From the NCBI RefSeq assembly GCF_022818495.1, contig NZ_CP089291.1, positions 3,861,501 through 3,925,500 on the forward strand: a stretch of 64,000 nucleotides of DNA. The letters run 5' to 3'. Positions within the stretch are counted from its first letter, which is position 1. The number at the start of each line of letters is the position of its first letter. The DNA is from Fodinisporobacter ferrooxydans. Lineage in GTDB: Bacteria; Bacillota; Bacilli; Tumebacillales; MYW30-H2. Position numbers and translations under genes: made by a program. This document shows positions 1-64,000 of the stretch, one piece after another. The notes under the pieces were generated by a model that saw only the letters and a list, made by a program, of their open reading frames with translations, had not been told where the DNA came from and searched no databases.

Positions 1-584
1 GGCGCGCCGGACATAAACGACATGCCGCCGCTCCACAAACCGCCCATGCCTTCTCCAAACACCCACAACACAAGTGACCATCCAGCACCTAGACAGAGAC
101 CTACTGTTCCGAGACGATTGCGTCGGCCAAACACCATCAAACTTCCAATAACCGCCTGCAATACTACGGTGATCAAATTGTACGTGATCGGATTTTGCTC
201 CCAGATTTCGATACCCCAATTCATCATAGCACGCAGCCATTGCGGCTGGTCTTTTGCAGCAGGCAATAGCACTTCATGTACAAAAACGGATGTGACCATT
301 AATGGTTGCGCCTGCAGCACTGCATCAAGCAGCCAAAAAGCTGCCAAACCCCACCACAATACAGCGCGTCCACTGCTCTCTTTTGAAGATTCAGCAGTCA
401 AGGCAGCTCGCCTTGACTGCTGAGAGTCGCTCTCTTCCTCTGCTGCAAAGCTGATCCAACGAAAAAACCAAACCATCAAACTTGTAAAAAAAACGATAAA
501 AAACAGGATCCAAAGAACGTTAAACAACATGCCGTAAAACGTCGATATCTGTAATGCATCATTTGCACTGCCATTCATCGGCAT
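1..584 (-). CDS. Integral membrane protein of unknown function, partial at window edge
   Basis: The N-terminal 194 codons are visible and the C-terminus lies beyond the left edge. The ATG at 584 follows a run of seven G with five-base spacing, a usable ribosome binding site. The protein has a hydrophobic segment near residues 15-43, a charged Glu/Ser/Arg-rich loop, then three further hydrophobic stretches, the last carrying the motif WVFGEGMGG. This resembles uncharacterised multi-pass membrane proteins that I recall only loosely; no function can be assigned. It is the last visible gene of the oxidase operon on the minus strand, so a link to oxidase assembly or electron donation is plausible by position only. 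Confidence 0.7.
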   Translation of the reverse strand, partial: MPMNGSANDALQISTFYGMLFNVLWILFFIVFFTSLMVWFFRWISFAAEEESDSQQSRRAALTAESSKESSGRAVLWWGLAAFWLLDAVLQAQPLMVTSVFVHEVLLPAAKDQPQWLRAMMNWGIEIWEQNPITYNLITVVLQAVIGSLMVFGRRNRLGTVGLCLGAGWSLVLWVFGEGMGGLWSGGMSFMSGA

Positions 585-685
585 CTTTTCCCCCCCATTG
601 TACCTGTTGGCAACGGGTTTTCTTCCCACAGCTTTTCATTCGCTTGGACTGCTTGCACAGACGAGTCTGCAAAATATATGCAACG

Positions 686-913
686 TTATAGCGGAAGTTG
701 CGTGTGTTGCCCGATCGTTACATCTTTGCCTAACTCGACAACTTCTTCCTCTTCGTCCGACATGCGATCCATTTTCACGCACCAAGTTTTCAAAACGTAC
801 AACAAACTGCTGATCAGCACGATTTGAAATATCCACCAAAATAAATCCCACCACAATGGTATGCCGGGGCTATTCGGAATCACAAACGGAAACGTTGGCC
901 AAAAATTCCCCAC
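686..913 (-). CDS. Small single-span membrane protein in the oxidase operon
   Basis: Encodes about 75 residues from a GTG at 913, preceded by AAGGAGG with seven-base spacing; an in-frame TTG at 931 lies upstream of that ribosome binding site and is unlikely to be the start. The protein has a Trp/Phe-rich N-terminus, one hydrophobic helix (about residues 20-42) and an acidic tail with a run of four Glu. It sits between the subunit III gene and the partial membrane-protein gene in the same orientation. Small oxidase subunits of this shape (subunit IV-like) are common in such operons, but no family signature is visible here, so that role is inference. Confidence 0.6.
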   Translation of the reverse strand: MGNFWPTFPFVIPNSPGIPLWWDLFWWIFQIVLISSLLYVLKTWCVKMDRMSDEEEEVVELGKDVTIGQHTQLPL

Positions 914-970
914 ACTTTCTCCTCCTTCCAAAATTGTACGATGCTTCAGGCCCTACGCTGTCCTCACATG

Positions 971-1546
971 TCAGATCAAATACATGACGACATACATAAC
1001 GATCCAGGCGAGCGAGACAAACATCCAAAAATGGGCAGCCGATTCTACACCCCAGTAATTCAGGCCGCCAACCCCGTGCATGCGCACTCTGCGATATGCA
1101 GAAAACAGCGTCAGAATCCCGCAAATGAGATAAAATGCCACCGTCCCCAATATGATCAAAAATACTTCACCAAAATGAGAAACTGGATTGACCGATCCGT
1201 CGACAAGTTGGACAAATACCAGTACGAGACCGATTATCCCAGTGGCCATCGCATATGCAAGCGACAACTGCACATTTGCCTGATTGTCTTTACGCGCTGC
1301 CACAAATCCTGCACGAGCAATCCCTGCGCTGATCAACATGACGATTGCCGCACTCAGCCCGATCATCTGATTGGCTTCCGGTGAAACATAGGAATCCGCC
1401 ATGATATACCGAACGTTGATAAGCACGAGAAACGGGATGATCATGCTTATTATAAACAGCGTAAATCCGCCCCGGAGCGCACGCAATTCCCGTTTGCTTA
1501 AAGGAATCGCACGTTCCGTTGGAAGACTTGTATTTGCCGATGCCAT
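971..1546 (-). CDS. coxC: Heme-copper oxidase subunit III
   Basis: A 191-residue protein with five hydrophobic segments, matching the short bacterial form of cytochrome oxidase subunit III, including the C-terminal AHFWMF...AWIVMYVVMY helix typical of the family. ATG at 1546 follows GGGAGTG with suitable spacing. It lies 61 bases downstream of the subunit I gene and is co-oriented with subunit II and I genes, so the operon encodes a complete three-subunit terminal oxidase. The family assignment is firm; which oxidase class it belongs to is read from subunit I. Confidence 0.88.
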   Translation of the reverse strand: MASANTSLPTERAIPLSKRELRALRGGFTLFIISMIIPFLVLINVRYIMADSYVSPEANQMIGLSAAIVMLISAGIARAGFVAARKDNQANVQLSLAYAMATGIIGLVLVFVQLVDGSVNPVSHFGEVFLIILGTVAFYLICGILTLFSAYRRVRMHGVGGLNYWGVESAAHFWMFVSLAWIVMYVVMYLI

Positions 1547-1607
1547 TTTGCTTCACTCCCTTTCCAAATGACTCTGCATCATGACTTTTTCATATGGTTG
1601 ACCCGGT

Positions 1608-3482
1608 TTATCTTTGTGAAATTGCCGCCCCCGGCAGCACTACCGCTTCTTCGCTCTCATCCCCATACACGTAAAAACTGCCAACGACCCGCGGTGTTTC
1701 CGGAAAATTCACCGTTCCCTCCGGAGCAGCAGAATACCATTCCAGCGTTTTGCCACCCCATGGATTTTTCTCCGCCTTTGGTCCGCGTCTCCATGCATGC
1801 AGAATCACGATTGCGTTGTATAGGAAGCCAAGACCGAGCAATACGGCAAATATCGACACTTCAAAATTCATGTTTTGCAAATAGGGCATGTATACGGGAA
1901 CCCAGCGGTTCATGCCTTTCATCCCGAGAATGAAAAACTGTGTGAACGTAATGTTGAATGTCAGGAACACCCAAATAGCGCCGATAACGCCCAATTTTTC
2001 GTTATACATGCGTCCAGACAACTTGGGCAGCCAATAATACATCGCGCCCAGCCAACTGAATACCATGCCGCCGATGATTGTGTAATGGAAATGCCCGACG
2101 ATGAAAAACGTATCATGCTCCTGCAAATTGATGACCGGATCGGCCAGGAAAACGCCTGTAAGACCACCGATCAAGAAATTGAACATGCTCATCAAAATAA
2201 AAATGGTCGGCGTTGTCAAGCGCAATTTCGATTTCCACAGTGTTCCGATCACGACCATAAATGCAAAACCTGTAGGAATCGAAATCATTTCGGTAAAGAA
2301 TGAAAATGGCATCATCTCATCGTTTCTCATGTTTGTAAACATATGATGCGCCCATACCATCCCGGACAACGCCATGACAAACACAAGTCCGATGACGCCC
2401 CACTTTTCGGCAAACAACGATTTGCGCGACATGACCGGCAGAATCTCCTGCCACAAGGCAAAACCCGGCACAACTACAATGTATACTTCCGGATGCCCGA
2501 ACAGCCAGAACAACTCCATATACGTCAATGGACTGCCAACCGCTGTGAACAATGGCAATTGGGCAACATGTGCCAACAAACTTAAAATAAACGTCATCAT
2601 GATTTCCGGCAGCCAAATGAGATTCAAAAGACTGACCGTCAGCATGCCCCATGCGAATATCGGCAAGCGATTCCAGGTCAAGCCGGGCGCCCGTTTGAAA
2701 ATGATCGTTGCCGTCAAATTGATTGAGACCAGCAATGAGGATAACGTCAAAGCAAAAACACCCAAGTAATAGAAGATGATCCCTGAGGCATCTTGAGTAG
2801 CAAGAGGCTGGTATCCTCTCCATCCAGTCGTCCAATAGCCGAGCAGCGGACTAAACGCGACTGTCAAGATGCCTGCAGGTACCAACCATAAGCTGATGCC
2901 CGACATTTTCGGAAATGCAGATGTATTGGAGCCGATCATCAACGGGATGATATAGTTGCCCAATCCCCCAACCAATGCTACTGTTCCGACTGAAAACATC
3001 ATGATTGTTCCATGAATCCCGACAGTAGTCAGATATTGCTGCGGCAATTGGAACAGCCACATCTGGTCTTTCATCAGTTCGACACGCATCAACATCGCCG
3101 CAAAACCGGCGATGAAAAACCCGCCTGTCGACGCGACCACATACTGAATGCCGATCACTTTATGATCTGTACTATATTCCAGATATCTCCGCCAACCGGT
3201 AGCAGGCGCCCAGCGCGTCGCAATGCCGAACGCAGGTTTTACAACCGCTTCCCACGTACCAATCCCCAGTATCCATCCGACCAACGCAGCCACCCAACCA
3301 ATCGTAACCGATAATTCCGTTACAAACGGATGTCCATATGTCGGCACTGTCTCGCTAATCAATGTATTAAATACCAAAAAACCGACAGCCGCCCACAAAA
3401 ACCCGCGCAATACGGGTGGCATGCGTTTTTTTGCTACGAAAGGAACCGAATATTCGGGTTCCATTGCAGTCATTGTACTCAT
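1608..3482 (-). CDS. coxA: Heme-copper oxidase subunit I (A-type)
   Basis: Catalytic subunit that reduces O2 to water at a heme-CuB centre and pumps protons. The GHPEVYI block with the CuB histidine, the adjacent Glu of the D-channel and the Tyr that cross-links to His marks it as A-type; the AHHMFT histidine pair and VGHFHYT block supply remaining CuB and heme ligands. The start is set at 3482, where ATG follows GGGAGGA by eight bases; an in-frame ATG at 3512 would add ten residues but lies before that site. About 624 residues. An N-terminal extension of roughly 100 residues carries two hydrophobic helices before the canonical domain. It lies between subunit II and III genes. Confidence 0.93.
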   Translation of the reverse strand: MSTMTAMEPEYSVPFVAKKRMPPVLRGFLWAAVGFLVFNTLISETVPTYGHPFVTELSVTIGWVAALVGWILGIGTWEAVVKPAFGIATRWAPATGWRRYLEYSTDHKVIGIQYVVASTGGFFIAGFAAMLMRVELMKDQMWLFQLPQQYLTTVGIHGTIMMFSVGTVALVGGLGNYIIPLMIGSNTSAFPKMSGISLWLVPAGILTVAFSPLLGYWTTGWRGYQPLATQDASGIIFYYLGVFALTLSSLLVSINLTATIIFKRAPGLTWNRLPIFAWGMLTVSLLNLIWLPEIMMTFILSLLAHVAQLPLFTAVGSPLTYMELFWLFGHPEVYIVVVPGFALWQEILPVMSRKSLFAEKWGVIGLVFVMALSGMVWAHHMFTNMRNDEMMPFSFFTEMISIPTGFAFMVVIGTLWKSKLRLTTPTIFILMSMFNFLIGGLTGVFLADPVINLQEHDTFFIVGHFHYTIIGGMVFSWLGAMYYWLPKLSGRMYNEKLGVIGAIWVFLTFNITFTQFFILGMKGMNRWVPVYMPYLQNMNFEVSIFAVLLGLGFLYNAIVILHAWRRGPKAEKNPWGGKTLEWYSAAPEGTVNFPETPRVVGSFYVYGDESEEAVVLPGAAISQR

Positions 3483-3545
3483 TTTTGCAGTCCTCCCTTT
3501 TTTCAGTCTCACTGTTTCAATAAGGTCCCAGAGCCGACTGCCACA

Positions 3546-4361
3546 TCAGGAGCCTTGTTGCATCTTTTTCTCTTTCGCAATCCATTTTTGGAAATCGCTG
3601 CCCGATACGATCGACAGAGGTGTTTCCATGTATGGATGACCGGCTCCGCAGACTTCCGCACACTGCACGCGTACCATCGGATCGATTTTCGTATTGGTAA
3701 TCTTGGTGGTCGTAATATATTCCGTCCGTGTTTCCCCGGGAATGACATCCTCTTTGATACCAAATGCCGGCACCCAGAAACTATGGATGACACCAATCGC
3801 CGGGTCATACGTATGTGCGGGATCATACGACCGCAGTACAAATTCGATCTTTGTATTGACCGGCAATACGATCTGATCATTCCCGTCTTTGTCAACCGTT
3901 TGCGTCAAACCGTATTGCGGGTAGCTGTACTGCCACTCCCACTGGCGGGCGACGACATCGACTACCAGTACGTTTGGCGCGGATTTCGCTTGTGATTCTT
4001 CATCCATGAACATGGTCTGAATCGCACTATCTGTTGGATGGATGAACAATAACACATTTATCAAAATACTGACCGCGACCCAGATCGCAATATAAGGTTT
4101 GTTGTTTTTCACTTGCAATTTTGCATGACTGGAATCACTCGACTTGTTCCTGTAACGGAACAATATGAACAAAAGCATCAATACAACGAACACAAAAATA
4201 GGCGTCAATATCGAAAGAATGAATGCAGCCGCCTCTTGCCCTTCATGCGCCTGCGCCGACGCAACAGATAGATACAAATGGTCGCCGATCGACTGTACAC
4301 CCCATTCACCCAATAGCGATAAAATGACCCAAAGTATACCGAAAATGATATAATCGATCAT
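3546..4361 (-). CDS. coxB: Heme-copper oxidase subunit II with CuA site
   Basis: A 271-residue membrane-anchored subunit that takes electrons into the oxidase. An N-terminal hydrophobic segment is followed by two transmembrane helices (about residues 45-70 and 90-108) and an extracytoplasmic cupredoxin domain. The CuA ligands are all visible: His in HSFWVPAF and Cys-Glu-Cys-His-Met in CAEVCGAGHPYM. The WQWEW-like aromatic block appears as RQWEWQY. No C-terminal cytochrome c domain is fused, so the electron donor must be a separate protein; the two cupredoxin-type proteins encoded immediately upstream are obvious candidates. ATG at 4361 follows an AGGAG. Confidence 0.93.
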   Translation of the reverse strand: MIDYIIFGILWVILSLLGEWGVQSIGDHLYLSVASAQAHEGQEAAAFILSILTPIFVFVVLMLLFILFRYRNKSSDSSHAKLQVKNNKPYIAIWVAVSILINVLLFIHPTDSAIQTMFMDEESQAKSAPNVLVVDVVARQWEWQYSYPQYGLTQTVDKDGNDQIVLPVNTKIEFVLRSYDPAHTYDPAIGVIHSFWVPAFGIKEDVIPGETRTEYITTTKITNTKIDPMVRVQCAEVCGAGHPYMETPLSIVSGSDFQKWIAKEKKMQQGS

Positions 4362-4418
4362 TTCTTATTCGTCTCCTCCCTTCACACCCTCTTGAGATTT
4401 GTCCCAGTTCTCTGGTGG

Positions 4419-5099
4419 CTAGGATTTTATGATTCGCAATGTACCTTTCATCCCTGCCCGATAATGCACAAACCCCTGTACAAAACATCCGTATTGCCAT
4501 ACTCCCGGTTTATCGGGCACCTTAATCTTCAAACGGATCGATCCCCCTGGCATAAGTGTTGGACTGAAATTTCCCTGACCTTGTTGTGTAATCAACCATG
4601 GATATTTCTCGTTTGACTTGATGATCGCCTTATTTGTGACAAAGTTGTCGACCCCGTGTCCTTCCAATACTTCTACTTGTACACCATCCCAAAAATCTTT
4701 GTGAAATTGGGTTTTGACATCACCGAAATCACTGGGTGTCAAATCAAACCCCTGCCCCATCATCCACTCATGAAAACGATTCGGACTTAAATTGTGGAAA
4801 TTGACCACAACCTCGTCGCCAACTCGCCATACCATTTCGTTAGGCAAATAGTAATAATCGCCCACGTATAAATCCTGTATGCCTTTACTGACGGGTACTC
4901 CTGTCATCGCCTTGATCGTCTTTCCTATCAAAGATTGCCCAAACAAAGCTGTAATGCCGACGATCGCCATTGCCCCAGTCCCGATCAAAAATTTTCGGCG
5001 GCTCCAATCTACCGGCTCATCTGTTCGCTGTAGCATACCACCCGTATCACCTTTATCATCAGATTGCTGATTCGCTTGTTTTCCTTCGTTGCTATCCAT
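4419..5099 (-). CDS. Tat-exported cupredoxin-domain protein
   Basis: A 226-residue protein with a twin-arginine signal (SRRKFLIGTG at about residues 33-42) followed by a hydrophobic stretch, so it should be exported folded and possibly stay anchored. The remainder is a cupredoxin domain: His in FHEWMM and the C-terminal set GCFVQGFVHYRAGM provide Cys, His and Met of a mononuclear copper site, though with wider Cys-His spacing than classical plastocyanins. It precedes the subunit II gene by 57 bases. A tatA gene and a broken tatC lie just upstream. Role as electron carrier to the oxidase, or as an accessory copper subunit, is inference from position and fold. Confidence 0.82.
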   Translation of the reverse strand: MDSNEGKQANQQSDDKGDTGGMLQRTDEPVDWSRRKFLIGTGAMAIVGITALFGQSLIGKTIKAMTGVPVSKGIQDLYVGDYYYLPNEMVWRVGDEVVVNFHNLSPNRFHEWMMGQGFDLTPSDFGDVKTQFHKDFWDGVQVEVLEGHGVDNFVTNKAIIKSNEKYPWLITQQGQGNFSPTLMPGGSIRLKIKVPDKPGVWQYGCFVQGFVHYRAGMKGTLRIIKS

Positions 5100-5222
5100 T
5101 TTCTGTCCCCCTTACGTCACCACTGTGCATCAACGAGGATGACTCAGAACCTCTTCAACTCTTACATCGGCATGCTGGTATTCGTAATACTTTTCACATA
5201 AGTATGCAATCGCCTGGTTGCT

Positions 5223-5753
5223 TTACTTGATCTGAACACTCGGTTGGCCGCCATCGACCACTTTGAACACTGCCCACATGCCAAGATCCTGATGCCGTTG
5301 CCGATCATTTGGAAAGTAGTAGAGCATCGACGCCAATCGATACGTACCTGCTTGTGCCGCATCAAATTTGTACGTTTGCGAATCGCCTGGCATGACCCCG
5401 GCACCTGCATTGCCTTGGATGGCAGAAATCGAATCCCCGGCCCCTTTGAACGCCAGCTTGCGGTTTCCGTCATAGATGCCGATATCTTGCGGAATCCCGC
5501 TCTTGTTTTCAAAATCAATTTTCACATGATATCCGACTGGAATATCGATCTCGATTTGTCCATGTGAAGCGCCATTAAAATTCATGTAACTGTTTGAACT
5601 GTTGTAACCACCGATCACTTTCATCGTCACCGTTTGCGACGCTTGATCCACTTGAAACCACGATGACGGTGGATCTACAGTTTGACCGCAACCGGCCAAC
5701 ATGAATGTTGCAAGCAACGGCAATCCTGCCAAACCCAGTTTTTTGTTTAACAT
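5223..5753 (-). CDS. Sulfocyanin-like lipoprotein with degenerate copper site
   Basis: About 176 residues with a lipoprotein signal ending LAGC (Cys near residue 22), so it should be attached to the outer membrane face. The mature part resembles sulfocyanin/SoxE cupredoxins: the FNGASHGQIEIDIPVGY segment and the C-terminal GMWAVFKV strand align with that family as I know it. The usual first His (Pro-His-Ser) reads IPQDIG, and the usual Ala-Cys reads LASMLYY, so two of four type 1 copper ligands appear absent while the later His and Met (RHQDLGM) remain. ATG at 5753 follows GGGG by seven bases; another ATG is at 5759. It is the first gene of the oxidase operon. Confidence 0.72.
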   Translation of the reverse strand: MLNKKLGLAGLPLLATFMLAGCGQTVDPPSSWFQVDQASQTVTMKVIGGYNSSNSYMNFNGASHGQIEIDIPVGYHVKIDFENKSGIPQDIGIYDGNRKLAFKGAGDSISAIQGNAGAGVMPGDSQTYKFDAAQAGTYRLASMLYYFPNDRQRHQDLGMWAVFKVVDGGQPSVQIK

Positions 5754-5952
5754 CACCATACCCCACTATCATTCAGATTCAATACAATACAGACACAGAT
5801 CACTCTTTCTTTGATTATCACCCCCTTAAAGGCAATTCTTGGATCATCCTTTGTCTGCCCGCTCTCTAAACAACAAAGTATTTTCATTATCGAAATGTAT
5901 CATATTGCGAAACTAGGTTCCGTATACAGAGGCAAGCCCCCACTACCTATTA

Positions 5953-5968
5953 GAAAACGCTTTCAAAC
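5953..5968. promoter_or_regulatory. cre-like catabolite control site upstream of oxidase operon
   Basis: The minus-strand sequence TGAAAGCGTTTTCT matches the CcpA-binding consensus (TGWAARCGYTWNCW) very closely. It lies about 200 bases upstream of the first oxidase-operon gene. The rest of 5760-6050 is AT-rich and I could not settle on a promoter. Carbon-dependent control of this operon is inference from the site. Confidence 0.55.
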
Positions 5969-6053
5969 AATCGAATAAATTCCTCATTTCACTGCACACA
6001 AGAATAGACGCAACTTTCTGATAGATTTATATAAAAATGAAATATAAGACATT

Positions 6054-6493
6054 TTAAATTGGTTTGATTCCAAGAATTATAATAGCTTCTGTTCTGACTT
6101 TAAAATCTATCTTAGCCAAACGAATCGGTGTAAGAATACCGATTCCCGTTAAGAACATGACGATCAAAGATATTTGAAAAAAATTCAAAAGGCAACGTAA
6201 TATCAATGAGAAAACTGAAATTGTTTGCAGCCGTCAACATTACATTGAAATTTTTGTATGAATACTTCAACAAAACGCCCAATAGCATTTTGAATACGAT
6301 AAAGTAGCAAAATAAGACCCCTATAATAAACAATAGAAGAATAGTGGGAGTAAATAGGAGTGTACAATCTGTATATTTTTCCAACAAATATAAATTCAAA
6401 AACCATTGTAGTAACGAAGTAGATAAGCATCGTAATGATTCTTCGTCTAAGTTCTTCTAGGTGTCGGACAAGACTCATTTCTGAATCAGACAT
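6054..6493 (-). pseudogene. tatC: tatC pseudogene (deletion plus frameshifts)
   Basis: Three reading-frame pieces together recall TatC, the multi-span receptor of twin-arginine export. Piece one starts at ATG 6493 (AGAGG upstream) with the signature MSLVRHLEELRRR and the first helix. Piece two, in another frame, has LLLFIIGVLFCYFIVF and the NFSFL...LPFEF helices. Piece three, in the third frame (about 6150-6054), reads GIGILTPIRLAKIDF, the family's conserved loop, then ends at a TAA at 6054. Roughly 60 residues between the first and third helices are missing. It follows tatA by 19 bases. A functional TatC must be encoded elsewhere if the neighbouring Tat substrate is exported. Confidence 0.8.
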
Positions 6494-6511
6494 CCATAAC
6501 AACCTCTACCT

Positions 6512-6715
6512 CTATCTCTTATCTGTTTCCGCCTTATTAACGGAATCTGCCTTTGCTTCACTTGAACCAGAAGTAAGCTCTTTTGTTGCATCTTTAAATT
6601 CTTTTAGTGACCGTCCGAATGCGCGTCCAATCTCTGGCAGTTTACTTGGACCAAATATGATAAGCGCAAGCGCAAGTATAAGAATCAAGCCGGGAAGTCC
6701 GATGTTTGATAACAT
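6512..6715 (-). CDS. tatA: Sec-independent translocase protein TatA
   Basis: A 67-residue protein with a single N-terminal helix, the [21 protein letters not shown] hinge and amphipathic helix of TatA/TatE (shown here in part), and a charged hydrophilic tail. It would form the pore component of twin-arginine export in the membrane. ATG at 6715 has AGCAGG upstream. The partner tatC directly downstream is broken, so this TatA either works with a TatC encoded elsewhere or is on its way out. The Tat-dependent cupredoxin gene 1.4 kb away suggests the pair once served it. The 6720-7150 stretch upstream is AT-rich and I see no further gene in it. Confidence 0.9.
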
Positions 6716-7152
6716 TCTATTCCTGCTCCCATTTTAAAAATTTCTTCTTTTCAAACGTTAATTTGATGAAAGTGGACTTGTTATAATTTTACATAATTAC
6801 TTTAGAAAAGTAAAATATTTTTTATGTGATAAATAATATAATCTTAGTATTTATATATATTAGTTCGAATTTGTAATAAGATAGCTGTTTCTGGTGAAAA
6901 TAATGTGCCGATTTACATCATTTGTATTCAAAAATGGGATGGCATATGATATATATCCCACCGTTTACTAATCTTTCAAACCAAAAAGTGGGAGTTATAC
7001 TGAAACCATCTCAAATTCGACGTGGAAATTTATTAGCATTGGAACGGATATACCACGCTCAATGGCGGTCGCAATATCGTAAGAATATATGGATGAATAC
7101 AGCTTTTACCATGTAATTATAAAAAAACGTCCATGCTGGGCGCACATTGAAT

Positions 7153-7177
7153 AAACCCGGTAAAATTCACCGGGTTT
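7153..7177 (-). terminator. Hairpin downstream of the permease gene
   Basis: An eight-base perfect stem (AAACCCGG / CCGGGTTT) with a nine-base loop lies about 50 bases beyond the stop codon of the permease gene. The following T-run is short, so termination strength is uncertain. Confidence 0.5.
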
Positions 7178-7228
7178 AGTTTGATACGCATTTTATCTAG
7201 TCCTGACTTATATTGTGCTGATTAGCCA

Positions 7229-8674
7229 TCATGTTTCAATTTTATTTTCTTGCGATTGGACAGGGGACTGATTCCAATCCGAAATAGAGAGGCTTTTTTT
7301 GACTTTACTATTATAATACGCCACGAGAACAGCAAGCCATATAATACCGCCGTACACGGAAATTTTTGTTAATGGCGAAGTAAGGATCGCAACAAACGCT
7401 CCCATCAGCAAAATCAGTCCAAAAATAGGAAGTGTAGGCCAAAGCGGCATAGGATATTTCAGGGTTTGGTTTCGTCTGTTGGCTCTTTTTCTATGAACGA
7501 TTTCACTTACCAAAATGATGCCCCATGTCCAAAGAGAGGCAAAAGCAGAAGCGCTCGTTATCCAAACATATACGCTTCCTGGTGCCAAATACGTAATAAA
7601 AATCCCAATCGAGATCATTGCTGCAGTCGCCCATACGGCTATATGAGGTACATGATTTTTATTGAGTTTTGTAAATATTGGATTATATAACCCTTTACTC
7701 GCCATCCCATATAGCATTCGGCTTCCACCGTAGACGCCTGTATTGCAGGAGGAAAGGGCAGATAGAATAATGATCAAATTCACTAGTCCTGCTGCAACGG
7801 GAATGCCAATTTTCGAAAATAAGAGCACGTAAGGGCTTACCCCTTTTTCGATCAGGTAATTCCAGGGAAATGCACTCAACATGATTAAGATGGAGCCGAT
7901 ATAAAAGATCGAAATTCGGATCGTTACAGAACGGAAAGCTCTCCGCATTGTAGACGCAGGATTCTGTGATTCACCCGCTTCAACCGCCAGTGTTTCTATT
8001 CCACTATACGCTTGCACCACCAGGGAGAATGCTGCAAATGCTCCTAACCAGCCGTGTGGCAAGAACCCGCCATTTGTCCAAAGGTTAGTGAGTCCAACTG
8101 CATGGCCGTTATTGAAAATGCCAGTCAAGATGATTAACCCGCCAAAAATCATAAATACTATGACAGCCGTTACTTTTAGAAAAGCAAACCAATATTCGAC
8201 TTCACCAAAAATTTTTACCGCAAACATATTGGAAAAGGTGAAAAGAATTAAAGCGATCAACCCAGGGATCCATGCCGGGAAGGACGGAAACCAATATTGC
8301 AATAGACTGCCGATTGCTGCAAGCTCCGACATAACGGTAGCAACCCAATAAAACCACCACATTCCTGATGTCAAAAAGCCCATTTGTGTGCCAAGCAGTT
8401 CTCCGGCATAATGACTAAAGGATCCCGCAATTGGGTTTTCGACTGTCATTTCACCAAGCGCCCGCATTACGAGAGCGGCAAGAATTCCACAAATAACAAA
8501 AACAAGCAATACTCCAGGTCCCGCCAATTTTACAGAAGTGGCGGCACCATAGAACAATCCTACTCCTATAACTCCACCGATCGCCAACATTTGAATTTGC
8601 CGATTCGAGAGGCTGCGATGGAGTCCATCTCCTCCATTTTTATTCGAATTTTCCACATCGTTCGATAATTCCAT
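7229..8674 (-). CDS. Amino acid permease (APC superfamily, AAT family), candidate taurine transporter
   Basis: A 481-residue protein with about twelve hydrophobic helices. The IQMLAIGGVIGVGLFYG start and the GEMTVENPIAGSFSHYA block are typical of the amino acid transporter family that includes GabP and ProY. ATG at 8674 follows AGGAGG with seven-base spacing. It is co-oriented with tpa-pduL-xsc, about 420 bases downstream of tpa. No TauABC importer is visible in the window, so this symporter is the likely taurine (or beta-alanine/hypotaurine) uptake system of the cluster. The substrate is inference from context; the family is secure. Confidence 0.85.
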   Translation of the reverse strand: MELSNDVENSNKNGGDGLHRSLSNRQIQMLAIGGVIGVGLFYGAATSVKLAGPGVLLVFVICGILAALVMRALGEMTVENPIAGSFSHYAGELLGTQMGFLTSGMWWFYWVATVMSELAAIGSLLQYWFPSFPAWIPGLIALILFTFSNMFAVKIFGEVEYWFAFLKVTAVIVFMIFGGLIILTGIFNNGHAVGLTNLWTNGGFLPHGWLGAFAAFSLVVQAYSGIETLAVEAGESQNPASTMRRAFRSVTIRISIFYIGSILIMLSAFPWNYLIEKGVSPYVLLFSKIGIPVAAGLVNLIIILSALSSCNTGVYGGSRMLYGMASKGLYNPIFTKLNKNHVPHIAVWATAAMISIGIFITYLAPGSVYVWITSASAFASLWTWGIILVSEIVHRKRANRRNQTLKYPMPLWPTLPIFGLILLMGAFVAILTSPLTKISVYGGIIWLAVLVAYYNSKVKKSLSISDWNQSPVQSQENKIET

Positions 8675-8844
8675 AAATTATCCTCCTCGTATGCAGATAT
8701 AAAATGGTAAAAATTAGATACTTCCACATTAAACAACCGAATTCATTTGCGTAGCTTTTAAGATATTTAATGCTGCATTTGTGCAGTCGTTTACAAAAAT
8801 AAAATAGGAATTGATTTTTTGCATGCAACTGACTATATTCATTT

Positions 8845-8860
8845 TGGTAAGCGCTTACAG
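8845..8860. promoter_or_regulatory. cre-like palindrome upstream of the permease gene
   Basis: TGGTAAGCGCTTACAG contains a near-perfect palindrome centred on GCGC and fits the catabolite response element consensus. It lies about 170 bases upstream of the permease start, inside the 418-base gap between tpa and the permease gene. No gene was found in that gap. Confidence 0.45.
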
Positions 8861-9092
8861 TTGATAAAAGCTGATACTTCAAATGTTTGTTTTGAAATCA
8901 GTGAAAAAATAAGTAATGGAACAGTATCAAGCGCAGTATTTCAAGAGAATTGGAAAATAAGGAAATTGGGTATGAGTGATAGGAAAGGTCAAATGTTGAA
9001 GGAGAATTACTCAAAGTCAGCCCCATACCCAGGGTCTATTTTAAACGAATTTCTTCATTACATACGATTATACTATTTATGCATATATCAAT

Positions 9093-10454
9093 TTATTTAC
9101 AAAATTCCATCAATACCTCCTCAACTGTATCTACAACAAAATCCAAATCTTCTTCAGTAGAAGAAAGAGGAGGTGCTATAATTAATACATTGTTAAATCC
9201 AGGAACAGTATCACCATTCCGACCAATAATAAGGCCTTTCTTTGTACAAGCGGCAATAATATTACCCATCAATTCTTCTGAAACCGGTGTTTTTGATACT
9301 TTATCTTCAACTAACTCAATGCCATAAAGAAATCCTTTTCCGCGAACCTCCCCTACTTTACTCAAAGCTGTCAGGTCATGCAATTTGCCCAAAATTGATT
9401 CACCTAAATTTGCAACCCGTTGGACGATTTGCTCATTCTCAATGATTTCAATATTTTTCAGGGCGACCGCGCATGATGCCGGATGGCCACCATAAGTAGA
9501 GACGTGTCGCAAATGATTATGGGTGCCGTTCTCTTTGAATTTCTCATAGATTTTTGAGCTTACTGCCGTAGCTCCTAATGGGAGGTATCCACTTGTCAAC
9601 CCTTTTGCCATGGTAATAATATCTGGTTTTACTTCATCAGAATGCATAAATCCAAACATTTTTCCCGTTCGCCCAAAACCAGACACGACTTCATCAAGAA
9701 TGAGAAGTACATCATGCTTTTTACAAATTTCTGCAACCCGTACCAAGTACTCTTTTGCTGGTATGATCACTCCACCGCCAGAAATAAAGGGTTCCATAAT
9801 AACTCCGGCAACTGTCTCCGCTCCTTCCCAGGAAATCACTTGGTCAATAAAATCAGCTGCTGCGAGATCGCTGTTAGGCATATCGCCAAACGAGGACCGA
9901 TAACTGTACGGAGGTGGAACATGCAGAAATCCGGGCGCTGTCGGGTCATATTTCATTCTTCTGTTCGCTTGTGCTGTTGCGCTCATTGCACCTAAAGTAG
10001 AACCATGGTATGCACGATATCTGGAAATGAATTTATATTTTCCCGGATTCCCGTTTTGTGCATGATATTGGCGTGCAATTTTAAAAGCTGTTTCATTCGC
10101 CTCTGACCCACTGTTCGAGAAAAAGGTTCTATATGAACCTTGTAAAAGCTCACTGATTTTTGCGGATAATTCGATGGCAGGGACGTGGCTTAAAGTCAAA
10201 GGGAAATAAGATAAGCTCATCATTTGCTCGAATGCTGCAAGAGCAATTTCTTTTCTGCCATGCCCCAGATTTAAACACCATAATCCGGAAACTCCATCGA
10301 GATATCGATTTCCATCCATATCCGTAAACCAAGATCCTTCTCCACGCCGCGCAATGAAAGGAAGCGCTTTTTCGTTATGCTTAGCCATCGCATGCCACAA
10401 ATAATCCCGATCTTTTTGAACAAGATCTTCTGTATCAATATTTACACTCATCAT
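9093..10454 (-). CDS. tpa: Taurine-pyruvate aminotransferase (class III, PLP-dependent)
   Basis: A 453-residue class III aminotransferase. Visible landmarks: the SNSGSEANETAFK cofactor-phosphate block near residue 112, the LILDEVVSGFGRTG block with the PLP-contacting Asp, and the lysine that forms the Schiff base in TMAKGLTSGYLPLGA. The fold subgroup also includes other omega-amino acid-pyruvate transaminases; the taurine assignment rests on the co-oriented xsc gene, whose substrate sulfoacetaldehyde is the product of taurine transamination. The co-product would be alanine. Two adjacent ATG codons (10454, 10451) follow GGGAGGG. An alanine dehydrogenase remnant lies just upstream. Confidence 0.82.
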   Translation of the reverse strand: MMSVNIDTEDLVQKDRDYLWHAMAKHNEKALPFIARRGEGSWFTDMDGNRYLDGVSGLWCLNLGHGRKEIALAAFEQMMSLSYFPLTLSHVPAIELSAKISELLQGSYRTFFSNSGSEANETAFKIARQYHAQNGNPGKYKFISRYRAYHGSTLGAMSATAQANRRMKYDPTAPGFLHVPPPYSYRSSFGDMPNSDLAAADFIDQVISWEGAETVAGVIMEPFISGGGVIIPAKEYLVRVAEICKKHDVLLILDEVVSGFGRTGKMFGFMHSDEVKPDIITMAKGLTSGYLPLGATAVSSKIYEKFKENGTHNHLRHVSTYGGHPASCAVALKNIEIIENEQIVQRVANLGESILGKLHDLTALSKVGEVRGKGFLYGIELVEDKVSKTPVSEELMGNIIAACTKKGLIIGRNGDTVPGFNNVLIIAPPLSSTEEDLDFVVDTVEEVLMEFCK

Positions 10455-10506
10455 TTACCCTCCCATTTTAACAAGTAAAAGCGTTAAACTATTAAACTTC
10501 CCATTG

Positions 10507-10623
10507 TTATACCGCAATGGGATTATCATGTAACACGGTATCTAAGGGACAGTATTTATACCCATGTGCTTCCGCTACTGCTTTATGTGTTACTGTTCCA
10601 TCAATAACGTTAAATGCTACCAG
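10507..10623 (-). pseudogene. ald: 3' remnant of an alanine dehydrogenase gene
   Basis: Thirty-eight codons plus stop, directly behind and in frame with the pduL stop codon, read FNVIDGTVTHKAVAEAHGYK and end at a TAA at 10507. This matches the C-terminus of alanine dehydrogenase (compare the N-x-x-x-G-x-V-T-x-x-A-V-A pattern in Bacillus Ald). The rest of the gene is absent. Alanine dehydrogenase regenerates pyruvate from the alanine made by Tpa and is a usual member of taurine operons, so this is best read as the scar of a deletion between pduL and tpa. Confidence 0.75.
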
Positions 10624-11217
10624 TTATATCGATCCATTTTTTAACAGGAGAACTTGATCGCCCGATTTCAATCTAGCTGCGTTAGCCTCGTCGGTATCGA
10701 TATGAAACTCCAGACAATATTGGGAGCTTACTCTGATTTTTACTTCATTAAAGATAATGGGCCGTTCGAATCTTGAGATCACATTTACAAAATCTCCTTC
10801 ATGAACTTGAAATTGTACTGCATCTTCTTCTGACATGTGGATATGTCGACTTGCGATAATTAAACCTTCTTGTAAATAAATGGATCCTTTTGGCCCGATA
10901 ATTGTTATCGGGCTACTACCACCAAGATTTCCTGATTCTCGAATTGGTGGAGAAACTCCGAGACAATATGCATCTGTCAAAGATACTTCAACTTGAGTCG
11001 CCGGACGGTTAGGCCCAAGTATTCTTGCTTTATCAATCGTCCCTTTTGGCCCGGTCAGCATAACTGTTTCTTTAGCGGCATACTGGCCAGGTTGCGATAA
11101 ATGTTTGTAAACTTGCAATTGATAACCTTTGCCAAATAATAATTCGACATGAATCGCTGATAAGTGAACATGCCTTGCTGAAACACCTACGGGAATAAGG
11201 AACAATGCATCATTCAC
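10624..11217 (-). CDS. pduL: PduL-type phosphate acyltransferase (phosphotransacetylase)
   Basis: A 197-residue protein built of two PduL repeats. The first has IPVGVSARHVHLS near residues 8-20, the second ASRHIHMSEEDA near residues 120-131; these His-rich motifs bind zinc in characterised PduL enzymes. The reaction is acyl phosphate + CoA to acyl-CoA + phosphate. Between xsc and tpa its job is almost surely to turn the acetyl phosphate released by Xsc into acetyl-CoA, replacing the unrelated Pta found in most described taurine operons. The start is uncertain: GTG at 11217 abuts the AAGAAGG, while an in-frame TTG at 11205 has better spacing. No shell-protein genes accompany it. Confidence 0.85.
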   Translation of the reverse strand: MNDALFLIPVGVSARHVHLSAIHVELLFGKGYQLQVYKHLSQPGQYAAKETVMLTGPKGTIDKARILGPNRPATQVEVSLTDAYCLGVSPPIRESGNLGGSSPITIIGPKGSIYLQEGLIIASRHIHMSEEDAVQFQVHEGDFVNVISRFERPIIFNEVKIRVSSQYCLEFHIDTDEANAARLKSGDQVLLLKNGSI

Positions 11218-11261
11218 CTTCTTTTTGCCACGGATTCAGGATTACAAAATACAAGTAAAAA

Positions 11262-13046
11262 CTAGATACGGGTAAACGTTGAATTCCAATTTCTATGATC
11301 CAGATGAGAATATTTTGGCAATAGGCGAGTTGGCATTTTTAGAGCATCTTTTCTGAATGGAGGAGCCAGTTGCGTTCCATCAATCTGGATATCTATTACT
11401 GTTGGTTTATTGGATTTGATTGCAGCCTCAACAGCCGGGCCAATATCTTCAGCCTTTTCCACTCTGACACCAACGGCACCCATTACTCTGGCGATCTCTG
11501 CAAAATCTGGATTCTTGATATCAGCTCCAACAAAATGATTATTATAATAATCAACCTGATTTTTCTTTTCAGCACACCATGCTCCATTGTTAAAAACGCA
11601 GGCAACAACTGGAAGGTTCTCATCTACGGCAGTACTCACTTCATGCAAACTCATACCCCACGCACCATCTCCTACAATCGCCACAACCGGGCAATCAGGT
11701 CGGGCAAGTTTTGCGCCAAGAGCTGATGGAAAAGCGAAACCAGTATTGCCAAATGTCAATGCAGCGATATGTTTGCGGCCTTGATTAAATTTGAGATAAC
11801 CGTTCGCTGTGGATGATACATTTCCAATATCTGTCGTGACGATCGTATCCTCAGGTAAAACTTTTGTTACTTCTAATAATGCTCTACGAGGATTGATCGG
11901 ATTCCCATCAATCATTGCAAGGGAGACTTGTTCTTCGTCCCATCTTTCCTTTTCTGTCGCAATTTCCAACAAACGCTGATGATTTGTCTTTCGATTCGAA
12001 TCTATTTCTCCCAATCTATTAAAAATCTCAGCACTTGATAAACGCGCATCTCCGATAATGCCTACTTCAATGGGATGTGTCCGCGCAATATTTCTCGGAT
12101 TAATATCGATCTGAATAATTTGGGCGTTAGTAGGAAAATAATCAATACCATAGCAAGGAAGAGTACCAAATACTGATAATCTGGTTCCGATAGCTAAAAC
12201 GACATCTGCTTTTTTCAGTGTATTCATGGCCGCTTTTGATCCCATGTAGCCAATTGGCCCAACTGCAAGAGGGTGATTTGCCGGAAAAGCGTCGTTGTGC
12301 ATATAAGAAACGGATACTGGCGCAGTCAAGTATTCTGCAATCGCTTTCACTTCCTCGTGACCATCAGAGTCAACAGTCCCTCTGCCAGAAATAATCACTG
12401 GATACTTTGCATTTGCGAGCAATTTCGCAGCTCTTTCTATTGATTCGGGTGAGCCGGCACCGCGACAATCGACACGATATTGATGTGGCTTAAGGATTTG
12501 TTCTTCTATCTCACCGAAAAAATAATCTCGCGGTATATCATATAAAACCGGCCCTCTCTCGGCATACGCTATACGAAACGCGGTTCTCAAACAGTCTGCA
12601 ACACGGCTTGGATGTGTAACACGAACCGTTTCTTTGGTTATCGCTTTGAAAACGGATACCTGATCACATTCTTGGAAACCATCCCAGCCAACGGTTGGAG
12701 TTCCTGCAGAAGGAGAGATCACGACCATAGGAGTGTGTGCCTGATTTGCCGCAGCAACTGAAGTCGCCATATTCGTAATTCCTGGACCGTTTTGCCCGAT
12801 AACAACCGCAGCTTTGCCCGAAACACGGGAAAATGCGTCAGCCAAATGGGCTGAACTCTGCTCATGACGAACACCAATAAACCGAATCCCCGCATCCGGC
12901 AGTAAATCAAGGAGATCCATAAATGCCGAACCTAAAATCCCACTGATATGAGTGACTCCTTCTGCCACCAATGTCTCAACGATGGCTTCACTGGTTGTCA
13001 TTTTTGTTTTTGTGCCTCTCAAATTTTCAGTTTCAACTTTTAACAT
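11262..13046 (-). CDS. xsc: Sulfoacetaldehyde acetyltransferase
   Basis: A 594-residue thiamine diphosphate enzyme that cleaves sulfoacetaldehyde with phosphate to acetyl phosphate and sulfite. The cofactor-activating Glu is in VRHEQSSAH, the diphosphate motif runs from GDGAWGMS to the NNGAW block, and [10 protein letters not shown] and GFQECDQ match positions characteristic of Xsc rather than acetolactate synthase. ATG at 13046 follows AAGGAGG by nine bases, giving a 15-residue extension before the usual start of the family. It heads the minus-strand order xsc-pduL-(ald scar)-tpa. A promoter and a large inverted repeat lie upstream. No sulfite dehydrogenase or TauE-like exporter gene is seen nearby. 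Confidence 0.9.
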
Positions 13047-13090
13047 AGCGTCAATCCTCCTTAAAAATTTTGATGTGAGAGTAAGCCCTT

Positions 13091-13156
13091 ATCAGATCCA
13101 CCATCATTTATACCAACGTCGGGACATCGTGACGTTGGTACCAGTATGGATCTGAT
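13091..13156. promoter_or_regulatory. Nested inverted repeats in the xsc leader, probable operator
   Basis: Two pairs of perfect ten-base arms are nested: outer ATCAGATCCA (13091-13100) with TGGATCTGAT (13147-13156), and inner TACCAACGTC (13111-13120) with GACGTTGGTA (13131-13140). The inner arm shares TACCA/TGGTA with the repeat in front of the gntR-type gene. It lies between the proposed promoter and the xsc ribosome binding site, so it could act as a repressor roadblock or as a folded leader RNA. Confidence 0.6.
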
Positions 13157-13162
13157 GAGATT

Positions 13163-13191
13163 ATGTTATATGTCCATGAAAAAAAAGTCAA
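13163..13191 (-). promoter_or_regulatory. Predicted promoter of xsc operon
   Basis: On the minus strand, TTGACT (13186-13191) and TAACAT (13163-13168) are separated by 17 bases, a good sigma-A-type arrangement, and sit just upstream of the nested inverted repeats and about 115 bases from the xsc start. Confidence 0.5.
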
Positions 13192-13239
13192 TAGATGATT
13201 CAAAATATAGCCCAAAAAATTTTTCACAATTTGTACGGA

Positions 13240-13941
13240 TTACCTTGACATTTTCATAGCAAAAGAATACATATCAGAACGAAACAGTCCTTTATAATAC
13301 TCAACTAAATTTCCTTCCGGATCCGAGATCATTCGTTCATTAACTAACAAACACATAGATTGTGGGATATCTAATTGCTCTGCCTCCTCCTCTGACGGAT
13401 GTTCACATGTAATAATCTGCTCTGCTTCCCAAAACACTACCTTTAAATCTTGTTCAAGAGCATCATATAGAATCACTTTATTCAAGTCATATTGGGATAA
13501 TTTTTGGCCAAGTTCCAAAGGATAATAATGAGTTTCAATAGCAATAGGAATATTGCCCTCTAATCGCAATCTTTTAACATAAAAACACCTGTCATCAAAG
13601 CCGTGTGCATTACTGATATTATCCGGGGTAGAAATAATGCCTTGATCCAGCAATTTTATCCCTTTTGTTTTAATAGTTTCTGTAAAACTCGTCATTTTCA
13701 GCCATTCTTGAACCTGCCTCAACGAAATAAATGTTCCTTTTCCATGTATTTTTTCTAAAATGCCCTCATTTACCAAGTTTGAAATGGCTTCCCTTACAGT
13801 ATTCCTACTAACGGAATACATTTCCATCAATTCTCTTTCGCTCGGAATTTTGTCTGTATAATACCCTTGACGTATTTGATTTTCCAATATATTCTTCAAT
13901 TGAACGTGTAATGGGATTGGGTTGTTGCTATCTAATTCCAT
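13240..13941 (-). CDS. GntR/HutC-family transcriptional regulator of the taurine cluster
   Basis: About 233 residues. The N-terminal winged helix (LHVQLKNILENQI ... IPSERELMEMYSVSRNTVREAI) is typical GntR; the C-terminal part from about residue 90 is a UTRA-type effector domain like that of HutC. The start is taken at ATG 13941, five bases after GGAGAGG; an ATG at 13959 would add six residues. It is transcribed in the same direction as xsc, which begins about 190 bases downstream. Shared TACCA...TGGTA repeats before both genes suggest it controls itself and the taurine operon; the ligand is unknown. Confidence 0.82.
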   Translation of the reverse strand: MELDSNNPIPLHVQLKNILENQIRQGYYTDKIPSERELMEMYSVSRNTVREAISNLVNEGILEKIHGKGTFISLRQVQEWLKMTSFTETIKTKGIKLLDQGIISTPDNISNAHGFDDRCFYVKRLRLEGNIPIAIETHYYPLELGQKLSQYDLNKVILYDALEQDLKVVFWEAEQIITCEHPSEEEAEQLDIPQSMCLLVNERMISDPEGNLVEYYKGLFRSDMYSFAMKMSR

Positions 13942-13962
13942 AAAATCCTCTCCAGACATACC

Positions 13963-13974
13963 TACCAGTTGGTA
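13963..13974. promoter_or_regulatory. Likely GntR-type operator before the regulator gene
   Basis: TACCAGTTGGTA is a near-palindrome lying about 22 bases upstream of the regulator's ATG. Its half-sites equal the ends of the inner arms in the xsc leader. The following stretch to 14215 holds no gene that I can support. Confidence 0.5.
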
Positions 13975-14215
13975 ACCCTATTATACAATTATTTTTTGGA
14001 GCTATCAAATTTACCAAAATTCAGAGTGAATTAAGTTCCACAACACATGTTGACCTGAGAAAAGTGGTTTGACCTTAAAAAGCATTCTCTGTGCTCTAAG
14101 ACCCTCTAAAAGTGTGCTGAACGCCGTGCTGCATCACGTTTGCAAACTTGCTATATAGATAAGATAATCAGATGAAATAGCAAGACCAAACCACAAATCG
14201 GTTTGGCCCTCTGCA

Positions 14216-14974
14216 TTATACCGTCGTAGTCGGTATAGAGCGAATTTCTAGCTGTTCCAACGTTTCCTGAGAGATGCGGTTATCTGTAATGATAGCATCC
14301 ACCAACGTTAGATCAGCGACTCGGGCAAAAGCCTGCACACCGAACTTCGTAGCATCAGCAAGGAGAATCACCTGATCCGCGATACTGATCATTTTTTGCT
14401 TCACCTTTGCCTGCAATTCATTGGATTCGCTAATTCCTCGTTCAAGGTGAATCCCTTTACAGGAAAGAAATACTGTATCTACGTGGTAAGAATCCAGTGA
14501 TCGTTCTGCCAACGGACCGACAAAAGACAAAGATCTCTGAGCTAATATGCCCCCTGTGGAGATGACCTCAATCTTCTCCTTGCTGCTTAACTCTGTTGCA
14601 ACTTTGATGGAATTGGTAAGAACAGTCAGCGGAATATCCGGTATATTCGAAGCCATATACCAAGCCGTGGTGCTGGCGTCCAATAGAATGCGGTCATTCG
14701 GTTGGATTCGTCGAATGGCTTCAAGTGCAATGCGTTTTTTTTCTTCCGCATGGGTCACTTCTCGTTCAAAGTACGGAATCTCCGGCTGCTGATCCTTGAT
14801 GCTGACCGCCCCTCCGTGACTGCGGAGCAAGCGTCCCGCCTGCTCCAGACGATCTAGGTCACGCCGAATCGTTTCCTCCGTAACTTGACAAACATCACTT
14901 AATTCAGATACGCGAATACTTCCTCTTTCGTTAACCAGTTGAACGATTTTCTCATAACGTTCCGCAACTAACAT
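14216..14974 (-). CDS. DeoR-family transcriptional regulator of rhamnose genes
   Basis: A 252-residue protein with the DeoR N-terminal helix-turn-helix (RYEKIVQLVNERGSIRVSEL ... TEETIRRDLDRLEQAGRL) and the C-terminal DeoR sensor domain that binds phosphorylated sugars, with LDASTTAWYMA and STGGILA segments. ATG at 14974 follows GGAAGGAAG. It starts three bases after the rhaB stop codon and is the last gene of the rhamnose operon. Autogenous control by a rhamnulose phosphate is a reasonable guess from family and position. Confidence 0.85.
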   Translation of the reverse strand: MLVAERYEKIVQLVNERGSIRVSELSDVCQVTEETIRRDLDRLEQAGRLLRSHGGAVSIKDQQPEIPYFEREVTHAEEKKRIALEAIRRIQPNDRILLDASTTAWYMASNIPDIPLTVLTNSIKVATELSSKEKIEVISTGGILAQRSLSFVGPLAERSLDSYHVDTVFLSCKGIHLERGISESNELQAKVKQKMISIADQVILLADATKFGVQAFARVADLTLVDAIITDNRISQETLEQLEIRSIPTTTV

Positions 14975-14977
14975 AGC

Positions 14978-16450
14978 TCACTTCCTTCCAAGTATTATTT
15001 GTAGGAAACGGCCATAAGCATGTTCCCACTCTTCGCCATGCTCCGGCTCGTAGGCAGCAACCGGAAATGAATCACGAATCACTTGCCTCGCCTCCCAAAT
15101 ATCGGAAAATTCTCCTTGTGCCAGCCACTGAATGGCAAGATTGCCGATGGCGCTTCCTTCCGCCGGCCCTGCCCATACCGGTTTGCCAATCGCGTTGGCA
15201 GTCCATTGGCAGAGCAGTGTATTGTAAATGCCGCCTCCAACCATATGCAATCCATTAAAATGATGACCGGAAAGACGTTCTGTCAGTTCAAGGACATATC
15301 GGTACTTCAAAGCAAGACTTTCCATTATGCACCTGACAATGGAACCCGGTTCCCCAAGCACTTGCTGCCCGGTTTGCCGGCAATACTGCTGGATGCGCGA
15401 AGGCATGTCGCCTGGATGTAGAAAAATAGCATCGTCCGGATCAATCAAAGCGGTAAAAGGTGGAGCCTGTTCCGCCAGCTTAACCAATTCTGGAAACGTA
15501 TAAGAAATTCCTGATTTTTCCCATTCCCGTCGACTTTCCTGTAGAATCCAAAGCCCCATAATATTTTTGAGCAACCGATACGTTCCACCGACTCCACCCT
15601 CATTGGTAAAATTGAATCCCAGCGTCAAATCATTAATAACAGGCTGACTGACCTCCGTTCCCATTAGGGACCAGGTTCCACAACTCAAGTAAGCAAACGA
15701 ACGATCCATCGCAGGAACTGCAGCAACAGCTGAACCAGTATCATGTTCAGCCACCGCAAATACCGGAATTTCTCCGACTCCAAGCTCGACGCTAATTGCA
15801 GAACGTAACTTCCCAACCTGTGTACCCGATTGGACGATTGTCCCAAACCATGTAGACGGAATGCCCAGACGCTGAAGCAATTCATCATCCCATTGCCCTT
15901 TTAAAGGGTTATACATTTGGGTCGTTGTCGCATTCGAAAATTCAGTGACTTTTTCACCAGTCAAAAAATATCGGAGTAGATCGGGAATCATCAAAAAACG
16001 ATCTGCTTCCCGAATTAAGGTAGAGTCCGATAGCTTTAATGCATAAAGTTGAAAAATTGTATTAAAAGGAAGGAACTGAATGCCAGTACGCTGAAAAAGT
16101 TCAAACTGCGGGATTTCTGAAAAAACCCTCTCCATCATTCCATCCGTCTGTCGATCCCGATAGTGATACGGATTACCGAGAAGTTCACCGTTCTTTCCAA
16201 TCAATCCAAAATCAACCGCCCAAGTATCAATCGCCAAACTATTTGGGGAAATACCTTGCTGTTTTGCCTTGGTTAACCCTTGTTTGATTTCATAATACAA
16301 TCGCAAGATATCCCAATACAAGTGGTTGCCAACCTGAACGGGATCATTGGAAAAACGATGAAGTTCTTCCACCTCTATCCTTCGATCCGTGAGGCGGCCG
16401 AGCAGCGCTCTTCCACTGCTCGCCCCAAGATCATAGGCGAGAATACTCAC
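14978..16450 (-). CDS. rhaB: Rhamnulokinase
   Basis: A 490-residue FGGY-family carbohydrate kinase that phosphorylates L-rhamnulose at the 1-position using ATP. The N-terminal phosphate-binding segment LAYDLGASSGRALLGRL and the AIDTWAVDFGLI block are those of rhamnulokinases; HMVGGGIYNTLLCQWTAN near residue 400 is the second nucleotide-binding motif region. The GTG start at 16450 overlaps the isomerase stop by four bases (GTGA), implying translational coupling. Neighbouring isomerase and aldolase genes complete the pathway to dihydroxyacetone phosphate and lactaldehyde. Confidence 0.92.
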   Translation of the reverse strand: MSILAYDLGASSGRALLGRLTDRRIEVEELHRFSNDPVQVGNHLYWDILRLYYEIKQGLTKAKQQGISPNSLAIDTWAVDFGLIGKNGELLGNPYHYRDRQTDGMMERVFSEIPQFELFQRTGIQFLPFNTIFQLYALKLSDSTLIREADRFLMIPDLLRYFLTGEKVTEFSNATTTQMYNPLKGQWDDELLQRLGIPSTWFGTIVQSGTQVGKLRSAISVELGVGEIPVFAVAEHDTGSAVAAVPAMDRSFAYLSCGTWSLMGTEVSQPVINDLTLGFNFTNEGGVGGTYRLLKNIMGLWILQESRREWEKSGISYTFPELVKLAEQAPPFTALIDPDDAIFLHPGDMPSRIQQYCRQTGQQVLGEPGSIVRCIMESLALKYRYVLELTERLSGHHFNGLHMVGGGIYNTLLCQWTANAIGKPVWAGPAEGSAIGNLAIQWLAQGEFSDIWEARQVIRDSFPVAAYEPEHGEEWEHAYGRFLQIILGRK

Positions 16451-17685
16451 CAGCTTGCACCACCTTTGCCTCGCGCCAAAATTTCTTGCGGATAGCTACT
16501 TTCCAAATATGCTTTCATAGGATCAAGAGGAAGTCCTTGCTCTTCCCGAATTACATGAAGCAGCGGTGTCACATCAAATTCGAAGGCCCGGCGAACCGCA
16601 TCCTCTGCACCTAAGACATCATTCCGTTGTTGTGCTTCTTCTACTTCATCATGGTTGACAAGCAAAGCTTTTGCGCACTGTGTTTGCACATTCAAAACAG
16701 AGCGGATCATCGCCGGAATTTTCCGTTCAATGCTATGCGACTGATCGATCATGTAAGCAATGTTATCTACTGTCTGACGGATCCCTGCATCGGAATCGTT
16801 CCCTGCATTTTGGATTTGATAAAAGATCAAAAACAACTCATAAGGATTGGTCGTACCAACGATTAAATCGTCATCGGCATATTTCCGGCTGTTGAAGTGG
16901 AATCCCCCCAGCTTTTTCTCATCGATCAAATATGCAACGATGTGTTCAACATTGGTCCCCTGCGCATGGTGACCGGTATCCACGAGTACTTCTGCCTGGG
17001 GTCCCAATTTCAAAGCATAATTGTACGCCATTCCCCAATCCGCCAGATCTGTATGATAAAAGGCAGGTTCAAAAAATTTGTATTCAATCAGCATCCGCAT
17101 GTGTGGTGACAACGCTTTATACATTTCAGAAAGCGCCTCCAACATCCACGACTTCCGTTTCCGGATGTCACCCTGACCAGGATAATTGGTGCCGTCAGCA
17201 AACCACAAACTCACATCTCGTGATCCCGTTTCCTTGGCTATATCTACGCATTCGAGCAGATGTTCCATAGCTTTGCGGCGAATCGAAGCATCCGCGTTAG
17301 TTACACTGCCAAGCATGTACTCCTCTTCCTGAAACAGGTTAGGATTCACCGCTCCAATCGACAATCCGAGACTTTCGGCATGGCTTTTCAGTTTGCTATA
17401 ATCATCGACTTTGTCCCAAGGTATGTGAATCGCCACGGACGGACAAAGTCCTGTTACGCGATGCACCTGGGCCGCATCCTCAAATTTTTCAAACGGATTT
17501 CTCGGCACCCCGACTTTTTGAAACACTTTGAATCGAGTCCCGGAATCGCCATACCCCCAGGAAGGAGTTTCAATTTTCAACGCTTTCAGTTTTGATTTGA
17601 CTTGCTCGACATTGATACCTCTTGCTTTTTGCTGTTCCTCAAATAACGTGTATGCCCGATCTGACACGTTCAACTTCCTTTCCAT
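16447..17685 (-). CDS. rhaI: L-rhamnose isomerase (RhaI type)
   Basis: A protein of about 412 residues related to RhaI-type isomerases (TIM barrel, metal dependent) rather than to Escherichia coli RhaA. Candidate metal-binding segments are LIEYKFFEPAFYHTDLADWG, VLVDTGHHAQGTN and LGGFHFNSRKYADDD. It converts L-rhamnose to L-rhamnulose. The start is uncertain: ATG at 17685 has no ribosome binding site, whereas GTG at 17667 follows AAAGGAAG by six bases and would drop six residues. It lies 95 bases downstream of the fused aldolase/dehydrogenase gene and overlaps rhaB by four bases. Confidence 0.88.
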   Translation of the reverse strand: MERKLNVSDRAYTLFEEQQKARGINVEQVKSKLKALKIETPSWGYGDSGTRFKVFQKVGVPRNPFEKFEDAAQVHRVTGLCPSVAIHIPWDKVDDYSKLKSHAESLGLSIGAVNPNLFQEEEYMLGSVTNADASIRRKAMEHLLECVDIAKETGSRDVSLWFADGTNYPGQGDIRKRKSWMLEALSEMYKALSPHMRMLIEYKFFEPAFYHTDLADWGMAYNYALKLGPQAEVLVDTGHHAQGTNVEHIVAYLIDEKKLGGFHFNSRKYADDDLIVGTTNPYELFLIFYQIQNAGNDSDAGIRQTVDNIAYMIDQSHSIERKIPAMIRSVLNVQTQCAKALLVNHDEVEEAQQRNDVLGAEDAVRRAFEFDVTPLLHVIREEQGLPLDPMKAYLESSYPQEILARGKGGASW

Positions 17686-17780
17686 TTTGGAGTATGTTTA
17701 TTTGATGGGGTATGCCGTCGATGACATCGATGCATTTTCCGCTGCTGCTTCCCACTGCCTACCCACGTTTCAGCCGCTTC

Positions 17781-19850
17781 TTATCGTGTGAAAGCTGCTG
17801 GAACGCCGCCGTCGATCGTTAGCATGCACCCTGTCGTTTTTTCTGACTTGGAAGAAGCGAAAAAGGCGATTCCCTCTGCAATGTCTTTCGGGTAAATATT
17901 TACGAGCAATGTCGTTCTTTTTCTGTAGTACTCCTCCAGTTGATCCGGTTCAATACCATAAGCGGCCGCACGTTCGTTGCGCCAACTAGAGTTCCAGATG
18001 GCAGAACCTTGCAAGATCGCGTCCGGTAAAATCGTGTTGGCGCGTATCCCAAATTGTCCTCCTTCGGCCGCGATGCAACGGGCCAGATGTGCTTCAAGCG
18101 CCTTGGCTGCACTATAAGCTGTCGCATTTTTCCCCGCATAAACCGAGTTTTTGGATCCAACAAACACCATGTTACCGCCTATACCTTGCGCTTTCATTTG
18201 TTTGAACGCTTCACGGGCAACCAAGAAATAACCGGTACCGAGAACGTTGATGTTCAGATTCCATTCTTGTAATGTCGTCTCATCAAACGGACTTGATGTC
18301 GCGAGACCCGCGTTATTGACAATAATATCGATACCGCCATAAGCCAGCGCACTTTCGGACAATGCCGCTGCGACTTCCTCTTCCTTTGTCACATCCATTT
18401 TTACGGCAATGGCGCGATTCTCGCCATATGTTTCATTAATCTCTGCGGCAACTTTTTGCGCACCTTCCAAATTGCGATCGGCCAGCACCACATGAGCACC
18501 TTCAGCTGCCAGACGTCTAGCTGTCTCGCTGCCAATTCCGCCAGCTCCTCCAGTGATAAAAGCGACTTTCCGAGAAAACTCAGCTTCTGCCGGAGCCAAC
18601 GTCAATTTATATAGCTCGAGCGGCCAATATTCCACATGATAGGACTCATTCTCACTGAGAGATACGAAACGTCCCAACGCTGTGGATCCTTTCATGACAG
18701 CAATCGCCCGATGATAAAGCGCTCCGCTCACCTTGGACATAGCCAAGCTTTTACCGGAATTGATCATGCCGACACCCGGAATCAGGATCACGCGTGGAGC
18801 AGCTTCAAACATAACATCCCCTTCGTTCGCGTTCCGTTCAAAGTAACGTTTATATTGTTCCTTGTATTCGGCAATGCCTTCCTTCAATTTCGTTTTTAGC
18901 CCTTCGACATCTTCCTCATTCGGTGTCCAATCGATAAAGAGTGGAACCATTTTGGTATGCACAAGATGATCCGGGCAAGCCGCCCCCACTTGAGAAAGCC
19001 CGGCAGAATCTTTGCCGCCGACAAACTGCAACACATCCGCTCCATCATCAAACGTCAAAATCATTTTCTTCGCATCGCTTACTGCACCGCGAATCGTCGG
19101 CATGACTTGCGAAGCGATACTTTTCCGCACGCCTGCCGGAAGAACTTCATATTTTACACCGCCAAACATGTTTTCTTCGTTGATTCTTGCTTCAATATAG
19201 GCAGCCGCTTCATTTATAATAGCAATCGTTTTCACATAGCACTCTTCAGAGGTATTCCCCCACGTTACAAGACCGTGTTTTTCCATTAGGACAAGTTCTG
19301 CTTCCGGATTCGCCAATACACCCTCCGCAATCATTTTGGAAAGCTTGAACCCCGGCCGCACATAAGGAACCCAGACGAAGCGATTTCCAAAAACTTCATA
19401 TGCAAGCTCTTTGCCATTGTTCGCACAACATAGGCTAATGATGGCATCTGGATGCGTATGATCCACATGTTTGAATGGCAAGAAGGCATGCAAGAGCGTC
19501 TCAATAGAAGCCCGCGGATGTTTGGCATCGATCATGCAATGGGAAAGATAAGCCACCATTTCCTCATCAGACATTTCATCCCTTTCAAATAAAGGACGAA
19601 TATCTTCCATGCGAAGCCCTGTAAAATTACTAGATTTCATGGTAGCTAGATCTGACCCGCTACCTTTCACCCACATCACTTCTACATCACGTCCGCGGAA
19701 ATCTTTGACCACCGTTTTCATTGAGGTATTGCCACCACCCCAATTGCACACGCGGCGATCCGCTCCGATGATATTTGACCGGTAAACGAGCTCGTCTAAT
19801 CCGCTTTGCAACTCAGAAGCCTTAGACTGTTCCCACAAGTTTTGAATCAT
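17781..19850 (-). CDS. rhaEW: Bifunctional rhamnulose-1-phosphate aldolase / lactaldehyde dehydrogenase
   Basis: A 689-residue fusion. Residues 1 to about 390 form a class II aldolase/adducin-type domain (RRVCNWGGGNTSMK, with HVDHTHPDAI and LMEKHGLVTWG supplying metal ligands). Residues from about 430 are a short-chain dehydrogenase with GGAGGIGSETARRL for NAD and catalytic YSAAKALE. It cleaves rhamnulose 1-phosphate to dihydroxyacetone phosphate and L-lactaldehyde and oxidises the latter, as for Bacillus subtilis YuxG. ATG at 19850 follows AGGAG. First gene of the rhamnose operon; no rhamnose transporter or mutarotase gene is next to it. Confidence 0.9.
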   Translation of the reverse strand: MIQNLWEQSKASELQSGLDELVYRSNIIGADRRVCNWGGGNTSMKTVVKDFRGRDVEVMWVKGSGSDLATMKSSNFTGLRMEDIRPLFERDEMSDEEMVAYLSHCMIDAKHPRASIETLLHAFLPFKHVDHTHPDAIISLCCANNGKELAYEVFGNRFVWVPYVRPGFKLSKMIAEGVLANPEAELVLMEKHGLVTWGNTSEECYVKTIAIINEAAAYIEARINEENMFGGVKYEVLPAGVRKSIASQVMPTIRGAVSDAKKMILTFDDGADVLQFVGGKDSAGLSQVGAACPDHLVHTKMVPLFIDWTPNEEDVEGLKTKLKEGIAEYKEQYKRYFERNANEGDVMFEAAPRVILIPGVGMINSGKSLAMSKVSGALYHRAIAVMKGSTALGRFVSLSENESYHVEYWPLELYKLTLAPAEAEFSRKVAFITGGAGGIGSETARRLAAEGAHVVLADRNLEGAQKVAAEINETYGENRAIAVKMDVTKEEEVAAALSESALAYGGIDIIVNNAGLATSSPFDETTLQEWNLNINVLGTGYFLVAREAFKQMKAQGIGGNMVFVGSKNSVYAGKNATAYSAAKALEAHLARCIAAEGGQFGIRANTILPDAILQGSAIWNSSWRNERAAAYGIEPDQLEEYYRKRTTLLVNIYPKDIAEGIAFFASSKSEKTTGCMLTIDGGVPAAFTR

Positions 19851-20043
19851 GATTTCTCCTCCATTTTATAATTTGTTTTTATTTGTTTATAATTATAATT
19901 GTTTTGTTTTGTTTTGGATTGTCCGCGTCCATGCGTATTTATAACTTTTTTCCATCAGATTCCTCCTCTGCATTTGTCTTTCGTTGGCCTCGAACTTTCA
20001 CGGTTATTTCCTAAATTCACATAACTTCAGAAGACAGCTATTA

Positions 20044-20059
20044 GAAAAACGCTTTCAAG
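20044..20059. promoter_or_regulatory. cre-like site upstream of the rhamnose operon
   Basis: On the minus strand CTTGAAAGCGTTTTTC fits the catabolite response element consensus with few mismatches. It lies about 190 bases upstream of the rhaEW start within a 670-base gap that also contains very T-rich, low-complexity DNA (19865-19915) and AT-rich repeats (20090-20160). Catabolite repression of rhamnose use is expected for the pathway. Confidence 0.5.
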
Positions 20060-20197
20060 CATAATGTCTAAATCTTTATTTTTTTATGATTATAACAATA
20101 AATTTATTGTTTTTGCAATATATATTTTTGTTATTATTGCTTATATCGACCTAACATGTTGTGTTTATTTTTGTTTTAAGATATGCATGCAAAAATA

Positions 20198-20350
20198 TTA
20201 TCTTTTCCTTTGAAACATCCTCACGCCTTTCCGCTGCGCGATACCATTCTCGGCAAGTTGATTCTGGTTAAGCAGCATGATATCCTCTGCCGCTTGCAGC
20301 GAAACTCCTTGTCCGTTTTCAAGCATTCGAGGGCACGGACAAGAAGGTCT
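20198..20350 (-). pseudogene. Short coding-like remnant, unidentified
   Basis: Fifty in-frame codons between two stops read a plausible protein segment (LENGQGVSLQAAEDIMLLNQ and onward) with codon use like nearby genes, but there is no ribosome binding site and no full domain. I do not recognise the parent family. It may be the scrap of a deleted gene upstream of the rhamnose operon. Confidence 0.3.
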
Positions 20351-20523
20351 CTATATTAATTTTTTAAGTGAAATGAACAGCAATTACATATGATAGAATC
20401 CGCACCCCACAAGAATCACCTTTAACTTGTGCGTTTTCGATATATATGGCATAAAATATAAGCATACGAGTGATATAATCCATCTACCACTTTCCTGAAA
20501 TCTTTTTTCTAAGGAGATTCTCT

Positions 20524-21195
20524 ATGGGCAAATTTTTTTTATTTTATATCATTTGGAGGATCACAGGCAATCCAATACTGGCAATCATTGTGCTCCTCAT
20601 GATTTACTATGTGGTTGACCGTCGCTATATAGGACTCTTGCCCAGCGTTCTAAATCCATTTCGCAAACGAGTTCGAATGTCTCGCTTACAGAAGCAGTTA
20701 GACATCAACCCTCATGATATGAGTGCCAAATATGAACTGGCACAAGCATATATTGAAGCAAGACAACCGAAGAGGGCACTTGAGTTGCTACAGGCTATGC
20801 CTGCATCCATGCAAGATTCGGAGGATGTATTATATCATACTGGCCTGTGTCATTTAAGCTTAGGGGATATGGAAGTTGGGGAAACATTGATTTTACGAGC
20901 ATTGGCATTGAATAGCAGACTACATTATGGAGAGCCGTATTTAAAACTTGCAACCGCATTTGCAAACGTATTCCCCGCTAAGGCAATGCATTGGTTTGAG
21001 CAATTTGAAGCAGACAACTTTTCTTCATGCGAATGTTATTATCGCAAAGGTCTGCTTCACCTGCAACTTGGAAATCGGGATAAAGCAAAACAGGAATGGA
21101 AGAAATGTTTAGAGATATATCGGACATTGCCAAACTTCCGAAAACGGAGCGAACGCCGTTGGGTACTGGCTGCACGTCTGAAATTGATGCTCTGA
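20524..21195 (+). CDS. Membrane-anchored TPR protein
   Basis: A 223-residue protein with two short hydrophobic segments at the N-terminus (about residues 3-35) followed by a soluble region with tetratricopeptide-like repeats: MSAKYELAQAYIEARQPKRA near residue 66, LYHTGLCHLSLGDMEVGE, and CYYRKGLLHLQLGNRDKA near the C-terminus. ATG at 20524 follows AAGGAGA with good spacing. TPR domains mediate protein contacts; the partner is unknown. It is the only plus-strand gene in this part and converges on the nag remnants, ending 12 bases from the chimeric gene on the other strand. Confidence 0.8.
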   Translation: MGKFFLFYIIWRITGNPILAIIVLLMIYYVVDRRYIGLLPSVLNPFRKRVRMSRLQKQLDINPHDMSAKYELAQAYIEARQPKRALELLQAMPASMQDSEDVLYHTGLCHLSLGDMEVGETLILRALALNSRLHYGEPYLKLATAFANVFPAKAMHWFEQFEADNFSSCECYYRKGLLHLQLGNRDKAKQEWKKCLEIYRTLPNFRKRSERRWVLAARLKLML

Positions 21196-21206
21196 GGCTC
21201 TCATCT

Positions 21207-21728
21207 TCACTTTTCAAAAGATAACCGTTCCAAATGGAGTGTCAGGAATCCCACCTCTTCATCGGGAACGGTCGTCCCCAACCGTTCAGACAAATCATCC
21301 GCAATGCTCCTCGCCTTGGCAATCGTTGATACCAGTCGAGCGACGCCCAGTGTATCTGAGCTTTTGGTAAACGTACGGGCAGAATGAAAATGTGTTGCTA
21401 AAAATGCTACTTCCTCTTCCGGAAGATCTACCCCCAGCTTATCGTTAATGTATTGAACCGCCTGTTCAGAAATGTTGTAATCATCCGGATATAGATGCTT
21501 GATTTCATAGGTAAACGGATTGCTTAAGTTGATTCCCTTTTTATGACGTTCTATCGCAAAATTTACGTGGTCAATCAAAGCGGCATGGATCGTATCAACA
21601 AGTGGAATCGGAGTCGATCCGGTTGCGAGCCCAAGTACGGGATTTCTATGATTTTTAATCGTTTGTTCTAAAATAGCCGCACTATAGACAGATGCTTCCC
21701 TTGTTGTCTGAAATATACGAATATCCAT
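21207..21728 (-). pseudogene. Chimeric ORF: NagB N-terminus fused to an antiterminator PRD
   Basis: The 173-residue frame begins like glucosamine-6-phosphate deaminase (AVLGLATGSTPI-type motif, here VLGLATGSTPIPLVDTI, residues 31-47) and then switches to a PTS regulation domain: HVNFAIERHKKGINLSNPF, YPDDYNISEQAV and LPEEEVAFLATHFHSAR are typical of BglG/GlcT antiterminators. A further PRD-like end (VPDEEVGFLTLHLERL) follows. NagB's catalytic core and the antiterminator's RNA-binding domain are both missing. The ATG at 21728 has GGAGG upstream. A deletion joining two genes of a nag operon explains it. The frame is open, but neither original activity can survive. Confidence 0.8.
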
Positions 21729-21769
21729 CCAAATCCTCCGTCTTGAAATAGTTTGCGTACAGGATTCGC

Positions 21770-22480
21770 TTACTTGCTGTATACGAGCCGTCCGCCGACA
21801 ATTGTATGGGTAACTTCCAAGTTCTCGTTGAGTGCGATCATGTCACCGTCATACCCTTGCGCAATGACCCCTTTATTTAATCCGAGCAACTGCGCTTGAT
21901 TGCGTGAGGTAACTTGTGCGATCGCATGTTTTGGCAAATTCCCTGTTAAAACTAAGTTTCGTACCGCCTGATCCATCGTAAGCGTACTGCCGGCAATCGT
22001 TCCATCCGCAAGGGCAGCTCTCCCGCTTTGCACATGAACCGTTTGCCCGCCCAATTCGTAGCTGCCGTCACACATGCAGGCTGCCCGCATGGCATCGGTG
22101 ATTAAGAGAAGCCTTTCAATCCCACACGATTGGATCATCACTTTCACTACCGCTTGATGCACATGCAGATAATCGGCAATCAATTCCACAAAAATTTCGT
22201 TATCCGACAGACCAAATCCCAACAAACCCGGTTCCCGATGGTGAAGTCCATTCATGGCATTAAACAAATGCGTAATGCTTTGTGCTCCCCATTCTTTCCC
22301 CAGCTGCGCTTGCTGATAGGTTGCGGTACTGTGGCCCATCGATACCATAATCCCTTGTTTTCTGGCAAATCGAATAAACGGTTCCGCTCCGTTTAATTCC
22401 GGAGCCAATGTGATAATTTTGACTTGGTTGCGGGAAAGCCGGATCCAGTTTCCCAATAGCTGCGCATCGGGTTCCCGACG
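21770..22480 (-). pseudogene. nagA: nagA 3' part, separated from its start by the inserted element
   Basis: About 236 codons of N-acetylglucosamine-6-phosphate deacetylase, frame entering from the element boundary as RREPDAQLLGNW. Metal and catalytic segments are present: GHSTATYQQAQ, THLFNAMNGLHHREPG, and catalytic Asp in LLLITDAMRAA. It reads to a normal C-terminus 41 bases before the nagB-PRD chimera. The missing N-terminal part lies at 25,481-25,899. The enzyme would remove acetate from GlcNAc-6-phosphate. Confidence 0.88.
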
Positions 22481-22552
22481 GTTTATTCATACTGCACACT
22501 CCTCAAATATGTTTTGGATTTGTAGTGAAAAAAGAATTAGGGTATGTAAATC

Positions 22553-24616
22553 TTATGTTTTTGAACGTTTTGAAATATGGCCTGAATGAGAAATCCAATC
22601 CGACAGAGTCCTCTTAGTGTGTTCATCAAGTTTAATTTTCCATGGCCATCCCGGTGCTATTTTGGTTGCCTTTAATAAACCTTTATTCAGCCAATAATAG
22701 ACCACATGAGTGCTTACACCAAAGTGAAGAGCTACTTCTTTTACGGTCCATTCATTGCTTTGTTTTGAAGGCCCAGGAATGCGGTAGCGATATCGTAGCC
22801 ACTGAATAGAGTCAGTGGTAAATGGCTTACCTTCAGGAGTTCGGTATCCGGATTGGTTGAAATGTGCTGCAATTTGAGTGTCTGTCATATCGCGGGCTAA
22901 TTCTCGAATACGATCAATCGTCTCCATCGAATGCTTGCGCGCCAAGTGATGCGGCAAGGGCTTGGTCGTGTGAACAACCTCATGGCATTGATTGCGCCAG
23001 CGGATCCCTAAACGAATATCCGCTTGACCAGGCTCACAAAAAACAGTGACATCCTCGATTAATAGACGTAGGATTCTTTTACGGTCCTTTATCTCGGTTG
23101 TTGTCGCACGCCAAATACGTGGCAAGTTTTCCGCTAAAGATAGAATATCTTGCTTATCTTGCTCTGTCGGTCGCCATGCACGACTTGAGCAGTAATGCTC
23201 GTATTCTTCACGAATTTGGTTGAGTGTCGCCATTTTTTCATTCCACCTCGCTTCCAGGGCACGTGTCACTAATCGGTTTTCCGGTTCAGCAAGGTCGTAC
23301 TGGCGTTGTGCACGATCCACCTCATACTGGGCTCTTTCCAAGGAAAGTTTCCAACTTGTTTCCACTTTATCTTCTTCGCTTAGAACCTTGTCGAATGAGC
23401 GTAAGGCGAGTTCAAGTTGAGCAGGTTGTACAGCCTCTAGAACTCTGGCGGCAATGGCTTGATCTACCGGTTCAGAGCGAAGGGAAGAACAAGTGGCACG
23501 ATCGCCATTTTCCCATCTTGCTTTACATTCATACCGTGGAGCGATCCCGCCATTTCCTGTATAACGAACAGACATGCGGCGACCGCACTTTCCGCACACG
23601 ATGATTCCCTGAAGTAGGGCAATCCCTTCCCTCGCTGGACCACTCACTTCTGCGTTTGTTCGATTTTGCTGCAGTTGTTTGAGATTTTCTTCGTACTCTG
23701 ACCATGAAATATACCCAGGATGATGGTCGTGAATAAGCACCTCCCATTGGTCTTTGGGTAAACGAACGATGCGATGAACAAACAAGCCCTGCTCATCCAA
23801 TTGTTTTCGATCCTTGTAGCGACCAAACACATAAGCGCCCGTATAAGCAGGGTTATAGAGTATCCCCAATACACGACCGTGGGTTAACGTACCCCAGATA
23901 AGCTTTCCTGCCCAAACACCACCGTATGCTCTTTTCGGAAAACGAAGATGGTTTTGCGAAAAAAACTGAACCACACCATACGCACTGCCTGTTGCCCGAA
24001 AGGCAGTAAAGATATGACGCACGGCATTCTGTACCTCCTCATCCGGGTCAATCACGGTGTTGCCGTCCACATCGTGACAATAGCCTACGGGTAAGGGAAA
24101 GCGCAGCTCTCCTTTATGGGCTTTATTCTTCTTCCCACCAATGAGACGTGAGCGCAAAAAGTGTAACTCTGCTTCACTCATCGTACCCTTAAAACCCAAA
24201 ATGAGACGATCATTGAAATCACTCAAGTCATAGATGCCGTCTTCATCCACTACGATGGTGTCGAATATACTGCACAGTTCGAGTAGGCGCAATAAGTCTG
24301 CGGAAGAACGAGCCAGGCGAGAAACTTCGAGACCAAAAATCGCACCTACTTCCCCGAGTGAGACCTGGGCTACAAGTCGTTGAAATCCTTGCCTTTTGGA
24401 ACCTTGCCCACCGGATAAACCTAAATCCTCGTCGATCAGTTGAATTTGATCCTGTGTCCACCCCAGACTCAGAGCCTTCTCCTGAAGGGCATACTGTCGC
24501 TCCGTGCTCTCCCTGTGAAATCGGACTTGAGCTAAGGTCGACTGGCGAATGTAGATCAGTGCTTTCCGATCCAGGTGTTGTGGATGTACTTTCATGGACG
24601 ATATCGTCTGATTCAT
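22553..24616 (-). CDS. Large serine recombinase of the element
   Basis: A 687-residue recombinase. The catalytic domain comes first: ALIYIRQSTLAQVRFHRES holds the nucleophile Ser near residue 26, and LEVSRLARSSADLLRL the conserved arginines. A recombinase domain follows, then a zinc-ribbon with CGKCGRRMS and a second Cys near CSSLRSEP, a long helical coiled-coil region (about residues 410-480), and two helix-turn-helix-like segments near the C-terminus (DTQIAAHFNQSGYRT; TVKEVALHFGVSTHVVYYW). It would cut and rejoin DNA at the two-base CG core. ATG at 24616 follows GGAGGAAATAGCAA. Family assignment is firm. Confidence 0.93.
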   Translation of the reverse strand: MNQTISSMKVHPQHLDRKALIYIRQSTLAQVRFHRESTERQYALQEKALSLGWTQDQIQLIDEDLGLSGGQGSKRQGFQRLVAQVSLGEVGAIFGLEVSRLARSSADLLRLLELCSIFDTIVVDEDGIYDLSDFNDRLILGFKGTMSEAELHFLRSRLIGGKKNKAHKGELRFPLPVGYCHDVDGNTVIDPDEEVQNAVRHIFTAFRATGSAYGVVQFFSQNHLRFPKRAYGGVWAGKLIWGTLTHGRVLGILYNPAYTGAYVFGRYKDRKQLDEQGLFVHRIVRLPKDQWEVLIHDHHPGYISWSEYEENLKQLQQNRTNAEVSGPAREGIALLQGIIVCGKCGRRMSVRYTGNGGIAPRYECKARWENGDRATCSSLRSEPVDQAIAARVLEAVQPAQLELALRSFDKVLSEEDKVETSWKLSLERAQYEVDRAQRQYDLAEPENRLVTRALEARWNEKMATLNQIREEYEHYCSSRAWRPTEQDKQDILSLAENLPRIWRATTTEIKDRKRILRLLIEDVTVFCEPGQADIRLGIRWRNQCHEVVHTTKPLPHHLARKHSMETIDRIRELARDMTDTQIAAHFNQSGYRTPEGKPFTTDSIQWLRYRYRIPGPSKQSNEWTVKEVALHFGVSTHVVYYWLNKGLLKATKIAPGWPWKIKLDEHTKRTLSDWISHSGHISKRSKT

Positions 24617-24743
24617 TTGCTATTTCCTCCTCCCCATGCCATGCCGCTATGAATGAGCTCAGCATATTCGCGAACACAGAAACGAATTCTTCTACCTTGT
24701 TGCTGTCGTTACCCACTAAAGCAGCTAAAGCAGAACTAGACAT
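24243..24743 (-). CDS. Small ORF overlapping the recombinase start
   Basis: ATG at 24743 follows GGAGGGG by five bases, so initiation here is credible. The first 43 codons, before the recombinase start, read MSSSALAALVGNDSNKVEEF and so on, ending in an acidic stretch. The frame then stays open for another 370 bases inside the recombinase gene in a different phase, giving 166 residues in all; the overlapping part has a composition like a shadow frame. Either a real overlapping gene or a short leader-type ORF whose natural end was lost. No family recognised. Confidence 0.45.
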   Translation of the reverse strand: MSSSALAALVGNDSNKVEEFVSVFANMLSSFIAAWHGEEEIANESDDIVHESTSTTPGSESTDLHSPVDLSSSPISQGEHGATVCPSGEGSESGVDTGSNSTDRRGFRFIRWARFQKARISTTCSPGLTRGSRCDFWSRSFSPGSFFRRLIAPTRTVQYIRHHRSG

Positions 24744-24759
24744 ACAATCCCCTCCAGAA

Positions 24760-25131
24760 TTATTTCTGCAGGAACTCGCTTTTTTCACGACGGCGTAAAA
24801 GCTCTAGGTTGATTTCTGTCAGTTCTACGATAAGTTCCTGCAAGATATGATAATTGTCTAATCTTTCACGTACCCATGGCTCCCAGGAAGCCGGGACATA
24901 ATCGAGTCGGGTGCGTCCCTGATGGATAGTAGATAGGTAGAAACTAGGATGGCCTTCACCGGTGGAACAGCGACAGGCCGATTTACCACATTTGATGTTG
25001 CGTGTGATAAGAGAACCGCGAAGGATCTGGCTAGGATCAAATAAGGACTCTACTATTTGTTGACTACGAGTTAATAGTTGTTCAGTCGATTCTTGACGAT
25101 AGGGTCTTGATTTCTTATCAGTAGTATTCAT
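24760..25131 (-). CDS. DUF6788-like protein of the element
   Basis: About 123 residues from ATG at 25131, served by GGAGGT in the end of the preceding gene. The core ILRGSLITRNIKCGKSACRC with a second Cys region and FYLSTIHQGRTRLDYVP matches the DUF6788 family as I recall it: two close cysteine pairs that may bind zinc, then a helical tail (YHILQELIVELTEINLELLRRR). Proteins of this family often accompany recombinases or transposases; the function is not known. Starts two bases after the stop codon of the preceding gene and lies just upstream of the small overlapping ORF. Confidence 0.75.
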   Translation of the reverse strand: MNTTDKKSRPYRQESTEQLLTRSQQIVESLFDPSQILRGSLITRNIKCGKSACRCSTGEGHPSFYLSTIHQGRTRLDYVPASWEPWVRERLDNYHILQELIVELTEINLELLRRREKSEFLQK

Positions 25132-25132
25132 A

Positions 25133-25471
25133 TTAAGAAAATACCTCCATATGGGACAAGTTGTCAATCATAATATTCTTACGAGTTTGGAGATCATCCT
25201 TTCTCTTAATGAAATCAATTAATTCTTTTAGAGTCCCTAGGTAAAGTGGGGAGTTAGGAGCACGGGAAATAGCCTGAATCGAAGGCAAGTGACGATCGGT
25301 CCAGGATTCAGGGATACAAACAATACCCGAATCGGTATGAATGGAGTACATGCGGGTTCCATTTACTTCTTTCACTTTTAAAATTTGAAACGATTGATCG
25401 TGAAGGGGGTGGAAAGGGTGGGTAATTGTTAGAAATCCCAAAGACTGACTGAATGATTGTGTAATTTGCAC
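25133..25471 (-). CDS. DUF5372-like first gene of the element, 5' end completed on circularisation
   Basis: As integrated, the longest frame starts at a GTG (25471) only nine bases inside the element boundary with no ribosome binding site. It reads VQITQSFSQSLGFLTITHPF, then FQILKVKEVNGTRMYSIHTD and IPESWTDRHLP, a pattern I associate with DUF5372, a small family seen with recombinases; function unknown. If the element ends are joined at CG, the frame extends upstream without interruption to ATG-AAT-AAA-CCG from the right end, with GAGGAG eight bases before the ATG, adding MNKPARS. Expression may thus depend on the circular form, or on nag transcription and weak initiation when integrated. Confidence 0.75.
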   Translation of the reverse strand: MQITQSFSQSLGFLTITHPFHPLHDQSFQILKVKEVNGTRMYSIHTDSGIVCIPESWTDRHLPSIQAISRAPNSPLYLGTLKELIDFIKRKDDLQTRKNIMIDNLSHMEVFS

Positions 25472-25480
25472 TGACCGTGC

Positions 25481-25899
25481 CGTATATGCGATACCGGATG
25501 TGCCCCTGGACGTTTCATGCTGATAAACGGCCCTTCCAAATGAAAGCCAAGAATCTGCGCACCTTCCGAAACATGATTCGGTGCCAAGGATTGCATCACT
25601 TGATTCATACGATCAATGCTTTCCGTAATCGTGGTTAAAAACAACCCGGTGGTTCCATGTTGTGCATGCGTTTTGGCGATCGTTTGAAATGCCTCGTCCG
25701 ATGCATCCATCGTATCGGCCCCACCGCCGCCGTGAATATGAATATCAAGGAACCCGGGATAGAGTTCCCCATTCGTCTCGATCAACGTTGCCCCTTCGAT
25801 ATCCGTTGCGGATAGTTGGCCGATCTTTTGAATGATCCCGTCCTCGATTAAAATTTGCTGCCTCTCATGATGAATCGTACCTGAGACCACCGATTTCAT
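25481..25899 (-). pseudogene. nagA: nagA 5' part, interrupted by the element
   Basis: The first 139 codons of GlcNAc-6-phosphate deacetylase. GFLDIHIHGGGGAD (metal-binding His pair) and LGFHLEGPFISMKRPGAHPV are diagnostic. The frame runs into the element after HI and is lost within it. ATG at 25899 or the in-frame GTG at 25908 could start; AGGCAGG lies just upstream. With the 3' part rejoined the protein would have about 375 residues, normal for the family. Confidence 0.88.
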
Positions 25900-25916
25900 T
25901 GAAACCACACCTGCCT

Positions 25917-26150
25917 TTACTTCAAAACCACTGTGTATAATATCCTGGAATCCCCTGGTTTCATCGCGGAAACCCGATCCGTATTCGTAATCAACACTGG
26001 CGATATCAACGACTTCTGTGCCGCAATTGTATCTTTCTCAAATGTAATCAAAGGATCCCCAACTTTGACGGTATCCCCCACCTTAACATGCGCCGTAAAA
26101 CCTTCTCCGCGCGTATGCCCATTTAAGGTTACATGCCCGACAATGCTACT
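25917..26150 (-). pseudogene. C-terminal fragment of a PTS EIIA (glucose family) domain
   Basis: The minus strand reads SIVGHVTLNGHTRGEGFTAH, VKVGDTVKVGDPLITFEKD and SPVLITNTDRV, the conserved C-terminal half of the EIIA-Glc domain, ending at TAA 25917 just before nagA. The active-site His region and any EIIBC part are missing upstream of about 26150. It was most likely the end of a GlcNAc-specific PTS permease in the same operon. Confidence 0.78.
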
Positions 26151-26273
26151 TTGTAAACTTTACAAAATATAAAATTTGTTGTATTTATCTTAAACCAATG
26201 CAACACATATAACCAAAAAGCCTACCGCCAAAATACATTGGTGACAGAGACAGGCTTTGCTAGTGTTCAGGTG

Positions 26274-26540
26274 CTATCCTTTGTATACGTCCCCACGGGG
26301 ACCAATGAGTTCAACGTACACAATCTTTTCTGTGTGATCGATACGAAACAATACGCGATTCTTACCAACACGCAAACGAAACAGGCCTGGTTCGCCCTCC
26401 ATCACCTTGATGTCTCCTTCTGGCGGGATCTTCAAAAGTCCTTCCATTGCCGATCCAATCTGTTGTTTGGTGGTTTTGCCTTGTTTGGAAAGGAACTTAA
26501 TAGCAGCACGTCTAAGAATGAGTTTATAGCCCGAGTTCAC
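26274..26540 (-). CDS. RelE/ParE-family toxin
   Basis: An 88-residue basic protein with the RelE fold pattern: YKLILRRAAIKFLSKQGKTT at the N-terminus, then GLFRLRVGKNRVLFRIDHTEK, the characteristic strand pair that carries catalytic Arg residues in ribosome-dependent mRNA interferases. The GTG start at 26540 lies inside the end of the antitoxin gene (17-base overlap), the usual coupling in toxin-antitoxin operons. It is downstream of the antitoxin. Activity against mRNA is inferred from the family. Confidence 0.85.
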   Translation of the reverse strand: MNSGYKLILRRAAIKFLSKQGKTTKQQIGSAMEGLLKIPPEGDIKVMEGEPGLFRLRVGKNRVLFRIDHTEKIVYVELIGPRGDVYKG

Positions 26541-26766
26541 GTTTCGCTTGCTCCCAATCTACATATTCGTCCTCACTACTCAATTGCTGCTTTTCTTCTT
26601 CTGTCAATGGTTCATCATCCGGTTCACTTTCTTCAATCTTTCTCCATGCTTCCGGTACTTCATTTGAACGATGAGCAAGATATTGCATAAAATCATAAAC
26701 CGTTTTCTGATCGTTTTCGTTTAACCGATCAAACAATTGGTAAACGTCATATTTTCGTACAGACAT
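26524..26766 (-). CDS. Antitoxin partner of the RelE-type toxin
   Basis: An acidic 80-residue protein (Glu/Asp-rich C-terminus, SEPDDEPLTEEEKQQLSSED) with a helical N-terminal part. ATG at 26766 follows AAGGGTGG with good spacing. Position before and overlapping the toxin gene, size and charge fit an antitoxin that masks the toxin and represses the operon; it does not show an obvious DNA-binding signature. A Sigma-A promoter could not be pinned down in the AT-rich 60 bases upstream. Confidence 0.72.
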   Translation of the reverse strand: MSVRKYDVYQLFDRLNENDQKTVYDFMQYLAHRSNEVPEAWRKIEESEPDDEPLTEEEKQQLSSEDEYVDWEQAKRELGL

Positions 26767-26846
26767 TTATACCACCCTTCGGTTCGTGAGAATCTTTTAA
26801 TTATATTATCAAGGATTAATCGCCGATAATCAACAAAATTGCTACA

Positions 26847-27101
26847 CTACCCAAACGTCCACCGCCTGTTCAACACATACCCCACAACCGCCGAAACACC
26901 CGTTGCGACAATCCTCGCCACAAAAACTGAGCCAACCACAACAGGCGCATAGCGAACAATTCCCACGTTTACGAGCAAGCAGCAGACACTCACCCACCCA
27001 AACCGCCACATTCGTCCACGTTGTACAAATACTATCCGGCTGTTCCAGTAGTAGCCGTTTGCCACGCCTATCGTGTACAAACTTGCCGCAGCCAACCACA
27101 C
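26847..27101 (-). pseudogene. Truncated GtrA-like membrane protein
   Basis: About 84 residues with three hydrophobic segments; the NGYYWNSRIVF and C-terminal VVGYVLNRRWTFG motifs are those of GtrA-family membrane proteins, which normally have about 130 residues and four helices. The first helix region is missing: a stop codon lies directly before the GTG at 27101. High local GC compared with neighbours. GtrA proteins are linked to transfer of lipid-linked sugars across the membrane; this copy is probably inactive. Confidence 0.6.
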
Positions 27102-27195
27102 TGTTTAACAAGTACAGTAAAAACGAGAACGTCAGTGCCCCCTCCTGTCCGTTGTTTGAACAGGAAGGGCATTCCCTCCTTTGATTTTGAAATAA

Positions 27196-27241
27196 AAAAC
27201 GTACACAAATAAACGGTTTTTACCGCTCATGTGTACGTTTT
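27196..27241. terminator. Strong inverted repeat, probable terminator
   Basis: An 11-base perfect inverted repeat (AAAACGTACAC / GTGTACGTTTT) encloses a second small hairpin (CGGTTTTTACCG). It lies 22 bases beyond the stop of the 95-residue gene and has A/T runs on both sides, so it could terminate transcription in either direction. Confidence 0.55.
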
Positions 27242-27262
27242 GAATGTGCTTATAGCGCTACC

Positions 27263-27550
27263 CTATTCTTGATCTAAGTATTTACGACTGCGCCGTATAA
27301 AGTCCATCGATTGGCGCATTTCTTTTTCCGTTAACTCTGACAGTTTTCTTTTATTTTCAAATATATTTGTATCGTAGATGGCATCTTTTTCGTTATCCCA
27401 ATCTTCGATTAACATTTGATCGAGCAACGCATAGTAATCGTGCTCCTCTTCATTATTCAACAATCGACGAATCAATTCATTCTGTTCTTCTACACTCAGT
27501 TGATGAATAGAGTCCAGAATTTCGTCTACTTTCTTCGATATATTTTTCAC
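27263..27550 (-). CDS. Hypothetical charged protein downstream of fic
   Basis: A 95-residue highly charged, helical protein (VDEILDSIHQLSVEEQNELIRRLL then an acidic stretch). The GTG at 27550 lies 17 bases after the fic stop codon, with AAGG immediately before it. Same strand and tight spacing suggest it is cotranscribed with fic. Size and charge resemble antitoxin-like or addiction-module proteins such as the SEQ-rich DUF families, but no signature is visible; a role as Fic partner is speculation. Confidence 0.55.
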   Translation of the reverse strand: MKNISKKVDEILDSIHQLSVEEQNELIRRLLNNEEEHDYYALLDQMLIEDWDNEKDAIYDTNIFENKRKLSELTEKEMRQSMDFIRRSRKYLDQE

Positions 27551-27567
27551 CCTTGTTTAGTTTGTTG

Positions 27568-28329
27568 TTATCCTATTGCATTTAGATAGTGTTGGAGACT
27601 TTCTTCTACACAATCTGTAACCAATCGAATAAAGGGTGTCAATTCCATATCTACACTTGCCTTTTCCAAGCATTCGTAGTATTTTATACGCTGTTCTGGT
27701 TTTGCTTTGATAATAGCGGGAGGATACCCATGTTGCATCAATATTAGATTCATTCCTAAACGAGCCGTCCTCCCATTTCCATCGATAAACGGGTGAATAA
27801 ACACCAATTTAAAGTGAAACATTGAAGCCAATTCCACCGGATGAAGGATAGTCTCATTTTCTCTATACCATGCAAACAATTGTTCCATTTCTTCTGGAAC
27901 CTTCACATGGTTAACCGGATTGTGTATGCTTCCACTAATTCCGACATTGTAACCGCGATACTTTCCTGCATTTTCATTATCTATATTTTTTAATACTAAG
28001 TAATGAATTTGCTTGAGTATGCGTTCCGTAAGTGGCTCTTGTTTACCAACCAGTTCTTCTACAAAATCAATGGCTTCCGCATGGTTGATTGCTTCAAAAT
28101 GTTCTTTTAACCGTTTTCCACCAATTGTAAGTCCTTCTTCTACAACCATTTTGGTTTCTAACAGGCTAAGAGTATTGCCTTCAATTGCATTTGAATTGTA
28201 CGTCCATTCTATACGAATCACTTCTCTGAGATTTTTCACCATTCCCGTTGGAAGGGGGCGCTTTGAATCCAGCTTCTCTTTTAACTGGTTCACTTTATCA
28301 AACACAGTTTTCACCAACTTTTCCGGCAA
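27568..28329 (-). CDS. Fic-domain protein (probable AMP-transferase)
   Basis: A 253-residue protein with the complete Fic active-site motif HPFIDGNGRTAR near residue 175. The N-terminal segment YNSNAIEGN matches the inhibitory (S/T)xxxE(G/N) motif, placing it with class II Fic proteins that carry their own inhibitory helix. Fic enzymes transfer AMP from ATP to hydroxyl groups of target proteins; the target here is unknown. The start is weak: TTG at 28329 without a clear ribosome binding site, shortly after a TATAAT box. It is surrounded by mobile-DNA remnants. Confidence 0.85.
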   Translation of the reverse strand: MPEKLVKTVFDKVNQLKEKLDSKRPLPTGMVKNLREVIRIEWTYNSNAIEGNTLSLLETKMVVEEGLTIGGKRLKEHFEAINHAEAIDFVEELVGKQEPLTERILKQIHYLVLKNIDNENAGKYRGYNVGISGSIHNPVNHVKVPEEMEQLFAWYRENETILHPVELASMFHFKLVFIHPFIDGNGRTARLGMNLILMQHGYPPAIIKAKPEQRIKYYECLEKASVDMELTPFIRLVTDCVEESLQHYLNAIG

Positions 28330-28460
28330 TACCGTTTATTTAACAATTTTATTATATCCTTTTTTGAGTGCTCTTGTAGCACTAACTAACCAATTTCTCC
28401 TTGTTCGACATCCAACAATCACTAATTTAGTCCGTTGCGGATCAATCACGCGGATCGGCT

Positions 28461-28823
28461 TCATACGAGAAACACCACGCTTTCCATCTCACCTTCAAAC
28501 AACTCATAAGGATTAATTTTTACGAATTTGCCTCCACAGGAAAAGCGAAAAGTCGCTTGTGGGTACAATTCGTGACATTCTCCGATGACACCGTAAAAGC
28601 CAGTACGAATCTCGTCTGCATCGTCTGTCGAACTAAAGAACGCTTGTAAACGACCATGTGAGTGCAGTTGTAGGACGATGAAATCGATTTCATTCTCCAT
28701 ATACCCCACGAAGCAGGCCGTAACGGACGTTCCCATTTGTTCAGGAAAGACGACAAAATATCCATCGTATACATCCCAAACAATATTCGCAGAACGTTCG
28801 ATGTCAGGTGTCTCACAGAACAC
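28461..28823 (-). pseudogene. JAB/MPN-type metalloprotease domain, probably truncated
   Basis: A 120-residue frame with the JAMM-type motif: His-x-His in LQLHSHGRLQAFFSSTDDADE and Asp following at the expected distance. A Glu at the usual upstream position could be E in PEQMG or MENEI. The GTG start at 28823 has a stop codon immediately before it and no ribosome binding site, and typical stand-alone JAB proteins are longer, so the N-terminus is probably lost. The break coincides with the start of the divergent S24 remnant at 28825. Function as a deubiquitinase-like peptidase is inferred from the family only. Confidence 0.6.
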
Positions 28824-28824
28824 A

Positions 28825-29169
28825 TTTTATGTTCTAACAGATAAACCGGCTTTTTTTCAACGTTTCGCCGTCAAGATAGGAGATGATGGACTTGAAAGCT
28901 TAAATATTCACCCTGGCGATTACCTAATATTTCGGAGACAAGATTGGCCAAACGATGAAGAATAAATTGTCTTTGTGCGCTTCGGCGATGATTGCATTGT
29001 ACGTGTTCTGGAAGGTATGTGGGATACTGAACCCCTCTTAAAATTACCGGGTGAAAGCTATGAAACATTACAGATTCATAGAAACCAGTACACGATTATT
29101 GGTATGTTAGAGCAAGTGATAAAACCTGAGTTTGTAAAGATATTTTTTGCATTTGATAACTACGAATAG
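28825..29169 (+). pseudogene. S24/LexA-like peptidase-domain remnant with in-frame stop
   Basis: Reading from 28825, the frame gives FAVKIGDDGLESLNIHPGDY, LIFRRQDW, a TAA at 28963, then in the same frame IVFVRFGDDCIVRVLEG and YTIIGMLEQVI. This follows the fold of LexA/CI-type S24 peptidases. The usual Gly-Asp-Ser-Met reads GDDGL and the usual catalytic Lys position reads Arg, so activity would be lost even without the stop. No DNA-binding domain remains. It precedes an integrase fragment, so it is likely the scrap of a prophage or ICE repressor. Confidence 0.62.
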
Positions 29170-29181
29170 GAGGAAAAATCA

Positions 29182-29430
29182 ATGGCAAGTATCGAAAAAC
29201 GAAGCAAAGGATCATATCGTTTGATCGTCGAAACTGGCTATGACGCAAACGGCAAGCGGATCAAGCGGACAAAGACGATTCATGTATCAGGGAAAAAAGA
29301 AGCTGAAAAGGAACTTGCAAAGTTTATTGTGGAAGTTGAAGCAGGTGAATATATATATATTGCGCCAGAGAAAATGACGTTCCTTCACTTTGTAGAACGA
29401 GAATGGATCCCGAAATATAATCACGGCTAA
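29182..29430 (+). pseudogene. N-terminal fragment of a tyrosine integrase
   Basis: ATG at 29182 follows GGAGGAAAAATCA. The 82 residues (MASIEKRSKGSYRLIVETGY, then KRTKTIHVSGKKEAEKELAKF) are the arm-type DNA-binding domain and the beginning of the core-binding domain of phage/ICE integrases. A stop ends the frame at 29430, and no catalytic domain follows; the DNA beyond is the downstream region of pepA. Together with the S24 remnant it marks a largely deleted integrated element. Confidence 0.75.
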
Positions 29431-29440
29431 AAAGAAAAAT

Positions 29441-29473
29441 GCCCCCTGCGGTAAACCAACCTGATTAGGGGGC
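29441..29473 (-). terminator. Terminator downstream of pepA
   Basis: On the minus strand GCCCCCT...AGGGGGC forms a seven-base GC-rich stem with a 19-base loop, followed by ATTTTTCTTTTT. It lies about 135 bases beyond the pepA stop codon. The region between (29474-29607) holds no gene. Confidence 0.6.
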
Positions 29474-29607
29474 AAGAAGAAATTATCTTTCTATATGCAT
29501 TATAAATGAGAATTGAAAAAAGTACACTGTGAAATCGTTGGCTTTCTTGGTAAACCACACATTTTTCGCCAGGATTTTGATAATTGTCATAAAATTGGCC
29601 TAAAAAG

Positions 29608-31053
29608 TTATTTTGAACGAACTGCGACAAAATCAGCCAATAAGCGTGCACCATATCCGGTGGCACCGGCAACAAGGTAACCCTTTGTCTCTGTTGCTTC
29701 CATTGGACCCGCCATATCTACGTGTGCCCATTTCATCGAAGGATCCACGAATTTTCTTAAAAATAAAGCAGCCGTGATGGCGCCTGCATAAGGTCCTTTG
29801 CCGATGTTGCTGATATCCGCGTAGTGACTTTTCAATAAATCTTCATACTCGTCTTCCAACGGCATCGGCCAAACACGATCCCCGGCAAATTGACCCACGT
29901 GGCGCAAATCATCCACAAGCGCATCATCGCCCCAGACACCTGCCATGCGTTCGCCAAGTGCAGCAATGCATGCACCGGTAAGTGTCGCAATGTCCACACA
30001 TTCGACTGCACCAAGATTTTTGGCGTGAATGAGCGCGTCCGCCAAAATCAGCCGACCTTCCGCATCCGTATTTCCCACTTGTACAGTAACGCCGTTGGGA
30101 TACTGAATGACATCCCCTGGCAGCATCGCGCCGCCATCCGGAATATTTTCGGCAGTCGCTACAAGGACAAGCAAATTGACAGCCATTTGGCTTTTTACGA
30201 TAATGTCCAATGCACCGACTACCGCAGCCGCGCCGCACATATCCATCCGCATGTCGCTTAAGTCCCGGCCGCTTTTCAGACTGATTCCGCCTGCATCATA
30301 TGTCATGCCTTTGCCCACAAGTGCAACCAAAGGTTTTGAAGGATCTGTGCAATAACGCAATTCAACAAAAGCAGGCGGATACTTGCTTCCTTTGCCGACA
30401 GATAGCAAACCGTTCATCTGCCGTTTTTCAAGCTCTTCTCCCTGGTATACGGTAATGGACACGGACGTATTGGAAAACTGTTGTCGAATACGCTTCACAA
30501 ATGTTTCCGGGCGCAACCGATTCGCCGGCTCATTGCCTAGCTCGCGAGCGAAGATGACTCCTTCCGCGCGAATTTTCCCAAGTTGAATGGCTTGCTCTAA
30601 AGCATCGGAAGTTTCCAGTTCGATTTGCACCAATTCGACATGACGTTCTGCTTTTTTGGATTTGTAGGCATCAAATGCGTACGTTCCCAACAGCCAGCCC
30701 TCTACCGTTGCCATTACGAGGTCTACCTGTGTACAGGAAGCATCCGCTAGTTTCTGCAAGCATTCATAGGAAACCCGCACTTGCTTTTGTTTTTCCTGGT
30801 TCAGAGCCCTGCCAGCCGTTCCAAACGCAGCACGCAAGCGATCCATCTGGAATTTTTTTTGTTCTCCCAGTCCCACCAGCAGGATATTTTCTTCCTGATT
30901 CCGACCAAAGAACCATGTACATTTGCCCGACTCGCCCATATGGGAATGGATCGTCAATCCATGAATCGCTTCGAAATCCATTTGATCTTTAAAGACTGGA
31001 TAAACGACTGTTTGTGCTTTCAAACCGTTGTTTCTATCGACGATAAAATTCAT
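29608..31053 (-). CDS. pepA: Leucyl aminopeptidase (M17)
   Basis: A 481-residue cytosolic aminopeptidase that removes N-terminal residues using two metal ions. The metal and catalytic motifs are intact: VGKGMTYDAGGISLKSG (Lys and Asp), DMRMDMCGAAAV, and NTDAEGRLILADAL (Asp, Glu and catalytic Arg). The start is placed at ATG 31053, eight bases after AAAGGGG; the frame is open 68 codons further upstream but that part lacks a ribosome binding site and has the look of non-coding DNA. The 31054-31340 stretch upstream contains no other gene. Confidence 0.92.
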   Translation of the reverse strand: MNFIVDRNNGLKAQTVVYPVFKDQMDFEAIHGLTIHSHMGESGKCTWFFGRNQEENILLVGLGEQKKFQMDRLRAAFGTAGRALNQEKQKQVRVSYECLQKLADASCTQVDLVMATVEGWLLGTYAFDAYKSKKAERHVELVQIELETSDALEQAIQLGKIRAEGVIFARELGNEPANRLRPETFVKRIRQQFSNTSVSITVYQGEELEKRQMNGLLSVGKGSKYPPAFVELRYCTDPSKPLVALVGKGMTYDAGGISLKSGRDLSDMRMDMCGAAAVVGALDIIVKSQMAVNLLVLVATAENIPDGGAMLPGDVIQYPNGVTVQVGNTDAEGRLILADALIHAKNLGAVECVDIATLTGACIAALGERMAGVWGDDALVDDLRHVGQFAGDRVWPMPLEDEYEDLLKSHYADISNIGKGPYAGAITAALFLRKFVDPSMKWAHVDMAGPMEATETKGYLVAGATGYGARLLADFVAVRSK

Positions 31054-31345
31054 CAGATATTCCCCTTTCCATGAAACATCATGCTCAGTTTGCATTCTCA
31101 TAAGTAAGTATACCATTTTTGCCAAAATTCTCATCGAAACTATAAATTTGCATATGCATACATCTCCTGCAAAAAGGATGGACACTAAAGTGAAACGTAC
31201 GCTGAAAGCTGTCGATGCGAGATTGTGAACAATAGTCAAACCTTTTGTAAAATTCATTGCTTCTTGGCAATTTTGAGTGCTATCATGATTTTAATGTAGG
31301 AGGAGCAATTCCTGTAATGAAGTAATTTAAGCTTTGAACGAAAAA

Positions 31346-32786
31346 AGCACCTCTTGTATACTAGGAAACGTTCGACGCAGAACAATACCTACATACGAAA
31401 AGAGGCGCTCACATGAAGTATAAGACGAAGCAGAAACAGAATCAACGGATTACAAGAATTACCGAGAACACATTGGTGGTTGGAGCTGACATCGCAAAGA
31501 AGATACACGTAGCTCGAGCTGTGGATTTCCGTGGAATTGAGCTTGGGAAGGACTGTGTGTTTCACAACGACCAGGAAGGGCTGACGAAGCTGGCAGCGTG
31601 GATGAAGGAGCTTGGCCGAATTCATGAGAAAACAGACATTATATTCGGCATTGAACCGACTGGACACTACTGGTTCCCGTTAGCGGCGTTTTTGAAGGAG
31701 CAAGGCATTCAGGTTGTTGTTGTCAATCCGCATCATGTGAACAAGAGCAAGGAGCTCGAGGACAACTCACAGACCAAAAGCGACTACAAGGATGCAAAAG
31801 TCATTGCCGACCTCATTCGGAATGGAAAGTACTCAGAACCTAACTTACCGACCAAGGAATACGCAGAATTACGCATTCTGATGAATCTTCGCGAGAAGGT
31901 CATGGTGAGCTTGATTCAAGTGAAAACACGGATCACAAACTGGTTTGACCGCTACTTTCCAGAGTATCCACAGGTATTTAAGGACTGGGAAGGGAAAGCG
32001 TCCCTCATGACCATGCGTCAGTTTCCAACTCCAGAGGAGATTGTCTCCGTAGGCGCCAGAGGCGTTCTCTCACATTGGAAGACGGAAATCAAGCGTGGGG
32101 TGGGCATTAAGAGAGCGGAGCAGCTCTATGCGACCGCAACGGCTTCCATCGGGCTTACCGAGGGACTGGCAGCGGCTCGAATCGAGCTGACTATCTTGCT
32201 GCAGCAGTACGATCTGTATGGCAAGCAGGAAGAAACCATTATGGCGCAAGTCTTGCAGATTCTTGAGAAGATCCCCGGAACTCGGCAGATGCTGAGCATC
32301 CCAGGGGTTGGTGTTCTGACCGTCGCCGGTTTCCTAGCGGAGGTTGGCGATCTCAACAACTATGATCACGGACAGCAAATCATCCGCTTGGCTGGACTGA
32401 ATTTGACTGAGAATAGTTCTGGAAAACGGAAGGGGAAAACGGGGATCAGCAAGCGGGGTCGTTCTCGATTAAGAGGCATCTTGTTTCGCGCCATGCTACC
32501 GATGGTGGCCAAAAACGAAGAATTTAAAGAGCTGCACAAGTATTACACGACACGTAGTCAGAATCCGTTAAAAAAGAAGCAGTCGATCATCGCCTTATGT
32601 GGAAAACTGGTTCGCGTACTTTATACATTGGGGACAAAGCAGAAAGAGTATAACGCAAACGATGTACTGGGGCCAGTCCGACAAGCCCAGCTACAACAAA
32701 GTGCAGCATAAAATAAAAAATAGAACACGTATCAACAGCTTAGTATCTGGTTTTTAATAAATGAAATATCCACAACTGGATATTTC
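31346..32786 (+). mobile_element. IS110-family insertion sequence, ends approximate
   Basis: The element carries a single transposase gene. IS110 elements lack long terminal repeats, so the true ends cannot be fixed here. On the left, AGCACCTCTT (31346-31355) can pair with AAGAGGCGCT (31400-31409) in 9 of 10 positions, framing a leader of about 65 bases. On the right, a perfect ten-base hairpin (32763-32786) lies 50 bases beyond the stop codon. Members of this family encode a structured guide RNA in one flank. Confidence 0.6.
31413..32711 (+). CDS. IS110-family transposase
   Basis: A 432-residue protein with the IS110 layout: an N-terminal RuvC-like DEDD domain (Asp in VVGADIAKK, Glu in GIEPTGHYWF, the Asp pair in KSDYKDAKVIADL), a helical linker, and the C-terminal Transposase_20 domain with IPGVGVLTVAGFLAEVGD and a catalytic Ser region in NSSGKRKGKTGISKRG. 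It catalyses excision and insertion through a circular form. ATG at 31413 follows GAGGCG. It appears intact and may be active. Confidence 0.95.
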   Translation: MKYKTKQKQNQRITRITENTLVVGADIAKKIHVARAVDFRGIELGKDCVFHNDQEGLTKLAAWMKELGRIHEKTDIIFGIEPTGHYWFPLAAFLKEQGIQVVVVNPHHVNKSKELEDNSQTKSDYKDAKVIADLIRNGKYSEPNLPTKEYAELRILMNLREKVMVSLIQVKTRITNWFDRYFPEYPQVFKDWEGKASLMTMRQFPTPEEIVSVGARGVLSHWKTEIKRGVGIKRAEQLYATATASIGLTEGLAAARIELTILLQQYDLYGKQEETIMAQVLQILEKIPGTRQMLSIPGVGVLTVAGFLAEVGDLNNYDHGQQIIRLAGLNLTENSSGKRKGKTGISKRGRSRLRGILFRAMLPMVAKNEEFKELHKYYTTRSQNPLKKKQSIIALCGKLVRVLYTLGTKQKEYNANDVLGPVRQAQLQQSAA

Positions 32787-32835
32787 ACAAATTCAACATT
32801 ATCAACAAACTGAAAACTCGATTATTCAGATGTGC

Positions 32836-33142
32836 ACAACTTTGACAACGGAAGCACCGGAGAAGCCGAAGGATTTTATCCATAAGGGCAACGACCCAGT
32901 CGAGGAGCAAGAATCGGCCTCCACCCCTTGAGAGGTAGAACGAAGGAATGTAAGGGCATAGACCCAGCGTGACATGGGAGGGTAAACCCCGAGGGAGAAC
33001 GTGGAGATCCACTGTGCGATCATACCATTTTATCCACAGTTTGGAAAACAATGATTTCAAGCTTATTCCTGCCACCGGCCTTTACAGAAAAATATGGGTT
33101 CTATGCAATCTTTCACCAACACTCTCTAGGTGTCAAAGTTGT
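32836..33142. other. Non-coding, structure-rich segment bounded by a 12-base inverted repeat
   Basis: ACAACTTTGACA (32836-32847) and its exact reverse complement TGTCAAAGTTGT (33131-33142) bound about 283 bases with many complementary G/C tracts (for example GGGTAAACCCC, GGGCAACGACCC, GGCCTCCACC). Frames on the minus strand are open but show no family and no ribosome binding site. It could be the non-coding end of an IS110-type element, a small non-autonomous element, or a folded RNA. I could not choose between these. Confidence 0.4.
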
Positions 33143-33204
33143 AAAACTAAGAATGAGCGAGAAAACAGGAGAAAACATTACTTTATAGTGGGAGGTCATA
33201 GGTC

Positions 33205-33369
33205 GTGTTTCGTTACTATCTGGGCATCGCGTTTACTTGTATTGTTTTTGCTGTTATCAGTCTATTTTTAGCAGCAAACCCTTCCGGTCTTGCCGTTATT
33301 TTCACAGGCTTAGCCGTTGCGTTTGCAACGATTGGTCTCATGACTTCCGGGCCAAAATCTCGCTGGTAA
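33205..33369 (+). CDS. Small two-helix membrane protein
   Basis: A 54-residue frame from GTG at 33205, with GGGAGGT eight bases upstream. It begins MFRYYLGIAFTCIVFAVISL and continues with a second hydrophobic stretch ending near MTSGPKSRW. The hydrophobicity, the ribosome binding site and a following hairpin support a real gene. Function unknown. Confidence 0.6.
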   Translation: MFRYYLGIAFTCIVFAVISLFLAANPSGLAVIFTGLAVAFATIGLMTSGPKSRW

Positions 33370-33382
33370 TCCCCTTAAAATG

Positions 33383-33435
33383 TGTTCAAAAAGTGGTTAA
33401 GCAAGACACAAGGAGTTTTGACTACTTTTTGAACA
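33383..33435. repeat. 12-base perfect inverted repeat after the small membrane protein gene
   Basis: TGTTCAAAAAGT (33383-33394) and ACTTTTTGAACA (33424-33435) pair perfectly around 29 bases. A near copy of the first arm, in reverse orientation, occurs at 34294-34308 on the other side of the sirtuin gene, suggesting a repeated element rather than only a terminator. Confidence 0.5.
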
Positions 33436-33443
33436 TCTTCTTG

Positions 33444-33474
33444 AAAAGACTCCGCCGTGGATGCAGGGTCTTTT
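33444..33474 (+). terminator. Terminator-like hairpin with T-run
   Basis: AAAAGAC...GTCTTTTTT flanks a GC-rich inner part (33444-33474). Its position suits termination of the small membrane protein gene on the plus strand, and the A-run could serve the sirtuin gene on the minus strand. Confidence 0.5.
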
Positions 33475-33523
33475 TTCCTGCCAAGAGCAGTCTCAACTGT
33501 CGCTTGCCTGCCGACTCTTCGCA

Positions 33524-34192
33524 TTAGCGGACAGGCCAACGTAAAAGCCTTGGTATAAGCGTCTCCGCTTGCGTATTGATATAAAAAACTGTCCCTCGAT
33601 TCTCTTCCACAATCTTGACAAGTTGGCTGCATGGTTCCATCCGCAAATGTGTACCTATGACCAGCAAAACATCCGCTTGCCCTACCCAATCGACTGCGAG
33701 AGAAAAATGGTGCACAGGTTCTCCCTCTAACACGACGTTTGGTCGTAATATCTGCTCTTGGCAAGACGGACAGTATGGAATACGATCCGATTGTAACGCC
33801 AATTCACTACTGTAAACAGATTTACAGAAATCACAAATAAGTTCCCTTAGGTTGCCATGCAACTCGATTAAATTTTGAGTACCTGCCTTCTTGTGCAATC
33901 CGTCGATATTCTGTGTAATGACGGGAAATCCTGCCTTGGCAAGTTGTAGATATGCATCATTGGGTGATACACGCAGCCACTCTCTGAGCATCAACCGATA
34001 GACACGATAGTACCAGCTAGGTGTATTCACCATCATCTTGTGTTGAAACCACTCATGCAGCGGCCGGCCTGCAACTTCCGTATGAATGGTTGGAATGCCG
34101 CATGGCTTGCTGAATCCTGCTCCAGTTATGACAACACAATTCTTGGCCTGCGCAATTTTGCAAGCATAATACTCCAGTACCATTTGATTCAT
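33524..34192 (-). CDS. Sir2-family NAD-dependent protein deacylase, divergent cofactor loop
   Basis: A protein of about 222 residues with sirtuin landmarks: ITGAGFSKPCGIP near the N-terminus, TQNIDGLHKKAG, the catalytic His in ELHGN, a zinc ribbon with CDFC and CPSC, and VIGTHLRMEPC. The cofactor loop that normally reads GIPDFR reads GIPTIHTE, so the conserved Phe and Arg are absent. The start is taken at ATG 34192, after AAGGGGATTGGCAATA; a GTG-type extension upstream is less likely. The substrate is unknown. It stands alone between repeat copies. Confidence 0.82.
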   Translation of the reverse strand: MNQMVLEYYACKIAQAKNCVVITGAGFSKPCGIPTIHTEVAGRPLHEWFQHKMMVNTPSWYYRVYRLMLREWLRVSPNDAYLQLAKAGFPVITQNIDGLHKKAGTQNLIELHGNLRELICDFCKSVYSSELALQSDRIPYCPSCQEQILRPNVVLEGEPVHHFSLAVDWVGQADVLLVIGTHLRMEPCSQLVKIVEENRGTVFYINTQAETLIPRLLRWPVR

Positions 34193-34413
34193 TATTGCCA
34201 ATCCCCTTCTGCTTCCCATAGTATCCCCACTCCTTCATCTTTTAAAGAAAACTTGTCTTCGCCAAACTTTTCGACAAACCTTAGTTGCTAAAGCCACTAT
34301 TTGAACACGTACTAAAAGTATAAAAATGTATGAGTGAATTGGAGAAAAACCGTTGACTGGCTTCTACAAGGATGTTAAGATAGTTCACAATAAAACGTAA
34401 ATGTTTAAAAACG

Positions 34414-34697
34414 ATGAGGAAAACCTTTTGTTACATTCGTTCTTTCAGAGAGCTGGCGGCAGGTGCAAGCCAGCAGAACCGTTACAGAAGGAGCATTTCC
34501 GAGTGGTCATTGGAACACATGGCAAATCCTGTTTTGTCATGTAAGTAATTTGATCCGGGGATTCCCGTTATCATTTCCCGAAAGGCTGTACATGCAGTAT
34601 ATACAGCGAAAAAGGGTGGCACCGCGATGAGTCCTCTCGCCCCTTTGTTTACAAATCCACAATTTGTAAACGAGGGCGGGAGGTTTTTAATTGTTTT
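34414..34697 (+). ncRNA. T-box leader, predicted serine-specific
   Basis: The stem I apical motif (AGAGAGCTGGCGGCAGGTGCAA and its pairing partner) is followed by the specifier region GCATTTCCGAG, with UCC (Ser) at 34498-34500 as the best specifier by alignment to known T-boxes. The T-box sequence AGGGTGGCACCGCG (34614-34627) forms the antiterminator, and a long hairpin (CTCTCGCCCC ... GGGCGGGAGG) ending in TTTTT forms the terminator. Uncharged tRNA-Ser would allow read-through into serA, the first step of serine synthesis. Confidence 0.88.
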
Positions 34698-34735
34698 TTG
34701 TAAAAGATAAGAGGTATTAGGAGGAGTGGAAGGAC

Positions 34736-36319
34736 ATGTTTAAAGTACTGGTAGCAGATCCAATTTCAGAATTAGGCTTGCAAAAATTGTATGAGCATCC
34801 CGATATCCAGGTGGATATCCAAACCGGATTGCCGGAAGCGGAAATTATCGCCATTATTGATCAATATGACGCATTATTGGTTCGCAGCCAAACAAAAGTA
34901 ACCGCAAGCATTATACAAGCCGGCAAAAAATTGCGCGTGATCGGAAGAGCCGGAGTCGGTGTAGATAATATTGATGTACCTGCCGCAACAAAAGCCGGCA
35001 TCATCGTCATGAACGCGCCGGATGGAAATACCATTTCTACAGCAGAACTTACATTTGCCATGATTATGGCGAGTGCCCGGAAAATTCCGCAAGCACATCA
35101 AAAGCTGAAAAACGGTACATGGGATCGCAAATCTTTTGTGGGTGTCGAACTCCGCAATAAAGTCCTTGGCATTATCGGCTTCGGCAGGATCGGTACCGAA
35201 GTAGCCAAACGCGCTCAAGCATTCGGAATGAAAGTAATGGCATATGACCCGTTCATGACGCCGGAAAAGGCGGAAGAAGTCGGTGTGCAAGCAGCTTCTG
35301 TCAATGAAATCGTAGAAGCGGCAGATTTTATTACTGTGCATACTCCTTTGACAAAAGATACAAAGCATATGATTTCTACTCCTCAATTCGCCAAAATGAA
35401 GCGCGGTGTTCGCATCATTAACTGTGCACGAGGAGGAATCATTGATGAAGCCGCCCTCTTTGAAGCAATTCAAAACGGTATTGTCGCAAATGCAGCTCTT
35501 GATGTATATGAACAAGAACCTCCGACAGATTCACCGCTCGTAGGACTTGAGCAAGTGGTGGTAACGCCTCATTTAGGTGCTTCGACAGAAGAAGCGCAAA
35601 TCAATGTGGCAATTGACGTTGCGGAAGAATTGGTAAACGTATTGACGGAACAACCATTCAAAAATGCCGTCAACCTGCCATCCTTGCCACAAGAAGTTTT
35701 GAAAAGCGTGCAGCCATATCTGGAATTGGGTGAAAAACTGGGACTTTTACTTGCGCAACGAATTCGCGGCCGTGTTCAAAGCATCAAATGTTCGTACGCT
35801 GGGGATTTGTCAAAAATCAGTGTCAGTCCCATTACACGTACGCTATTAAAAGGGATTCTTTCGTATCATTACGGAGAAGAAGTCAACTATATTAATGCAC
35901 CTTTGTTTGCGGAAGAACAAAAGATTCAAACAAGCGAAATAAAATCGGGCAAACATAAAGTATTCACCAATTTAATTCATGTAGAAGTCACAACGGATGA
36001 ACAGGTGTACTCGGTAGCCGGTACGTTATTTAACGGCCTTGGTCCGAAAATTGTGTCTTTGGATGGTTTTACGATCGATGCCAATCCAACTGGCACCATG
36101 TTAATTACGGAACATACGGATACTCCTGGAATTATCGGCCAAGTCGGTACCATTCTTGGCACGAGCGATATCAATATCGGGTCGATGCAAGTTGGCAGAA
36201 AAGAGGAAGGCGGCTTAGCCGTCATGGTATTGGGAATTGATAAGCCAATCTCCGTGGAGCTTTTACATTTGCTGCGAAATATCCGCGGAATCCACTCGGT
36301 ATCCGAAGTGAACCTATAA
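34736..36319 (+). CDS. serA: D-3-phosphoglycerate dehydrogenase
   Basis: A 527-residue long-form enzyme that oxidises 3-phosphoglycerate with NAD, the committed step of serine synthesis. The NAD-binding domain has GIIGFGRIGTEVAKRAQ; the catalytic Arg, Glu and His are in CARGGIIDEAAL, the following Glu region and TPHLGASTEEAQ. An intervening substrate-binding domain precedes a C-terminal ACT domain (HTDTPGIIGQVGTILG), the serine feedback site. ATG at 34736 follows GGAGTGGAAGGAC. It is controlled by the T-box leader upstream and followed by a terminator. Confidence 0.96.
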   Translation: MFKVLVADPISELGLQKLYEHPDIQVDIQTGLPEAEIIAIIDQYDALLVRSQTKVTASIIQAGKKLRVIGRAGVGVDNIDVPAATKAGIIVMNAPDGNTISTAELTFAMIMASARKIPQAHQKLKNGTWDRKSFVGVELRNKVLGIIGFGRIGTEVAKRAQAFGMKVMAYDPFMTPEKAEEVGVQAASVNEIVEAADFITVHTPLTKDTKHMISTPQFAKMKRGVRIINCARGGIIDEAALFEAIQNGIVANAALDVYEQEPPTDSPLVGLEQVVVTPHLGASTEEAQINVAIDVAEELVNVLTEQPFKNAVNLPSLPQEVLKSVQPYLELGEKLGLLLAQRIRGRVQSIKCSYAGDLSKISVSPITRTLLKGILSYHYGEEVNYINAPLFAEEQKIQTSEIKSGKHKVFTNLIHVEVTTDEQVYSVAGTLFNGLGPKIVSLDGFTIDANPTGTMLITEHTDTPGIIGQVGTILGTSDINIGSMQVGRKEEGGLAVMVLGIDKPISVELLHLLRNIRGIHSVSEVNL

Positions 36320-36350
36320 TCGTGAGCCAATAATCAATATTGAATATACA

Positions 36351-36386
36351 AAGCGCCTGTATCACAGCAATGTGGTGCAGGCGCTT
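36351..36386 (+). terminator. Hairpin downstream of serA
   Basis: AAGCGCCTG (36351-36359) pairs with CAGGCGCTT (36378-36386), with further pairing inside the loop (ATCAC/GTGGT). It lies 32 bases after the serA stop codon. The following 200 bases to the next gene are very AT-rich promoter-like DNA without a gene. Confidence 0.6.
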
Positions 36387-36589
36387 TGCGCATTCAATCG
36401 GGGATACACACATTTTTATATATTTTTTCTTGAAAGTTTTTCTGACTTTCTACAAACGAGTAACAACTATATTTAATTGAGGAAATATATATAAAAATTT
36501 TAATTATTAAAATTAAGAAACTATATTTACAAATTAACAGGAAGTTTTTATCATATAAATAGTAGTACGAATTTTAAGGAGGATTGAAC

Positions 36590-36997
36590 ATGCAAAAAAA
36601 TCCCGGAAAAAATCTTGGTTACAAATTAAAAATTTTACGCATCAAGAATAATTGGACACAAAAAGAGCTATCAAAGCGATGCGGTATTTCTACACCGCAC
36701 ATTTCCTCGATCGAGCGGGGAAAAAGAAACCCTTCTTTACAATACGCGGCTAGGTTGTCGCAAGCGTTGGATGTTCCCATTCAATATTTTTGCGATGTAG
36801 AAAACAACATGGTATTTTATCCGACCGGTTCATTGCCGCACATACATACATTTTCACCTTCTATTCAAAGACTCTTGCTGAACGAATCAAATACGCCCTA
36901 TCTTGCGCTCGCTCAACGAATCTCGGAAATCGGAGAATCTGCCATTCCAATCGTTTATGCATTGGTTGACGCTTTGCATACTTCTCATACCAATTAA
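36590..36997 (+). CDS. XRE-family transcriptional regulator
   Basis: About 135 residues. A Cro/CI-type helix-turn-helix occupies the N-terminal half (KLKILRIKNNWTQKELSKRC, then HISSIERGKRNPSLQYAARL), followed by a short C-terminal region without a recognised domain. ATG at 36590 follows AAGGAGG by seven bases. The DNA upstream is AT-rich with potential promoters. Similar stand-alone regulators such as SinR or SlrR control stationary-phase genes, but the target here cannot be read from the context. Confidence 0.82.
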   Translation: MQKNPGKNLGYKLKILRIKNNWTQKELSKRCGISTPHISSIERGKRNPSLQYAARLSQALDVPIQYFCDVENNMVFYPTGSLPHIHTFSPSIQRLLLNESNTPYLALAQRISEIGESAIPIVYALVDALHTSHTN

Positions 36998-37055
36998 ATC
37001 AATCCAAAACGGAATTTTTCAGTATTTGCAGCCACATGAAAACAAAAACATGAAA

Positions 37056-37085
37056 ACAAAAAAGGAAGGCGTATATGCCATCCTT
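37056..37085 (-). terminator. Terminator at the end of thiG
   Basis: On the minus strand AAGGATGGC...GCCTTCCTT, with one mismatch, is followed by TTTTTT. It overlaps the thiG stop codon. The A-run on the plus strand could also serve the regulator gene that converges from the left. Confidence 0.6.
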
Positions 37086-37857
37086 AGGAAATCATGCCTT
37101 CAAGTGGACTGCTTGCACTTGCGTAACGTTTTCTCGCGATCCTACCAGCCAAGAATCCGTCCCTCCCCGCCTGAATTGCGAGTTTCATCGCACGTGCCAT
37201 CCTTACCGGATCTTTTGCTCCAGACACTGCAGTATTCAACAACACGCCTGCAGCACCTAGTTCCATTGCAAACGCAGCATCTGCCGGTGAGCCGATGCCA
37301 GCATCGATAATAACAGGAACTTTTGCATCTTCAATGATAAATTGTATGTAATGGGAATTTAAAATGCCCAATCCCGATCCAATTGGCGATGCACCTGGCA
37401 TGATTGCCGCAGCGCCCGCTTCTTCCAATTTTTTTGCGAGAATCGGATCATCGTTTGTATAAGGCAACACGATAAATCCTTCATCCACCAAGCGTTTTGT
37501 AGCTTCCAATGTAGCAATCGGGTCCGGCAGCAGCGTCCGATCATCACCGATAATCTCAACCTTGATCATATCGCAGAGCCCAGATGCTTTCGCCAGCTTT
37601 GCAATCCGGACCGCCTCATCCACAGTCTTTGCACCTGCAGTATTCGGAAGCAATGTAAACCGTTTAAGATCCAATTGCTCCAAAAAATTGGGCGCGTCCG
37701 GGTTTTCTAAATTCAGTCGTCGAATCGCAAATGTCAAAACTTCCGATTCTGACTCGTCAACCGCTTTTGTTTGAATTTCCAGATCAGAAAATTTCCCAGT
37801 GCCCAAGAACAATCGGGATTGAAACTGTTTGCCTGCAATTATCAATGAATCCGTCAT
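37084..37857 (-). CDS. thiG: Thiazole synthase
   Basis: A 257-residue TIM-barrel enzyme that forms the thiazole phosphate of thiamine from deoxyxylulose phosphate, dehydroglycine and sulfur carried on ThiS. The Schiff-base Lys is in [37 protein letters not shown] and [16 protein letters not shown] are the family's phosphate-binding end. ATG at 37857 follows GGGAG with eight-base spacing; the frame is open 36 codons further upstream, but without a start signal. It is downstream of thiS on the same strand. No thiO, thiH or thiF gene is adjacent. Confidence 0.93.
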
Positions 37858-38001
37858 TGTGGTTCTCCCTTCAGTTTCAAAATCTAAATCGAGATGGCTA
37901 GTCGAATTTGCTAGTTTAACTTGAAAGTTGGTATTGCTTGTTGAACTTGAGGCCGATATTGCCAAGCGCCGGATGTCGTCAGCCGTTTTGCTGTGTACCG
38001 A

Positions 38002-38202
38002 TCAACCGCCGCCGACGAAGTGCACGATTTCAATTCGATCTCCATCAGCTACTGGGACTTCGGTATATTGGTCTCTCGGAACAATCTCTAAATTATGTTC
38101 TATGATTATGATTCTCTCATTTAATCTATATTCATGGACAAGATCCGCAATTGTTTTCACATTCTGAAACTCTTTTTCCATACCGTTCACAATCAGTTTC
38201 AT
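38002..38202 (-). CDS. thiS: Sulfur carrier protein ThiS
   Basis: A 66-residue ubiquitin-fold protein ending in HFVGGG; the terminal Gly-Gly accepts sulfur as thiocarboxylate for thiazole synthesis. MKLIVNGMEKEFQNVKTIAD at the N-terminus is typical. ATG at 38202 follows GGAGGG with nine-base spacing. It lies 144 bases upstream of thiG. No TPP riboswitch motif was found in the leader; instead a strong hairpin sits 29 bases upstream of the start. Confidence 0.9.
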   Translation of the reverse strand: MKLIVNGMEKEFQNVKTIADLVHEYRLNERIIIIEHNLEIVPRDQYTEVPVADGDRIEIVHFVGGG

Positions 38203-38230
38203 GCCCCGCTTCCCTCCTCTCCAGCAACAT

Positions 38231-38258
38231 TCATGCCGGACCTCCTCGTCCGGCATGA
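38231..38258 (-). promoter_or_regulatory. Perfect hairpin in the thiS leader with GAGGAG loop
   Basis: An 11-base perfect stem (minus strand TCATGCCGGAC / GTCCGGCATGA) closes a six-base GAGGAG loop. There is no T-run, so it is not a standard terminator. It lies 29 bases upstream of the thiS start codon. Confidence 0.5.
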
Positions 38259-38308
38259 AACATATAATTTCACCGCAACTATAGCACTTCTGAATAGTTC
38301 TGACAAGT

Positions 38309-38350
38309 AAAAAAAGGCCCCTTTCGCCAAGTTTCAAGGCAAAAGAGGCT
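38309..38350 (-). terminator. Terminator of the CoA-binding protein gene
   Basis: Minus-strand GCCTCTTTTGCC pairs with GGCGAAAGGGGC (two G-U pairs) and is followed by seven T. It lies about 140 bases after the stop codon at 38491. The 38351-38490 gap holds no gene. Confidence 0.6.
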
Positions 38351-38490
38351 AAAGAGGAGAAGAGAAAATAGGGTAGTATTAGTGTTTTCCAAATCTGCCG
38401 TGTTTATACATGGAATTTAAAATCTCAGCCTCACCGAGTCGACAAATTCCAAAATTTCTGGTGCTGCAATCTCTTCCCACTATATTTCCC

Positions 38491-38904
38491 TTATATTTTC
38501 ACAGCGCCTAACAATCTTCTGTGCTCTACTTTTAAACAGCGATCCATTACAAACGGAATGCCAGCCTGTTCAGCCAGTCGTTTGGCCTCATCATTGACGA
38601 TTCCAGACTGCAGCCAGATAAGCTTTGGTCGGATGCTGACAGCTTGTTGAACCACTTCCAAAACATGCTCGCTGCGCCGAAAAATATCGACAATATCTAC
38701 CGGCCCGTCAAGGTTTCTTAAATCCGGATGTGCAGCTCTTCCAAGAATATTGCCGGCATTCGGGTTCACAGGGACAATTTCATACCCCTGTGACTGAAGA
38801 TAGGATGCCACTTCGTGACTTGCTTTTGCAGGATCAACAGATAATCCAACGACAGCAATCGTTTTGCTCTGTTTTAATATGTCCGAAATTTGTTGGTCAT
38901 TCAA
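38491..38904 (-). CDS. CoA-binding Rossmann-fold protein (YccU-like)
   Basis: A 137-residue protein of the small CoA-binding domain family. TIAVVGLSVDPAKASHEVASYLQ gives the nucleotide-binding loop; VPVNPNAG and VDIVDIFRRSEHV, then IWLQSGIVNDEA and the conserved MDRCLKVEHRR end, match YccU/YneT-type proteins. The biochemical role of this family is not settled. ATG at 38904. It lies downstream of the resDE two-component genes but is unlikely to be functionally tied to them. Confidence 0.88.
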   Translation of the reverse strand: MNDQQISDILKQSKTIAVVGLSVDPAKASHEVASYLQSQGYEIVPVNPNAGNILGRAAHPDLRNLDGPVDIVDIFRRSEHVLEVVQQAVSIRPKLIWLQSGIVNDEAKRLAEQAGIPFVMDRCLKVEHRRLLGAVKI

Positions 38905-38921
38905 GATTGCTCATCCTTTCT

Positions 38922-39194
38922 TTATGACTCAAATGTATATACTGAGTTTTTGGATGGCTCCCAAAAACACTTAACGCCATATTTTCCCGATTTGGTTTGG
39001 AAAATACCGATAAACGCGGGAGACATAACTTCATGCAAGTAGTTGTCCGTCAGACGGGTTACCAGGCAATTTGCCTGAAAACGACTGTTATACAACTTTG
39101 TAAAGTATACCCAAGCCATAAAATTCAATACGCCCTTTCCGATATACGATAGCATTTGGTATTCTACAGTATATCCAAAAAAGAGCGTAATCAT
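38922..39194 (-). CDS. Hypothetical small protein, doubtful
   Basis: A frame of 90 residues from ATG 39194 (TTG at 39212 would add six) lying between resE and the CoA-binding protein gene. It contains a hydrophobic N-terminal stretch followed by a soluble part rich in Lys, Phe and Ser. No ribosome binding site precedes either start and I recognise no family. It fills the whole gap, so it may be a real gene or a degraded one. Confidence 0.3.
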   Translation of the reverse strand: MITLFFGYTVEYQMLSYIGKGVLNFMAWVYFTKLYNSRFQANCLVTRLTDNYLHEVMSPAFIGIFQTKSGKYGVKCFWEPSKNSVYTFES

Positions 39195-39226
39195 GGCTGC
39201 AATACAAACCAAAAAACACCAGCTAT

Positions 39227-40999
39227 CTATGCAATTGGCAGAATAACAGTAAAGACAGTGCCGATGCCTTCTTCACTCTCCACAAGTACTTCCCCGTGAT
39301 GTGACTCGACGATATTCTTTACGATTGACAAACCCAGACCGGTACCGCCCTTGCTTCGCGTCCGCGCTTTATCAACCTTGTAAAACCTCTCCCAAATAAA
39401 CGGAAGATCAGCAGCAGGTATGCCAGTCCCTGTATCTGCGATTTGCATTTTGCAAAAATCCCCGGTTCTATGCAAACGAAGTCTGACAGATCCATCTTCC
39501 TGAGTATGGCGAATCGCATTGTCTACCAAATTGATTACAACCTGTTCAAGCCTGTCTTCACTGCCTTTTACGATATAAGTTTCACTCTCGGCTACTTCAG
39601 TTACCAACTGAATATTGCGCTCGGCAGCTAATGCCGAGTACTTTCTAGCAACACGCTTCACCAATTGATCGACATCTACAGGATCGTCATCTGCAAAAAA
39701 TTGACCGGACTGGAGTTGGGCCAGATCCAACAGGTCATTGACCAAACGGCGCATGCGAAGCGTTTCGTCCAAAATAATCGATGTAAGTTCCCGCCGTTGT
39801 TCAGGGTCGTCATCGAACCCATCCAATAAAGCTTCACTGTAGCCTTGCAACATGGCTAAGGGCGTCCGTAATTCATGTGACACGTTTGCCACGAAATCTT
39901 TCCGCAATCGATCCAGTGTACGCTCCTCTGTCACATCTCGCAATACTGCCACAGCACCTCGCAAAGTTTTTGCCGTGTGTTCGTATAGAGGTGTCATCGT
40001 AACAATAATGGTTCGACCTTGCCATGTCATTTCATACTCTTGTACTTCATGGCTCACCAGAACTCGTTGTTCCAGTTCAAACAACTCTTTGGGCAATTGG
40101 TTATTATCCAATTTGCCTTGTTCAGACAGAAAAAATGTCCGCAGCCATTTTTTTGCGCTCGGATTGGCAAGCGTAATCCAACCGTTCAAATCGGCGGAAA
40201 TCACAGCATCTTCCATACTTGTAATGATGCCTGAAAGCTGCTCTTTCTCTTTGGAGACATCCTCGATTGTCGATTTTAAACGATTGGCCAAATAGTTGAA
40301 TGTCATGCCTAATCGTCCGACTTCATCACGAGTCGTGACATTGACTTCTCCCTGAAAGTCCCCGACTGCCATGCGTTCCGCCACTTCATTCATTTTCAGC
40401 AAAGGCCTGGACAAATTTTTGGACACGACAAACGCAAGTCCTGTAGTTAATACGACACCCAGACCTACTGCAAATAAAATCAGATCGCTGATGTATTTGC
40501 GCGGACCTTCTGTCACATCGACCGATTGATTTAAAACCAGAAACCCTTGCAGCGAATGTTGTTTCATAATGGGTGCATATACCCACCAACTGTCAGTTTG
40601 CTGCTCTTTTGACAGTTGACCCGTCGTATCGAGTATGGAAGCAGGCGTTCTACGGGCAACCGGTCGGCCTGTCAGAACATCTTGGCGTTCAGTGGCTGTA
40701 AGAGCACTTAAAATTTCCTTTGTCTTTACATCTTTTCCAAGCCTACCCGTAATATAAGAAACGGTACTGTGGGATTGATACGCGAGTTGATGTGCCAAAG
40801 AAACGCCCAAATTGCTTTGCGGCACTTCTGATAACACAGTGGCAATCTCAACGCCCCGATCCTCAATCAACGTTTTCTGTGAATTAAAAATGTAACTGTC
40901 AAACAGTTGCTGCAAATAAAAAGATAGAATTACAAGTACGACAATGACCAGACCGATAATGGTCAGCCAAAGTTTTGCAACAATACTATTCCGAATCAC
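39227..40999 (-). CDS. resE: Sensor histidine kinase ResE
   Basis: A 590-residue membrane sensor. Two transmembrane helices (about residues 10-28 and 170-190) flank an extracytoplasmic domain; then come HAMP, a PAS domain (about 245-355), the dimerisation domain with phospho-accepting His in VANVSHELRTPLAML, and the ATPase domain with the N box in NLVDNAIRHTQ and ADTGTGIPAAD. The GTG start overlaps the resD stop by four bases, indicating coupling. The system senses respiratory state and controls cytochrome biogenesis and anaerobic genes in Bacillus. WalK-like kinases share this layout; the adjacent resBC genes favour ResE. Confidence 0.86.
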   Translation of the reverse strand: MIRNSIVAKLWLTIIGLVIVVLVILSFYLQQLFDSYIFNSQKTLIEDRGVEIATVLSEVPQSNLGVSLAHQLAYQSHSTVSYITGRLGKDVKTKEILSALTATERQDVLTGRPVARRTPASILDTTGQLSKEQQTDSWWVYAPIMKQHSLQGFLVLNQSVDVTEGPRKYISDLILFAVGLGVVLTTGLAFVVSKNLSRPLLKMNEVAERMAVGDFQGEVNVTTRDEVGRLGMTFNYLANRLKSTIEDVSKEKEQLSGIITSMEDAVISADLNGWITLANPSAKKWLRTFFLSEQGKLDNNQLPKELFELEQRVLVSHEVQEYEMTWQGRTIIVTMTPLYEHTAKTLRGAVAVLRDVTEERTLDRLRKDFVANVSHELRTPLAMLQGYSEALLDGFDDDPEQRRELTSIILDETLRMRRLVNDLLDLAQLQSGQFFADDDPVDVDQLVKRVARKYSALAAERNIQLVTEVAESETYIVKGSEDRLEQVVINLVDNAIRHTQEDGSVRLRLHRTGDFCKMQIADTGTGIPAADLPFIWERFYKVDKARTRSKGGTGLGLSIVKNIVESHHGEVLVESEEGIGTVFTVILPIA

Positions 41000-41712
41000 T
41001 CTGGCACCTCAAATTTATATCCGACTCCCCAAACGGTAACGATCATTGCTGCCACATCTTCCGACACGTGTCCCAATTTTTCACGAAGGCGCTTGATATG
41101 TGTGTCCACTGTCCGTTGATCTCCATAGAATTGATAATTCCAGACATCCCGCAACAATTCTTCTCGACTGAACACTTTTTCCGGTCGGGAAGCGAGATAG
41201 CAAAGCAATTCATACTCTTTGGGTGTTAGACTGACTTCTTCTTCTTGAACATTGACCTTACGGGATTCCAAATGTATCGTTAAATGCGGAAACGTCATGA
41301 TTTGGGAAATATTAGTCGTTGCGTTGATGGCTGTCCCTGCTTGGCTGCGCTTTAAAAGTGCTTTTACACGCATGACAAGCTCACGCGGACTAAAAGGTTT
41401 GACCACATAATCATCGGCCCCAAGCTCAAAACCATGGATCCGATTCACTTCATCACCTGAAGCAGTTAACATAATGACCGGAGTATCTTTATGTTGACGC
41501 AATTCCGCACAAACATTCCGACCATCCATACCTGGCAGCATCAGATCTAAAATAATTACGCTATAATCATGATTTAACGCTTTTTCAAGGGCCTCTTCTC
41601 CATTTTCCGCTTCTTCCACGAAAAAAGAATTGCGCTCCAAATACATTTTTACCAATCTGCGGATTCTTTCTTCGTCGTCGACAACTAGTACTTTCGGTTG
41701 CAATTCTGGCAT
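40996..41712 (-). CDS. resD: Response regulator ResD
   Basis: A 238-residue OmpR/PhoB-type regulator. The receiver domain has VLVVDDEERIRRLVKMYLER with the acidic pocket and phospho-accepting Asp in VIILDLMLPGMDG; the C-terminal winged helix reads LTPKEYELLCYLASRPEKVF to the VDTHIKRLREK recognition region. ATG at 41712 lies 255 bases downstream of resC in the same direction. With resB, resC and resE it forms the respiration-control locus; no resA gene is found between resB and the upstream genes. Confidence 0.9.
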   Translation of the reverse strand: MPELQPKVLVVDDEERIRRLVKMYLERNSFFVEEAENGEEALEKALNHDYSVIILDLMLPGMDGRNVCAELRQHKDTPVIMLTASGDEVNRIHGFELGADDYVVKPFSPRELVMRVKALLKRSQAGTAINATTNISQIMTFPHLTIHLESRKVNVQEEEVSLTPKEYELLCYLASRPEKVFSREELLRDVWNYQFYGDQRTVDTHIKRLREKLGHVSEDVAAMIVTVWGVGYKFEVPE

Positions 41713-41967
41713 GTCGGATCATCCCTTCTATACAAAAACAAAAGATTTCTTTTCTATAGGATTCAGAATTATGCAAATCCTATTGTGTATCAAAATGCGA
41801 CATATTTCAACACGTCACTTATTCTGTACGCGTAATAAAAGTCCTTTTGTAAATGATTGAAAAACGTAAAAAAACTAAAACACATACTTTCATTTAGGTT
41901 TTTTCCACTTTTCGCGTACTGTGCTGCATACGTGCGTATAGGAATCGTACTGACTGAACAATATCAA

Positions 41968-43167
41968 CTACATGGAAGCTCCGGCATAGGAGTGAAGACC
42001 TACAATCATAAAATTGACGCCGACCAAGAGAAACAATATGACTACAAATCCGGCCACTGCCATCCATGCAGATTTTTTCCCCTCCCATCCTTTCGTCAAT
42101 CGCAAATGCAAGTACGCTGTATAGTATAACCAAGTAATCAATGCCCAAGTTTCTTTAGGATCCCATGACCAATAGGATCCCCAGGCTTCTTGCGCCCATA
42201 ACATGGCAAATACCAGCGCGCCGAGTGTAAACACAGGGTACCCGATTGCAATCGCACGATAGCTTAATTCATCCAATATGGAAGCGTCTAATTCTTTCAC
42301 CCATTTGCCGACGACTTCTACCAATGGATGACGGAGCAGCATGCGCAACCCAATATACAATACACTCCCGCCAAATAATGACCAAAGAACGGTATTTAAC
42401 TTTAATACCTGATTGACAGCTTGCAAGGACGATGGAATCTTCACGAGTGGCAACGGGAGGCCGATCCAATGTGTGATACTGCCGCTCTTGGAAGAGCCGA
42501 TCAGCGGCGGGAGGTCGTATGCCAATCCCGATCCCTGATCTTCCACCGAATAGTGAAGAAATTTAAATAGTAAACTTACCAAGACAAAGGAAAATAACGT
42601 AAGAAACAGAAACAATGTAAACTCCAAAAACTTTGTCGAGGAATTTTTTTCATGCATGTTTGTTACGTTCAGCAGATACATAAATGCGGCCGCAAATCCG
42701 ATCGTTAAAATTCCTTCCCCTAATGCGGCAGTCGATACATGAATATTGAGCCAATAGCTTTGTAAGGCCGGTATCAGCGGCATTTCACGTGTCGGGAAAA
42801 CGGACGCGTAACCGAGAATCACAACGCCAATAGGACTTGCGAATGCACCTAAAACCGTAAATTTATAAAAAGCGTTAATCGTGACAAACGCCAGCATGAT
42901 GCAAAAGGCCCAAAAGCTCATATATTCAAACATATTGGAGACAGGAATATGTTGCTCCACCAGCCCGCGCAGGAGTATGGCAAGTAAATGAGCGACAACA
43001 CCAACGATTGCCGAACGATATCCCCAATGCGTCCAAATATTGCCTTTGGACAAAGGATGTTTGAAGCGGATCTTTTTCCCTGTTACGCCAATGATATACA
43101 AAATGGTAGAAAACATATATCCGAAAAACGATACGACATATAACCAATTACTTACGCTTAACAACAA
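41968..43167 (-). CDS. resC: Cytochrome c biogenesis protein ResC/CcsA type
   Basis: A 399-residue multi-span membrane protein. The haem-handling WWD-type motif reads WGSYWSWDPKETWALI near residue 320, with conserved His residues in flanking loops; this is the CcsA component of the system II haem lyase that attaches haem to c-type apocytochromes outside the membrane. The TTG start at 43167 follows AAGGGGGG and overlaps the resB end by 20 bases. Confidence 0.9.
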   Translation of the reverse strand: MLLSVSNWLYVVSFFGYMFSTILYIIGVTGKKIRFKHPLSKGNIWTHWGYRSAIVGVVAHLLAILLRGLVEQHIPVSNMFEYMSFWAFCIMLAFVTINAFYKFTVLGAFASPIGVVILGYASVFPTREMPLIPALQSYWLNIHVSTAALGEGILTIGFAAAFMYLLNVTNMHEKNSSTKFLEFTLFLFLTLFSFVLVSLLFKFLHYSVEDQGSGLAYDLPPLIGSSKSGSITHWIGLPLPLVKIPSSLQAVNQVLKLNTVLWSLFGGSVLYIGLRMLLRHPLVEVVGKWVKELDASILDELSYRAIAIGYPVFTLGALVFAMLWAQEAWGSYWSWDPKETWALITWLYYTAYLHLRLTKGWEGKKSAWMAVAGFVVILFLLVGVNFMIVGLHSYAGASM

Positions 43168-44644
43168 TACTCCCCCCTTCCCCCATCGGCAATCCCAATT
43201 GACCGGAAATGACCGTTTCCAGTTCTCTGCTTAACCCTAGCCAGTTTTTGTTTGTCTGTGCCCCAATATGGAGTACCCCTTCTTCCCGCCGGCCCCAAAT
43301 CAGACGATGTTGAAAATAAAAGGAAAGGATCAATCCAAGCACGATGATAACACATCCAAAATATACAATTGGAACACCCAGATCTTTGTGAACCCGCAAA
43401 ATCGTCGGCTGATTTTTTACAATATCCCGAATCATAAACTCAACCGGTGTTCCTTTTTCCAAGTGTGACAAGATGGGAAAGAACGCAAAAAACGCTTGCG
43501 GACTGGGTTTTGCAATCCCTGGTCCTTCCACTTGAAATAAAAACGTAGGCTTTCGCGGAACATTGGATTCCGTTGTCGGCTGATTGTTCTCCATTTTAAA
43601 TTCCGGATAATAATTGACAACATGAATCGTATAGGCACCGGAATGGTAGGCAAATTTGGGATGTGCAAAATCTACGGGAAACGATCCCAATATTTGTTTG
43701 CTTCCGGGTTTTGAAAATGTGATTGTCGCGGTTTCAAAGTATGGGTCTTCAAAACTCGATTGCAAGAACTGAAGATGGTCAAATTCCAGCGCATGATTGA
43801 CTTGAATATTTGCAGTTTTAACAATTTTTTGATTGCGCACGATGGATACCTTTGTTTCATACAAGCTTGGTCGTCCGTCTGTATAATAGTGAATCGTGAA
43901 TTTGTCGTTGCGAATGGAAAAATTGGTATGTGGAACCTGAACGGTCTGACCTTCCGGAATCGCCAGCATTGTGTCAAAGTACCACCCGGGAATCACTCGC
44001 GAGAAGGCTCCGGCAATAACGATGAGCAAACCCACGTGCAGAATATAAGGACCGAAACGGGAAAAACGGCCTTTTTCCGCCAAAAAGGAATCTCCATCCG
44101 TTTTTAGTTTGTAACGTTTTTGGGACAAAGTCTTCATAAGCTTGGTAAAAGCGGAATTTGTACCGGCGCTTTCGGGAACCCCTTCACAGGCATCGGAAAA
44201 TGGCAGTTGCTCGGAAATTTGTACATATATCTTTCGTTGCTGCAACCACAGGACCGATTTTTGCACGACTTGATGCTGCAACGATTTGTATAGTGGAACA
44301 ATCCGTTCCCAACTGCATATCACTAGCGATGTCGCCAAAAGCAAAAGCAAAGTCAAAAACCACCAGGATGTATACATATTGGTAAATCCGAACTGATACA
44401 CAATTTTGCCGATCGTTCCGTATTTGGCCGCATAGTAATTGGCAGGATCGCTGGAAGGTATGGCGTTCTCCTGAGGAATGACCGTACCGATCACGGACGA
44501 GACGGCAATGATCACGATTATGACGATTGCCACGCGAACAGATACAAAAAAACCCCAAATCCCATCTAACAGCGTCTTTTGGTTTCGTTTTCGACCTCGA
44601 TGGATTTGTTGCGATGAATGCTGACTGACCTTTACCTCTTTCAC
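43148..44644 (-). CDS. resB: Cytochrome c biogenesis protein ResB
   Basis: A 498-residue membrane protein of the ResB/Ccs1 family, the partner of ResC in haem attachment. Three N-terminal helices (the first about residues 28-50), a large extracytoplasmic domain with FSRFGPYILHVGLLIVIAGA at its base, and a C-terminal helix (near 430-450) are the family layout. GTG at 44644 follows GGAG with nine-base spacing. It heads the resBC unit. The 427 bases upstream contain no supported gene, only short imperfect repeats. Confidence 0.9.
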   Translation of the reverse strand: MKEVKVSQHSSQQIHRGRKRNQKTLLDGIWGFFVSVRVAIVIIVIIAVSSVIGTVIPQENAIPSSDPANYYAAKYGTIGKIVYQFGFTNMYTSWWFLTLLLLLATSLVICSWERIVPLYKSLQHQVVQKSVLWLQQRKIYVQISEQLPFSDACEGVPESAGTNSAFTKLMKTLSQKRYKLKTDGDSFLAEKGRFSRFGPYILHVGLLIVIAGAFSRVIPGWYFDTMLAIPEGQTVQVPHTNFSIRNDKFTIHYYTDGRPSLYETKVSIVRNQKIVKTANIQVNHALEFDHLQFLQSSFEDPYFETATITFSKPGSKQILGSFPVDFAHPKFAYHSGAYTIHVVNYYPEFKMENNQPTTESNVPRKPTFLFQVEGPGIAKPSPQAFFAFFPILSHLEKGTPVEFMIRDIVKNQPTILRVHKDLGVPIVYFGCVIIVLGLILSFYFQHRLIWGRREEGVLHIGAQTNKNWLGLSRELETVISGQLGLPMGEGGSIVVKRK

Positions 44645-45070
44645 TGGCGCTAACTCCTTATTGAATCTGCCAATAAATAGCCAATAAACAACTGCGTATC
44701 CGGCAAATTCGTATTCTCAAACTCTATCCAATCTATCCAATATGAATCGGTTTCTTTTTAATAATAGTTTGTGTTTTGGATCGGTTTCTGTTTTGAACCG
44801 ATTTCTGTCTTGTATCAGTTTCCGTACTTTCATTATAAAGGGTACTGTATCCGGAACTTCCATATGTTGTTGAACTTTTTCTGACAATCGGATTGGACAT
44901 GATTTTTGCATCAATTCTTTTCGAGAAAAACAAAAAAGATGAGGCGAAATATCCTCATCTTTTTGTGTATTCATTGTGTTTACATTCATCGTGCTTAGAT
45001 TCATCGTGTTTTTTTATGTGTATTCATTTGTTGAATCGATTCTGCAACAATAGCCGTTGGTCCTTTTCCT

Positions 45071-45619
45071 TTATCGCTGTGTCGGCCAAATACGATGCAC
45101 GATATCCTGAAATTGATTCCAAAATCCCGAAATCGGGCGACCTGCATTTATATCCTTGGCATATGCCTGAAAATGTTGAAATACGTCAGGATCTTCCGTA
45201 ATCAGCACCGTTTGAATCGTGGGATCCATTTGTTTTACTTTTGCTGTAATGCTTGACTTCAATTGTGTTGTCATGGCAGAAGATGGTTGTCCTTTCGCAT
45301 TTACCGCAACATAAGCCGTTTTATATCCAACCAGCACCGTCGCTCCGCCAATCCCTGGCATTTTCCCCAAAGCATCTGCAATTTTCTTTGCAGTGTGCAA
45401 ATCCTGTTGATTGGTTCCTGTAGCAGGTGTTCTCGTGTCGGGCGCAGGATTTACAGTGCCATTTCTCATACCTGGATTCGGAACCGGCGCTGCCGGCGCA
45501 GTATATGCACCGGTTGGAGTTCGTTCCGGAGCCTGTTGTGTCGCACCGCATCCAGCGACAAACGATGTGCCAAATGCAAGAACTGTCAAAACGATTGCCC
45601 AAGTTTTGGTTTTCTGCAT
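45071..45619 (-). CDS. YhcN/YlaJ-family sporulation lipoprotein
   Basis: A 182-residue lipoprotein: signal ending FVAGC (Cys near residue 24), a Pro/Thr-rich linker, then the YhcN/YlaJ domain (HTAKKIADALGKMPGIGGAT, VGYKTAYVAVN, and the TEDPDVFQHF end). Members are found in the spore inner membrane or are made in the forespore and influence germination or outgrowth. The final residues (QFQDIVHRIWP) are typical of the subfamily. It stands alone upstream of the rluB end. Confidence 0.85.
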   Translation of the reverse strand: MQKTKTWAIVLTVLAFGTSFVAGCGATQQAPERTPTGAYTAPAAPVPNPGMRNGTVNPAPDTRTPATGTNQQDLHTAKKIADALGKMPGIGGATVLVGYKTAYVAVNAKGQPSSAMTTQLKSSITAKVKQMDPTIQTVLITEDPDVFQHFQAYAKDINAGRPISGFWNQFQDIVHRIWPTQR

Positions 45620-45689
45620 GAAGAATCCCCCTTCATTTATGAAACCTTACATTCTTACTAGTAAGGTTCCAAAAACGAGGGAAAACATA

Positions 45690-45716
45690 CATGATTTTTA
45701 TGAAAGAAAAATCATG
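45690..45716 (-). terminator. AT-rich hairpin after rluB
   Basis: CATGATTTTT (45690-45699) and AAAAATCATG (45707-45716) form a perfect ten-base stem about 70 bases beyond the rluB stop codon. The high AT content makes terminator function only possible. Confidence 0.4.
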
Positions 45717-45787
45717 AACAGTCACGCAAACACAAAAAGATCCGAAAAACAGCGACAACCGGCAGCTTCGATACGATACGAATCTCT

Positions 45788-46510
45788 TCAAAGAGAAACG
45801 AGTTCGTATAACGATTGCAGTTCCTGTTTTGTCAAATGCCGAAATTGTCCACGGGCAACTCCCGCAAGTGTCAATGGTCCCATTTGAATCCGTTCCAACT
45901 CCAGCACCGGATGACCGATGGTTTCCAGCATGCGCCGCACTTGCCGATTCCGTCCCTCGTGGATCGTCAAATGCAGGACTGTCCAGTTTTTTCCGTATTG
46001 AACATGTTCCAAGCGGGCAGGCGCAGTTATGCCGTCATCCAAGGGAACCCCGCTTTCCAAGCGCTCTAAACCGCTTTCCGGAATCAGCCCTTTTGCTTTG
46101 ACACGATAGGTTTTTTCCACGTGATAGCGCGGATGGATCAAGCGATTGGTCAGTTCTCCGTCATTTGTCAGCAGCAATAATCCGGATGTATCAAGGTCAA
46201 GACGCCCTACCGGATAGATTCGCACAGGAACACTTTTTACCAAATCCATAACGGTTGGCCGGTTATGTGTATCCATTGCGGTTGTAATATAGCCTGTAGG
46301 CTTATTCAGCAAAACGCATGCATAGCCTTGCTTCTGCAACGGTTGTCCCTGTACCAGGATTTGATCCGTGGCAATATTCACTTTTGTTCCCAATTCCCGG
46401 ACAATTTGACCATTTACACGAACATTTCCTTGTAAAATCATCTCTTCACATTTTCTGCGGGAAGCAATCCCCGCTTGCGCCATTACTTTTTGCAGACGTT
46501 CCTGTGTCAA
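45788..46510 (-). CDS. rluB: 23S rRNA pseudouridine synthase B
   Basis: A 240-residue RsuA/RluB-family enzyme. An S4 RNA-binding domain (RLQKVMAQAGIASRRKCEEM) is followed by the catalytic domain with the active-site Asp in GRLDLDTSGLLLLTNDGEL and the NRQVRRMLETIGHPV motif. It converts specific uridines of ribosomal RNA to pseudouridine. The start is TTG at 46510 with GGTGA upstream. In Bacillus the same gene follows spmB, as here. Confidence 0.92.
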   Translation of the reverse strand: MTQERLQKVMAQAGIASRRKCEEMILQGNVRVNGQIVRELGTKVNIATDQILVQGQPLQKQGYACVLLNKPTGYITTAMDTHNRPTVMDLVKSVPVRIYPVGRLDLDTSGLLLLTNDGELTNRLIHPRYHVEKTYRVKAKGLIPESGLERLESGVPLDDGITAPARLEHVQYGKNWTVLHLTIHEGRNRQVRRMLETIGHPVLELERIQMGPLTLAGVARGQFRHLTKQELQSLYELVSL

Positions 46511-46593
46511 AATACAATCACCATACTATGGGAAAATTTCCATTCCTAAAGCCCTCGCGAGCATTATACATGACTTTGGCCGGCATTCTCAAG

Positions 46594-47133
46594 CTAATGT
46601 GGGGCGAATAGCAGATTTGCCACCACAATTGAAGCGACAACACTGGCGAAATCAGATAATAGTCCCACTTTCAATGCGTAGCGGGCATTGCGTATACCGA
46701 CACTGCCAAAATAAACGGTTAACACATAAAGCGTTGTATCCGATGCGCCCATCATGGTACTGGCCATTTTTCCAATCAAGGAGTCAGGACCGAAACGCTG
46801 GTAGATATCTGTCAGTATGGTGATCGATCCGCTTCCTGATATCGAGCGCAAAATGCCGAGGGGCAAAACGTCTGCAGGAACATGAAAGATGTTTAAAATC
46901 GGCTGGATTCCTCGAATTAACAAGTCAAACGCTCCAGATTCGCGAAAAACGGTTACCGCAACCATCATCGCCACCAGATGTGGAATCAAGTGTACAGCCG
47001 TGCCAAATCCCTCTTTCGCACCTTCCACAAAGGTGTCATAAATCGGAACTTTTCGCATATATGCGATGATCGGTATCGCGACAATGACAAAAGGCAATGC
47101 CCAATCGGAAATCGATTGTATAAAGGAAATCAT
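46594..47133 (-). CDS. spmB: Spore maturation protein B
   Basis: A 179-residue membrane protein with several helices and the SpmB motifs IPHLVAMMVAVTVFRESGA and SGSGSITILTDIYQRFGPDS, followed by MMGASDTTLYVL. ATG at 47133 overlaps the spmA stop codon by four bases. SpmA and SpmB are needed for normal dehydration of the spore core in Bacillus. The nucleoside-transporter-like fold suggests transport, but the substrate is not known. Confidence 0.93.
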   Translation of the reverse strand: MISFIQSISDWALPFVIVAIPIIAYMRKVPIYDTFVEGAKEGFGTAVHLIPHLVAMMVAVTVFRESGAFDLLIRGIQPILNIFHVPADVLPLGILRSISGSGSITILTDIYQRFGPDSLIGKMASTMMGASDTTLYVLTVYFGSVGIRNARYALKVGLLSDFASVVASIVVANLLFAPH

Positions 47134-47726
47134 CGCTTCGCCTTCTTTCTGCGGGCGCGTTTCCGAAAATAACGATCGAGAAAAATAGCCAAAATCGTCG
47201 CGACACATGTGGCGAGGATGGTCGATACAATGATCGATGCCGGTTCATGGGAACCGTATTGGACACGCAATCCCAAAACGGTTGCAGGTATCAGTGTAAT
47301 ACTGGCTGTATTGATTGCCAATAATGTGCACATCGCATCAGAAGCTTCGTCTTTATTGGGATTCAAATCTTGCAACTGTTTCATTGCTTTTAATCCGAGG
47401 GGTGTGGCTGCATTGCCAAGTCCGAGTATATTGGCGCTCATATTTGCCAAAATCGACCCCATCGCAGGGTGGTCGACCGGAACGGAAGGGTATAGAAAAC
47501 GGGCAATGGGACGCAGCCATTTTGCCAATACTTCCACCAATCCGGCTTGCTCGGCAATTTTCATCATGCCAAGCCAGAAAACCAGAATGCTGATCAGTCC
47601 AAAACATACATCCACACCATCTCTCGCTCCGTGCAAAACAGCTGTCGTCACTTTGTCAATGTTTCCTTGCACACCTGCAACAACCACTCCTGAAACAAGC
47701 ATAACCAGCCAGATGACGTTCATCAT
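47130..47726 (-). CDS. spmA: Spore maturation protein A
   Basis: A 198-residue membrane protein with the SpmA pattern: VCFGLISILVFWLGMMKIAE, MGSILANMSANILGLGNAAT and TLLAINTASITLIP. It pairs with SpmB, whose gene overlaps by four bases. Directly downstream of the dacB-type gene, the same order as dacB-spmA-spmB in Bacillus subtilis, where the operon is transcribed in the mother cell. Confidence 0.93.
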   Translation of the reverse strand: MMNVIWLVMLVSGVVVAGVQGNIDKVTTAVLHGARDGVDVCFGLISILVFWLGMMKIAEQAGLVEVLAKWLRPIARFLYPSVPVDHPAMGSILANMSANILGLGNAATPLGLKAMKQLQDLNPNKDEASDAMCTLLAINTASITLIPATVLGLRVQYGSHEPASIIVSTILATCVATILAIFLDRYFRKRARRKKAKR

Positions 47727-47747
47727 CCAAGAATCCCTCCCTCCTGG

Positions 47748-48914
47748 CTAATTTGTAAACATCACATGCAAAAGCTGCTGAAGAGTCTTCCAAAAACCGA
47801 TATCACTCACAGGTACTTGCGGGATCAGTTCGACAGATGCAAGTTTTTGATTGTGCAAGAAGACATTCATCGTACCAACCGGCCGCCCGACGCGAACAGG
47901 CGCGGCCAATGATGCAGGAAGGTCGATTTGCCGGGTAACGGAGTTTTGTTCGTCTGTACGAATCGGATACTGAACCGTTGATTTTGACACAATAGCAACA
48001 GTTGTCGCTTCTCCCCTCGAGACGGGCAATGTCTTCACGACGGTTGACGGCCCTGCCAACGTTTCGAATTTATATTTGGAAAACCCGTAATCAAGCAAAT
48101 GAGCGGAGTCATTCCAATCATTTGGGTCGTTTAAGACGACAACGGCAATTTGCCTGCCATCCCGCGTGGCAGAGGAAATTAAACATCTGCCGGACTTTTT
48201 GGTATAGCCGGTTTTCACTCCATCGGCGCCATCGTAGCGATCCAACATTTTGTTTTTGTTTTTCATTTTCCGATCCCATTCCTTGCCCGGCCATGGAATG
48301 GTTTTGAACTTTGTACTCACAATCTCTTGAAAAATAGGGTTTCGGAGGGCATATGCCGTCAACACTGCCATATCGTGTGCGCTTGAATAATGCTCAGGAT
48401 GATCAAGACCGTGAGGATTGGCAAAATGCGTCTCCTTTAAGCCGAGTTTTTCCACTAAAGCGTTCATTTTCTCGGCAAAACCTTCCACGGACCCTCCCAC
48501 ATATTCAGCAATCGCTGTGGCTGCATCATTTCCGGAACGCAGCATCATGCCGTAGACCAAATCGATCAATTTGTACTTCTCGCCCGGTTCCAAATAAATC
48601 GATGATCCCTCTTGCCGCGCCGCATTCGGACTAATTGTCACCGTGTCGTTCAGCTTGCCGGATTCGATCGCCACGATCGCTGTTATCACTTTTGTCGTAG
48701 AAGCGATCAACGTTTTTTTGTCGGCATTTTTTTCATACAGAATTCGTCCGGACTTAACATCGATAACGGCAGCTTCTTGTGCGCTGATCGGCACTTCCTT
48801 TGCATAGGTTTCGGGATCCGGGAGTTGATTCTGTCCCGTTGCCAAAGCGGTAACCGGTGATACCAATAAAGTAGCGGTCAAAAGTAAACCGACAAGTTTT
48901 TGTTTCCGAACCAT
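47748..48914 (-). CDS. dacB: Spore-type D-alanyl-D-alanine carboxypeptidase
   Basis: A 388-residue low-molecular-weight penicillin-binding protein. A signal peptide precedes the catalytic domain with active-site Ser in ASTTKV (SxxK), SGN and KTGYT motifs. The C-terminal part is the PBP5-type domain and ends in a hydrophobic helix. ATG at 48914 has GGAGGGG five bases upstream; an earlier ATG at 48947 lies before that site. The position before spmAB indicates the mother-cell enzyme (PBP5*) that controls cross-linking of the spore cortex. Confidence 0.9.
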   Translation of the reverse strand: MVRKQKLVGLLLTATLLVSPVTALATGQNQLPDPETYAKEVPISAQEAAVIDVKSGRILYEKNADKKTLIASTTKVITAIVAIESGKLNDTVTISPNAARQEGSSIYLEPGEKYKLIDLVYGMMLRSGNDAATAIAEYVGGSVEGFAEKMNALVEKLGLKETHFANPHGLDHPEHYSSAHDMAVLTAYALRNPIFQEIVSTKFKTIPWPGKEWDRKMKNKNKMLDRYDGADGVKTGYTKKSGRCLISSATRDGRQIAVVVLNDPNDWNDSAHLLDYGFSKYKFETLAGPSTVVKTLPVSRGEATTVAIVSKSTVQYPIRTDEQNSVTRQIDLPASLAAPVRVGRPVGTMNVFLHNQKLASVELIPQVPVSDIGFWKTLQQLLHVMFTN

Positions 48915-49066
48915 GACACCCCTCCACCTGCTTCTGTCCTTTTTCACGTCGTTTTCTTGCTTGTGACAGTGTTTCTACGCGCCAACGGAATACACAGAAC
49001 CGTATGTTCAACCAGATATATGTCCATATATATGCATGGGTTGTCCGGAAAATGTTGTCCAAATAC

Positions 49067-49107
49067 AAAAAGACTGTTGAGCCGTCTTTCTTCTCAACAG
49101 TCTTTTT
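49067..49107. terminator. Bidirectional terminator between ytfJ and dacB
   Basis: AAAAAGACTGTTGA (49067-49080) and TCAACAGTCTTTTT (49094-49107) form a perfect 14-base stem with A and T runs at its base. It separates the ytfI-ytfJ pair from dacB-spmA-spmB. Confidence 0.75.
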
Positions 49108-49147
49108 AGATCTTACATTGGGATGATCTTGAGGATAGGTACCATTC

Positions 49148-49666
49148 TTATTGCATGGGAACTTTTGATTGCATGTGTTGTTGACTTTGTTTGCCTTGCT
49201 GTTGATCAGCCATGCGATTATCCGCGTTTTCCTGCTCTGGATTGGGACGGTCGGAGGAGTTGGGAGATTTGGCCATCGCTTGTACCCGATCGATTACGGT
49301 CGGAACGAGATCGACCAATCGATCGTAAATTTGCGTGGTGCCTTCAGATGAAAGCAGTTTTATATTGCCATGACCAACGACCAAAAAGCCCATGGGTGTG
49401 ATGGAAACACCGCCGCCTGCCCCTCCGCCGAAAGGATGGCCGGCATTATTTTTGTCCTGTCCTTGTGTACCGTAAGGCGCTTTCTCTCCTTGCATATCAA
49501 ATTCACTTCCGCCGGCTGCAAACCCAAAGCCCACTTTAGAAATTGGAATGATCACCGTACCGTCCGGCGTTTCAACCGGATCGCCTATAATTGTATTGAC
49601 ATCGACCATTTGCTTGATATTGTCCATTGCGGTCGACATTAACCCTTGGATTGGATGTTCTGCCAA
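49148..49666 (-). CDS. ytfJ: Sporulation protein YtfJ (GerW family)
   Basis: A 172-residue protein with the GerW core: DNIKQMVDVNTIIGDPVETPDG, VGFGFAAGGSEF and a glycine-rich GGGAGGGVSITPMGFLV, then a Gln-rich tail. It is forespore-expressed in Bacillus and needed for response to some germinants. The start is TTG at 49666 with GGGGGG six bases upstream, and the gene overlaps ytfI by 28 bases. Confidence 0.92.
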   Translation of the reverse strand: MAEHPIQGLMSTAMDNIKQMVDVNTIIGDPVETPDGTVIIPISKVGFGFAAGGSEFDMQGEKAPYGTQGQDKNNAGHPFGGGAGGGVSITPMGFLVVGHGNIKLLSSEGTTQIYDRLVDLVPTVIDRVQAMAKSPNSSDRPNPEQENADNRMADQQQGKQSQQHMQSKVPMQ

Positions 49667-50358
49667 GGTAATCCCCCCCTTAACCAGATATAACCCAGCT
49701 TTACGCCTGCAACAATAGCTTGACCGACCCAGATGTGAATTATACAGTCAAACTGAATCTGCAAGAGTCGTCGATGAAAATCCGGATACACTTCGATCAC
49801 AGGCTTTTCTTTCACGGTCAGAAAATGATAGAGGATTCCCGTCACACTGCTTTTGACCGCCCACAATCCACCGCAAAGGATGCCGGCTTCTGCCGCATCC
49901 CCTGTGCCAATTGCCGTTTTCCAATGCCATTTGTCGATATGGATCATTTTTAACATCCTTAGCAGCATCGAGTTATACTGCTGCAGAAAATCACGCACCG
50001 ATTGCAATATTTGAAACCATTCCTTGATTTTCTCAACGGTTACGGTAATGGAACTATGTGTGTGTGACTCATACGTCATCGATTGATCTTTATGTTTATT
50101 GTTTGTTACACCGGTCGACCCTACTAATATTTTTTGTTTGATTTTTGATTGAAATGAAAACGTTCGAAACATTTGTTTCAATGTTACAAAAGGTATTTCA
50201 TGATGAATGCGAATCAAACCAAAAAGCATTCGAAGCTCAACATAAATACGCTCCAATTGCTCCTGTTTTAACACTTGCACACGGACTGACACCGGCAAAA
50301 TCACACAAAAAAAAAGGAGGGCGAGCAGAAGAGCGATCCCTCCCCATAGCCAATTCAT
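49639..50358 (-). CDS. ytfI: DUF2953 protein YtfI
   Basis: About 239 residues. An N-terminal transmembrane helix is followed by a soluble region with IEVYPDFHRRLLQIQFDCII near the end, the conserved core of DUF2953. ATG at 50358 follows GGAGG by seven bases; the frame is open upstream but without a better start. It precedes and overlaps ytfJ, as in Bacillus subtilis. Function unknown. A tandem repeat of ACAGAGAAAT (three imperfect copies, 50422-50455) lies upstream. Confidence 0.85.
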   Translation of the reverse strand: MNWLWGGIALLLALLFFCVILPVSVRVQVLKQEQLERIYVELRMLFGLIRIHHEIPFVTLKQMFRTFSFQSKIKQKILVGSTGVTNNKHKDQSMTYESHTHSSITVTVEKIKEWFQILQSVRDFLQQYNSMLLRMLKMIHIDKWHWKTAIGTGDAAEAGILCGGLWAVKSSVTGILYHFLTVKEKPVIEVYPDFHRRLLQIQFDCIIHIWVGQAIVAGVKLGYIWLRGGLPWQNIQSKG

Positions 50359-50496
50359 ACCAAATCCTCCGGTTCCTACTATGATAGGAGAAGTATTCCC
50401 AAAATCAGGAGAAACATTCCTACAGAGAAATACAGAGAAATACATGGAAATACATGTACCTTCCGTTGCATGTGCCGATGCAAGCGTACAAAAAAA

Positions 50497-50515
50497 GCAC
50501 CCGATAAACAGGTGC
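50497..50515 (-). terminator. Terminator after scpB
   Basis: On the minus strand GCACC...GGTGC, extended by CCGG/CCGG-type pairs, is followed by seven T. It ends the scpA-scpB unit about 25 bases beyond the scpB stop. Confidence 0.65.
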
Positions 50516-50541
50516 CGGGATCTTCGTACCAGAATCTTTTC

Positions 50542-51132
50542 TCATGCTTCCGGAGTCAGGATCTGTTGCTGTTCAACAATCAAAGACCGTTCGTCTTCGT
50601 CCAGATCTTCTACGGTTAAATTCAAAGCAGGAGACGGCAAATCCTGCAGATCTTTCAACCCGAAATATTCTAAAAAATCTCTCGTCGTTCCATATAGAAT
50701 CGGACGCCCCGGCCCTTCCGCACGCCCTACTTCTCGAACCAAACGTTTGCCCATAAGAGTATTGATCGCTTTTTCGCATTTTACTCCGCGAATTTCCTCA
50801 ATATCAGTCCGGGTAATGGGTTGACGATACGCAATGATTGCAAGAGTTTCCAATGCGGCCTGTGACAATGTGGAATGTTCCGGCGTTACGCTTAATTTTT
50901 CAAAATAGGGAGCATGTTCGCGAAGTGTGGTCATTTGGAACTGTCCCGCAATTTCAATGATTTGAATCCCTCGGTTTTGCCGTCGCAAATCACCTTGCAG
51001 ATCATAACACAAGTCAATCACTTCATCGATCGGTAACTCAAGGACATACGCCAGTTGTTTTGCATCTAATCCGTCACTGCCGGCAGCAAACAACAACCCC
51101 TCAATTACTGATTTGATTGCTTGATAATCCAT
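50542..51132 (-). CDS. scpB: Segregation and condensation protein B
   Basis: A 196-residue protein with two winged-helix domains. SVIEGLLFAAGSDGLDAKQLA starts the first; SQAALETLAIIAYRQPITRTDIE and RGVKCEKAINTL mark the second. ScpB binds ScpA and Smc to form the condensin that organises and segregates chromosomes. It follows scpA by 15 bases on the same strand. Confidence 0.95.
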   Translation of the reverse strand: MDYQAIKSVIEGLLFAAGSDGLDAKQLAYVLELPIDEVIDLCYDLQGDLRRQNRGIQIIEIAGQFQMTTLREHAPYFEKLSVTPEHSTLSQAALETLAIIAYRQPITRTDIEEIRGVKCEKAINTLMGKRLVREVGRAEGPGRPILYGTTRDFLEYFGLKDLQDLPSPALNLTVEDLDEDERSLIVEQQQILTPEA

Positions 51133-51147
51133 GTTCGATCCCGTTCC

Positions 51148-51888
51148 TTAATTGACAGCTTGAATTTCAATATCATCGAATAGCCGTTGTTGCACACAAA
51201 CGACATGCTTGTTTTTCATCAATTCCAATAACGCGAGAAATGTCACTACGACCTGTGTGCGTCTTTTGGCATCCGCAAATAACTCCGAAAACCGTACAGA
51301 TCTTGCCTGCTGCAAGACCATGCGAATCTCAAACATGCGCTCAGTCAAAGAAATTTCATCCCGTTCCATTTCTACATGAGGCTCTTCAAACGAAATCTGA
51401 TCCAGCGCCTTTTGAAATGCTGACAGCAGATCGAATAGCGTCACGTTTGTAACTGGATTGGAGTCGTTTGCTTGCGCAAAAACGGTTAAGTCTTCCGGGG
51501 TCCGCGAAAAAATATGGCTTCTATGTACTTCTCGCTCTTTCAAATGTTGAGCCAGATACTTGTATTTTTTATATTCCAGTATCCGTTCCATTAGTTCCGT
51601 CCGCGGGTCGTAATCTTCCATGTCCAGATCGAGTGACAGCTCAAAACTGGCGGGCGCAGGCCGCGGCAGCAAAATACTGCTTTTAATCTCCAGAAGTGTG
51701 GCAGCCATGACCAGAAACTCGCTGGCGACATCGAGCTGCAGTTCCTGCATCGCCCGCAAATATTGCAAATATTGTTCCGTCACTTGTGCAATCGGAATAT
51801 CATGAATGTCCAATTCATTCTTCTCAATTAAATGCAGCAATAAATCAAGAGGACCTGCAAACGCATCCAAATGTAATTGATATTCCAT
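51148..51888 (-). CDS. scpA: Segregation and condensation protein A
   Basis: A 246-residue kleisin. The N-terminal FAGPLDLLLHLIEKNELDIHD binds the Smc neck; an acidic central part and the C-terminal winged helix (FLALLELMKNKHVVCVQQ) bind the Smc head. ATG at 51888 lies 13 bases after the site-2 protease gene. The three genes form one unit, as in many Bacillales. Confidence 0.95.
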   Translation of the reverse strand: MEYQLHLDAFAGPLDLLLHLIEKNELDIHDIPIAQVTEQYLQYLRAMQELQLDVASEFLVMAATLLEIKSSILLPRPAPASFELSLDLDMEDYDPRTELMERILEYKKYKYLAQHLKEREVHRSHIFSRTPEDLTVFAQANDSNPVTNVTLFDLLSAFQKALDQISFEEPHVEMERDEISLTERMFEIRMVLQQARSVRFSELFADAKRRTQVVVTFLALLELMKNKHVVCVQQRLFDDIEIQAVN

Positions 51889-51901
51889 GATCCACGCAAC
51901 C

Positions 51902-52540
51902 TTATATTTTTAAACCTACGATTGATTGAACCAACTGCGTACCGCCGGAAATCAACGGATAAAGAAAATGATTCAAGGGGGTGATCAGCACCAATAATAA
52001 AAGAAATGGCCCATACTGTTCCAGTACATACATCTGCTTTAGATACTGCCGCGGCACAAAACTGAATAAAATTTTCGACCCATCCAAAGGCGGTATCGGA
52101 ATCAAGTTAAATACACACAGCATCACATTCATCCATAACATGTATGTTAACAAATTAAAAACAAATGCGTAGACCGGCGAGCTGTTCCATTCATAGACCG
52201 GCAAGTACAGCTTTAACAACAAACCGGCAAGAATGGCAATCAGAAAATTCGCCAACGGCCCGGCAACAGAGACAAGCGCGATTCCCACTCGTTTGTTTTT
52301 AAAATGCTGCGGATTGATCGGTACTGGTTTCGCCCATCCGAATGGACCGAATAATATTAAAAGAAGCCCGATCGGATCAATATGGGAAATAGGATTCAAC
52401 GTTAATCGTCCTTGATTTTTTGCAGTCGGATCCCCTAAGCGATAGGCCACGTATCCGTGCGCCAACTCGTGAAAGATGATCGCCACAAGAAACGCCAACA
52501 ATTGAAAAACGAACATCCCGCTGCTAAACGATTGTAACAA
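51902..52540 (-). CDS. Site-2 protease family membrane metalloprotease (M50)
   Basis: A 212-residue multi-span protein with the intramembrane zinc motif HELAHGYVAYRLGD (HExxH) and the second ligand region NLIPIPPLDGSKIL. The layout is that of the YwhC/YdiL-type rhomboid-unrelated site-2 protease group rather than SpoIVFB. The start is a TTG at 52540 with AAAGGGG upstream; an ATG at 52516 lacks a ribosome binding site. First gene of the unit with scpAB. The substrate is unknown. Confidence 0.88.
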   Translation of the reverse strand: MLQSFSSGMFVFQLLAFLVAIIFHELAHGYVAYRLGDPTAKNQGRLTLNPISHIDPIGLLLILFGPFGWAKPVPINPQHFKNKRVGIALVSVAGPLANFLIAILAGLLLKLYLPVYEWNSSPVYAFVFNLLTYMLWMNVMLCVFNLIPIPPLDGSKILFSFVPRQYLKQMYVLEQYGPFLLLLVLITPLNHFLYPLISGGTQLVQSIVGLKI

Positions 52541-52572
52541 CTCTCACACCCCTTTCTCATAAGCCAAACCAC

Positions 52573-52578
52573 ATTATA
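52573..52578 (-). promoter_or_regulatory. Extended -10 promoter of the protease-scpAB unit
   Basis: TGTTATAAT on the minus strand is a perfect extended -10 element about 33 bases upstream of the TTG start. No convincing -35 is visible, which extended -10 promoters tolerate. Confidence 0.5.
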
Positions 52579-52609
52579 ACATATAGTTTGGGGTATGAGC
52601 ATATTTTCC

Positions 52610-53083
52610 TTATTGAATGGTGCGTGTCAAATTGGCCATCTCGATGGCGGTAACAGCTGCCTCCCAGCCTTTATTCCCCGCTTTTGTGCCTGCCCGTTCA
52701 ATCGCCTGCTCAATGGAATCTGTCGTCAATACGCCAAAGATGGTAGGAACGCCTGTTTTTAGGGAAATAGCCGCAACGCCTTTCGCTACTTCCGCAGCCA
52801 CGTAGTCAAAATGCGGAGTTGAGCCGCGAATCACCGCTCCCAGCGTAATAACGCCATCGTATTTTCTTGTTTCTGCCAATTTTTGAGCAATCAACGGGAT
52901 TTCGAACGCCCCCGGCACCCACGCCACATCTACATTCGCCCCTTCTACACCATGGCGTTTGAAAGCATCCAACGCACCGCTTAACAACTTCCCGGAGATA
53001 AATTCATTAAACCTCCCAACAACCACTGCAAATCGCAATCCTTGTCCAATTAAATTTCCTTCGAAAATTTTGCCTTGTATCAT
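52610..53083 (-). CDS. ribH: 6,7-dimethyl-8-ribityllumazine synthase
   Basis: A 157-residue enzyme that condenses the ribityl-pyrimidine and the dihydroxybutanone phosphate into lumazine, usually as a 60-mer shell. [37 protein letters not shown] and [14 protein letters not shown] (catalytic His) are intact. ATG at 53083 follows AAGGAGG with nine-base spacing. Last gene of the rib operon. Confidence 0.96.
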
Positions 53084-53158
53084 GACGTTATCCTCCTTGA
53101 TGAGCAACTTTTTCTTTTGCGTCCAAAACCCTTTGCCAATCCTTCAAATCGAGCCATT

Positions 53159-54355
53159 TTACAGCTTCAACATGTGTCCCAATTTGGTTTGTTTCGTCTT
53201 TAAATAGTGAATGTTAAACTCGTTGGCATCGATCTGAATCGGTACACGCTCCACAATTTCCAGACCATGGCCGTCCAATCCTTTGATCTTCTTGGGATTA
53301 TTGGTCAACAACCGGATCTGCCCAACGCCCAAATCCCGCAAAATTTGCGCACCGATGCCATAGTCCCGCAAGTCTGCGGCAAATCCTAATTTTTCATTCG
53401 CCTCTACCGTATCATATCCTTGTTCCTGCAAATCGTATGCCCGCAGCTTGTTGATCAGGCCGATCCCGCGCCCCTCCTGCCGCATGTAGAGAAGAACACC
53501 GCTGCCATTTTGCTCGATTTGGCGCAACGCCGCATGCAGTTGCGGTCCGCAATCACAACGGCAGGAACCGAATATATCGCCTGTCAAACATTCGGAATGG
53601 ACGCGCACCAAGGTGGGTTCCTCCGGATGGATGTCGCCTTTCACCAATGCCACATGTTCTTTATTGTCGATTTTGTTGGTATAGACATGAATGGCAAACG
53701 TGCCGTACTCGGTTGGCAAGGAAGCTGAAGCTGCGCGCTCGACCAGCTTTTCTTTCGTTTTTCGGTATGCGATCAAATCGGCGATTGTAATCATTTTCAA
53801 TTGAAATTCTTTCGCAATCTCTGCGAGATCAGGCACTCTCGCCATCGTTCCGTCCGCTTTCAGGACTTCGCAAATGACTCCGGCCGGATACGAGCCGCAG
53901 AGTTTCGCCAGATCCACTGCCGCTTCCGTATGGCCTGCCCGCCGCAAAACACCGCCTGGCCGGGCGATTAACGGGAAGATATGCCCGGGTCTGCGAAAAT
54001 CCCGCTGTTTGCTCTCCGGTGCAATTAACGCTGCCACCGTTTTTGCCCGTTCGAATGCAGAAATTCCCGTTGTGGTGCCTTCAATTGCATCCACAGACAC
54101 GGTAAACGCTGTTCCTTGCGCATCCGTATTCTGTTCCACCATCGGATCTAATGACAATTGTCTTGCCCGTTCCTCTGTAATGGGTACACAGACAAGTCCG
54201 CGTCCATGTGTAATCATAAAATTGATCACATCAGGTGTGGCAAGTTCTGCGAGCGCGACAAAATCCCCTTCATTTTCCCGATCTTCATCATCGACGACGA
54301 TAATCATTTTGCCTGCTTTCAAATCTGCAAGCGCTTCCTCAATTTTATGAAACAT
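53159..54355 (-). CDS. ribBA: Bifunctional dihydroxybutanone phosphate synthase / GTP cyclohydrolase II
   Basis: About 398 residues. The N-terminal RibB domain has the acidic [13 protein letters not shown] loop and [13 protein letters not shown]; the C-terminal RibA domain has the zinc site in [18 protein letters not shown] and [14 protein letters not shown]. It supplies both precursors of lumazine. The start is taken at ATG 54355, nine bases after AAGGGGG; ATG at 54364 directly abuts that site. It starts 15 bases after ribE. Confidence 0.95.
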
Positions 54356-54369
54356 GTTTGACATCCCCC

Positions 54370-55032
54370 TTATGCGAACCCATGATCGCGAAGAAATGCA
54401 AGCGTCAGGTCCGTTTTCTGAATGGATTTTTTCTCATCTTCCCGGTTGTAGAACAACAGCCGTTCCACATATTTGCCGAGAACGTCACACTCGATATTCA
54501 CCAAGTCACCCGTTTGAAACTCTCCTGCTGTTGTAATTCCCCGCGTATGGGGAATCAATGAGACCTGAAACGCATCAGCAGATACTTGCATGACAGTTAA
54601 ACTGATGCCATTTATACAAACAGAGCCTTTTTCTACGATGTATTTTAAAACATTGGACGCAACTGCAATTGTCAGAACATACGCATTGTCTTCCTTTTCA
54701 AGTGTTCGAATCGTTCCGACTCCATCGATATGGCCGGACACGATATGTCCCCCAAATCGGCCTGACAACGACATCGCCCGTTCCAGATTGACCTGACTTC
54801 CTGTATGCAGAAGGTGCAGATTCGTGCGGCGCATGGTCTCCGGAACTACATCGGCCGAAAACCAATCCGTACCAAAATCAGTTACGGTCAGACAAACGCC
54901 ATTCACCGCTATACTGTCTCCCAATCGGACATCCGAAAGCACTTGCATCGCAGCGATTTGCAGTCGCTGCCCTTTTCCGTTTGACCGGATCCCGCGAATC
55001 TTTCCGATTTCTTCAATAATACCTGTAAACAC
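54370..55032 (-). CDS. ribE: Riboflavin synthase
   Basis: About 220 residues with the duplicated barrel of the enzyme: [14 protein letters not shown] opens the first half and [16 protein letters not shown] the second, with [13 protein letters not shown] and [13 protein letters not shown] as internal repeat. It dismutates two lumazines to riboflavin. The start is GTG at 55032, directly before FTG, as usual in the family; the frame stays open far upstream, overlapping ribD in another phase, which is not coding. Confidence 0.93.
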
Positions 55033-55094
55033 TTGGACATCATCTGCCTTTATTGGTCTGCTTCGAAAATTGGTTTCGAGATTCCTCTGATTCA

Positions 55095-56204
55095 TTATAA
55101 ATATCCGATCAGGCAGAGATCCCGGCCAAGTTGTTTGATCTCCATCTGTTTCACACACCAGGCTTCCTGCACCGTCTCTACTCCCATCCCTCCGAAACTG
55201 CCGGGTGCGGCGCTTGCTCCGATCAGTTTCGGTGCATAAAACAAAAACAACTTGTCGATTAAAGACTGTTGCAACAAGTGGCCATTCAATGCAGAGCCGC
55301 CTTCCACAAGGATCGATGCCAGATGGTGCTCTTGCCATAGTTTCCGAAGCCCATATTCCAGATCCAAGACGTTTGGCTGGCCTTCCCGCATTGGCAATCC
55401 GATGATTTGACAGCCCATTGACCGCAATTGTCGGGCCGCTTGGCTGTTGCACAGATCCTCCCGACATAAAACAGCCGCAGGAGCAAGCTTAGTATCGAAT
55501 ACGTGCAAGGATGGATTCGACGCAACAGCGCGAAGGTTCGGATCCACGACGATCCGCAGCGGATTGCGGCCTCCCTCCGGCAGCCGTGTCGTCAATTGCG
55601 GATTGTCCTGCATCACAGTACCTACACCGACCATAATCCCATCAAATTGGTCCCGCAGTTGATGGACAAAGCGCCGTGCTTCCTCACCTGTAATCCATTT
55701 GCTGTCACCTGTTGCCGTGGCGATTTTTCCGTCCAATGTGGCTGCCGTCTTGACGGCCACAAATGGCAACTGTGTCGTCATATTTTTGATGAACACTTCA
55801 TTCATTATCCGTGCGGATGCTTCACACAGCCCTACGAATACGGGGATGCCTGCCTCCTGTATGCGCCGGATGCCGCTGCCTGCAACCAAAGGATTGGGAT
55901 CCGCCATGGCAATGTGAACACTGCGGATGCCCGACTGCACGACCAGATCGGCACAAGGCGGTGTTCTGCCAAAATGACTGCACGGTTCTAACGTAACATA
56001 GAGAGTGCTGCCTTGCACTTCATCGCCAGCCATGCGCACCGCATGAACTTCCGCATGTGGAGTGCCCGCTTTCAGATGTGCACCGAAACCGACGATCCGA
56101 TTGTCTTTTACAAGGACCGCACCTACCAAAGGATTCGGGCTTGTCCTGCCTCTTGCCGTTTGTGCAAGCTGTATGGCAAACTCCATGTACTCCTGATCTG
56201 TCAA
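55095..56204 (-). CDS. ribD: Bifunctional diaminohydroxyphosphoribosylaminopyrimidine deaminase / reductase
   Basis: A 369-residue enzyme for the second and third steps from GTP. The zinc-dependent deaminase domain has TPHAEVHAV and EPCSHFGRTPPC; the NADPH reductase domain has FVAVKTAATLDGKIATATG and ILVEGGSALNGHLL. The likely start is TTG at 56204 with GGAG eleven bases upstream; an ATG at 56186 is less well placed. It is the first gene after the FMN riboswitch. Confidence 0.93.
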   Translation of the reverse strand: MTDQEYMEFAIQLAQTARGRTSPNPLVGAVLVKDNRIVGFGAHLKAGTPHAEVHAVRMAGDEVQGSTLYVTLEPCSHFGRTPPCADLVVQSGIRSVHIAMADPNPLVAGSGIRRIQEAGIPVFVGLCEASARIMNEVFIKNMTTQLPFVAVKTAATLDGKIATATGDSKWITGEEARRFVHQLRDQFDGIMVGVGTVMQDNPQLTTRLPEGGRNPLRIVVDPNLRAVASNPSLHVFDTKLAPAAVLCREDLCNSQAARQLRSMGCQIIGLPMREGQPNVLDLEYGLRKLWQEHHLASILVEGGSALNGHLLQQSLIDKLFLFYAPKLIGASAAPGSFGGMGVETVQEAWCVKQMEIKQLGRDLCLIGYL

Positions 56205-56237
56205 ACATTCACCAACTCCCTATCTACATCCTCCAAT

Positions 56238-56266
56238 CAAAAAACCCATCGAATTCCTTCGATGGG
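56238..56266 (-). terminator. Attenuator hairpin before ribD
   Basis: CCCATCGAA and TTCGATGGG form a perfect nine-base stem with a four-base loop, followed on the minus strand by a run of T. It lies between the FMN aptamer and the ribD start, the expected place for the regulated terminator. Confidence 0.8.
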
Positions 56267-56367
56267 ATGTTTGTCGGTCGCATGCGTTTTGTGCATAGTC
56301 AAATAAAGCAGCTGTGTCTACCAAATCCTGGCTGCTTGCTTCCTGCCATACATTCGCAAAATCGACA

Positions 56368-56512
56368 CTCCTTCTCCCATCCGGACTTTACCGTCGGTGC
56401 TGGAATTTCACCAGTTCTGCCCAAGCAGAAATCACAATCTGCCAAGGCTCGCGGACTTTTACCGCCGGTTGGGACTTGGGTTATTGAAAACCCTCACCCG
56501 ACCCTGAAGGAT
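56368..56512 (-). ncRNA. FMN riboswitch (RFN element)
   Basis: On the minus strand the aptamer begins at CTTCAGGGTCGGGTG, contains CCCAACCGGCGGTAAAAG, the AGTCCGCGAGC core, and ends with GACGGTAAAGTCCGGATGGGAGAAGGAG in pieces. These are the conserved RFN segments in the right order. Binding of FMN favours the downstream hairpin and reduces rib transcription. Confidence 0.95.
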
Positions 56513-56641
56513 GCAATTTTTTTATTCACTTCAGTATACCATAGTCTTTCCAAGTAAGCACGATTGCTTTTCCGTGTTTATCTATACTACAATAAAACGG
56601 AATATGTAAAAACGAAACCATAAATAGGAGGCAATCCGTTC

Positions 56642-57991
56642 GTGAAACGTACGAATACAATCGATCCAATACGCAATTGGGTTCGAACGATTTGTCTGCT
56701 TACCGTATGCATCGTTACTCTCAATGTCTCGTTTACCGCATCTGCACATGCGTTTCAGCTAACGGAATCCAGTCAAACTGTAACCGACACAAATATAGAA
56801 CATACAAATCAAACGCAACCAAATAACCCGCCTGCATTGGCTGCCCAATCGGCAATTTTAATCGATATGAAAACAGGCGAAGTGTTATATGCAAAACACC
56901 CGGATGATCGACATTATCCAGCCAGCATTACAAAAATTCTGACAGCCATACTGGCCCTCGAGCACAGCAAATTATCCGATCTGGTTACAACGAGCAAATT
57001 GGCGACCGAACAAGACGGAAACCGGATTTATCTGGTGGAAGACGAACAGGAAACGATGGAACATATGCTGTACGGATTGTTGTTGAATTCCGGAAATGAT
57101 GCGGCGGTGGCAATCGCCGAACATGTGGCCGGATCGGTTCCTGCTTTTGCCGATCTGATGAATGAGAAAGCAAAACAAATCGGAGCTACTCACAGCCATT
57201 TTGTAACGCCAAACGGACTGCATGATCCCAACCACTATACAAGTGCGCATGATATGGCATTGATTGCACGCTATGCCATGCAAATATCCGAATTTCGACA
57301 ACTTGTCGCAACAAAATATTATCCATGGCACGGCAAAGAATGGGATTCCGAACTTGTCAATCTCAATCGTCTGCTTTGGACATACGATGGTGCTACCGGA
57401 ATCAAAACCGGCTATACGGACCAAGCCCAACAAACTGCCGTCGTCAGCGCCACCCGCGGAAATTCTTCTTTGTTGGCTGTACTGCTGGACATTCAAGGCT
57501 TAGATGAGGCGAGAAAAGAATCTGCCGAATTACTGGATTATGGGTTTTCCGATTTTCAAAACGTTCGTCTGATGAAAAAGGGAACGGAAGTCACGACACT
57601 TCACGTTCAGGGAGAGCCGCCGATTCCTGCCGTTGCGATGAACGACACTTGGTATATGGAGCGCAAAGCGGCAAAACCCGAGATTCGGACACATGTACGT
57701 GTATTCCCAATCACAACACCTGTCAAAGCAGGAACCAAAGTAGGTGAAGTGGAATTTATGGACGGACAAACCATCATTGCAAGAACGCCTGTTGCGATTG
57801 TGAAGGATGTCACTCTGTCTTCCGCTTCCCAATCCTTTCTGGCAAGGGATTCAACCGACACGCTGCTTTTCGCACTGCTCCTTTTTCTGATTGGCGCAGG
57901 CTGGTTTGTACGGCAAAAAAAGCGCCAGATGAAGTTTCCCCAAATGACGGAAACGGGAAAACGTTTTTTGTACAGGTCAGACGAATCATAA
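56642..57991 (+). CDS. dacF: D-alanyl-D-alanine carboxypeptidase, DacF-like
   Basis: A 449-residue penicillin-binding protein. A signal peptide (to about residue 37) is followed by the catalytic domain with PASITKILTA (SxxK), LLNSGNDAA (SxN) and IKTGYTDQA (KTG), a PBP5-type C-terminal domain, and a terminal transmembrane helix (LLFALLLFLIGAGWFV). The start is GTG at 56642 preceded by AGGAGG. In Bacillus DacF is a forespore enzyme encoded before spoIIA; here it lies near lysA and on the opposite strand, so assignment rests on similarity and the spore-gene neighbourhood. Confidence 0.82.
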   Translation: MKRTNTIDPIRNWVRTICLLTVCIVTLNVSFTASAHAFQLTESSQTVTDTNIEHTNQTQPNNPPALAAQSAILIDMKTGEVLYAKHPDDRHYPASITKILTAILALEHSKLSDLVTTSKLATEQDGNRIYLVEDEQETMEHMLYGLLLNSGNDAAVAIAEHVAGSVPAFADLMNEKAKQIGATHSHFVTPNGLHDPNHYTSAHDMALIARYAMQISEFRQLVATKYYPWHGKEWDSELVNLNRLLWTYDGATGIKTGYTDQAQQTAVVSATRGNSSLLAVLLDIQGLDEARKESAELLDYGFSDFQNVRLMKKGTEVTTLHVQGEPPIPAVAMNDTWYMERKAAKPEIRTHVRVFPITTPVKAGTKVGEVEFMDGQTIIARTPVAIVKDVTLSSASQSFLARDSTDTLLFALLLFLIGAGWFVRQKKRQMKFPQMTETGKRFLYRSDES

Positions 57992-58024
57992 AGTGAAATA
58001 ACCCCTGAACCATCCATGGCACGT

Positions 58025-58053
58025 AAAAAGGGTGATCGTGAATCACCCTTTTT
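58025..58053. terminator. Bidirectional terminator after dacF
   Basis: AAAAAGGGTGAT and ATCACCCTTTTTT form a 12-base stem with a short loop, with A and T runs on either side. It ends dacF on the plus strand and can stop the small minus-strand ORF. Confidence 0.75.
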
Positions 58054-58176
58054 TCATGCGCCTTCCTGATTTCCGCATCTATAGCTCCCGAAACAAAACG
58101 CCCAGATCGAATCGATGCAGTCCCTTCCAAACATCTCTTCCTTGCATGCAAAGCACGTCAACACATACACCTTTCA

Positions 58177-58329
58177 TTATAAAAGAACAATGTCCAAAGG
58201 TTGGTCATACGCAACAGCCGTGAAAAATCGGGAAAGCCTGGGCCACATGGGCCGCACAAACCCGATGAAGGAACGGAACATGCCAAACCAGCGGAAAAAA
58301 TTCGGGAGGAAGAGCAATAGATTCATCAT
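58177..58329 (-). CDS. Small basic amphipathic protein
   Basis: A 50-residue frame from the first of two ATG codons at 58329, with GGAGGTG eight bases upstream. It begins MMNLLLFLPNFFRWFGMFRS and is rich in Phe, Arg, Trp and Pro. It lies between the lysA terminator and the dacF terminator, so it would need its own promoter. No family recognised; the excellent ribosome binding site and location amid forespore genes make a small sporulation protein possible. Confidence 0.5.
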   Translation of the reverse strand: MMNLLLFLPNFFRWFGMFRSFIGFVRPMWPRLSRFFTAVAYDQPLDIVLL

Positions 58330-58370
58330 CTGCAACACACCTCCATCACCCATTCCCTATACACTATGCA

Positions 58371-58408
58371 AAAATAGGAGAATGCGGTCATCCGCATTCT
58401 CCTATTTT
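58371..58408 (-). terminator. Strong terminator after lysA
   Basis: A perfect 17-base stem (58371-58387 with 58392-58408) around a four-base loop, with A and T runs at its base, lies about 50 bases beyond the lysA stop codon. Confidence 0.85.
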
Positions 58409-58455
58409 TCGTTGTTCCACTTTCACAAAGCAAAACCGAATCCAATTCAACCGTA

Positions 58456-59772
58456 CTACGCCCGGAGTGAATCGGGAATCCGATCGCAACGAACAATATC
58501 TTCTGCCGACTCTCTGCGCACTACGATTTCCCCGCGGCCATCTTTGACAAACACGACAGCAGGCCGGGCAATGCGATTATAATTGTTGGCCATCGAATAG
58601 TGATACGCACCGGTGCAGGAAACAGCCAAAATATCGCCTGGCTCTGTTTTCGGCAAAGGAATATCCCAAATCAGCATATCCCCGCTCTCACAGCATTTGC
58701 CTGCAATCGACACAACTTCATCATGAGGCTGATTCATCCTGTTCGCGATTGTCGCTTCATACTTTGCCTGATACAGTGCAGGCCGCAAATTATCGGACAT
58801 GCCGCCATCGACAGCCAAATATGTGCGAACACCCGGAATTTCTTTGCGCGACCCAACCGTGTACAAAGTCGTGCCTGCCGTCGCCACGATACTGCGGCCC
58901 GGCTCCAGCCAAATTTCCGGATAGTGCAGGTTGCGAGCGGAGAATTCCTGCTGGATTACGTCTGTAAGTGTCGATACAAAATGTTCGATTTTTAGCGGCG
59001 TATCTTCACTCGTATAGCGTATTCCCAAACCGCCGCCGAGATTTACTACAGGCAATTCCAGATTATGTGTATTCAAAACTTCTCTGTATACATCAGCTAC
59101 CCGTTCGATCGCGATTTGAAAGCCTGTCGTTTCAAAAATCTGCGAACCGATGTGCATATGCAAGCCAATCAATTGTAAATGGTCTTTTTTTAACGCCAAA
59201 TCGATTGCCTTTCGAACGGCACCGCTTCCCAAATCAAATCCGAATTTGGAATCTTCCTGGCCTGTCGTAATATACTCATGTGTATGTGCTTCCACCCCTG
59301 GCGTAATCCGCAACATGACATGACAAGATTTCTCTTTCTCAGCGGCCAAGTGCTCCAATACTTGCAATTCATAAAAATTGTCCACAATAAACGTTCCGAT
59401 GCCGATATCGAGAGCGTAAGAAATTTCTTCCAAAGATTTATTATTCCCATGAAAATGAATGCGTTCAACGGGAAACCCTGCTTGCACGGCTGTATGCAAC
59501 TCCCCGCCGGACACGACATCCAGCCCCAATCCTTCCTGCTCTACCAGCTTGCACATGGCCATCGTACAGAACGCTTTCGATGCATATGTCACTTGAAATT
59601 TCATTCCCGATTGCTGAAATGCATGAATGTACGCTCGGCAGTTGTCCCTTAGCAACTGTTCATCATACACATATAAAGGCGTGCCAAATTGTTTGGCCAA
59701 CTCAACTGCTTCCACTCCCCCAATGGAAAGCTGCCCATGTTCGTTCCTTTTGCTCGTTCCGTGTAAATACAT
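58456..59772 (-). CDS. lysA: Diaminopimelate decarboxylase
   Basis: A 438-residue PLP enzyme that makes L-lysine from meso-diaminopimelate. The cofactor Lys is in TYASKAFCTMAM; GLDVVSGGELHTA, HMHIGSQIFE and the GGGLGIRY phosphate loop are intact, and CESGDML near the C-terminus holds the second-subunit Cys. ATG at 59772 has GGGAGAAGAG upstream. It lies downstream of the spoVA operon, as in Bacillus subtilis, separated from it by a terminator. Confidence 0.95.
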   Translation of the reverse strand: MYLHGTSKRNEHGQLSIGGVEAVELAKQFGTPLYVYDEQLLRDNCRAYIHAFQQSGMKFQVTYASKAFCTMAMCKLVEQEGLGLDVVSGGELHTAVQAGFPVERIHFHGNNKSLEEISYALDIGIGTFIVDNFYELQVLEHLAAEKEKSCHVMLRITPGVEAHTHEYITTGQEDSKFGFDLGSGAVRKAIDLALKKDHLQLIGLHMHIGSQIFETTGFQIAIERVADVYREVLNTHNLELPVVNLGGGLGIRYTSEDTPLKIEHFVSTLTDVIQQEFSARNLHYPEIWLEPGRSIVATAGTTLYTVGSRKEIPGVRTYLAVDGGMSDNLRPALYQAKYEATIANRMNQPHDEVVSIAGKCCESGDMLIWDIPLPKTEPGDILAVSCTGAYHYSMANNYNRIARPAVVFVKDGRGEIVVRRESAEDIVRCDRIPDSLRA

Positions 59773-59801
59773 TGGTCTCTTCTCCCATTCCCGGTTCTAT
59801 G

Positions 59802-59831
59802 AAAAAAAGCAACCAACAAATATGCTGGTTG
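59802..59831 (-). terminator. Terminator after the spoVA operon
   Basis: On the minus strand CAACCA...TGGTTG, with inner pairing, is followed by seven T. It lies about 165 bases after the spoVAEa stop codon and just before lysA. The 59832-59993 stretch has no other gene. Confidence 0.6.
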
Positions 59832-59993
59832 TTTGATTGTTCCCGTATTTCAACCATACTGTTGCCATTCATTCCTTGCTTCATTATATAAAAGCGGTGA
59901 TTTTTTGACAATCCGTAAACAGGCAAAATTTCGGAACGATTTGATTTCGATTCTTTCCCTCGTTACCTGTTGCTATCTTGTTTGGTGTTGTCT

Positions 59994-60629
59994 TTACGGG
60001 TTGTTGTCTTTACTTGTTGCTGTCTTTGTTTTTTTGAGGTACCCGCTGCGCCGCAAAATTTCCAGTACAGCACGATAGGTTATGGGGGAATCGCGGTCGA
60101 TAATGTCTCTTCCCCGCATCTTTCCAATATCGCCAATGCCCACAACCACAGGCAAATTCAGTTCATTTAATACTCCGACCGTATCTCCATAAATAAAGGG
60201 AAGTTTTTGCTTCAAAGGTTCTCCGTGCTTGTCAACGCCATATGGAATGATTTGTCCGAACTTGGTTACAGATACGTGCACCCTGGCTGCTACAGACGAA
60301 TAGGAATTCGATGCGACAGCTAATGCACCTAATACTTGAAAATCTTTACATGTAGCAATATATTGCAACGCCCTCTCACCTGGGCCGACACCTGTGTGCC
60401 CATTATCATCAAATAATACGAGCACGAGGTCGCTCGCAGCCTCCCATATTAACCGTTGAATTTTGGGTCCTTCCAAAGGAGTTGGGTTGCCGCCGGATCG
60501 GGAAATGGATCTTCCCCCGATGCGGTTTGCAACCCGTTCAATCGCCCGGACTGCGATCGTGTCTCCGTCTGTTATCAGGATAATCGATTTTTTGGTCGGT
60601 ATGGTATCAGACAACACCATGTTTGCCAC
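59994..60629 (-). CDS. spoVAEa: Stage V sporulation protein AEa
   Basis: A 211-residue soluble protein. SIILITDGDTIAVRAIERVA, SRSGGNPTPLEGPKI and LVLFDDNGHTGVGPGERALQ match SpoVAEa. It is made in the forespore and is part of the spoVA system for uptake and release of dipicolinic acid, though its exact role is unclear. GTG at 60629 or ATG at 60620 could start. It follows spoVAEb by five bases. Confidence 0.92.
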   Translation of the reverse strand: MANMVLSDTIPTKKSIILITDGDTIAVRAIERVANRIGGRSISRSGGNPTPLEGPKIQRLIWEAASDLVLVLFDDNGHTGVGPGERALQYIATCKDFQVLGALAVASNSYSSVAARVHVSVTKFGQIIPYGVDKHGEPLKQKLPFIYGDTVGVLNELNLPVVVGIGDIGKMRGRDIIDRDSPITYRAVLEILRRSGYLKKTKTATSKDNNP

Positions 60630-60634
60630 TCTTT

Positions 60635-60985
60635 CTACCCTTTCGGTTTAAAAACCAGCGATGCCAAAAACCCGAAGATGATTGCCGCTGAAATCCCTGC
60701 GCTTGTCACTTCGAAAATGCCTGTAATAATCCCGACAATGCCATCTTTCTTGGCTTCCGATATCGCTCCATGAACGAGGGCATTGCCAAAGCTTGTAATT
60801 GGAATTGATACACCGGCACCGGCAAACTCCATTAAAGGTTCGTAAATGCCTAGTCCGCCAAGAATTGCACCGATCACCACCAAAATCGCCATCACATGTG
60901 CAGGTGTCAACTTGGTCAAATCCATTATCAATTGACCAATCACACAAATCAGTCCGCCGATTACAAACGCCCACAAATAAATCAT
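60635..60985 (-). CDS. spoVAEb: Stage V sporulation protein AEb
   Basis: A 116-residue membrane protein with three or four helices: [40 protein letters not shown] and [17 protein letters not shown]. It is part of the dipicolinic acid channel. ATG at 60985 follows GGGAGGG and overlaps the spoVAD stop by four bases. Confidence 0.93.
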
Positions 60986-62007
60986 TGAGAATTCCCTCCC
61001 ATTTCCAATGACACACTGTGTGCGATACACGGAATCGTTTCGCCTTGCATATTGGTCAGAGGAGATAGTAAAGCGCCTGTTGCCGTGATTAATACACGCT
61101 TCCATTTGCCTTGCAGCATTTGTTGAAAAATATAGCTATAGGAAACAACCGCGCAACACGCACAACCACTGCCGCCAGAAAACACTTCCGGTTGCTTGGG
61201 ATCATAAATGAGAATCCCGCAATCTGTAAACCGGTCCCCGCAATCATAACCGGCTTCTGCCAACAATTTTTGCGCAATCGGATGCCCGACTCGCGCCAGG
61301 TCTCCTGTAACAATCAAGTCATAGTCCGAAGGCTTGCGGTCCGCATCTTTAAAATGTGCCGCAATGGTATCAGCTGCAGCCGGCGCCATGGCCGCCCCCA
61401 TTTCCCAAGGACTCTTGACACCCATATCAATGACTTTTCCAATTGTTGCATGTGTAATTACGGGGCCGTTTCCCGCTTTTCCGACAATCGCAGCTCCACC
61501 GCCAGTAACTGTACAATGAGCGGTTGGCGGTTTCTGCCCTCCGTACTCGGTCGGATAACGAAACTGCCGTTCAGCAGTCGACACATGGCTGCCTGTAGCA
61601 GCCGCTACGTACTCCCCGTAGCCGCTATCTACAAGTAAAGCGGCAAGGGATAATCCTAACATGGAAGTCGAGCAGGCGCCAAAAATACCAATATAAGGAA
61701 TCGATAACGAGCGGGCCGCAAAACTCGAAGGAGTGATCTGGTTAATCAAATCCCCTGCAAATATGTAATCCAATTGATTTTTTTCGATTCCCGATTTTTT
61801 TACCGCTTTATTCACCGCTTCTTCCAACATGTATCGTTCCGCTTTTTCCCAACTGTCCTGACCGACGTATAAATCATCGTGGACAATATCAAACAAATTT
61901 CCCAGTGGACCTTGCCCTTCCTTAGGGCCGACCGCAGTTCCTGTTCCCACAATGCACGGCCGATTTTTAAACTCCCAGGTTTGGCTTCCTAGTTTGGACA
62001 CGATCAA
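60982..62007 (-). CDS. spoVAD: Stage V sporulation protein AD
   Basis: A 341-residue thiolase-fold protein that binds dipicolinic acid at the spore inner membrane. [38 protein letters not shown] and [19 protein letters not shown]-type segments (shown in part) are characteristic. The TTG start at 62007 has GAGGTGAACGG upstream; GTG at 62001 is also in frame. Confidence 0.95.
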
Positions 62008-62016
62008 CCGTTCACC

Positions 62017-62481
62017 TCATTCCATTACCATTTTGAACAACGTTCGGATCAATGCAATAAAAAATGCGGCAACCACACCAAATACGATGACAGGACCGGC
62101 AATTTTAAACATATTGCCCCCGACACCCAATACGTAACCTTCACTTTTGTGTTCGATTGCCGCAGACGTGATCCCATTGGCAAACCCGGTGACCGGCACG
62201 GCCGAACCTGCACCCGCCCATTGGCCGATACGATCATAAACACCTAGTCCTGTTAACAAAACGCCTAAAAAGATCATGACAGCGACCGTTGGATTTGCCG
62301 CTGTTTTATCTGTAAAATGAAACACGCGAATAAAGATTTCCTCGACGAATTGTCCGATCAGACAAATCGTACCTCCGGAAAGAAACGCCCTGAGGCAATT
62401 TTTTGCCACGGGTTTTGCAGGTTTTGCTTCTTCGACATATTGCAGATACTGTTGTTGTGCTTTTGATCCTTTGACTGCCAA
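62017..62481 (-). CDS. spoVAC: Stage V sporulation protein AC
   Basis: A 154-residue membrane protein with helices at about residues 35-55, 75-95, 105-125 and 130-150. FLSGGTICLIGQFVEE and GVYDRIGQWAGAGSAVPVTG match SpoVAC, a channel component that lets dipicolinic acid pass and may sense osmotic change. The start is TTG at 62481, after GAAGGGGTGTGAACA. It is the first spoVA gene here; spoVAA and spoVAB are not present between it and sigF. Confidence 0.95.
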   Translation of the reverse strand: MAVKGSKAQQQYLQYVEEAKPAKPVAKNCLRAFLSGGTICLIGQFVEEIFIRVFHFTDKTAANPTVAVMIFLGVLLTGLGVYDRIGQWAGAGSAVPVTGFANGITSAAIEHKSEGYVLGVGGNMFKIAGPVIVFGVVAAFFIALIRTLFKMVME

Positions 62482-62560
62482 TGTTCACACCCCTTCTTTT
62501 GCGTTCATTTATCAAAAACAGTCATAAAAAAATGGTTCCCATCGCTGCGCAATTCCATGC

Positions 62561-62592
62561 AAAAAACCGGATCCACTCCATCGGGATCCGGT
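62561..62592 (-). terminator. Terminator after sigF and the 43-residue ORF
   Basis: On the minus strand ACCGGATCC pairs perfectly with GGATCCGGT, followed by six T. It separates the spoIIA operon from the spoVA operon. Confidence 0.8.
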
Positions 62593-62593
62593 C

Positions 62594-62725
62594 TTAAATC
62601 GATATGGCATCGGTTATATGGCTGTCCTTGGGGATGGGGTGGAATGTCCACCATGCAGCAGTCCCACTTACTACGACGATCGTTGTGATCATGAACACCC
62701 ATATGATCTTATACTTTCGAAACAT
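62594..62725 (-). CDS. Small single-span membrane protein between sigF and spoVAC
   Basis: A 43-residue frame from ATG 62725, with AAGGGT about 12 bases upstream. It begins MFRKYKIIWVFMITTIVVVS and ends shortly after a Trp-rich, Pro-containing stretch. It lies in the place where spoVAA-spoVAB occur in Bacillus subtilis and just before the terminator. No family recognised. Cotranscription with spoIIAB-sigF is likely from spacing. Confidence 0.5.
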   Translation of the reverse strand: MFRKYKIIWVFMITTIVVVSGTAAWWTFHPIPKDSHITDAISI

Positions 62726-62793
62726 GTGAAAACATTACCCTTCTTTCACTATGGCAGAATCTTTCTCCATAGTTTTTACAGAAAACGATAGAT

Positions 62794-63543
62794 TTAACCC
62801 AACTGTTGACGAATCGTATGCAAAATTTTCTTCTCCAGTCTCGATACTTGTACCTGGGAGATTCCAAGCATCTCAGCAACTTCCGCCTGGGTTTTGTCTT
62901 TAAAAAAGCGCATATAAATAATCAGACGTTCCCGATCAGGCAATCTCGACAACGCATCATGCAAGCTTAGCCGATCAAACCAACGCTCTTGCCCTTCATC
63001 CGCAATTTGATCCATCAAGTAAATGGGATCCCCGTCATTTTCAAACACCGGCTCGTGAATGGATGCAGGAGCGCGCAATGCTTCTTGCGCAAACACTACA
63101 TCTGTAGGATCCATGTTCAACTCTGCCGCCACTTCATTGATATGTGGCTGCCTGCCCAATTTTTTTGCCAACTCATCACGTGTTTTGCGAATTTGTTTCG
63201 CTTGCTCCTTTAAGGATCGGCTGACTTTCACCGTACTGTCATCCCGCAAAAACCGCTGAATTTCACCGATAATCATGGGAACCGCATAGGTTGAAAATTT
63301 TACTTCATAGGAAAGGTCAAATTTATCGATCGACTTCATAAGTCCAATACAGCCAATTTGAAACAAATCGTCCGCTTCATACCCTCTGTTCAAAAATCGC
63401 TGCACAACAGACCAAACCAATCGCTGGTTGGATATGACAAGCGCATCTCTGGCGCCGTCGTCACCGGCCTGACTTTGCCGTATCAACTGGCGAATCTCTT
63501 CATCCGTGAATTTATATTGGGTAGCAGGAATTTGCCGCTCCAT
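62794..63543 (-). CDS. sigF: RNA polymerase sigma factor SigF
   Basis: A 249-residue sigma-70 factor, first forespore-specific regulator. Region 2 (GCIGLMKSIDKFDLSYEVKF, STYAVPMIIGEIQRFLRDD), region 3 and region 4 (DRERLIIYMRFFKDKTQAEV, MLGISQVQVSRLEKKIL) are intact. ATG at 63543 lies four bases after the spoIIAB stop codon. SpoIIAB holds it inactive until SpoIIAA is dephosphorylated. Confidence 0.95.
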   Translation of the reverse strand: MERQIPATQYKFTDEEIRQLIRQSQAGDDGARDALVISNQRLVWSVVQRFLNRGYEADDLFQIGCIGLMKSIDKFDLSYEVKFSTYAVPMIIGEIQRFLRDDSTVKVSRSLKEQAKQIRKTRDELAKKLGRQPHINEVAAELNMDPTDVVFAQEALRAPASIHEPVFENDGDPIYLMDQIADEGQERWFDRLSLHDALSRLPDRERLIIYMRFFKDKTQAEVAEMLGISQVQVSRLEKKILHTIRQQLG

Positions 63544-63547
63544 AGTC

Positions 63548-63988
63548 TTAGTGCTCCACTGACGCAGTTTTTAGTAGTTTCGTCAGCCGGATGACGGTTC
63601 CCTTGCCTTCCGCAGATTCCACTTCAAGGGAATCCATGAAACTTTCCATGATGGTAAAGCCCATCCCTGAACGTTCCAACTCCGGTTTCGATGTATACAA
63701 AGGCTGACGGGCAGTTTCCACATCGGAAATCCCTCGCCCTTCGTCACGGACTTCAATTGTCACCAAAGAATGTTCAAAGGAACAGGATATGGTGATCACA
63801 CCTTCCTGATTTTCATACCCGTGAATAATTGCATTCGTGACAGCTTCCGAAACAACCGTCTTGATTTCTGTCAATTCATCCAATGTTGGATCCATTTGCG
63901 CCAAAAAAGCAGCCACTGCTACTCTGGCAAATGATTCATTGGGAGACTTGCTTGCAAATTGCAGCGTCATGAAATTATGTTGACTCAT
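63548..63988 (-). CDS. spoIIAB: Anti-sigma F factor and kinase SpoIIAB
   Basis: A 146-residue GHKL-type protein kinase and anti-sigma factor. The N box ([15 protein letters not shown]), the G1 box ([10 protein letters not shown]) and the G2 box ([15 protein letters not shown]) are present. It binds SigF and phosphorylates SpoIIAA. ATG at 63988 follows GGGAGG and its ATGA overlaps the probable end of spoIIAA. Confidence 0.96.
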
Positions 63989-64000
63989 ATGGCACCTCCC
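63985..64000 (-). CDS. spoIIAA: Possible extreme 3' end of spoIIAA
   Basis: Only the last four codons and a TGA are in the window (Gly-Gly-Ala-Ile-stop), overlapping the spoIIAB start in the ATGA arrangement typical of the operon. Too short for an independent assignment; it rests on gene order. Confidence 0.35.

Follow-up and report, generated by a model that had tools for sequence, protein, structure and literature searches.

For Gram-positive acidophiles, a carrier role on the electron path from ferrous iron to oxygen has been suggested for sulfocyanin (SoxE), based on the presence of its gene and its high expression (PMC4062416, PMC6315122, PMC6803676). Fodinisporobacter ferrooxydans MYW30-H2 is a weak iron oxidizer with a GC content of 44.2% (PMC11123200). 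Its genome contains an oxidase operon led by a gene for a SoxE-like lipoprotein, in which copper ligands of the family appear to be replaced. What can such a protein do beside an oxidase? We analyzed the window, that is, the whole stretch of 64,000 nucleotides around this operon (contig NZ_CP089291.1, positions 3,861,501 to 3,925,500; GC content 44.7%), together with relatives of the encoded protein.

A SoxE-family lipoprotein with a predicted cupredoxin fold

The coordinates of the gene, its ligand positions, and the neighboring genes are listed in Table 1. The ATG at 5753, which the sequence-only reading had taken as the start, is more likely than the ATG at 5759 because a GTGGGG, recognized by eye, lies 7 nt upstream of the former and only 1 nt upstream of the latter. 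Residue numbers (Q91, S144, H156, M161) are nevertheless counted from 5759, where the open reading frame comprises 178 amino acids with a lipoprotein-type signal ending in LAGC. A sigma-70-type match upstream of the gene (6104-6076, minus strand) was no better than the shuffle background.

Table 1. Features of the SoxE-like gene and the acoP-cox operon, in window coordinates
Feature	Position	Strand	Basis or remark
SoxE/sulfocyanin-like lipoprotein without copper ligands	5223..5753	-	PF06525, 41.8 bits; alternative start upstream at 5759
Lipobox codons L-A-G-C24, lipid-anchored Cys	5688..5699	-	Cys24 in 45/45 clade members
Codon Gln91 (IPQD), first copper-ligand His position	5487..5489	-	Alignment with canonical sulfocyanins
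Codon Ser144 (LASML), copper-ligand Cys position	5328..5330	-	Alignment; always S, N or D in operon relatives
Codon His156 (RHQD), near second copper-ligand His position, not conserved	5292..5294	-	His in 7/27 operon-linked members
Codon Met161 of GMW, axial Met position	5277..5279	-	Kept in 26/27 operon-linked members
acoP, AcoP-type cupredoxin, Tat-like N-terminus (SRRKFLIG)	4419..5099	-	Profile match to AcoP 7z3b/7z3f, E 6.6e-27
coxB, oxidase subunit II with CuA motif	3546..4361	-	PF00116; CoxB TIGR02866, 1.1e-34
coxA, oxidase subunit I	1608..3512	-	PF00115, 1.7e-107
coxC, oxidase subunit III-like	971..1546	-	PF00510, 2.2e-4, below cut-off; conserved position
Small membrane protein resembling coxD (subunit IV), uncertain start	686..931	-	No Pfam match; conserved last operon gene in relatives

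The protein exceeded the curated cut-off of the PF06525 SoxE profile (41.8 bits against 21) and was the only PF06525 match in the whole genome. With the sulfocyanin/SoxE proteins of Sulfolobus and Ferroplasma it shares this family profile, a cupredoxin fold (predicted here), a membrane anchor, and a link to a heme-copper oxidase. However, it differs from them in lacking the first His and the Cys ligand, in carrying a longer, replaced loop, and in failing the sulfocyanin equivalog TIGR03094 (NCBIfam) with 35.3 bits against a cut-off of 168.4.

A PDB sequence search with the SoxE-like protein alone returned no clear relative, and a search with its alignment profile returned weak cupredoxin matches only. 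A structure model built from 24 sequences had a pLDDT of 80.4, with the signal and residues 145-160 weak. Its best fold match was 7rab_F (Z 13.0, 2.7 A, 123 residues). Among the top Foldseek matches, 578 chains had a Z of at least 8, led by multicopper oxidases and nitrite reductases, and CuA domains and rusticyanin were also present. The fold of the window protein is thus predicted to be that of a cupredoxin.

Copper-ligand positions and the ligand-less clade

We then examined the ligand positions by alignment with canonical sulfocyanins, which placed Q91 at the first His and S144 at the Cys and so confirmed the two substitutions described in the sequence-only reading. That reading had also held that the later His and Met remain. 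This is correct for the Met of the GMW motif, which nearly all operon-linked members keep, but weak for the His, since the column of H156 lies within a ligand loop that is about 8 residues longer in the operon relatives than in true sulfocyanins and is seldom His there. In the 27 operon-linked members, the Cys position is always S, D, or N, and the first-His position holds His in a single member, the others having F, Y, A, Q, M, V, or T. In clade members from Sulfobacillia, the first His is usually replaced by E and the Cys by D, N, or S; the GMW Met, retained in Bacilli members, is mostly V, Q, L, or I. In the comparison set, copper ligands are mostly intact, with the Cys present in 31 of 37 rows of the first alignment and 50 of 57 rows of a larger set.

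Over the whole clade (n = 45), the ligand Cys occurs in no member and the first His in one, and the lipobox Cys is present in all. Other Cys or His residues at the copper site, which the sequence-only reading had named as evidence against itself, were sought in the 45 sequences and none was found. No His, Met, Asp, Glu, or non-lipobox Cys is conserved across these rows; the columns conserved in at least 85% of them contain G, P, Y, V, N, L, A, F, S, W, and the lipobox C24. Judged by its ligand positions, the window protein is not a type 1 copper electron carrier. Electron carriage through an unusual copper site or another metal site could be argued from membership in the SoxE family, from M161 (together with H156 in the window), and from relatives that are annotated as sulfocyanin and tied to iron oxidation (PMC6315122, PMC4062416), but the near-complete loss of both ligands and the lack of any conserved substitute make it very improbable.

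The sequence-only reading had further suggested a copper chaperone. The place of the gene in the operon beside two copper proteins would suit a chaperone for CuA or AcoP. However, copper chaperones of the Sco, PCuAC, and CopZ types would have a metal-binding Cys, His, or Met motif, and no such residue is conserved in the clade other than the lipobox Cys, which is itself lipidated; M161 is lost in most Sulfobacillia members. With no Asp or Glu conserved either, this suggestion lacks support, and we consider a chaperone role quite unlikely.

The emptied site might instead form a pocket for another ligand, such as an organic molecule or an iron complex, which would make the protein a lipoprotein for binding or sensing in connection with iron respiration. 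A clade motif surrounding the former copper site (P90, G94, and Y96 of GIPxxxGxY, and F104, each in 44-45 of 45 members), the longer loop that takes the place of the Cys-His-Met loop, and the stand-alone copies in Sulfobacillia are all compatible with such a pocket. On the other hand, there is no invariant charged or polar cluster, the conserved residues are mostly Gly, Pro, Phe, and Trp and may be merely structural, and the replacement loop is poorly modeled (pLDDT about 57-74). We regard this explanation as unlikely, although less so than a chaperone.

To place these proteins in the SoxE family, we used a tree built with the ligand columns left out, in which the small number of columns leaves the inner forks weak. 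The 45 ligand-less rows formed one clade (SH-aLRT 99), whose hosts are acidophilic Alicyclobacillaceae-like Bacillota and Sulfobacillia, and in Sulfobacillia profile scores split cleanly, with ligands absent where the clade profile outscores the canonical profile. For close pairs with finite dS, dN/dS of the SoxE-like gene was 0.06-0.14, a sign of strong purifying selection; for acoP, pairs with finite dS gave 0.02-0.09. Because the Cys is missing in every clade member, its loss goes beyond chance. On the evidence of alignment and tree, the ligand loss is an old, conserved trait of the whole clade and not the decay of a single gene, and this conserved ligand-less variant of the SoxE family is new. 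The clade-wide loss and the dN/dS values rule out a sequencing error or decay in a single genome. A decaying pseudogene in the window genome would account for two lost ligands, but the reading frame and lipobox are intact and the loss is shared across the clade under purifying selection, leaving this explanation a negligible probability.

Over the whole set, the tree required 5 label changes, indicating that the Cys was also lost elsewhere in the SoxE family. Such separate losses were seen in L028, L053, L054, L083, L210, L212, and L213, where Asn often replaces the first His and Ser the Cys, and some of these domains lie inside much larger proteins. Three PF06525-type proteins were recovered from one Sulfobacillia genome (G524): a member of the ligand-less clade (L154), one with the Asn/Ser replacement (L210), and one that keeps all ligands (L211).

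Association with acoP and the oxidase genes

Neither the clade-wide ligand loss nor the identity of the next gene, acoP, had been part of the sequence-only reading. The acoP product has 226 amino acids and no Pfam family; the PDB entries that it matches, 7z3b and 7z3f, are AcoP of Acidithiobacillus ferrooxidans. Its copper ligands H110, C205, H212, and M217 (C-x6-H-x4-M) are complete and invariant in 23 of 23 sequences. The CoxB motif C-x3-C-x3-H-x2-M and the CoxA motifs HPEVY and HH were each found in 35 of 35 relatives. The locus thus has the features of an AcoP-cox operon, with the AcoP ligand set and with acoP beside coxB and coxA whose CuA and heme-copper motifs are intact. The C-x6-H spacing of AcoP has been described as unusual (PMC4059628), and the protein is a partner of both cytochrome c and the oxidase, which it helps to stay active at acidic pH (PMC4059628, PMC5982212).

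When named genomes were scanned, the window protein alone as query returned nothing, and the alignment as query returned 43 loci, found blind by the SoxE-like sequence. All 23 high-scoring loci (profile score at least 199 bits) contained the SoxE-like gene, acoP, coxB, and coxA in order, followed by coxC and a small gene in all except L060, where the contig ends in coxA. None of the 20 lower-scoring loci contained AcoP. Among the named hosts are Alicyclobacillus ferrooxydans, A. mengziensis, A. tolerans, Sulfoacidibacillus thermotolerans, and Ferroacidibacillus organovorans; two operon copies are present in several hosts. Whole-genome searches of the class revealed members 33-44% identical to the window protein; the identical operon order was found in 12 whole-genome loci, one of which (L047) lacked a detected sixth gene, and in G288. 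Altogether, the order SoxE-like, AcoP, coxB, coxA, coxC, coxD-like is common to the window and 27 relatives, so the leading position of the gene noted from the sequence is a shared feature.

Two types of AcoP occur: the N-terminus of one is of the twin-arginine kind (WSRR.FLIG), and the other has a plain membrane anchor. Genomes with two operons can carry one of each. Upstream of the operon in the window (6112-6715, minus strand) lie an intact tatA (6512-6715) and a broken tatC, which has lost its middle part and is split into two pieces that lie in different frames; elsewhere in the genome (C1:1790864), tatC is matched over its full length. The tat genes were ruled out as a conserved part of the operon, as loci L038-L077 gave no tatA or tatC match.

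We also considered whether the SoxE-like protein is independent of the oxidase, the operon link reflecting shared regulation only. In Sulfobacillia, 8 of 17 clade members stand alone outside any acoP-cox operon, and most acoP-cox operons there have no SoxE-like gene: it lies upstream in 6 of 44 acoP loci examined, some of which have little upstream sequence. However, all 28 Bacilli-side members (the window, 26 relatives, and L118) immediately precede acoP, in several genera and in two operon paralogues per genome, and we therefore judge independence improbable, about on a par with a pocket for another ligand. From the acoP side, 16 acoP loci were covered in the Bacilli class sampled, and 14 of them have the SoxE-like gene directly upstream. 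The acoP-cox operon of G027 has no SoxE-like gene, and that genome encodes a ligand-intact sulfocyanin elsewhere. One genome can carry acoP-cox operons both with and without the gene. Given its absence from most Sulfobacillia operons and the existence of stand-alone copies, the SoxE-like protein is an optional part of the system.

The Sulfobacillia also bear on the published sulfocyanin route. In S. thermosulfidooxidans, Sulth_0453 (SoxE) adjoins Sulth_0449-0451 (coxC, coxA, coxB), and all of these genes drop when the competing iron oxidizer Leptospirillum ferriphilum is present (PMC6315122), an indirect pointer to induction by ferrous iron in this species. In genome G479, we found coxC, coxA, coxB, acoP, and the SoxE-like gene in order at 421.7-426.4 kb. 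A further acoP-cox operon, this one lacking SoxE, lies at 456.5-460.6 kb, in agreement with the numbering of Sulth_0488-0489. From gene order and map position, we infer that Sulth_0453 is a member of the ligand-less clade. Although published as a sulfocyanin in an iron-oxidation context, its syntenic counterpart here (L151) has no copper ligands; the residues in their place are E, D, and L.

Proposed role and comparison with known systems

Of the options named in the sequence-only reading, a structural subunit is favored. On balance, we lean toward the SoxE-like protein being a copper-free, non-redox accessory subunit or docking lipoprotein of an AcoP-containing aa3-type oxidase of the iron-oxidation type. 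A structural role is likely; this role, the physical association with the oxidase, and the identity of the donor are all three points that we infer. In this scheme, a cupredoxin-fold lipoprotein would have given up its type 1 copper site for good, and the lipid would anchor it to the outer side of the membrane, next to AcoP and CoxB. In that position, it may stabilize the AcoP-oxidase assembly in acid, or it may present this assembly to a soluble copper carrier, for example the rusticyanin-like protein of the genome.

This rusticyanin-like protein (C1:2766951-2767364; L119:6574-7371) scored 102.6 bits, below the curated cut-off, with its ligands intact and with Gly-Ser-Met-rich repeats near its N-terminus; among the proteins encoded by this genome, it is a candidate for an electron carrier.

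The rus operon of Acidithiobacillus ferrooxidans has the order cyc2-cyc1-acoP-coxBACD-rus. In both operons, acoP is followed by coxB, coxA, coxC, and a small fourth gene. In contrast to the rus operon, the present one begins with the ligand-less SoxE-like lipoprotein, neither a cytochrome nor a rusticyanin gene was noted next to it, and the rusticyanin-like gene is located elsewhere in the genome. Loss of copper for a structural task has a parallel in SufI (FtsP) of E. coli, which has a multicopper-oxidase fold, has lost its copper, and performs a structural job. SufI was among the fold matches of the window protein (Z 11.1, 3.5 A, 126 residues), but it is a three-domain relative of multicopper oxidases from an unrelated operon.

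An oxidase-adjacent SoxE that is unable to form a type 1 copper site would be removed as a carrier in these organisms, pointing instead to AcoP, rusticyanin-like proteins, and the few ligand-intact sulfocyanins, and would be predicted to represent a new structural oxidase subunit. More tentatively, Gram-positive iron oxidizers might use a dedicated copper-free pseudo-sulfocyanin to dock their iron-side carrier on the AcoP-oxidase, and the sulfocyanin route described for Sulfobacillus might rest partly on this non-redox protein.

Two further loci were observed in the course of these searches. In Ferroacidibacillus organovorans, acoP, coxB, and coxA occur together a third time (L116:102-3359), here with no SoxE-like gene; coxA of this set is cut to 255 amino acids and lies beside a transposase-like ORF. 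L120:1904-4102 (minus strand) encodes a 732-amino-acid protein in which an apparent quinoprotein-type repeat region is joined to a ligand-intact sulfocyanin domain.

Follow-up and report, generated by a model that had tools for sequence, protein, structure and literature searches.

A probable deletion scar of an alanine dehydrogenase gene in the taurine operon of Fodinisporobacter ferrooxydans

The taurine operon of Fodinisporobacter ferrooxydans raises the question of what became of its alanine dehydrogenase gene (ald), and whether the pathway can work without it. The DNA examined, called the window here, is a stretch of 64,000 nt (GCF_022818495.1, NZ_CP089291.1 positions 3,861,501-3,925,500), and coordinates refer to it unless a contig or locus is named. 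The operon lies on the minus strand in the order gntR - xsc - pduL - scar - tpa - permease, in which the scar is the short stretch under discussion. The genes around it are all full-length: a GntR/UTRA regulator gene at the head of the cluster (13240-13959), the sulfoacetaldehyde acetyltransferase gene xsc (11262-13046; TIGR03457, 829 bits, cut-off 676), pduL of the phosphate propanoyltransferase family (10624-11217, 197 amino acids; NF011652, 261 bits, cut-off 209), the class III aminotransferase gene tpa (9093-10454; NF005812, 700 bits, cut-off 488) and an amino-acid permease gene (7229-8674). With xsc scoring over its cut-off and both a class III aminotransferase and a phosphotransacylase adjoining it, the cluster qualifies as an Xsc-type taurine operon. 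The aminotransferase is proposed to be a taurine:pyruvate aminotransferase, taurine as substrate and pyruvate as acceptor being suggested by the adjoining xsc.

The scar is a stop-free stretch of 38 codons followed by TAA in the open reading frame listing (10507-10623, minus strand, TAA at 10509-10507). It starts immediately 3' of the pduL stop codon (TAA, 10626-10624) and is in the same frame. The original prediction regarded it as the C-terminal codons of a deleted ald, and this was borne out, although the similarity to Ald covers the last 35 of the 38 codons: 10507-10614 (35 codons plus the stop) match residues 343-377 of the 377-residue operon-type Ald of Aneurinibacillus thermoaerophilus (locus L016), with the first three codons (CTG GTA GCA) outside the alignment. 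In a tblastn search of 90 loci the C-terminus of this protein was the best foreign match (56% identity over 36 residues, E 1.4e-10). The best local alignment of the scar fell in the last 45 residues for each of 44 distinct intact Ald proteins, and the top score of 118, again with the L016 protein, compares with a maximum of 52 among 500 shuffles of the 38-mer. The other Ald of the scar's own genome scored 59 and ranked 33rd of the 44. The 38-mer matched no NCBIfam profile, gave a single, unrelated Pfam match under the cut-off, and found four PDB entries, all alanine dehydrogenases, with weak scores (E 0.17-1.5). Profile libraries recognise it poorly because it is so short; it is the relatives that identify it.

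With 35 of about 377 codons left, the scar cannot encode a working Ald, and it gives no full-length TIGR00518 match over the cut-off. Reading of the sequence revealed no ATG, GTG or TTG near its beginning; apart from the last few codons, the sole in-frame codon of this kind is codon 30, a GTG, and the scar would accordingly yield no protein. What it does display are the features of a gene remnant: significant partial similarity, an intact counterpart at this position in relatives, and no capacity to code for a working protein. To judge from these features, the scar is most probably the dead 3' end of an ald gene that once stood between pduL and tpa.

Relatives with an intact ald between pduL and tpa, which the original prediction had proposed to look for, were indeed found. 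The A. thermoaerophilus locus has the order gntR-xsc-pduL-ald-tpa-permease, and locus L105 (genome G162) shares it with a longer pduL-ald spacer; in both, the regulator and permease genes are in the same place as in the window. A further locus with this order, L106 (G112), has identities equal to those of L016 in every gene and probably derives from the same or a near-identical strain. This synteny, together with the affinity of the scar to the operon-type Ald, supports the claim that ald was deleted from the operon. Genome G001, which belongs to the same taxonomic order as F. ferrooxydans, has xsc - pduL - tpa - permease without ald. No scar was detected in that operon, so it is uninformative on whether the loss is shared, and the family of F. 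ferrooxydans is represented by one genome among those compared. As derived from locus coordinates and the alignment start, the distance from the last PduL codon to Ald codon 343 is 1,059 nt in L016 and 24 nt in the window, a net loss of about 1,035 nt. The deletion, in one or more steps, would have taken the spacer between pduL and ald along with roughly the first 342 codons of ald, leaving pduL and tpa whole. Scar and L016 share 20 of 36 residues and differ at 11, 5 and 22 first, second and third codon positions. For L016 and L022, an intact pair with the same number of shared residues, the differences are 13, 3 and 24. Since the scar follows the pattern of this intact pair, most of its divergence seems to have accumulated under coding constraint, before a late death of the gene.

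The junction (10615-10638, minus strand) comprises 24 nt from the last L016-aligned PduL codon to the first recognisable ald codon and contains the pduL stop codon. The last four residues of PduL, NGSI, extend past the end of the L016 protein without a counterpart there; they could be native or derive from the junction. The in-frame position of the scar may be inherited, as pduL and ald share a frame in L016 by arithmetic on locus coordinates. In another frame, 23 nt of the junction (10616-10638) read W-I-D-I-T-G-S, and residues 34-39 of the Ald encoded by a second remnant in the same genome (see below) read W-I-E-T-G-A. A 5' segment of ald at this place would imply a two-step deletion, but the similarity is not significant: with ten ald targets, the score was reached by 1131 of 2000 shuffles and by 1001 of 2000 random 23-mers taken from the window. 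With only the second remnant as target, picked post hoc, the counts were 56 and 31 of 2000. The exact junction had no match in viral_contigs, which has little bearing on chromosomal DNA.

PduL itself retains the histidine-bearing motifs SARHVHLS and ASRHIHMS in the alignment of homologues, which we take to bind metal. PduL, not Pta, is found between xsc and ald or tpa in the window, L016, L105 and L094, where it presumably acts as the phosphotransacylase. No description of PduL in such an operon position was found in the literature searched; the available text of PMC10327494 covers PduL, sulfoacetaldehyde and taurine, with PduL and the taurine route named separately.

Taurine operons without ald are common. 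Among 80 loci screened, 49 had a Tpa homologue (at least 40% identity) within 5 kb of xsc; ald is carried by 30 of them and absent from the fetched stretch in 19. Three of the 30 (L061, L064 and L069) have a Tpa identity of only 43-44%, and in L049, L080 and L084 ald lies upstream of gntR or divergent from xsc. Genomes were searched with TIGR00518 for the ald-less loci and 24 of the 30 ald-bearing ones, plus the window genome (G000) and G001; L031, L037, L043, L061, L064 and L069 were set aside, and after L049 and L050 had dropped out 43 genomes were covered. At least one full-length ald over the cut-off was present elsewhere in all 20 genomes with an ald-less operon, and at least two in total in all 23 with an operon ald, so that each of the 43 has a full-length ald outside the operon (for the 23 this follows from the presence of at least two copies). 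Because of this, the absence of ald from an operon does not equal the absence of recycling, and an operon without ald should not be taken to mean that taurine carbon is not used or pyruvate not recycled. The same search gave partial ald matches at G401:C5:64435-64779, G402:C29:85745-85936 and G421:C16:15794-16339, one of them with five stop codons.

The genome of F. ferrooxydans, a single contig of 4.86 Mb, likewise contains one ald over the TIGR00518 cut-off (C1:4348373-4349506; 577 bits, cut-off 392), about 476 kb from the scar, as the original prediction had recommended checking. Its product aligns nearly end to end with the alanine dehydrogenase structure 8hyh (residues 1-376, E 1.7e-171). 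Some 0.2 kb upstream, in the same orientation, lies a gene for an AdeR-type regulator; it matches NF058503 with 483 bits, below the curated cut-off of 700, so that it falls short of a formal assignment as AdeR. In Paenibacillus sabinae, ald1 is activated by AdeR, which responds to alanine, according to the available text of PMC9894248, and that of PMC11077977 also cites B. subtilis in the context of AdeR and ald. Since AdeR of Paenibacillus activates ald on alanine, and alanine is the product of Tpa, pyruvate is most likely recycled in trans. Tpa would convert taurine and pyruvate to sulfoacetaldehyde and alanine, the carbon would reach acetyl-CoA via Xsc and PduL, and the intact ald beside the AdeR-type regulator would regenerate pyruvate and release ammonium. 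By this analogy alanine from Tpa would induce the very enzyme that removes it, and the full-length ald is the most likely means of alanine recycling. The expectation that another enzyme would have to recycle alanine holds as to the locus, which is a different one, and fails as to the enzyme, which is the same. As judged from gene content, the taurine pathway very probably still works. For the explanation as a whole, a deletion scar of ald in a pathway that continues with ald encoded elsewhere, we estimate a probability of roughly 0.88.

The scar is not the only ald remnant. In the same genome the 38-mer matched C1:254617-254718 (56%), part of a second remnant on the minus strand (G000:C1:254617-254861; L104:7615-7862) in which an N-terminal piece (Ald residues 1 to about 41) runs into a C-terminal one (about 335 to the end) in another frame. 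The join carries ATTAG, possibly a short repeat through which the deletion took place. Codon-position differences from L016 are 11, 8 and 22, with slightly more second-position changes than in the scar. This remnant sits between a divergent regulator gene, whose product gives sub-threshold matches to PmfR and AdeR, and a broken methylmalonate-semialdehyde dehydrogenase gene mmsA (L104:6429-7564), which keeps only profile positions 2-128 and 254-477 and has lost about 125 (129-253). Next after mmsA are genes for an aminotransferase that shares 57% identity with Tpa and for a sodium:alanine symporter, and further along one for an aldehyde dehydrogenase, named by eye; these contents suggest an operon of the beta-alanine type. 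A third remnant, again on the minus strand, is found in G001 (G001:C1:3864353-3864598; L133, about 7200-7900), where the first nine or so residues and about residue 290 to the end form one open frame. Within the window, tatC is apparently broken as well (6112-6502, minus strand), with profile positions 2-42 and 92-155 in two frames. The genome of F. ferrooxydans also holds a second xsc, 79% identical to the first, in a cluster (L091:7490-13495; G000:C1 about 4056500-4062500) with genes for an iron-type alcohol dehydrogenase and Pta beside a sigma-54 activator. The alcohol dehydrogenase reaches 208 of 700 bits with the SarD model and 258 of 550 with ErcA, its best model; the cluster possibly serves isethionate use.

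Two other readings concern the 38 codons themselves. One is that PduL naturally extends into them, at its C-terminus or by read-through. Their position directly behind the pduL stop codon and in frame suggests this, but it has hardly any likelihood: in an alignment of six PduL homologues, half of which belong to taurine operons, the proteins stop 0 to about 11 residues beyond the last commonly aligned position and none carries an Ald-like tail, the one outcome that the original prediction had named as contrary to it, while in L016 and L105 the corresponding residues end a complete ald. Retention of the scar for a function, for example as spacing or as a regulatory RNA for translation of tpa, would account for 35 stop-free codons with a coding-like pattern. 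Late death of the gene explains the open frame, and the region 10400-11300 has no terminator-like site and three promoter-like sites against a shuffle mean of 3.0. The scar also lacks a nearby start codon, and none of the 19 ald-less Tpa-bearing loci has a scar detectable at E 0.01, which makes a function very unlikely.

The remaining readings concern the meaning and the cause of the loss rather than the identity of the scar as an ald remnant. The original prediction had considered that without ald the operon might use taurine as a nitrogen source only, with no local recycling of pyruvate. The operon copy is gone and most Tpa-bearing loci (30 of 49) do have ald, but such a change of role is not needed and appears improbable, for the genes of the presumed carbon branch, xsc and pduL, are full-length and exceed their cut-offs, one full-length ald remains in the genome, and ald is absent from 19 of the 49 loci anyway. 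A better case can be made for general gene decay in the strain, which would say nothing about taurine metabolism; it concerns cause and is compatible with the preferred explanation. Since mmsA and tatC are broken too, internal gene loss appears widespread in this strain, and nothing clearly sets ald apart; the second ald remnant points the same way. The full-length genes around the scar, however, indicate that the operon as a whole was kept, and we rate the chance of this reading at a little under even. More tentatively, the operon ald may have been lost repeatedly because a product-sensing adeR-ald locus makes it redundant, an idea we regard as doubtful. AdeR linkage was tried as a cause of the loss and rejected: an AdeR-like match lies no more than 3 kb from a full-length ald in 16 of 20 genomes with an ald-less operon and 12 of 23 with an operon ald (Fisher p 0.11, not significant), by hand count in genomes that are not independent by descent, ten of the 20 being near relatives (Peribacillus-type loci L012, L013, L018-L021, L023-L025 and L027). 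AdeR-like matches in the 43 genomes were all below the curated cut-off.

By itself the deletion of ald is an ordinary loss of a gene and simply explained, and the literature searched (titles and the beginnings of abstracts) held no earlier description of the scar. It does suggest a testable question, namely whether the operon ald is lost where a product-induced copy exists. If so, recycling of the amino acceptor would shift from substrate-induced operons to one alanine-induced gene; F. ferrooxydans would have made this shift twice, in the taurine operon and in that of the second aminotransferase, and the G001 remnant would be a third case.

Compared with known systems, the scar resembles the operon-type Ald (TIGR00518) of A. 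thermoaerophilus in its place between pduL and tpa, its strand and its C-terminal sequence, but retains only the last 35 codons. The Tpa-Ald pair of Bilophila wadsworthia, as far as described in the available text of PMC6386719 and PMC8667426, shares with the proposed pathway the transfer of the amino group to pyruvate by Tpa and the regeneration of this acceptor by Ald, whereas in F. ferrooxydans the gene for Ald lies at a separate locus and its product would act in trans. Sulfoacetaldehyde, which goes to SarD and IslA in B. wadsworthia according to the same text, would go to Xsc in F. ferrooxydans. In comparison with the adeR-ald locus of P. sabinae (PMC9894248, available text), the putative AdeR of F. 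ferrooxydans stays below the curated cut-off and its alanine response is assumed by analogy, whereas the arrangement of a full-length ald adjoining an AdeR-type regulator gene on the same strand is observed directly and common to both.
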